A stretch of 24,152 bases of DNA, taken from IMG/VR virus record IMGVR_UViG_3300030044_000081, positions 1-24,152 of that record; one strand, given 5' to 3'. The translations under genes and the position numbers were made by a program. Of this stretch, positions 1 to 24,152 are shown piece after piece. The notes below the pieces were generated by a model. That model did not search any database and was not told the DNA's origin. It saw nothing but the letters and a program-made list of their open reading frames with translations. Source of the stretch: a virus. Within the stretch, counting starts at the first letter, position 1; the number at the start of each line of letters is the position of its first letter.

Positions 1-963
1 GCGAACTTTTCCAGGAACGGCGTCAGCGTCTCCAGGCTCTTGATCAGCGACACCTCGATGCCCTCGCCGGCTCGCTTCATGGAGACGATGAAGTCCTGCC
101 ACGCGCGGCCGGTTTCATCGTCCACGTTCAGTTTCTCGCGGTCGGCCTTGTAGGCGTCGATGGTCTTTGTCAGTTCCTCGGACGTGAGGGCGGACAGGCG
201 GCGCAGGTCTTCCATGCTCACAAGCTGGTCGAGCCCGCGCGCCTGCGCGCCCTGGAGCGTGCTGCCGCCCGCCTTGAACGCCTGCACGAGCTTGGGCAGG
301 ATTTCCGGGAGAATCTGGCCGGCGCTCTTGCCCTGCGTGTTCTCGCCGAGCGCGTTGAAAATCCACTGCTTCGAACGGTCGGACTGCGCGCTTGCAATGC
401 TGCCGAGCGCAGCTTCCGGGTCGATGTACTTGCCGAAATTGACGTTGGCCGCGCGAAGCTCGCCCGTGTTGATGCCCAGCCCCAGCGACTGCCGGCGCGC
501 GTTGGACGCCGAGCCCGCCAAGCCACCCAGGCCGAAGCCGGACGCGATGGCGCTGAACGCCGCCCACTTGGCCGCGCTGAACGCCGTACTGGCGACATTG
601 CGCGCCACGTCGCCCGTCCACTTGACGGCATCGCGCAAGTGCTGGATGTCCTCGGCGCGCTGCTTTTTCTTGCGCGCGCCTTCCTTTTCTTCGTCGGCGA
701 TTCGCTTTTTGCGCGCGTCGGTCTCGGCCTTGTCCTTCTTGGCCTTGTCGTCGCGCTCCGTCTTGGCCTTCTTGATCGCTTCGGCGTCGGCCTTGTCCGT
801 CTTGCGGCGCTCGGCAGCGAGCTTGCCTTCCTGCTGGACGGCCTCTTTCGTCGCCTCAAGCTGTTCTTCGGTGTTGACCTTGAACTTGGCAAATTCGGCG
901 GCGAACTTCTTCCAGTCCGCATCATCGATGCCGATCTTTACGACGGAGACTTTTTCGCTCATG
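1..963 (-). CDS. Tape-measure protein, N-terminal part (gene runs off the left edge)
   Basis: The frame is open from an ATG at 963 to base 1, giving 321 visible residues without a stop, so the gene's 3' end lies outside the window. Residues about 25-105 are an extremely Lys/Glu/Ala/Asp-rich heptad-like stretch that should form a long coiled coil. It is followed by a Gly/Ala-rich segment (about 125-150) that could be membrane-active, then mixed helical sequence. This composition, and its position directly after a frameshifted tail chaperone, is what is expected of a tape-measure protein, which sets tail length and threads the tube. The gene starts 11 nt after the end of the chaperone's -1 frame. 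The assignment rests on gene order and composition rather than a conserved motif. Confidence 0.85.
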
Positions 964-974
964 GCCTCATTGTC

Positions 975-1681
975 TCAGGGGATTGACCGCCGGGCCAGCG
1001 CCCGAATCAAGTGCCGCTGTCGGTACTGCTGCGCGTCCAGGAAGCCGGCCGAACTGGTTTCGGTCAAGTCCTTGAACCATGGCCCGGCCAGCAGGGTCAG
1101 ACAGTGACCGATACAGTGGGTTTCGTCGTAGGTTCGGCAGGCGTCAATGTCGGCAAGGAAGCGATGAACTCCGTATTGCTCCAGGAGCCAAAGCCCCAGC
1201 CGCGCGATTCCCCCACCATCGGAAGCAGACGCTCCGAGAGCGCCTTCGGTGCGGCCCTGACACTCGACGTAAAAAAAGTGATGCTGTTGAGCACCTCCGA
1301 GTAAGCGTCGTCATCGACGATGCCGTGCGCGTGCGCGGTGGCGAGCGTGGTCTCTTTCCAGCCGCCGCCGGCCGGGTCAGCGTAGACCACCGTCGTCAGG
1401 CGAATGAACTCGTTCACGAGGCCCAGGCGCACGCCCGAAGGGGTATCCCAGGTGCCAAGCCCCTTGGCTGCGGACATGAGCGCCGGATAGGCGATTTGCG
1501 GCCCGACCAGCGCCAAGTGCTGGGCATCGCTTTCCCCGTAGCACTTGGAGAAAACCGCGCCCAGTTCGGCATAGAACTGTTCGAATGTGACTTGCGCGAT
1601 GGGCAGGCAGTGGACGTGAACCACGCCGTACTTCTCGGACTCGACCTGGAAAGTCAGGTGCAGCTTGGAGTTGATCTTCAT
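975..1681 (-). CDS. Tail-assembly chaperone, -1 frameshift fusion (lambda GT-like)
   Basis: Translation of the zero frame for 137 codons, a -1 slip on T TTT TTT (1277-1271), then 98 more codons to a TGA at 977-975 gives a 235-aa fusion. The -1 frame has no usable ATG and is closed by a stop about a dozen codons before the slip, so it can only be reached by frameshifting. Its sequence looks genuinely coding, with aromatic, Cys and His residues (for example ETHCIGHCLTLL) and a basic QQYRQRHLIRALARR-like end. The fusion stops 11 nt before the tape-measure ATG. By analogy with lambda gpG/gpGT, a minor fraction of ribosomes would make this form and its T-like tail would contact tube subunits. Confidence 0.8.
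1097..1681 (-). CDS. Tail-assembly chaperone, zero-frame product (lambda G-like)
   Basis: The 194-aa reading frame starts at the ATG at 1681 and follows the tail tube gene. I do not recognise a named family from the residues alone. Its place between tail tube and tape measure, and the slippery heptamer plus long overlapping -1 frame near its end, identify it as the short form of a tail-assembly chaperone. This class binds the tape-measure protein and recruits tube subunits but is not part of the finished virion. The last 57 or so codons overlap the -1 frame, so the C-terminal tail after codon 137 may be under weaker constraint than the -1 reading. No strong Shine-Dalgarno is visible ahead of the ATG. 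Confidence 0.8.
   Translation of the reverse strand: MKINSKLHLTFQVESEKYGVVHVHCLPIAQVTFEQFYAELGAVFSKCYGESDAQHLALVGPQIAYPALMSAAKGLGTWDTPSGVRLGLVNEFIRLTTVVYADPAGGGWKETTLATAHAHGIVDDDAYSEVLNSITFFTSSVRAAPKALSERLLPMVGESRGWGFGSWSNTEFIASLPTLTPAEPTTKPTVSVTV
1271..1277 (-). other. Programmed -1 frameshift slippery heptamer
   Basis: Seven T residues on the minus strand sit in the register T|TTT|TTT relative to the chaperone frame: 1277 is the third base of a codon, followed by two TTT codons. That is a canonical X XXY YYZ slippery site. A -1 slip enters a frame open for 98 codons. Confidence 0.85.
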
Positions 1682-1697
1682 GTGCGTCCAGAATGAG

Positions 1698-1721
1698 AAA
1701 AGCCCCGCAGGGCAGGGCTTT
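1698..1721 (-). terminator. Terminator-like hairpin after the tail tube gene
   Basis: AAAGCCC (1699-1705) and GGGCTTT (1715-1721) form a 7-bp stem with a 9-nt loop; on the minus strand it is followed by only a short T run (TTTTCTC). It lies between the tail tube stop and the chaperone start, a common place for partial termination that lowers chaperone relative to tube expression. The T tract is weak, so read-through is expected. Confidence 0.55.
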
Positions 1722-1744
1722 CATTGTCGCGCGAAATGCCGGGC

Positions 1745-2185
1745 TCAGGCGGCAGTCCAGAGTTCGGAATTGACGTTGTAGATGCCGCGCAGTCGCAGGG
1801 TATACGTCGGGTCATTCCCGTCGAACGTCATGTTGGGAACGTTCTCGATGATGCAGCCCTCGATCTGGTACAGCGGCAGGAGCGCGCTGTCCGAAATCAC
1901 ATTGATCGATCCAACAGAGGTGTTCGTCTCGACCTGGGACTTGAACGCCGCGGCCAGTGCTTGCGTGCGCAGAATGTGGACTTCCACCACGGCCATGACG
2001 TAGGGCTCGGGCGAATCGACCGCGCCCGTCATCGTCGCGATCTTCTTGGACGCCACGCCTTCGAAGCCGACCGAAATGCCGCCCTTGGCGAGGAACGGCG
2101 AGGTGATCGACAGCGCGGGGTAGTCGGCGAAGATCACCGCACTGCGTAAAAGATTTAGCACACCCTGATTCAGAGGCACGGCCAT
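1745..2185 (-). CDS. Tail tube protein
   Basis: This 146-aa protein lies downstream of the tail sheath gene, separated from it by a homing endonuclease. It is predominantly beta-rich, with many Val/Ile/Thr and few charged runs, and its size matches the inner tube proteins of contractile phages, which form the hexameric conduit for DNA. The ATG at 2185 overlaps the TAA of the upstream endonuclease by one base (TAATG), so the two are translationally coupled. No single diagnostic motif is visible; the call rests on size, composition, the sheath/tube order and the following terminator-like hairpin. Confidence 0.8.
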   Translation of the reverse strand: MAVPLNQGVLNLLRSAVIFADYPALSITSPFLAKGGISVGFEGVASKKIATMTGAVDSPEPYVMAVVEVHILRTQALAAAFKSQVETNTSVGSINVISDSALLPLYQIEGCIIENVPNMTFDGNDPTYTLRLRGIYNVNSELWTAA

Positions 2186-2937
2186 TATTCGACTCCTTCT
2201 TTCGTGTGTTCCGACACCGATGCAATCAGCGCCTTAGTTTCCCGCTCGGCTGCGCGTCTTGCTTGTTGCGCGGCCTTCATGCTTGCCTTGGCCTCATCGC
2301 TGTATTTTCGACCAAGCGCAGATTGTCTGCGCTTCTCAATCTCTTCGGGGGACTGCTTTCTGCCGACGTGAATCGCAAGCAGTTTCGCCTGATGCTCCGG
2401 TGTCATCGGGATTGGCTTGCGCTTCAATCCAGCGACTCGACACTTCTCTCTTGACTCAGCCGTATGGCCCCTAAGGTCAGTCCGGGCTTTCTGTGCGGCA
2501 GACATATTGGCCCGAGCCTCATCAGTCCACACCCTCGGCTTGCGCGTTTTTGCGGCAGCGCTCATGCGCGCCTTCTGTTCATCGGTCATCAGCTTGCCAC
2601 GTCGAGCCGCGCCGATCTTCTTGCGCACCTCATCGCATCCGCTGACGCCATCTCCGCCCGCCGTCAGGTTATATCCGTGCGGTGCCATTGATCCAGCCTG
2701 GGCAATCAGGGTTCGCTCCAGTTCAGCCAGTTCAGCGCGATCCTTGATGATCGGGGCCGCGATTTCCTCGATCACGAAGTTCTCGATCCCGTGCTTCCGC
2801 ATGGCGGCGTGAAGGGCGAATCCACCACCATGCCGGAATTTCGCCACATGGATTGCCCATCGCTCAGCGAGCGTCATTGTGGTCAGGCCAATGTAGACCT
2901 TACCCGTGATGACATTCGTGACCTGATAGCACAACAT
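2185..2937 (-). CDS. GIY-YIG homing endonuclease with NUMOD3 repeats (1)
   Basis: The 250-aa protein has an N-terminal GIY-YIG fold: CYQVTN at residues 3-8 in place of the GIY strand, KVYIG at 13-17, the catalytic-type Arg in AERW (26), a glutamate in the AELERTLI helix (about 73-75) and the closing YNLTAGG at 90-96. Residues 100-240 are a string of basic NUMOD3-like helical repeats (patterns such as TDEQKARMSAA, SPEEIEKRRQSALGRKYS, SDEAKASMKAA), which bind DNA in homing enzymes. It is a free-standing mobile gene inserted exactly between tail sheath (3-nt gap) and tail tube (1-nt overlap), leaving both intact. It probably cleaves the same junction in related phages that lack it. Confidence 0.93.
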   Translation of the reverse strand: MLCYQVTNVITGKVYIGLTTMTLAERWAIHVAKFRHGGGFALHAAMRKHGIENFVIEEIAAPIIKDRAELAELERTLIAQAGSMAPHGYNLTAGGDGVSGCDEVRKKIGAARRGKLMTDEQKARMSAAAKTRKPRVWTDEARANMSAAQKARTDLRGHTAESREKCRVAGLKRKPIPMTPEHQAKLLAIHVGRKQSPEEIEKRRQSALGRKYSDEAKASMKAAQQARRAAERETKALIASVSEHTKEGVE

Positions 2938-2940
2938 GCG

Positions 2941-4254
2941 TCAGCCGTTCGCGATGTTGGAGACGGTCAGGTTGACCACGATCTGGTCGAACCCGCGCGC
3001 CGGGGTGAACGTCAGCGCCAGGCCGGCGTACTTTCCGATGGCGTAATCGCCCGGTTCCTGCACCACGTAGGTGGAGAACGGAATCGCGGTGACGGTCGGC
3101 GGCGGCGAGTTCAGCACCATGCCGAAGGCGATGCCGTTGTTGACCACCTGTTGCGAGACCTTCTGCAACTGGTTGATGCCGGCCTGGTTGTAGTACAGCG
3201 GATTCGTCGGGCTGTTCGACCCGTTGATGACCGCGGCCGACAGCGCCATGTCCTGGTTGATGATCATCCAGTCCACGGAGTACCAGAAGTTCCACGGGTT
3301 CAGGTCGCCGTACACGCCGTTGACAATCAGCGTGTTCGAGATGCCGCCCTCGGCGCCCGTGCCCACCCAGTTCAGGCCAGCGGCCTTGTAGGTGGTCGCG
3401 TTGGAAGGCGACAGCGTGTAGGGCGTGACGCCGAACAGGTAGCGGTATTCCAGCGGCGCCACGAGGTTGACCGGGCCGGGATCGGCCGACAACTGGGCGT
3501 AGAGCATCGCCGCGGCGCTGAACTCCGTGGTCGGCGCGCTCGGGGACTGGAGCACGAGGTACGCGGCCTTCGTCGGGATCGTCGCCCAGGCCGAATAGGT
3601 CGCCGCCGTCGTCGTGACCAGGAAGTAGGTCGCCGAGGTCGGCGAATCGTACTGGCGGAACAGCGTCGGCGCCGTGGTCTCCGTGTCCCACGTCATCGGC
3701 ACGAGGTAGGCGTAGAACTGCTTGGCCGGGTTCGTCAGGTACGTCGAGAGCGCCGTGACGCCAGCCGCCGGGGTGCCGGCGCCCAGTTCCAGGACGTAGA
3801 CCGCCTGCGTGTTGCCCTGCGCGAAGAACGTGTCGCCCATCGCGGTGAGTTCGCTCACCGAGTCAAGCTGGAACGTGCCGAGCGTGGTTTCCGAGCCGGG
3901 GTTCGACGCGAGCGGGTAGGTGAACGTGGTGGCGTTCACTTCCGTGCAGGCAAACGTGCCGTTGTAGCCACTCGGGACGACGCCGGAGATTTGCCCCTGA
4001 ACGGCGCCGCCGGCCGGGATGCCGTGCGCCGCTGCGGTCACGACGGTGACGACGCTGGACGTCCAGGAGATGGACGAAATGGCAATCGGCGCCTTCAGCA
4101 GAGCGGTCAGGTCGGCATTCTGCGTCAGCAGCGCCGAAGTGCCCGCCGCCAGCGTCGTGCCGCCCTGCGAGATCAGCGCGCCAGTGCGCTGGAGTTGGCT
4201 GGGTGCCGAAGCCACAGCCTCACTCACGTTGACGATGACGATGGACGTGCTCAT
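2941..4254 (-). CDS. Contractile tail sheath protein
   Basis: The 437-aa protein starts MSTSIVIVNVSEAV, a beta strand typical of the N-terminal linker arm of sheath subunits, and is followed by the tail tube gene. Residues about 60-128 form a beta-rich insertion of the HGIPAG...SGYNGT...TFTYPL type, a module found in many phage virion proteins and probably surface-exposed. The C-terminal third is Gln/Asn/Ile-rich with the regular strand pattern of the sheath core that contacts the tube. The ATG at 4254 follows a short GAGGG element. Sheath polymerises around the tube and contracts at infection; its presence identifies the phage as a myovirus. Confidence 0.85.
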   Translation of the reverse strand: MSTSIVIVNVSEAVASAPSQLQRTGALISQGGTTLAAGTSALLTQNADLTALLKAPIAISSISWTSSVVTVVTAAAHGIPAGGAVQGQISGVVPSGYNGTFACTEVNATTFTYPLASNPGSETTLGTFQLDSVSELTAMGDTFFAQGNTQAVYVLELGAGTPAAGVTALSTYLTNPAKQFYAYLVPMTWDTETTAPTLFRQYDSPTSATYFLVTTTAATYSAWATIPTKAAYLVLQSPSAPTTEFSAAAMLYAQLSADPGPVNLVAPLEYRYLFGVTPYTLSPSNATTYKAAGLNWVGTGAEGGISNTLIVNGVYGDLNPWNFWYSVDWMIINQDMALSAAVINGSNSPTNPLYYNQAGINQLQKVSQQVVNNGIAFGMVLNSPPPTVTAIPFSTYVVQEPGDYAIGKYAGLALTFTPARGFDQIVVNLTVSNIANG

Positions 4255-4269
4255 GGGCTAGGCCCTCGC

Positions 4270-4650
4270 TTACTGGTAGCTCAGGGAAATCACGCCCGCC
4301 GTGCCGACAAGCAGGCACAGGCCATTCGTGAGCGGGAAATCGACGTCGTAGATGCCGGCCGTCTGCGGGATGGAGAACACGAGGTTCGAGGCCGCGGCGG
4401 CGCCCGAGGTGGCCGAATCGTAGATCGCGCTGGTCGCGCTCGCGGCGGTGTTGACGATCACCTTGTTGATCCGGCGGGCCGTGGCCGATACCAGCTTGAC
4501 CGCCGCCGCCGTGTTGTTCAGCGATGACTTGTTGCCCTGGCCGATCAGCAGCGCGCCGACGGTATCGGTCACCAGCGGGGCTTGGATGTTGCCGGTGTTG
4601 CTCGCATTGGGCTTGACCGCTGCGGATACGAGAAGGGCGTTTTGACCCAT
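4270..4650 (-). CDS. Small virion protein of unknown function, upstream of sheath
   Basis: The 126-aa protein is rich in Ala, Ser, Thr, Val and Asn with alternating hydrophobic residues, suggesting an all-beta fold. It has no Cys except one near the end (GLCLLVG) and no recognisable catalytic motif. The ATG at 4650 is preceded by a GAAGGAA Shine-Dalgarno. It sits between the neck gene at 5689 and the sheath, so a structural role such as a neck, collar or decoration subunit is likely, but I do not recognise the family. Confidence 0.7.
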   Translation of the reverse strand: MGQNALLVSAAVKPNASNTGNIQAPLVTDTVGALLIGQGNKSSLNNTAAAVKLVSATARRINKVIVNTAASATSAIYDSATSGAAAASNLVFSIPQTAGIYDVDFPLTNGLCLLVGTAGVISLSYQ

Positions 4651-4705
4651 GATTCGGTTCCTTCAATGAGGTGGTTACGCTGCGTTTCCGCGCGACAGGG
4701 CCATT

Positions 4706-5689
4706 CTACGGGCCACCGGCCTGCACCACAATGCTGCCGGTAATTTGGCTCTGCGTGGTCAGCGTGATGAACGCCGAGGCGATGAGTTCGCGAGCGATGG
4801 CGCGCGAGCGCTGCTGAAGGTAGTTCACGTCCACGGTCATCGTCTTTTGCTGCGCGATGACGGCCAATTCAGGCTGCGTTTTCTTCTGATCGACAGGCAC
4901 GATGGACGTCATCGTTCCATAGGGCGCGTCATCGGGCATGGAGTTGTCCAGGATCGCCTTCTGGAAGTCCAGCGCCTGGTCGCTGCGGCAACCCCAGAGC
5001 GTGAACGTCACCGTCTCTTTGCAGAGCTGCGCCTGGGATGAATTCGATTGCACCAGCGGCGCCATCGTCATCGCCTGCGTGCCGGTGATGTCCGCCGTGA
5101 CGTAGGGCGGCACCAGGTTCATGGGCGACAGGTCGGCCGGGTAGACCGGCAGGCCGCTCGTGCTCATCGCCATCCAAATGGGCAGCGAGTTCGATACGAT
5201 GGGCAGCGTGCCCACAATCGACGGGTCGCTGATGACCTGCGTGGCCTCGTAGGGCAGCACGGCAACGCCGACATAGTGCCAAATGTCGGCCGCCTCGTAG
5301 CGGTTGGTCTGTGACGAGAACGCGGCCAGCGAGCCATTGGGCAGCGTCAGCATGAACAGCGAATCCGCCGCCATGTCCGAGAACTCAAGAATCTGCGTCT
5401 CGGACGTGAACACCACGGTCTGCCGCGCGATGGTGCTGTCAGGGTTTTGCTCTACGCGCTGGGCGACGTGCAGGCTTCCGTTGGCCTGAAACGTCATGTT
5501 GTTGTCGATCACGTCCGGATTGATCGCGCTGCCCAGGCACCAAAACACATAGCCATCGACCGGCAGGATCAGGCGTTGGTAGAGCGTGAACGTGTAAAGC
5601 TGCGCCCGCGAAAGCTGATCGACGCCAGCTTGCAGGACAGCGCCCATGCCAGCGCCCGCGGCGGTTGCGGCTTCGGCGAGCGTGCTCAT
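4706..5689 (-). CDS. Neck/tail-completion structural protein
   Basis: This 327-aa protein begins with an Ala/Gly-rich helix and then a strand-rich region containing LYQRLILPVDGYVFWCLG (about 37-54), a pattern I associate loosely with large neck or tail-terminator-type proteins of myoviruses. The central part has many Ser/Thr/Pro and hydrophobic strand motifs. A long C-terminal helix (LQQRSRAIARELIASAF) precedes a final strand. Its ATG overlaps the stop of the 139-aa gene by four bases (ATGA), so the two are co-translated. It lies between the connector genes and the sheath, which fits a joint between head and tail. The exact role is not established by sequence. Confidence 0.65.
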   Translation of the reverse strand: MSTLAEAATAAGAGMGAVLQAGVDQLSRAQLYTFTLYQRLILPVDGYVFWCLGSAINPDVIDNNMTFQANGSLHVAQRVEQNPDSTIARQTVVFTSETQILEFSDMAADSLFMLTLPNGSLAAFSSQTNRYEAADIWHYVGVAVLPYEATQVISDPSIVGTLPIVSNSLPIWMAMSTSGLPVYPADLSPMNLVPPYVTADITGTQAMTMAPLVQSNSSQAQLCKETVTFTLWGCRSDQALDFQKAILDNSMPDDAPYGTMTSIVPVDQKKTQPELAVIAQQKTMTVDVNYLQQRSRAIARELIASAFITLTTQSQITGSIVVQAGGP

Positions 5690-6105
5690 TTTTCCATCCA
5701 GGCCAGCAGCGAGTTACGCAGCATCATCGTGTCCTCGAAAGACGGCCGGCGCGCGCCCTTCTGGAACGCGCTCTTGCGGTGGTTGATGCCCTTGAGCGCA
5801 GCTTGCGTGGGCACGCCGATCATGCCGATTTTCTCCGCGGCGCCCGTGTCCAGGAAGCTCTTGAACAGCGCCGCGATTTCCTCGCAGCCATCGGCATACG
5901 GATTCTCCGGGGCGTGGCCGGTGTTGAGCAGGTCGCTCATCGCCGAGTCGATGCTCCGCGCCAGGATGTCCGCAATCTGGTCGGCATTCGATTCGTAGAA
6001 CCCGCGAAACAGGTCGTATTTCGATTCCAGGATTTGCGCAAGGTCGCCCGTCGTGATGCGGCTGTCCAGGTGAGGGGCGTCGATGACGCCGAGGTTGAGT
6101 TCCAC
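5686..6105 (-). CDS. Head-tail joining/neck protein
   Basis: The 139-aa, mainly helical, mildly acidic protein ends in the basic stretch NHRKSAFQKGARRPSFED followed by a hydrophobic helix (MMLRNSLLAWMEK). It is the same size and in the same position as the gp10-like or virion-morphogenesis neck proteins of many tailed phages, although no clear signature is visible. It overlaps the downstream 327-aa gene by ATGA and follows the 150-aa connector gene with no gap. Confidence 0.6.
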   Translation of the reverse strand: MELNLGVIDAPHLDSRITTGDLAQILESKYDLFRGFYESNADQIADILARSIDSAMSDLLNTGHAPENPYADGCEEIAALFKSFLDTGAAEKIGMIGVPTQAALKGINHRKSAFQKGARRPSFEDTMMLRNSLLAWMEK

Positions 6106-6558
6106 CTATGACAAGCCCCACGAGGACGGACCAAGCTCGCCCATGATCGCAATTGCGCGCCGGCCGAATGGGTCGGCCATCGTCTGCAGGTCAAACAGAC
6201 TCAGGTTCGCCAGTTGCGTGCCCACCGTCAGCCCCGTGGACGTGCCGTTGTCGCTCGTGTTGGTCACGACACCCGGGACAAGGTTGTTCACCTTGTACGT
6301 CGAGCGCAGAGTGGTGAAGAACGTTTGCCCATCCTGATCCGGCTGGTAGTTGACCAGCATCGACACGCCCAGGTTGTAGACGCAGGCCGTGTACAGCAGG
6401 CCGCTCATGCACTGCATCGACAGCGGCACCCACTCCAGCGAATAGGTCAGCGCGTCCTGGAACCCAGGATCGCCATCGGGCATCGCGTCCGTGGTGATGC
6501 CCGCGACGTTGCGGCAAAACGTCGTGAAGCCGGACAAGCTGGGTGTCGTGTCGGGCAT
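6106..6558 (-). CDS. Head-tail connector/adaptor (DUF4054-like)
   Basis: The 150-aa protein follows the major capsid and 167-aa genes. Its order is FxxFCRNVAGI, an Asp/Pro-rich loop (PDGDPGFQDALTYSLEW), then helices with small residues (SGLLYTACVYNLGVSMLVNY), ending DPFGRRAIAIMGELG. The helical-bundle pattern with a conserved-looking alanine/leucine helix pair resembles DUF4054 head-tail adaptors. Assignment is by pattern and gene order; I cannot exclude a different neck protein. Confidence 0.55.
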   Translation of the reverse strand: MPDTTPSLSGFTTFCRNVAGITTDAMPDGDPGFQDALTYSLEWVPLSMQCMSGLLYTACVYNLGVSMLVNYQPDQDGQTFFTTLRSTYKVNNLVPGVVTNTSDNGTSTGLTVGTQLANLSLFDLQTMADPFGRRAIAIMGELGPSSWGLS

Positions 6559-6560
6559 GC

Positions 6561-7064
6561 TCAGTTCCGGCGAGCGTTCTTGCGCGGCTTCATGCCTTCG
6601 CGGTTGACCTGGATCGTGTTCTTTTGCAGGTCATCGGCATCGACGCCGGGCCGCGGCTGCTCGATCACGGACACCTCGAAGTTCGAGGCGCTGGCGCCGG
6701 CCGCTTGCGCCTCCTTGGCCGCGACGGCATCGCCGCCAATGGCCGCAGCCGTGCGGTGTTCGAGCGCGCGGGCGATGGCGTTGGAGTCAATCTCCGACAG
6801 GCCGGCGCGGATGTCCTCCAGCGGGATGACCTTCTCGGAGTAGATCAGCCCGGAGAAATGGCGGTCGCCATGCACCTTGGCCGGCTTGACGGCGCCGTAG
6901 GCAACCAGCTGCTTGATGACGGCCGTCTCCTGCTCCGGGGCCTCGTGCGGAATCTTGTATTGCGTGCCGGCCGGGATGATGCGGTCATAGACCCGTTCAT
7001 CGCCCGGCAGGCGATAGTTCAGGTGGTGCGGGCGCGGCGTGGCGTTGCAGACGTACAGGCTCAT
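6561..7064 (-). CDS. Uncharacterised head-region protein
   Basis: The 167-aa protein lies directly downstream of the major capsid gene and its terminator. Residues 1-60 form strands (LYVCNATPRPHHLNYRLPG... ERVYDRIIPAGTQYKI), followed by a helix (EQETAVIKQLVAYGAV), an Ala-rich linker (about 105-130) and a basic tail (MKPRKNARRN). I do not recognise a named family; small proteins here are often capsid accessory or head-completion proteins. The ATG at 7064 is preceded by GTGAGACAACGCC, one of several similar pre-start motifs in this genome. Confidence 0.65.
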   Translation of the reverse strand: MSLYVCNATPRPHHLNYRLPGDERVYDRIIPAGTQYKIPHEAPEQETAVIKQLVAYGAVKPAKVHGDRHFSGLIYSEKVIPLEDIRAGLSEIDSNAIARALEHRTAAAIGGDAVAAKEAQAAGASASNFEVSVIEQPRPGVDADDLQKNTIQVNREGMKPRKNARRN

Positions 7065-7118
7065 GGCGTTGTCTCACTCATGGGTTTCGGGGCCTCAATC
7101 GTACAGCAGAGCGGATGT

Positions 7119-7147
7119 AAAAACGCCCCCGGTTTTGGCCGGGGGCG
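7119..7147 (-). terminator. Strong Rho-independent terminator after the major capsid gene
   Basis: CGCCCCCGG (7124-7132) and CCGGGGGCG (7139-7147) form a perfect 9-bp GC stem with a 6-nt loop; on the minus strand it is followed directly by five T residues (7123-7119). It lies between the capsid stop (7183) and the next gene (7064), and would limit expression of downstream genes relative to capsid. Confidence 0.93.
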
Positions 7148-7182
7148 CGAACCCGTCATGCAACTGACGAGGGAGACAACGA

Positions 7183-8205
7183 TCAGAACGCGGCCGAGAG
7201 AATCGTGCAGGTTTCGGGGCGGATCACCCAGCCCGGGGTGACGCGCATTTCCGAGAGGACGTCCACGGCGCCGCCCGGCAGCGGCACGGTGATTTCCTTG
7301 GGGGCCACCATGTCGCACAGCTGCACCGTCGCGGCGGTCATGCCCGGCGACAGGTCGGCGAACACGTTCGTGTTGATGCGCGAGCGCACGGCCGGCTTCT
7401 TCAGCTCAGGCATGTTGATGATGATCGCGTCGGTATTGCCGCCGCTGCCCGCGTTGATCAGCGTGTCGTCCACCGTGAACGTGATCTGGTCGCCGTTGCG
7501 CTCCAGGATGTTCTCGATGACGCCGGCCGTGGTTTCGACGCCCGCGCCGTTGCGCTGGAACTGCGTCAGCTGCACGATGCCCTGGTATTCCCAGGTCGCC
7601 ACGGCGCGTTGCGGCGCCATGATGTTGATGCGCACCGGCTGGCCGATCTGGTTCGTGCGCACCTTCAGCGCCGAAATCAGCGAGATGAGGTACAGCGCCA
7701 TCTGGCCGTTGTCGTAGGTCGAGACCGACGTGTTGCCGAACGAGTCGGCCGGCAGGTTGGCGGTGGTCGCCCCCACGGTGTTCAGGATGCCCTCGCCCGA
7801 ACCACCCATGCCGAACAGCGCCGCCGTGCGGACTTGCTGGAAGATGGCTTGGCGCATCGCCAGGCGTTGCGCGTCGGCCAGCGAGACGCCCCAGACGCCC
7901 GCTTGCTGGATGTCGTGGTGGTCGTACTCGGCGCGGGCGCGCATGAGGTAGGTCGGCGTCGAGCGCATCGACGCAGCCACGGTCTGGCTGGGCAGCATGT
8001 TGTAGGCCGTCTGACCTGCCGCGATCTGCGTGAGGACTTCGAGGCCCTTGACGTAGACCTGCAGGTCGCCCTGCCCCAGGCGCGGCATGATGTCGCCACC
8101 AGCCAGGGATTCCGTGAAGCCCGAGACCTGCTGGTACTGGAGCACCAGTTCAGGCATCGTGAACGAGGGATGAGCCTGGATGTAGGCCGGGAAGATGCTT
8201 GCCAT
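7183..8205 (-). CDS. Major capsid protein
   Basis: The 340-aa protein has the length and order of an HK97-fold major capsid protein of the DUF2184 type. It has an N-terminal arm, a segment ADAQRLAMRQAIFQQ...ALFGMGGSGEGILN matching the spine-helix/loop region, a P-domain with PVRINIMAPQRAVATW, and a C-terminal beta region ending in VTPGWVIRPETC. It follows a decoration-type protein and a protease/scaffold gene and is followed by the strongest terminator in the window, consistent with the most abundant virion protein. The ATG at 8205 has a TAAGGAACAG Shine-Dalgarno region upstream. Confidence 0.88.
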   Translation of the reverse strand: MASIFPAYIQAHPSFTMPELVLQYQQVSGFTESLAGGDIMPRLGQGDLQVYVKGLEVLTQIAAGQTAYNMLPSQTVAASMRSTPTYLMRARAEYDHHDIQQAGVWGVSLADAQRLAMRQAIFQQVRTAALFGMGGSGEGILNTVGATTANLPADSFGNTSVSTYDNGQMALYLISLISALKVRTNQIGQPVRINIMAPQRAVATWEYQGIVQLTQFQRNGAGVETTAGVIENILERNGDQITFTVDDTLINAGSGGNTDAIIINMPELKKPAVRSRINTNVFADLSPGMTAATVQLCDMVAPKEITVPLPGGAVDVLSEMRVTPGWVIRPETCTILSAAF

Positions 8206-8217
8206 GGTGGCTGTTCC

Positions 8218-8832
8218 TTACAGTTGAACGACGGCGCAGGCGTTGCCGGAATTGACCCAGGTCGCGACACCCGTGGTGGAGTTGTACGACACCGTCTTGC
8301 AGCCCGAGGTCTGCACCGACAGGATGCGGATCGGCAGGGCAGCGACCGAGTCATAGGCCACGATCTTCTGGTTCGTGTAGTCCCAGGAGACTTGCTGCGT
8401 GATCAGGCCACCATCCAGCGAAATCAGCGTCGGGTCGATGGCGAGCACGATCCGCGCGCCGGCCGAACCGTTCAGGCGGTAGAAGTTGACCTGCCCGCCC
8501 AGCAGCGTCACCGGAACCGGCGACTGCGGCGAACTGATCGCGGCGCCATTCTGGTCGAACACCGTGAAGCCCGTCAGGTTGGCCTGCGCCGTGGCGCGCC
8601 CGACCGGGTTGCCGCGCACGTCCAGGCCACCCGTAGCGATGTTCTCGCTGATGCCGACGCCGCCGAACATGGCGAGCGTTTCGGTCGATGCCAGCGTGCC
8701 GCCCGCCAGGCGGTAGCGGCCCACCGGATCATCGAAGGCCACGCCCTGGATGAGGCCGGTGGCCGTGACATCGAACAGGCCCGCGAAATTGGTCGTCGCT
8801 GCGGGGGTGAAGGCGACTGCGGTGGCGGTCAT
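8218..8832 (-). CDS. Capsid decoration / head-stabilising-type virion protein
   Basis: The 204-aa protein is almost entirely strand-forming, rich in Gly, Ala, Thr and Val, with phrases such as DPVGRYRLAGGTL and GGQVNFYRLNGSAGARIVLAID. It lies between the protease/scaffold gene and the major capsid gene, the usual slot for decoration or head-stabilisation proteins. The two cysteines near the C terminus (SGCKTV and NACAVV) could pair. I do not recognise a named family beyond position and composition. Confidence 0.65.
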   Translation of the reverse strand: MTATAVAFTPAATTNFAGLFDVTATGLIQGVAFDDPVGRYRLAGGTLASTETLAMFGGVGISENIATGGLDVRGNPVGRATAQANLTGFTVFDQNGAAISSPQSPVPVTLLGGQVNFYRLNGSAGARIVLAIDPTLISLDGGLITQQVSWDYTNQKIVAYDSVAALPIRILSVQTSGCKTVSYNSTTGVATWVNSGNACAVVQL

Positions 8833-10563
8833 TTAGATGCTTTCCTTTTGCTTGCGGTGGAAACCGCCCTTGGCGAGTTGGGCCGGGGCCTTGAACTCCT
8901 CGTACCACGCGCCGGGACGGCCGGCGTAGGTGGTCACGTTGTGGCCGGTGTCCGGGTCGATGCGGCGGATCGCGCGCAGACCGTCGCCGGAAGGCTGGCC
9001 GATCAGGTTCGAGGCCGCGGCAGCGTCGGCGTAGATTGCGGCTTCGGCCATGTCGAAGGCCACGGAATCCTTGATCGCCGACAGGTCGGACTTCGCCCAG
9101 GTCTTGGAGTGCGGCTGCATCTTGCGCAGCAGGCGCACGCGGTAGGCCATCGGCGTCTCGCCGTCCATCGGACGCGGCGCCGAGACCGAGTGCATCTGGT
9201 ACACGCTGTCGGCCTTGGCTTGCGCATCGGCCATCACTTCGGGGTCGGCATCGCACTTCATCGCGGCGTCCTTCTTGGCTTGTTCTTCCTTCTCGAAAGC
9301 ATCCTTCTTCGCTTCCGCCTCGGCCTTCTCGTCGGCGTCCTTCTTGGCGTCGAGCTTGGCCTTTTCTTCCTTTTCCTCGGCGTCTTTCTTCGCCTCGGCT
9401 TCCTTCTCGTCGGCATCCTTCTTCGAATCGCCGGCCAACGTTGCGGCGGGCATGTTCTTTTCGAAGGCGTCGAAGCGGGAGGTCACGCTGTCCAGGCGGG
9501 CCGCGAAGCCGCTGCTCATGGCCGCAATGGCCTCCATGACGGTGGAGAGCGAAGCGCCGGCCGGGTCATTCCCGGAGGCTGCGGTCGCGACTTGATCGGG
9601 CATGCTTTGTACCTCTTTCAGTTGAACGCCCATCGGCGGGCCACCTTTGTCCCACACGCCCAATTCGCATACCGCGAGGTGGTCTAGTAGAACCGGATTG
9701 CCCTCTATCAGTAGGGGCGCGTCATCGTTGAGCGGGACTTTAACATTCCCGCTGGATTTCACAAATACGAATCCGGGAGACGTGCTCAATTGCAGCTCCG
9801 TCATTTCCCGGGCTGCGTCCATATCGAGGATTCGGGCGATGCCCCAGGCGTCCGCGCCGTTGATGTACGGCATGACGATGGTGCCGACGTTGGACTCCCG
9901 ATAGGACTTGGTGTCCAGCATGCTTTTCTCGGGGTGCAGCCACACCACCGGCAGGCCGTTGCAGCGCTCCAGGAACTCGGGCGTCAGCACCAGGGATTCA
10001 TCGCGCCAAGCGTATTCGGCCTCGATCTTCTCGCCGTTCTCGTCCTCGCGTTCCTTGCGGTAGGCGATGCCCGTGCCGGTGATGCGCAGGGCGAAGTAGA
10101 CCGAATTCCCGAACGCCTGCGGGCTGGGCAGGTCGCCGTCGCGGATCAGCTTTGCGAGGTCGGTTTCAGTGTGGGCGGCGGCGATTCGGAAAGCTCGGTC
10201 GATTCCGGGATGGAGCGGGGCCGGCGCTTCTTCGGGGCGGCACCAGGCGTATCCGGTGCTTTCGTCGCACAGCGTGACCTCGAACTTTGCCACTCCTTTG
10301 GCAACGAACGTAACAAATCCCTCAGCCTCATGAAGGCGTTCCAGCCCGCCCTCGAAGGCTATTCCTGTTTCTTCAAAAAGCTCGCGGATAGCGGCTTCTT
10401 GAGGGGATTCTCCGACTTCAATTTTTCCGGCGGGGAATGCCCACGCCCCGGGGAAGTCTCCGCCATCACCCCTCCTTAGGAGTAGAGTCTCGCCATCGTC
10501 CGAGACGAGCATGATCCCGGCCGCATGAGCGCCAGTTTGATTTGGGTTACCTTGCTCATCCAT
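8833..10563 (-). CDS. Nudix hydrolase fused to DUF2213-type capsid protease/scaffold
   Basis: This 576-aa protein has three parts. Residues 1-130 are a Nudix domain with a complete Nudix box at 46-68: Gly46, Glu52, then R60-E61-L62-F63-E64-E65-T66-G67-I68 in exact GX5EX7REUXEEXGU spacing. Residues about 145-315 match a DUF2213 prohead-protease domain: VVWLHPEK (His210), the LSTSPGF segment (serines 260/262) and LLDHLAVC (His295) are candidate catalytic positions of a herpesvirus-type serine protease. Residues about 375-435 are a Lys/Asp/Glu/Ala repeat that should form the scaffold coiled coil, and the Tyr/Arg-rich C terminus (460-576) probably binds capsid. It precedes the decoration and capsid genes and abuts the GIY-YIG gene (no gap). 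Confidence 0.9.
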   Translation of the reverse strand: MDEQGNPNQTGAHAAGIMLVSDDGETLLLRRGDGGDFPGAWAFPAGKIEVGESPQEAAIRELFEETGIAFEGGLERLHEAEGFVTFVAKGVAKFEVTLCDESTGYAWCRPEEAPAPLHPGIDRAFRIAAAHTETDLAKLIRDGDLPSPQAFGNSVYFALRITGTGIAYRKEREDENGEKIEAEYAWRDESLVLTPEFLERCNGLPVVWLHPEKSMLDTKSYRESNVGTIVMPYINGADAWGIARILDMDAAREMTELQLSTSPGFVFVKSSGNVKVPLNDDAPLLIEGNPVLLDHLAVCELGVWDKGGPPMGVQLKEVQSMPDQVATAASGNDPAGASLSTVMEAIAAMSSGFAARLDSVTSRFDAFEKNMPAATLAGDSKKDADEKEAEAKKDAEEKEEKAKLDAKKDADEKAEAEAKKDAFEKEEQAKKDAAMKCDADPEVMADAQAKADSVYQMHSVSAPRPMDGETPMAYRVRLLRKMQPHSKTWAKSDLSAIKDSVAFDMAEAAIYADAAAASNLIGQPSGDGLRAIRRIDPDTGHNVTTYAGRPGAWYEEFKAPAQLAKGGFHRKQKESI

Positions 10564-11082
10564 TTACGGAAGTGTAGGCGATTGCCTTCGAACTTCCCAG
10601 TGCGCCCGAATCGACTCTGATATTTTGGCCCTCGTCTCGTCGGAGACGGCACGCCTGGCTAGAGCCGCCTTCTGCATTTTGGATTTTGTTTCCTGGGTGT
10701 TCTTTCTACCCCGATGTGTCGCCGAAGCTCTTTCTATTGCCTCTGGGGTTCTTCGCTTTCCCCTGTTCTTTTCGGCAATCCTCTTGAGGGTCTCAGGGGC
10801 CAACCTAACCGCACCGTCACCACCATCGGTTAGGTTTACCAATGGCCCATCCCCCAGGTCTCTCCGGCCATAGAGCGCGATCAATTCGCACTCAAGTTCA
10901 CAGGCATACCATTCCTGAACGTCGGACACCACAATTTCCACGAAGTATCCGTGCTTATCGACCACAGAGCGCCACCAGTCGCTTCTGTTATGCCTTGATC
11001 GGGCGCGCTTTCCCTTGCCCTTCCCGACATAGAAGGGCTCGCCATCCGTGGCGCGTCGATGCAGATACACGTAGTGCATCAC
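10564..11082 (-). CDS. GIY-YIG homing endonuclease (2)
   Basis: The 172-aa protein has YVYLHRR (4-10) as the GIY strand, FYVGKGKGKRA (17-27) as the YIG strand with following basic loop, a CELECELIALYG helix carrying the candidate catalytic glutamate (about 62-66), and LVNLTDGGDG (81-90). Residues 95-165 hold NUMOD3-like basic repeats (SKMQKAALARR, TRAKISESIR). It sits between the Mu-F-like head gene (4-nt ATGA overlap) and the Nudix/protease gene (directly adjacent). It differs clearly from the other GIY-YIG gene in length and motif, so it is a separate invasion rather than a local duplication. Confidence 0.92.
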   Translation of the reverse strand: MMHYVYLHRRATDGEPFYVGKGKGKRARSRHNRSDWWRSVVDKHGYFVEIVVSDVQEWYACELECELIALYGRRDLGDGPLVNLTDGGDGAVRLAPETLKRIAEKNRGKRRTPEAIERASATHRGRKNTQETKSKMQKAALARRAVSDETRAKISESIRAHWEVRRQSPTLP

Positions 11083-11900
11083 GCCATTCTAGTCGGCGTG
11101 GCGTACATGCCCTTCTGGGTCAGCATGTCGGGCGGCAGCTTGCTCAGGGTGAACAGGTATTGCGCGTGGCAGGAACAAAACGGTTCCTCGCCGACAGACG
11201 TGACGGTGTCGTAGTAGCCGTTCGGGCCGGGCTTCATGTAGCCTTCTTCGATGGCCCAGGTGCCGCGAATGGCATAGACCTTTTCATCGCGCGCCTTGTG
11301 GTCTGGGCGGAAATCGTAGCCGGGCCGGCGCCACGGGGAATGCCACACCAGCGCGATGGCGCCACCCTCCACCGCCGTGATGTCGCGGATCGCAGCCACC
11401 AGCTTGGCCGACTGATCGATGATCACGCGCCGCTCGACAAACGGCATCTTGGCAATGGACTTGCGGATGTCGTCTTTCTCTGCCTTCACGTCCACGGCGC
11501 GCGAGCCGCCCGGGTTGATCGACGTCGCCCAGCCCTGGAACCGGCGTAGGGTCGAACTCACGGCCTCCTGACGGTTCAGGCTGATCAGGTTCGCGCTCGC
11601 CATGATCCGCCGATCCAGTTCCTTGCGCAGCTTCGGCTTGATCTTCGCCAGCGTGAAGCGCGACACCTCGGGCATCGAGTTCAGCACCTGCCCCTTCGTG
11701 ACCAGGTGCTTGTAGCGGTCACCCAGGACGCGCTTAAGTTCGCGCTCCGTTTCCTCGGGCGTCTTCAGTTGCTTGAGCGCAGCCACGCGAATGCGCGACA
11801 CCCAGCGGTCAAGATCGGCCTGCGACGTGAAGCCGAACTCCTGGAAGTGCTGGATTGCAGCGGTGACTTCCTGAAAGAAGGTCGGCGCCTTAGTCGCCAT
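11079..11900 (-). CDS. Mu F / SPP1 gp7-like minor head protein
   Basis: I chose the ATG at 11900 (273 aa). A longer frame to 11960 would overlap the portal gene by about 70 nt with an unconvincing Arg/Ala-rich N terminus, whereas 11900 gives the usual short overlap (11 nt). The N-terminal two thirds are helical with a basic middle. The C-terminal segment has the order WHSPWRRPGYDFRPDHKARDEKVY... PFCSCHAQYLFTL, typical of phage head-morphogenesis proteins whose Cys/His cluster may bind metal. Such proteins bind the portal and are ejected with, or protect, DNA ends. Position directly after the portal supports this. Confidence 0.8.
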   Translation of the reverse strand: MATKAPTFFQEVTAAIQHFQEFGFTSQADLDRWVSRIRVAALKQLKTPEETERELKRVLGDRYKHLVTKGQVLNSMPEVSRFTLAKIKPKLRKELDRRIMASANLISLNRQEAVSSTLRRFQGWATSINPGGSRAVDVKAEKDDIRKSIAKMPFVERRVIIDQSAKLVAAIRDITAVEGGAIALVWHSPWRRPGYDFRPDHKARDEKVYAIRGTWAIEEGYMKPGPNGYYDTVTSVGEEPFCSCHAQYLFTLSKLPPDMLTQKGMYATPTRMA

Positions 11901-13326
11901 CCTTGCCGCCCTTGTCGTCGCCGCCGCCGAATCCGCCAGCCTCGGTCTGCGGGGGCTCATAGGCCGCGAGCGCGTCCTGATCGATGATCAGCATTGCCGA
12001 GAACAGCTCGGGCATGTCGTTGATGACTTCAGTTCCCCACGCGATCAGCGATGCCTTGTTGGTCGGATCGAGCATCGGCGCCACGGTCGCCAGGAGCTTC
12101 TGAACCGCGTCCAGCTTCTTGGCGTTGCGCTCCGTCTTGACCGATTCTTCTTCCTTGATCAAGTCGGGCCACTTCGCCTCGAACAGCGCGCACGTCTCGA
12201 AGAACCACGTTTTGTAGTCCTTCCCGGCCAGCGCTTCCGGGTAGGTCGTCTGCAGCGCCGCGTAAAAGTCGGCATTCCAGGCCCGGTGCATCGTGATCTT
12301 GTCGAAGAACTCGTACAGCGGGTTCGTCTGCGTGCGGATGGCGCTGATCGTCTGCACCACGGCCATCATGTCTTGGTCACCGCTCGCCAGCCCCTTGGCG
12401 AAGCTCTCGTCTTTGATCAGGATGGCCGGCACGTCCGTCGCCGCGGCGATGTCGCTGATGATGTTGTCGCGCGCCATGGTCAGCGCGCCGTCGATGTTTT
12501 GAAGGTTCAGCGACTCGATGCTGTCGTTTTGGCCGATGCTCAGGACGTTGCCGTTGCCGCCCTCCTTCAGCAGATTGCGCTTGCGGCCGGTGGCGAAGTC
12601 CATGAGGTTGGACACGATGCTGCCGTTTTGCTGCACCTTCTCGATCAGCAGGCCCGCCTTCGCCGCCACCATGTCGTTTTGGATCATGGTGTTGATGAAC
12701 GACTTCATTGGGTACAGCGCGCGCAGAAAGATCGACCGGCCCGAGAAGCTGAAACTCGACGACTGATAGTCCAGGTAGACCGGCGTCCCGTGGAACACCG
12801 TGCGCGTGCGGCTGGCGTGATAGGGCTGACCCGCAGCCGTGATTTCCTGGGCGTGCTTCTGGAAGTCGGGCGCGTTCGGATTCTGGTTCGTGATGATCGA
12901 CCCGGACAGGTTCAGCGGGTCGTAGACGTTGAAATACAGGTCGGGCCGACTCGCCTGCGCGAACAGGTCGATTGGCACGTCTGTCGGCACGTCGGGCAAA
13001 CCCACGGCCACGGCGCCGGCACCGTAGGCGCGCGACAGGTGCATCACGTCGCGGACATGGTTGTCCACGCCCATCGCCTCATGCTCGTCGGTGAACGCCT
13101 TCACCAGCACTTCTTCCAGCGCACCGGGGACGTTGATCTTGCGCGGCTCGCCGATGGCGAGTGCCACGGGCTTCTCGACGATCTTTCCACCCAGGACGTG
13201 ACACGTCCAAAGCAACTTGCAGGTGGAGTAGCCTGGGATCGAACCCGGCACGATTTCGTCGGCGCAGAGGATGTCCATCAACCCGGAGGTCAGGCCGGCC
13301 GACGTGGAGAGGGTGATCATGCTCAT
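11890..13326 (-). CDS. Portal protein (DUF1073-like)
   Basis: The 478-aa protein lies between the large terminase and the Mu-F-like gene, the standard slot for the dodecameric portal through which DNA is packaged. Visible features include a wing/clip-type region with FHGTPVYLDY, a stem region LYPMKSFINTMIQNDMVAAKAG, AATDVPAILIKDESFAKGLASGDQD (a segment typical of DUF1073 portals) and a long C-terminal helical crown ending in a Gly/Asp/Lys-rich tail (GGGDDKGGKDGD). The start MSM at 13326 is followed by a second ATG two codons later, which is also possible. Confidence 0.87.
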   Translation of the reverse strand: MSMITLSTSAGLTSGLMDILCADEIVPGSIPGYSTCKLLWTCHVLGGKIVEKPVALAIGEPRKINVPGALEEVLVKAFTDEHEAMGVDNHVRDVMHLSRAYGAGAVAVGLPDVPTDVPIDLFAQASRPDLYFNVYDPLNLSGSIITNQNPNAPDFQKHAQEITAAGQPYHASRTRTVFHGTPVYLDYQSSSFSFSGRSIFLRALYPMKSFINTMIQNDMVAAKAGLLIEKVQQNGSIVSNLMDFATGRKRNLLKEGGNGNVLSIGQNDSIESLNLQNIDGALTMARDNIISDIAAATDVPAILIKDESFAKGLASGDQDMMAVVQTISAIRTQTNPLYEFFDKITMHRAWNADFYAALQTTYPEALAGKDYKTWFFETCALFEAKWPDLIKEEESVKTERNAKKLDAVQKLLATVAPMLDPTNKASLIAWGTEVINDMPELFSAMLIIDQDALAAYEPPQTEAGGFGGGDDKGGKDGD

Positions 13327-13341
13327 GCGTGGATTCTCGCA

Positions 13342-14655
13342 CTAGTGGCCCGCACCGTCACCCAGACCCAGCGAGACGCCGTAAACGTAGGTGTCGTACA
13401 GGTCGTCAGGGCGCTTGGCGGAGTCCGGGTCGCCGATGCGGTAGCCCATGACCTGGGACACCAGGTGATTCTTCGTGACGCCCTTGTAGCGCACCGTCTT
13501 GTCGTAGGCGTAGGCGCTGATCCCGATTTCGCCCCGGAAGTGCGGCCCCGAGGCCATGAAGCCGCGACCATCCTTGCCCGCGCTCACAAGGTCTGTATCG
13601 ATCGGCACGGCGCGCCAGCCGCGCCTATGCGCCTGCTGAAGCAGGATCGTGCCTGATGCCTTGTCCTCGATGAATGGCGGCATGGCACCTTGCCGCGCCC
13701 CGGTGGCCTCGCCCAGTTCCTTCAGCCGGGCGTACACGGTCGGAAGCCATTCCTCCAGGATCGCGCCCTTGATCTGAATGATGTCCCAGTCCAGGATCGT
13801 CAGCTTGCGCTGGCCCGGCGGCGGGTGACGCTGCAGCGCGTAGAAGGTCACCGCCGTGCCGTCATGCTCCAGGCCGTCCTTGACCGCCGAATCGATGACC
13901 GCAAACACGGTGTCGCATTTCTTCGGGTACGGGAAGGCTTGGCCTTTCTCGTCAAGCCACTTGTCCAGCGCGAAGAACGCTTTGCCGCGCCAGTCGATGA
14001 ACACAGCCTCGTATTCCTGGGCGTGGACGTCGGGATCGGTCTTGTCGCGCAGGTCAGCCAGCGCCTCGGCGTTCAGGTGCGGGTTCAGGTGCGTGGGGAT
14101 GTGGAACTCGGTGAACCCCTGGCTTGGATCGGTGCAAATCAGGTAGAACCACGATTCCTCGCTTGCCCCCTTGGGGGTGCCAGCCACGTAGCACGATCCA
14201 CCCGTGTCCAGCAAAGTCGGCTCAATGGCCTGCTGGAAAATCTCTTTCAGGCCCTTGAGGACTAGGCCGGCCTCGTCGATGATGACCCGGTGATAGTGGC
14301 GCGAGCGGCCGGCGTCCGGGTTGTTCAGCGTCCAGAATTCAATCGACCCGCCGCCCTCAAGCTCAATGATGCCGTCCGTTCGACTGGCGCTGATCACGAG
14401 GTCTTTGACCCGCTTCAGGATTCGCTTGTAGGACGGAAGCAGCAGCTTGTAATCCGGGGCGAACCATCCGACAAGCTCGCCCTTGATGGCCCAGTTCGCG
14501 GCCATCTCCTCAAGCATAGTGGTTTTCCCGTAGCGCCGCCCCGCCCGCAGGACGATCCGCGCTCGCTTCTGCCCCTTGATCGCCCGATAGATCCTCGCCT
14601 GGTCTGCGTGGAACTTGATGAACTGGACGCGCGTTTCAGCAGCCATCCGGGCCAT
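13342..14655 (-). CDS. terL: Terminase large subunit
   Basis: The 437-aa packaging motor has both expected domains. ATPase: Walker A GRRYGKTT at 39-46, Walker B VIIDE at 124-128 with Glu128 catalytic, and coupling motif AGTPKG at 158-163. Nuclease (RNase H-like): Asp255 in FAVIDSA, FIEDKASG with Glu330/Asp331, and a C-terminal Asp cluster (417-421, DDLYD). These are all the acidic positions needed for metal-dependent cleavage. The gene overlaps the small terminase by 20 nt and precedes the portal. Length is normal for the family, with no sign of interruption. Confidence 0.96.
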   Translation of the reverse strand: MARMAAETRVQFIKFHADQARIYRAIKGQKRARIVLRAGRRYGKTTMLEEMAANWAIKGELVGWFAPDYKLLLPSYKRILKRVKDLVISASRTDGIIELEGGGSIEFWTLNNPDAGRSRHYHRVIIDEAGLVLKGLKEIFQQAIEPTLLDTGGSCYVAGTPKGASEESWFYLICTDPSQGFTEFHIPTHLNPHLNAEALADLRDKTDPDVHAQEYEAVFIDWRGKAFFALDKWLDEKGQAFPYPKKCDTVFAVIDSAVKDGLEHDGTAVTFYALQRHPPPGQRKLTILDWDIIQIKGAILEEWLPTVYARLKELGEATGARQGAMPPFIEDKASGTILLQQAHRRGWRAVPIDTDLVSAGKDGRGFMASGPHFRGEIGISAYAYDKTVRYKGVTKNHLVSQVMGYRIGDPDSAKRPDDLYDTYVYGVSLGLGDGAGH

Positions 14656-15175
14656 CGATCACGATCACTTTGCGCTCCGGGGCGGCGTTGGCAGCCTCGG
14701 CGGCCATGCGGTCTTGGCTGGCCTTCAGCAGCGTGGAAGGGATCACCATCGCGTCATTACCCGCCTGCGTCATCGCCCTGAAAGCGCGGACGGCATCCTT
14801 TGATCGCTCGTCCTTGAACGGGTTCGCATCATCAATGAACTGCTTCTGCTCCGATGCAAGGTTATGCATGTGCATCGAGTTCCTGGCGGCGATGTCGGCC
14901 GTCTGGAGGTAAATATCCTCCAGAACCGATAACCGATCCCTGACGGAAATAACGTGCACCCTGTCGGAAACCGGGATCGCCTTGAAAGCTCGCTCCGAGC
15001 TAACCATTTGATTTGCAACGTCTTTTACAGCGGCCACCCGGGCACTGATCTTTTCCGACATGGCCGCTCTGCTCACCTGGAACTCGGCTGACAGCTTATT
15101 GATGCTCTCGCCCGCGAGGTGCCTGCGGATCACCTCGTCCCACTGCTTGTCGGATAGTTTGCTTGGTCGGCCCAT
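14636..15175 (-). CDS. terS: Terminase small subunit
   Basis: The 179-aa protein begins MGRPSKLSDKQWDEVIRRHLAGESINKLSAEF and continues into VSRAAMSEKI. This is a helix-turn-helix (residues about 10-45) of the kind small terminases use to bind the pac or cos region. The middle is long helical oligomerisation sequence and the C terminus is short and mixed. It overlaps terL by 20 nt. The structured non-coding stretch immediately upstream (15176-15541) is a candidate recognition site. Confidence 0.9.
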   Translation of the reverse strand: MGRPSKLSDKQWDEVIRRHLAGESINKLSAEFQVSRAAMSEKISARVAAVKDVANQMVSSERAFKAIPVSDRVHVISVRDRLSVLEDIYLQTADIAARNSMHMHNLASEQKQFIDDANPFKDERSKDAVRAFRAMTQAGNDAMVIPSTLLKASQDRMAAEAANAAPERKVIVIDGPDGC

Positions 15176-15277
15176 GAGGGGATTCTATGGCCGAGCGGCG
15201 GCATGCGCCATGATCTTGACCTCCCCGATCCTGCGGGGGAAACGCTTCCGGCTTTCGCCTCGGACTGGATTCGAACC

Positions 15278-15306
15278 AGTCTCTCGCCCACCAGGGTCTC
15301 GGTCAA
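15278..15306 (-). promoter_or_regulatory. Possible promoter upstream of terS
   Basis: On the minus strand TTGACC (15306-15301) is followed after exactly 17 nt by GAGACT (15283-15278). This resembles the genome's other promoters (TTGACN, 17 nt, GANACT), but it lacks the TATCGG/CCGATA operator and its -10 matches the consensus at only three positions. It also overlaps hairpin-forming sequence, so it may be fortuitous. Confidence 0.3.
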
Positions 15307-15399
15307 CGAGCGGGAATCGAACCCGCATGCTCAGTTGGCGTCAGATTCGACACCGGAATGATCCACTCCCAGCGATCCAGGCAGACAATCCCTCGTCGA
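15303..15399 (-). ncRNA. tRNA-like element (non-canonical cloverleaf)
   Basis: Minus-strand TCGACGA (15399-15393) can pair over 7 bp, with one G-T, with TCGTTGA (15309-15303). TCGTTGA directly follows a perfect T-arm, GCGGG-TTCGATT-CCCGC (15326-15310). A short D-stem GAT/ATC with a GG-containing loop follows the 5' stem at the right distance. The middle is not normal: the best anticodon-arm candidate, CTGGGA/TTCCGG, has an 8-nt loop without the conserved T33, and an extra hairpin GGTGTC/GACGCC follows it. Total length of about 97 nt is long even for a class II tRNA. I read it as a degenerate tRNA or a tRNA mimic, not a functional decoder. Confidence 0.4.
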
Positions 15400-15541
15400 G
15401 CGTGAGGTGCCGTCCCGCCGATGAAGCACCACGTAAGCACTGGGTGATATTCATGGCGACGATGATGCCAGCGGCTCCGGCTTGCGCGGATTGCTCGCGC
15501 GGCCATCCCGGCCGCGGCCCGGCGCTTGTGCTGGCGGAGGT

Positions 15542-16015
15542 TCATGGCAACTCGATGGTTTCGCCAAACCGGCTGGCGACGTAGGCGCGCATGGCGGCGA
15601 TGAGGGGCGTCTGGCCGGTAACTATGGGCTTTGATTTCTCACACGGGATAAGCCCCTCCCATTCCGTTTCGGCATCAACGCCGGAAAACCATTCCACGGT
15701 TGTGCGAATCCATCGCCCATCGATCCGCTCCGCCGGGGCGCCCTGGTGAAGCGCAATCCACTCCCGCTCGATGATTGGCCCACCAATGGCCCAAACAGTC
15801 GATGGCGAGTAGTACTGCGGGTCTTGGCGCATCGGGTTGTTCGGGCGCAGCATGCAGTAAGACTTGCCGTCATCCTCCCTCAGAAACCACCCCGAAAACG
15901 TCGGGTCGAGCGTCAGCGTGGGGTAGTGCTCGTGCGCGGTCTTCCACTCGCCGCATTCAGCGACGGCGGCGTCCAGCAGGGCGCCGGTCAGGTCTGCTAC
16001 TCGGTAGGTTGTCAT
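15542..16015 (-). CDS. ninX: NinX-family protein (DUF2591)
   Basis: I chose the ATG at 16015, giving 157 aa; the frame continues upstream to 16123 but through the structured leader, and AGAGAGACAACG immediately precedes this ATG. The N terminus VADLTGALLDAAVAECGEW, the central YSPSTVWAIGGPIIEREWIAL and the C-terminal TGQTPLIAAMRAYVASRFGETIELP are the hallmark blocks of DUF2591, a small phage family found in nin regions and of unknown biochemical role. It lies between the late-leader promoter and the terminase genes, a position typical for nin genes. Confidence 0.82.
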   Translation of the reverse strand: MTTYRVADLTGALLDAAVAECGEWKTAHEHYPTLTLDPTFSGWFLREDDGKSYCMLRPNNPMRQDPQYYSPSTVWAIGGPIIEREWIALHQGAPAERIDGRWIRTTVEWFSGVDAETEWEGLIPCEKSKPIVTGQTPLIAAMRAYVASRFGETIELP

Positions 16016-16037
16016 CGTTGTCTCTCTCGTTTGAAGG

Positions 16038-16119
16038 GGGTGAGTCCTGGTGGAGTCGAACCACCCGCGCCATTCAGCTTTCGCTGGTGCCCGGCGTCCC
16101 ACGTCCGGAAGACTCACCC
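16038..16119 (-). ncRNA. Structured leader element with T-arm (tRNA-like)
   Basis: Nine perfect base pairs (GGGTGAGTC at 16038-16046 with GACTCACCC at 16111-16119) close an 82-nt element. Inside, on the minus strand, are CCGG...CCGG with a 10-nt GG-containing loop (D-arm-like), a CAGC-GAAA-GCTG tetraloop hairpin where an anticodon arm would be, and a perfect T-arm GGTGG-TTCGACT-CCACC. The fold is tRNA-like in outline but cannot decode. It lies 22 nt upstream of the NinX start and within the predicted transcript from the promoter at 16361. Confidence 0.5.
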
Positions 16120-16251
16120 TCAAGTCTGGAACCCATCCCGATAGGGGATTTCGTCTCGCTGCTGGCTGCTCAGCACTTAGGCGCCTACGTTGGGTGCTTA
16201 GCAGCGTTCGCCGTCTAGAGCCCCAGACTTGAAGGCCCCGTCTCTCCGGGG
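16120..16251 (-). ncRNA. Long multi-branched hairpin in the late leader
   Basis: TCAAGTCTGG (16120-16129) pairs perfectly over 10 bp with CCAGACTTGA (16223-16232). Inside it lie ATCCC/GGGAT (16135-16149) and a 12-bp arm with one mismatch, GCTGCTCAGCAC (16165-16176) with GTGCTTAGCAGC (16194-16205), whose loop carries the palindrome TAGGCGCCTA. A second copy of CGCTGCT (16157-16163) can pair instead with AGCAGCG (16200-16206), so two folds compete. A CCCCG/CGGGG hairpin (16236-16251) precedes it in transcription order. No coding frame explains this; it is probably a functional RNA. Confidence 0.55.
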
Positions 16252-16337
16252 TGTCACTGACGCTAGTTAGGTCGGCGAGTTCTCTGCTGGCCTATCTCGC
16301 TTTTCAGTCCAGCAGCCCCTTCGCGCTCAGTGATTGC
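16252..16337 (-). other. Initial transcribed region downstream of the late-leader promoter
   Basis: Between the -10 element and the multi-branched element there is one more hairpin, CTGCTGG (16284-16290) with CCAGCAG (16309-16315), with an 18-nt loop. No gene is seen. Together with the two elements above it makes a leader of about 315 nt before NinX. Confidence 0.5.
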
Positions 16338-16366
16338 AGTATCGGTGATCCGATAGTACAGGTCAA
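16338..16366 (-). promoter_or_regulatory. Promoter with perfect operator, leading into NinX/terminase
   Basis: Minus-strand TTGACC (16366-16361), 17-nt spacer, GATACT (16343-16338). The spacer and -10 contain the perfect palindrome TATCGG-ATCA-CCGATA (16355-16340), whose second half overlaps the -10. The design is the same as at the two plus-strand promoters and the Cro-like gene promoter. It starts just after the DUF1364 stop (16374) and would transcribe the structured leader, NinX and the terminase genes. Confidence 0.75.
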
Positions 16367-16373
16367 GCGGTCT

Positions 16374-16853
16374 TTACAAAATGCCGTCGCGCTGAAGGAT
16401 TCCCAGGCTGCGCAGGTGGCCCAGCATCCAATCGATGTCCAGTTCATCGCGCGTCATGCCGCCCACCCCGGTCATCTGGTCGAAGGCGGCATCGCAGGAG
16501 GTACAGGCATAGGCCCCCATCAGGTCATCGGCCTTGGTGCCCATGCCGCGGCCACCTTCGCCCAGGCGCGCGCCCCAGCGAGCGTGCGACCAGATGGTCT
16601 TGGTGGGATCGTGCGAGCAAATGCCGACGTAGCGCACCTGACAGGGCTTGCCGCGCGCGCTCTCGCGAATGCGCCGGCCGCGCGCCTCTACCGCGTGCAG
16701 CGATGCCGGAACTCGTGCACTCGGCGATGCGCGGAATGCGTCCGGGTGATGCGCGATGGCTTCGGCCAGGCCGATGGACGGCGCTGGCGTGCGCGGCGTA
16801 ATGGCGCCCTCCATGACCTTCTGCGGCCGGCGCTCGGCTTTGTTCCAGGTCAT
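16374..16853 (-). CDS. DUF1364 nuclease-domain protein (nin region)
   Basis: I chose the ATG at 16853 (159 aa), which forms an ATGA overlap with the upstream 51-aa gene; a longer frame to 16934 has a poor N terminus. The core IRESARGKPCQVRYVGICSHDPTKTIWSHARWG...GMGTKADDLMGAYACTSCDAAFD matches DUF1364, a Cys/His-rich nuclease-like family of lambdoid phages often next to NinB and Holliday-junction resolvases. The paired cysteines (CQV...GIC and CTSC) and histidines probably bind a metal in an HNH-type fold. Role is probably DNA processing during recombination or replication. Confidence 0.85.
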   Translation of the reverse strand: MTWNKAERRPQKVMEGAITPRTPAPSIGLAEAIAHHPDAFRASPSARVPASLHAVEARGRRIRESARGKPCQVRYVGICSHDPTKTIWSHARWGARLGEGGRGMGTKADDLMGAYACTSCDAAFDQMTGVGGMTRDELDIDWMLGHLRSLGILQRDGIL

Positions 16854-17005
16854 CCGATTTCCCGAGCGCGCATCTCGCGGGCAATCGCCTGCGCGCGCCG
16901 GATCAGCTTGCGGCGCCGAAAGAACGCCCACCACGGCAGGATGTCATGCGCGCGCAGGAGGGCGACAGCCACGCGAGCGTTCTCGAAGTCTCGGACGGTC
17001 ATCAT
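16850..17005 (-). CDS. Small 51-aa basic protein
   Basis: This short frame starts at tandem ATGs (17005 and 17002), both overlapping the NinB stop (ATGATGA), and ends in an ATGA overlap with the DUF1364 start. Coupling at both ends supports translation. It encodes MTVRDFENARVAVALLRAHD, a DILPWWAFFRRRK centre and a long basic helix (LIRRAQAIAREMRAR). No family is recognised; it could be a nucleic-acid-binding accessory of the nin recombination genes. Confidence 0.7.
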   Translation of the reverse strand: MMTVRDFENARVAVALLRAHDILPWWAFFRRRKLIRRAQAIAREMRAREIG

Positions 17006-17406
17006 TGCGCCACCTCACTGGATTCGATGCTATTCATCGCCATGAAGGCGAGCGTGTATTCGATCAGGCTGGCTGTGCGCCGAACGCTCATGAGCGCGGT
17101 CGATTCGCGCAGGTTCACTAACTCGCCTTCCAGGCCCGGAACGATGTCGTGTTCTTCCTTGGTTGCGAAGGCGTGTCCCGACACCAGCAAATTCTTCCAC
17201 TGCAGCAGTGTGCGCGGCTTGCCGGCCCAGTGCAATCCGCTCTTTGCGATGTCGCCGCAGCAGGCGTGAAACTTTGCGTTCGCCAATTGCGTTCGAGACG
17301 GCGCGCTAATCGTCACTGCGTACCCGTCTGGTGCAGACCTGACGGCCTCGGATGCGCGCTGGCGCGCAACAGCGTGCGCCAGCACAAATATTTTTCTATC
17401 TGACAC
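17002..17406 (-). CDS. ninB: NinB-family recombination protein (lambda Orf-like)
   Basis: The 134-aa protein begins with GTG (17406) and overlaps the HNH gene's end. The segment TISAPSRTQLANAKFHACCGDIAKSGLHWAGKPR followed by TLLQWKNLLVSGHAF matches the conserved NinB/Orf pattern (xRTxxQNAKxxAxLxDIAxxxxW, WK). Lambda Orf is a dimeric recombination mediator that binds SSB and single-stranded DNA and can replace RecFOR, so this protein would cooperate with the RecT encoded on the other strand. The C terminus (SLIEYTLAFMAMN) is the usual closing helix. Confidence 0.85.
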   Translation of the reverse strand: MSDRKIFVLAHAVARQRASEAVRSAPDGYAVTISAPSRTQLANAKFHACCGDIAKSGLHWAGKPRTLLQWKNLLVSGHAFATKEEHDIVPGLEGELVNLRESTALMSVRRTASLIEYTLAFMAMNSIESSEVAQ

Positions 17407-18028
17407 GCGGCTCGATCCCTAGCGCCTGAAGAAGACTCCAGCCGCGGTACATGAGAATGCTGACGGTTCCCGGCTTCAGCCCGAATTTTCTTGCCCAGTC
17501 GGTGAGAATCAAAGACTCGCCGTCGATTTCGAATCGAATAGTGTTTCTTTTGTTTCTAGCCTGCTCGGATCGCGTGGCCAAGCGACAGTTGCCCGGCTCA
17601 TAGTTTCCGTCTGAATCAATGCGATCTATCGAATGACCAACCGGTCGTTCCCCCATGTCCGCCAGGAACAATCCGAAGTCTGACCACCTCTCGCAAACCG
17701 TGATTCCACGCCCTCCGTACCTCAGATACCCGTTTGCGTTTGGGTCGGAGCATCGAGACCTCATCTGAGCCCACGAACTGTACGCCCCGCCATGCTTCGC
17801 GCGCCAATATGCAGCCGACTTTTGACGATCCCTCTGCATGTCCGAGAAGGCACACCCGCAAGACGTTGTGCGCCCGTTACAGACTGACTGCGCGAGGATT
17901 ACCTTCTTGGTGCCGCAGTCACAAACGCATTTGACAAGCCTGTAGCGCTTCCCGCACGGCTGGATATAAAAACCGGCGTCACCACAAATCGTCAGTCGAC
18001 CAAATTTCTTGCCGTCAAGACTTTTCAT
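17396..18028 (-). CDS. HNH homing endonuclease with zinc ribbon and C-terminal HTH
   Basis: I chose the ATG at 18028 (210 aa), overlapping the upstream gene by 14 nt. Residues 34-59 are a zinc-ribbon-like knot (C34, C36, C38 ... C57, C59). Residues 104-160 carry the HNH core: YGGRGITVCERW, then HSIDRIDSDGNYEPGNCRLAT with His132/Asp135/Asn143, and EQARNKR. The end (LILTDWARKFGLKPGTVSILMYRGWSLLQAL) is a NUMOD-like helix-turn-helix for target binding. It sits in overlap with the 92-aa gene on one side and NinB on the other, so it inserted without breaking either and depends on their translation. Confidence 0.92.
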   Translation of the reverse strand: MKSLDGKKFGRLTICGDAGFYIQPCGKRYRLVKCVCDCGTKKVILAQSVCNGRTTSCGCAFSDMQRDRQKSAAYWRAKHGGAYSSWAQMRSRCSDPNANGYLRYGGRGITVCERWSDFGLFLADMGERPVGHSIDRIDSDGNYEPGNCRLATRSEQARNKRNTIRFEIDGESLILTDWARKFGLKPGTVSILMYRGWSLLQALGIEPRVR

Positions 18029-18293
18029 TTTGAGACCCCATGCGCTTGCGCTCTGCCTCCCATACGCGCGCCACGGCCTCGCGCAAGCGCTTCTCTGCTT
18101 CCGCGCCCTCAAGCTGCCCGACGCTCACGTAGTACGCTTCACGCCGGCCGCGGTTCGCCTTGCCAAGCATGCCCATCACGCGCTTGACGTGCTCATTGCG
18201 CGCCATGCATTCCAGCTTCCAGCCTTCCGACCAGGTGTCGGTGACGGTGCCGTCCAGCAGCACCACGCGAGGCCGAACGCCGTCGTATTTCAT
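18015..18293 (-). CDS. Hypothetical 92-aa protein
   Basis: The N-terminal half is strand-like (KYDGVRPRVVLLDGTVTDTWSEG) and the C-terminal half a long charged helix (EGAEAEKRLREAVARVWEAERKRM). The ATG at 18293 overlaps the stop of the upstream winged-helix gene by ATGA. I do not recognise it. Its Arg/Lys-rich nature and neighbours (replication and nin genes) suggest a DNA-metabolism accessory, without firm evidence. Confidence 0.65.
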   Translation of the reverse strand: MKYDGVRPRVVLLDGTVTDTWSEGWKLECMARNEHVKRVMGMLGKANRGRREAYYVSVGQLEGAEAEKRLREAVARVWEAERKRMGSQNEKS

Positions 18294-18520
18294 GGCTCCA
18301 TGTCCTCAAGCTCAAACGGGTATCGCTGCCATTCGTATTCCATCGACCCAGCCCCGGAAGTGCCCGGCGGCGGCATGCGCAAGCCCTTCTTGCGGATCAC
18401 GCCAGCCTCGTGCAGCACGATCATCCAGGCGCGCAATGTCGGCTCGCTCATTTCGATCATGCCCAAGATGTCCGACTTCGTGCGCGGGGCTTTCATGAGG
18501 CATGCCACCAGCTCCGCCAC
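18290..18520 (-). CDS. Small winged-helix/HTH protein (start uncertain)
   Basis: The 76-aa product from GTG at 18520 contains VAELVACLMKAPRTKSDILGMIEMSEPTLRAWMIVLHEAGVIRKKG, a clear winged-helix DNA-binding pattern. The start is doubtful: in this frame the sequence is open back to a TGA (the upstream gene's stop) and reads CDRKKPAVAEL before the GTG, while the only strong Shine-Dalgarno plus ATG (AGGAAAGG, ATG at 18542) is in another frame. It may start at GTG, at the internal ATG eight codons later, or have lost its start by a one-base change. It overlaps the 92-aa gene by ATGA. Confidence 0.65.
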   Translation of the reverse strand: MAELVACLMKAPRTKSDILGMIEMSEPTLRAWMIVLHEAGVIRKKGLRMPPPGTSGAGSMEYEWQRYPFELEDMEP

Positions 18521-18553
18521 AGCAGGTTTCTTGCGGTCGCATTTTGCCTTTCC

Positions 18554-18748
18554 TCAGTCCTTTTCGGTATCGCTCCACGGCTTGGCCGGGGCGGTTGTTG
18601 GTGCCTTCAGAGGCGCAGGGCGCGCGCCAGGCGCGTGGCGCATGCAGACCGGCCCTATCGCGCTGAAGCTGGTGACCCAGCGGGCCGTGCAACCAGGGTA
18701 TCGGCACCGGGACAGGTGCTCGCGTTCGGCGGCGGTAAGGCGCGGCAT
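18554..18748 (-). CDS. Small zinc-knuckle-like phage protein
   Basis: I chose the ATG at 18748 (64 aa), 2 nt after the stop of the helicase-loader-like gene. The core SRCRYPGCTARWVTSFSAIGPVCMRHA has a C-x4-C ... C-x2-H arrangement that should bind one zinc. The rest is a Pro/Ala-rich tail. Small proteins of this form occur in replication/nin regions of phages but the function is not known to me. Confidence 0.7.
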   Translation of the reverse strand: MPRLTAAEREHLSRCRYPGCTARWVTSFSAIGPVCMRHAPGARPAPLKAPTTAPAKPWSDTEKD

Positions 18749-18750
18749 GG

Positions 18751-19209
18751 TCAGACGCTCGCGGGCTGATCTTCGCTCAGGGCTCCGCGCCACATTTCTC
18801 GCTGCTCCAGCGTCAGGCGCTCGCCGCTTTCCTCCCGAGCCTTGAGCGCGTGCGCCCAGTCCTTGTTCCCAGTGTTCCGCACCGGCTTGAAGCTGGCGCG
18901 CGTAGCCGCGATGACTTCGGGGCTCACGACGTCGGTCTTTGGCGGCGCGAGCATCAGTTCGTTCGCCCGCGGTGCCTGCCGGCACAGATCGCGGAATTGC
19001 AGGACGGTCGGCGCGCGGTCGGCCGGCAGGTATTGCAGCGCGTAGCCGATGGCTTCGGGCATCTTCTCGAAGCCGCCGAGTTCGTGTGCCCAGTTGCTTT
19101 TGACGTCAGTGGCCGGCATGGAACCATAGCGGCGCATGAACTCGTCCCCGTAGGTGAGCGTGAGCTTCGTGAAAATCTTATCGATCCAGGCGGCGGGGAG
19201 TGACATCAA
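18751..19209 (-). CDS. Probable helicase-loader / replication protein P-like
   Basis: The 152-aa protein follows the O-like initiator, overlapping it by about 30 nt. The segment LPAAWIDKIFTKLTLTYGDEFMRRYG...WAHELGGFEKMPEAIGYALQYLPADRAPTVLQFRDLCRQAP is an all-helical block of the kind seen in phage replication proteins annotated as P-like or G39P-like helicase loaders. The remaining residues are a charged, flexible C terminus. An O-P gene pair is the standard lambdoid replication module, in which the loader brings host DnaB to the initiator. The function is assigned mainly by this context. Confidence 0.6.
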   Translation of the reverse strand: MMSLPAAWIDKIFTKLTLTYGDEFMRRYGSMPATDVKSNWAHELGGFEKMPEAIGYALQYLPADRAPTVLQFRDLCRQAPRANELMLAPPKTDVVSPEVIAATRASFKPVRNTGNKDWAHALKAREESGERLTLEQREMWRGALSEDQPASV

Positions 19210-20035
19210 AAATCTCCTGTGTGGGTTGGTTCGTCTTTGCGGCGGGCGCGCGGCCCAGGTTGCCGCCTGTCATTTCGTAAACCCGTTCAGCGGCTAGGCG
19301 GTCGTCGCGCTCGCGGAACGATTCAGAAGGCGCCGATCTGCCCCGAGAGGGGCGAACAGACTCATTGCGAACCCAGGTTCGCCACGTCGCCTGCCAATCG
19401 ACCTTGCGCGCGGCAGCGCCGGCCTTGGCCTTCCAGAAGTCGGCGAAGCTGCACGCGACCTCATTCGCATCAAGATCAGGGCGCTTTGATCGGCAGTAGT
19501 CGAGCCATTCACTTGGGCAAACCCAGTCGGCAGGAAGGCGAGAGCCAGCAGGCGAACGCTCTCTCTTCTCTTTCTTTTCCTCTGCCTTTGCTTCTACCTC
19601 TGTATCTGTATCTGTATGGTTTGAAAGCGTTGAATTCTGTTGAGATTCAACATTCTCAACATTTTTCAACTTTCTTACGGTGTGGTAGTAGCTCCTGTGG
19701 TACTGGCGGCGCTCATCTTCGGATTTGATGTCGCGATACTTGAGGTAGTTCACGATCCTCCACCCCCACGGGCGGTGGTCGTCCAAAGGAACGATGCGGC
19801 GCCCGTCTTCGCCTGGAGTCCGACTGTAGGGATCGGGCTTCATGAGCGCGTCGATCCCCTTCTCAATGATCGGAAGGGGAATTGTCGTGCGGCGCGCAAG
19901 GGCTGGGATCGTCAAGTCAACCTCGCCATTTTTGTCGGCCAAGACGATCATTTGCTGGAACGTGACGATCGCCTCCCAGGGGCCGGCCGTCCCGAGCGTG
20001 CCGTCGTACATCTGCTGAAAAACCTTCCCGAACAT
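19178..20035 (-). CDS. Replication initiator (lambda O-like organisation)
   Basis: The 285-aa protein has an N-terminal winged-helix region (residues 1-115: FQQMIVLADKNGEVDLTIPALARRTTIPLPIIEKGIDALMKPD ... RRIVPLDDHRPWGWRIVNYLKYRD). Next comes a low-complexity Asn/Ser/Thr/Glu linker (about 118-165), then a C-terminal domain PADWVCPSEWLDYCRSKRPDLDANEVACSFADFWKAKAG...VDWQATWRTWVRNE, typical of phage replication proteins. The linker codons contain a cluster of TTCAAC-type repeats at one-turn spacing, as lambda ori lies inside gene O. It has its own promoter and a large dyad overlapping its start, so it may be autoregulated. Confidence 0.75.
   Translation of the reverse strand: MFGKVFQQMYDGTLGTAGPWEAIVTFQQMIVLADKNGEVDLTIPALARRTTIPLPIIEKGIDALMKPDPYSRTPGEDGRRIVPLDDHRPWGWRIVNYLKYRDIKSEDERRQYHRSYYHTVRKLKNVENVESQQNSTLSNHTDTDTEVEAKAEEKKEKRERSPAGSRLPADWVCPSEWLDYCRSKRPDLDANEVACSFADFWKAKAGAAARKVDWQATWRTWVRNESVRPSRGRSAPSESFRERDDRLAAERVYEMTGGNLGRAPAAKTNQPTQEIFDVTPRRLDR
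19629..19670. repeat. Iteron-like cluster inside the initiator gene (candidate origin)
   Basis: Five hexamers of the GTTGAA/TTCAAC family lie within 42 bp: GTTGAA (19629), GTTGAG (19639), TTCAAC (19646-19651), CTCAAC (19655-19660) and TTCAAC (19665-19670). Like-oriented copies are spaced 9-10 bp, about one helical turn, and the middle two form GTTGA-GAT-TCAAC. The flanking sequence is pyrimidine-rich and relatively AT-rich. Arrangement and location in the linker of the initiator match lambdoid origins. Confidence 0.6.
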
Positions 20036-20074
20036 TCAACACTTTCAACATTGCAATGTTTGAATTGTGTTGAA
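20035..20074. promoter_or_regulatory. Forty-bp dyad overlapping the initiator's start
   Basis: TTCAACAC (20035-20042) pairs with GTGTTGAA (20067-20074), and inside it TTCAACATTG (20044-20053) pairs with CAATG-T-TTGAA (20054-20064), leaving one extra base. The centre is the perfect palindrome AACATTGCAATGTT. It carries four TTCAA boxes, the same motif as the internal iterons, and covers the -10 of the initiator promoter. Confidence 0.7.
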
Positions 20075-20092
20075 CGATACCGGGCACGTCAA
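20064..20092 (-). promoter_or_regulatory. Promoter of the initiator operon
   Basis: Minus-strand TTGACG (20092-20087), 17-nt spacer, CACAAT (20069-20064). The start point would fall near 20057, about 20 nt before the ATG at 20035. The -10 is inside the large dyad, so a protein bound there would repress it. It lacks the TATCGG/CCGATA operator of the other promoters. Confidence 0.6.
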
Positions 20093-20181
20093 CCCCTGAC
20101 CAGCAGAAACGTCCAGAATCTTTTGCATTGGATGAGTGGGGTTTTCCGTTCGGCGGCACACATAGACACCCGGCAGGCAGG

Positions 20182-20212
20182 AAAAAGCCCGCTGGCGCGA
20201 ACGCGAGCGGGC
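20182..20212 (-). terminator. Rho-independent terminator after the ParB/HNH operon
   Basis: GCCCGCT (20187-20193) pairs with AGCGGGC (20206-20212), with an inner CGCG/CGCG extension, and on the minus strand is followed by TTTTTC. A second GC hairpin (CCGGC...GCCGG, about 20216-20230) precedes it. It separates the Cro-to-HNH transcription unit from the initiator operon. Confidence 0.85.
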
Positions 20213-20241
20213 GAACCGGCGTGAGGCCGGGAGGGAGGAAG

Positions 20242-20736
20242 TCAGAATTCGATCTCGGACGGGTCGGGTTCGTAGTTTTCGACGGGTGCGCGCGTCAGGC
20301 TGCGCTGGTAGGAACGCTCTTTGCTTGCGCGGATGTTCTCGGATTGCGTCAGCAGTTCCAAGTGACCCGGGCGACGGCAACCCGTGGACTCGCACCGATG
20401 CTCGACCTGTAGGCCGCTGGCGCGAAGCTCCAGGTAGGCCAGATACAGGTCGTCGCGCTCCATCGGCCCCAGGTGGTCCAGCAGGAAGGCCAGAATGTGG
20501 GCGCTCAGGCGCTTCTGCTTGCCTCCCAGGCCGGCAATGCGCAGATCAATCCGCGAGTAGCCAAAGCGGCAGCGCGGGCCGCTCGTGGCGCACCAGCACT
20601 CGCCCAGGGCATCGTCGGCACCGTACCATTGCCATGCGGGCTCAGTGCCGGCCCGCAGCGACTCGGCGGTGACCGGAATCGGCTTCGTCACGGAGTTTAG
20701 GCGGGGCTCTCGTCGAACAGCGAGCCGTCCTGTCAT
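20242..20736 (-). CDS. HNH endonuclease (zinc-type, phage/homing family)
   Basis: The 164-aa frame contains CWCATSGPRCRFGYSRIDL, AHILAFLLDHLG and the core VEHRCESTGCRRPGHLELLTQSENIRAS, with His113, Cys115, Cys120, His125 and Asn134 giving a C/H-type HNH (HNH_3-like) site. The start is uncertain: ATG at 20736 overlaps the ParB-like gene by 95 nt, whereas GTG at 20691 (149 aa, VTKPIPVTAESL) reduces the overlap to 50 nt and loses only a basic non-conserved stretch. It could be a homing endonuclease or a resident phage nuclease. Confidence 0.82.
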   Translation of the reverse strand: MTGRLAVRREPRLNSVTKPIPVTAESLRAGTEPAWQWYGADDALGECWCATSGPRCRFGYSRIDLRIAGLGGKQKRLSAHILAFLLDHLGPMERDDLYLAYLELRASGLQVEHRCESTGCRRPGHLELLTQSENIRASKERSYQRSLTRAPVENYEPDPSEIEF

Positions 20737-21565
20737 CGACCTGCGGCTGGTCAGGCGCGCCGCCTAGCACCCAGGCAAGCGCCGCAAGGTAGCCGTCGCG
20801 ATAGCCCGTTTCCTTGGCGCTCGACTGAAGCACATAGTCGGACTCGATTTCCTTGCGGGTCTTGAGCCGCGGGCGCGCGTCAGCCTGCACAATGGCTCGC
20901 TTGGCCTTCGCTTTGGCGTGCCCGGTCTTGCCGGCCGTCGCCTCGATCAGTTCGCGCACCTTGGCAGACTGTTCGGTCGGCTTCAGCTTGGACAGCACGC
21001 GAGCTTCGGTGACGCCGATTTGGCCGCTCTCGACGGCATCACGGACAGCCTTGGAGCACTCCAGCAGCGCCAGCGTATTCTGGACGGTCAGCTTGTTGAC
21101 GCCGAACGCGAGCGCGACCTGTTCGTCATCGCGGCCCAGGTTCTTGAGCCGCTGCATCTTGGCGGCACGCACCATCGGCGGATCGGCCTGGCGGACTTCG
21201 TTGGTTGCCACCATGATGCCCATGAGCGTGGCCGAATCGTCGCCCTTGCGCGTGCTGGCGGGCACCAGCAGCGTAGGCAGACCGGCCCTCTCCAGGCGCT
21301 CATTTGCCACCAAGGCGTGACGGACGCGCTGCCGACCATCGACCACCAGGACATCGCCCGTCTCCAGGTCGCGCGTGACGATGACAGGTTCCAGTACGCC
21401 GAACGCCTGGATGTTGCGCACCATCATTTCGTCAATGGGCAGGTTGATCCGCTCATCGAAAAGCGGGTGCGCGGGATCGGTGACGATCTTGAGCTTTTCG
21501 GGCGCGAACGACAGCAGGTTCGTGCTGCCATCAGCATCCCACACGTCTTTAGACGATCTTCCCAT
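20642..21565 (-). CDS. ParB-like nuclease-domain / DNA-binding protein
   Basis: The 307-aa protein has a ParB/Srx-type N-terminal domain: INLPIDEMMVRNIQAFGVLEPVIVTRD, then VVDGRQRVRHAL with the diagnostic DGRQR at 76-80. A ParB-like HTH follows (about 145-170, DDEQVALAFGVNKLTVQNTLALLE) with a helical C-terminal part. Phage proteins of this type bind DNA as modulators or partition-like factors; some ParB-fold proteins act as CTPases or nucleases, which I cannot decide here. The last 30 residues (VDDRTARCSTRAPP...) look unlike coding sequence and overlap the HNH gene, so the end may have been altered when that gene arrived. GAGAGACAAC precedes the ATG. Confidence 0.82.
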   Translation of the reverse strand: MGRSSKDVWDADGSTNLLSFAPEKLKIVTDPAHPLFDERINLPIDEMMVRNIQAFGVLEPVIVTRDLETGDVLVVDGRQRVRHALVANERLERAGLPTLLVPASTRKGDDSATLMGIMVATNEVRQADPPMVRAAKMQRLKNLGRDDEQVALAFGVNKLTVQNTLALLECSKAVRDAVESGQIGVTEARVLSKLKPTEQSAKVRELIEATAGKTGHAKAKAKRAIVQADARPRLKTRKEIESDYVLQSSAKETGYRDGYLAALAWVLGGAPDQPQVDDRTARCSTRAPPKLRDEADSGHRRVAAGRH

Positions 21566-21575
21566 GTTGTCTCTC

Positions 21576-21773
21576 TCAGTGAACCGCGAGTTCGCGGATG
21601 GGTTGCACGGTCACGCACTCGAATGCGTCGGCCGCCGTGATGATGTTCAAGCGAAAACCAAGCGCCCGTGCTGCCACCCTGAGCGATTCGGCCTGCCCGC
21701 GGATTTCGCTCGCGAACTGTTCGGCCGCAATCTCCGCGATTTGCGCTTCAGTGAGGAATTGCATCGGGTGCAT
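21576..21773 (-). CDS. Hypothetical 65-aa protein
   Basis: Small protein MHPMQFLTEAQIAEIAAEQF... with two amphipathic helices and a short strand pair (LGFRLNIITA, CVTVQPIRELAVH). It lies between the 81-aa gene and the ParB-like gene in the leftward early operon, 10 nt before the latter. No family recognised and no HTH evident. Confidence 0.6.
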   Translation of the reverse strand: MHPMQFLTEAQIAEIAAEQFASEIRGQAESLRVAARALGFRLNIITAADAFECVTVQPIRELAVH

Positions 21774-21792
21774 GGTGCTTCTCCGTCAAGGG

Positions 21793-22038
21793 CTAGACGC
21801 CTATGAAGTGCACATAGTCGCGATCTTTTTGCGAGTGGTGCACGGTATCGATGTTGACACCGCCGAAATCGGTTACAGCGCTGAGCGAGCGCACGAGTCC
21901 AAGAATCGCGAGGTCGGCCTGTTCCAGTGCGCGCCGAATGATTGCGACCCGTTCGGCGTCGGCTGCGTTTGCCGCATCGTCCAGGTCAGGCGACGGGCTT
22001 TCCAGGTACTTCAGGGCTGCGATGACTTCCGGCTTCAT
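21793..22038 (-). CDS. Hypothetical 81-aa early protein
   Basis: Acidic helical protein: KPEVIAALKYLESPSPDLDDAANAADAERVAIIRRALEQADLAILGLVRSL, ending in a strand segment (GGVNIDTVHHSQKDRDYVHFIGV). Its ATG overlaps the stop of the Cro-like gene (ATGA), so it is the second gene of the leftward early operon. I do not recognise it; early position suggests a host-takeover or regulatory role, without evidence. Confidence 0.65.
   Translation of the reverse strand: MKPEVIAALKYLESPSPDLDDAANAADAERVAIIRRALEQADLAILGLVRSLSAVTDFGGVNIDTVHHSQKDRDYVHFIGV

Positions 22039-24152: not shown

Follow-up and report, generated by a model that had tools for sequence, protein, structure and literature searches.

In phage HK022, put suppresses transcription termination without the help of any protein, by way of the zinc-binding domain of the beta' subunit of RNA polymerase. 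The packaging RNA of phi29-type phages is encoded together with the packaging ATPase, and is needed by it. In form, put is a protein-free leader of two stem-loops, ~70 nt in all, situated either just after the transcription start site or ~270 nt after it (PMC9378689). The bacterial Y RNA YrlA carries a tRNA-like domain that is bound by PNPase and modified by DusA and TruB (PMC8394870), and the phage Y RNAs of a Listeria phage have been proposed to be highly abundant transcripts (PMC12282133). ROOL and GOLLD are structured phage RNAs, too, some of them near tRNA genes, and their function is unknown (PMC12286853).

We analyzed 24,152 nt of phage DNA ('the window'; IMG/VR record IMGVR_UViG_3300030044_000081, positions 1–24,152). 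A sequence-only reading of it had singled out a chain of hairpins at 16038–16337 as a structured RNA heading the late genes, 3' of an operator-controlled promoter, perhaps a cis-acting antiterminator like put, perhaps a free small RNA. All of the named pairings are there, on the minus strand, at the positions it gave. The placement stands as well, and relatives share the layout, but the interval proves to be only part of a larger region: related phages have conserved a structured RNA region of which these hairpins form the first half, and the second half, 15212–15329, lies outside that interval, past the NinX gene.

The leader

The leader proper (16038–16332) has an HNH gene on one side and the terminase genes on the other. 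In order of transcription, the features are:

16338–16366, minus strand: promoter, with −35 TTGACC, a 17-nt spacer and −10 GATACT (from the sequence)
16355–16340, minus strand: operator inverted repeat TATCGG-ATCA-CCGATA, overlapping the −10 (from the sequence)
16255–16332, minus strand: leader part 1, a CACTGA/TCAGTG closing stem enclosing a CTGCTGG/CCAGCAG hairpin at 16315–16284 (sequence, folding)
16236–16251, minus strand: hp5-type hairpin CCCCG-GAGAGA-CGGGG, with TGACA just before it (from the sequence)
16120–16233, minus strand: module A, a 13-bp stem TCAAGTCTGGGGC/GTTCCAGACTTGA closing a junction (relatives, sequence)
16038–16119, minus strand: module B, a tRNA-like cloverleaf with an 11-bp acceptor (sequence, folding)
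15542–16015, minus strand: NinX gene, between the two RNA modules (PF10765, 1.8e-14; phrog_4389, 1.5e-24)

The sequence-only reading is right about the operator-controlled promoter, about NinX (by the PF10765 match), and about the tRNA-like character of the final fold, module B, where GGTGG-TTCGACT-CCACC forms a perfect T-arm. The stem that closes B, GGGTGAGTCTT/AGGACTCACCC (16119–16038), runs over 11 bp, more than the 9 of that reading.

Relatives (records are numbered L or G here) are arranged in the same way: HNH gene, promoter of the form TTGAC-N17/18-GATACT, leader with module A, TerS, TerL. The gene-free leader is ~315 nt long in the window and ~600–750 nt in L006, L014 and L020. Promoter and inverted repeat occur together in the window, L073/L014, L006 and L072/L020, and the repeat arms differ among them (TATCGG-CCGATA, TGTCGG-CCGATA, TATCC-GGATA). 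Elsewhere in the window, at 22312–22399 and 23086–23114, close to a Cro-like gene (PF14549) and a plus-strand promoter at 23086, there are operator-like repeats (TATCGG-N4-CCGGTA; TCTCGG-N4-CCGATA). They resemble the leader operator, and this likeness suggests that one regulator might serve several promoters of the window.

The whole leader folds to −133 kcal/mol against −115 ± 5.8 for shuffled sequences (z = −3.06; two of 100 shuffles did as well). The first two hairpins are weak on their own (16232–16320; z = −1.53), and most of the folding signal comes from modules A (16232–16120; z = −3.24) and B (z = −2.97). The hairpin at 16236–16251 is the sole one in the window capped by GAAAGA or GAGAGA; L072 has CCACG-GAAAGA-CGTGG at the equivalent position, and a comparable CACT/AGTGACACC to the closing stem of leader part 1. 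Among 29 relatives, 5 also have a hairpin of the hp5 type after helix a of the 3' module, described below, where 0.004 would be expected per stretch.

Module A

The stem of module A, TCAAGTCTGG/CCAGACTTGA at 16232–16120, closes a junction made of two near-invariant strands, CTCTAGACGG and CGAGACRA, and two variable arms. We gathered relatives via the large terminase, and then more via a module A pattern; about nine related soil-phage records have the module. Its carriers are the window, L005, L007, L043/L032, L006, L014, L017, L019/L009 and L020; the seven records searched in full have a single copy apiece, and the module lies between the HNH gene and TerS. The window's copy scores 90.5 bits with the R2 model, which was built with that copy included. 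Eight contigs found with a looser pattern (L075–L082) lack the A stem and were rejected.

The stem is mostly invariant. At register 0, 97% of its cells are paired, against no more than 53% when the strands are slid; the window has two G-U wobbles, and L043 a double compensatory change, G-C to U-A. Covariation is no better than in shuffles (108 of 500 for double changes), so module A is carried by sequence conservation, instead. Compensatory changes in related phages, on which the sequence-only reading had staked its leader, thus come in the A stem to one double change, within the range of shuffles, whereas 15212–15329 covaries strongly.

Upstream of module A, L005, L007, L017 and L019 have genes that contain long tandem codon repeats (AYADANA-like, GYGDG-like). 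A further conserved element, GCATGAGCTA...CGAGAAGTCC...GGGTGTGG-AGGGGGAAAGCT, is found in L006 (~2380–2480) and L072 (reverse strand, ~1060–1160), and also 3' of module A in L014 and L019; it takes the place that the tRNA mimic has in L005, and is perhaps a variant without T-loops.

Module B and the search for tRNAs

Module B has a D-like arm, CCGG-ACGTGGGACG-CCGG, with GGG in its loop, and a GNRA-capped middle arm where a tRNA has its anticodon arm; there is no anticodon loop. It scores 21.9 bits with the Rfam tRNA-Sec model (threshold 47), and its interior was seen only in the window's own phage. The 24-kb window contains three perfect T-arms, all on the minus strand and within 800 nt of each other (16065–16049, 15326–15310 and 15280–15264), against a mean of 0.06 and a maximum of two in 200 shuffles. 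Two of the three lie outside 16038–16337, and these led us to the 3' module.

No tRNA or tmRNA gene was found in the window by ARAGORN (0 genes) or Rfam (RF00005, tmRNA), nor did we identify a tmRNA-type tag reading frame; what relaxed ARAGORN settings returned was noise. At gathering thresholds no Rfam family matched the window or 19 loci, GOLLD and ROOL included, and at relaxed E-values neither of these two appeared in the window region, L021, L005 or L048. The relaxed Rfam matches, which we set aside, comprised only tRNA-Sec, YrlA, tRNA-like plastid elements and chance matches.

The 3' module

The second half of the region, module CD, is made up as follows, and is followed by the packaging genes:

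15212–15329, minus strand: 3' module CD (R1 model, family alignments A1/A2, covariation)
15310–15326, minus strand: T1, T-arm GCGGG-TTCGATT-CCCGC (T-arm scan, alignment)
15301–15306, minus strand: helix a, 5' strand TTGACC (GACC/GGUC pairing with 15221–15218)
15264–15280, minus strand: T2, second T-arm ACTGG-TTCGAAT-CCAGT (covariation)
15250–15259, minus strand: hp3, middle hairpin GGC-GAAA-GCC (alignment, covariation)
15223–15238, minus strand: hp4, D-arm-like hairpin with GG in the loop (covariation)
15216–15221, minus strand: helix a, 3' strand GGTCAA (alignment, covariation)
14636–15175, minus strand: probable TerS, its product with an HTH domain, directly downstream of CD (PF02796, 7.8e-9; TerL-adjacent homologs in relatives)
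13342–14655, minus strand: TerL (phrog_2, 2.8e-27)

T1 stands outside, and helix a encloses T2, hp3 and hp4. The hp4 loop has GG, often GGUA, as D-loops do, and a canonical T2 loop goes with this GG in 18 of 19 cases, against none of three with non-canonical loops (L038, L042, L029; p = 0.0026, for loops scored by hand after inspection). From the two T-arms and the D-like arm we infer that CD imitates the elbow of transfer RNA.

The pairings are upheld by the family as a whole. In 27 sequences, 84.7% of cells are paired, against 71.6% in shuffles, and the covariation score is 0.337 against 0.131, a value that none of 500 shuffles attained and that drops to at most 0.15 when columns are slid, even by one. 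Helix a changes in concert (GGCC/GGCC, GACC/GGUC, UGCC/GGCA, CACC/GGUG, AACC/GGUU); four of the five T2 pairs and all five hp4 pairs have changes on both sides; and hp3 (GGGC/GCCC in L005, GGUC/GACC in L014) and T1 (GCCGG/CCGGC in L025, GCGGA/UCCGC in L014) vary likewise. Without a structure to start from, RNAalifold arrives at T1, helix a, T2 and hp4. The T1 loop, the T1 3' strand and CCGAG were fixed in the search pattern, which accounts for part of their invariance; the L014 copy, with its compensated T1 pair, came later, from the covariance model and not from the pattern.

Pattern searches place CD in ~29 distinct phage loci, and the family comes to ~30 phage records with one copy each. 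Of 35 phage records searched with the covariance model, 30 have a copy, and none of them more than one. Since the records were mostly picked through the CD pattern, the proportion says nothing about prevalence; the single copy number is informative. The window's CD scores 92.3 bits (E = 2.3e-22) with R1, a model that has the window among its 16 source sequences. A blastn search adds Pseudomonas phage Touem01, whose copy of CD is in a stretch of ~900 nt without genes. The same stretch (L021, 3609–3710) has a further T-arm, GCGGGTTCGAATCCCGT, a weak match to the model at 16.2 bits. Another blastn match, Pseudomonas phage Turba, has neither module; matches in Rhizobium and Croceicoccus plasmids are weak and confined to the T1 region (17.8 and 18.1 bits), and were not counted; and exact-pattern searches of the genome contigs collection gave no match. 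The family has no match in Rfam 15, and annotation pipelines that rely on Rfam will therefore miss CD, or could mis-call it as tRNA. CD is absent from Rfam 15 and from the literature searched, which is not proof of novelty.

Genomic context

The double T-arm element comes after module A in L005 and L007, with no gene between; its counterpart in the window, 15329–15212, comes after NinX, and T1 there runs into the end of a small ORF, 15303–15545. Leader and CD may be separate RNAs on account of this ORF and of the interposed NinX. The order of the modules varies, too: CD precedes A in L014, and A precedes CD in L005. Some records have A and no recognized CD (L006, L017, L019, L020), others CD and no A, and in four A-bearing lineages CD is within ~1 kb. 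In the A-bearing lineage, the region is always between the HNH and terminase genes.

CD lies beside TerS and TerL, on the same strand, in the window, L005, L014, L023, L046, L039 and L042. In G007, G008, G010, G011, G019, G021, G023 and Touem01 a long distance separates it from TerL, and the two are often on opposite strands; linkage is absent in about half of the records, and the separation is often tens of kb. An intrinsic terminator comes after CD in Touem01, L026 and L029, and in L034 the neighbor is a convergent endolysin gene. The idea that neighbors of 350–366 aa mark an integrase and attP was dropped after PHROG scans.

Other observations concern the surroundings. In the window (15182–15190), L005, L006, L014 and L072, CCATAGAAT precedes the start codon of TerS by ~10 nt; it is possibly a late promoter for a leaderless TerS, or a packaging site. 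L005 has three predicted tRNA genes (Gln, Tyr, Leu) directly before TerS at 4057–4440, and there a probable fourth that ARAGORN did not call. Just downstream of CD in L031 (5964–7064) is a gene for queuine tRNA-ribosyltransferase (phrog_887).

What the RNA might do

The reading we favor, a serious possibility that we stop short of calling probable, is that leader and CD are made as one operator-controlled transcript and that this RNA works in trans, its elbow bound by a host tRNA-handling protein. It would accumulate as a stable non-coding RNA; its T-loop/D-loop elbow would be held by the host protein, a parallel to the action of PNPase, TruB and DusA on the domain of YrlA; and it would tether, redirect or occupy that protein in the phage's favor. 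Redirecting decay, protecting phage RNA, or absorbing a tRNA-cleaving defense are possible ends. Modules A and B would be accessory 5' domains of the same RNA. The single copy, the variable context, the terminators, the convergent endolysin gene and the distance from TerL argue for a trans-acting RNA over a leader for any particular gene; the host partner is suggested by analogy with the tRNA-like domain of YrlA. The covariation of CD, the arm order it has in common with YrlA, its link to the elements of phage Gurke (below) and the pairing-off of canonical T2 loops with GG in hp4 also count in favor. Several things speak against the favored reading. The region's constant position in the A-bearing lineage would suit a cis element as well; NinX and the ORF that T1 overlaps interrupt the supposed joint transcript; and the A stem varies too little for covariation to prove its pairing.

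A bolder form of the idea, and a rather doubtful one, makes CD a class of phage non-coding RNA not described before, one that has two mimics of the tRNA elbow and captures a host tRNA-handling machine in trans. One elbow would be formed by T1 with the GGU strand, the other by T2 with hp4, once per genome in diverse phages; the target might be an exonuclease, a modification enzyme or a tRNA-cleaving defense; and modules A and B would be lineage-specific 5' additions under a Cro/CI-type operator.

That the leader acts in cis, like put, with the nascent RNA binding RNA polymerase to suppress polarity and allow terminator read-through into the late operon, we consider unlikely. In the window, L006, L014 and L020 the leader does come directly after the operator-controlled promoter and before the terminase genes, and put is itself a short protein-free leader that follows phage promoters (PMC9378689). 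But CD, the better conserved part, is not promoter-proximal in most phages; it precedes terminators or convergent genes, which is at odds with a cis-acting late antiterminator, and in about half of the records the terminase is a long way off. Module A, moreover, comes after an ORF, and not after a promoter, in L005 and L007. The free small RNA, which the sequence-only reading offered as its alternative, better fits the wider 3'-module family.

Less probable again is that CD is an orphan bacterial Y RNA, a diverged YrlA that works with host Ro60 (Rsr) and PNPase. The order T-arm, hairpin, D-arm is that of YrlA, and next to a TROVE/Ro60 gene Brevundimonas phage Gurke (L069, ON529850) has Y RNA-like elements, with YrlA matches of 38.8 and 31.4 bits; a T-arm/acceptor string, GCGGGUUCAACUCCCGCUCGUUGGC, is common to Gurke and the CD family. 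Yet none of 25 CD-family phage records has a TROVE/Ro60 gene (Gurke was the positive control), and the YrlA model gives the family ~8–16 bits, far under the gathering threshold of 69 for RF02553. Both results count against the favored reading as well, and because of them we do not claim CD as a Y RNA. CD also has a large insertion (T2, hp3, hp4) in place of a short capped stub. The Brevundimonas match was rejected as a member of the family, being Y RNA-like elements beside Ro60. In Gurke, at 1990–2560, an array of YrlA-like permuted tRNA mimics lies directly upstream of the TROVE/Ro60 gene, annotated as hypothetical; the last of them coincides in part with an annotated tRNA-Ser (GURKE_03100), apparently a mis-call.

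We give little credence to a packaging RNA, or a packaging-site element for the terminase (phi29 pRNA-like or pac-like): some copies of CD do adjoin TerS and TerL on the same strand, but those listed above as far from TerL do not, and L006, with a TerL 83% identical to that of the window, keeps module A without a recognizable CD. Even less likely, we think, is a 5' module of unrelated function, such as a ligand- or protein-sensing leader, that merely happens to be near a tRNA mimic; A and CD do occur in either order, and also apart, but the four lineages with CD within ~1 kb of A tell against it. Decayed tRNA genes or mis-read, functionless tRNA fragments are hardly credible—the T-arms resemble those of tRNA, and L005 has true tRNA genes before TerS, but covariation has largely refuted the idea already, and against it, too, are conserved strands foreign to tRNA, single copies in many phages, the lack of an anticodon arm and CCA end, and the negative ARAGORN and Rfam tRNA searches of the window.

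Should the favored reading hold, phages that have no Ro60 would carry a conserved copy of the part of tRNA that many cellular enzymes grasp, and CD would be an RNA bait for a host tRNA-handling protein that phages exploit or block. It would also offer a way to ask whether tRNA mimicry of the Y RNA type extends far beyond Ro60 operons. Touem01, a cultured carrier of CD and the only one with a known host, makes the idea testable.

Comparison with known systems

Like phi29 pRNA, some members of the CD family sit beside packaging genes, though many CD phages lack any terminase linkage. Like HK022 put, the leader is a protein-free structured RNA that follows a phage promoter. It starts with hairpins near the promoter, is longer than the two stem-loops and ~70 nt of put, multi-branched and multi-modular, and the best conserved module is often found at the ends of operons. 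CD is smaller than ROOL and GOLLD, is built on a T-arm-based elbow, and, as noted, matches no Rfam family. With tRNA, tRNA-Sec and tmRNA the region shares the T-arm, and module B has an acceptor elongated as in tRNA-Sec; it differs in having no anticodon loop and no CCA end, and in scoring under thresholds. CD also resembles YrlA (RF02553), phage Y RNAs next to Ro60 included. CD has an extra T-arm outside its acceptor-like helix and a three-arm insertion inside it, where YrlA and the Gurke elements have a short capped stub. The two RNAs are nonetheless of similar size, ~115–150 nt, and the arms within covarying helix a, T2-hp3-hp4, follow the same order—T, middle hairpin, D—as those of the Rfam consensus for YrlA.
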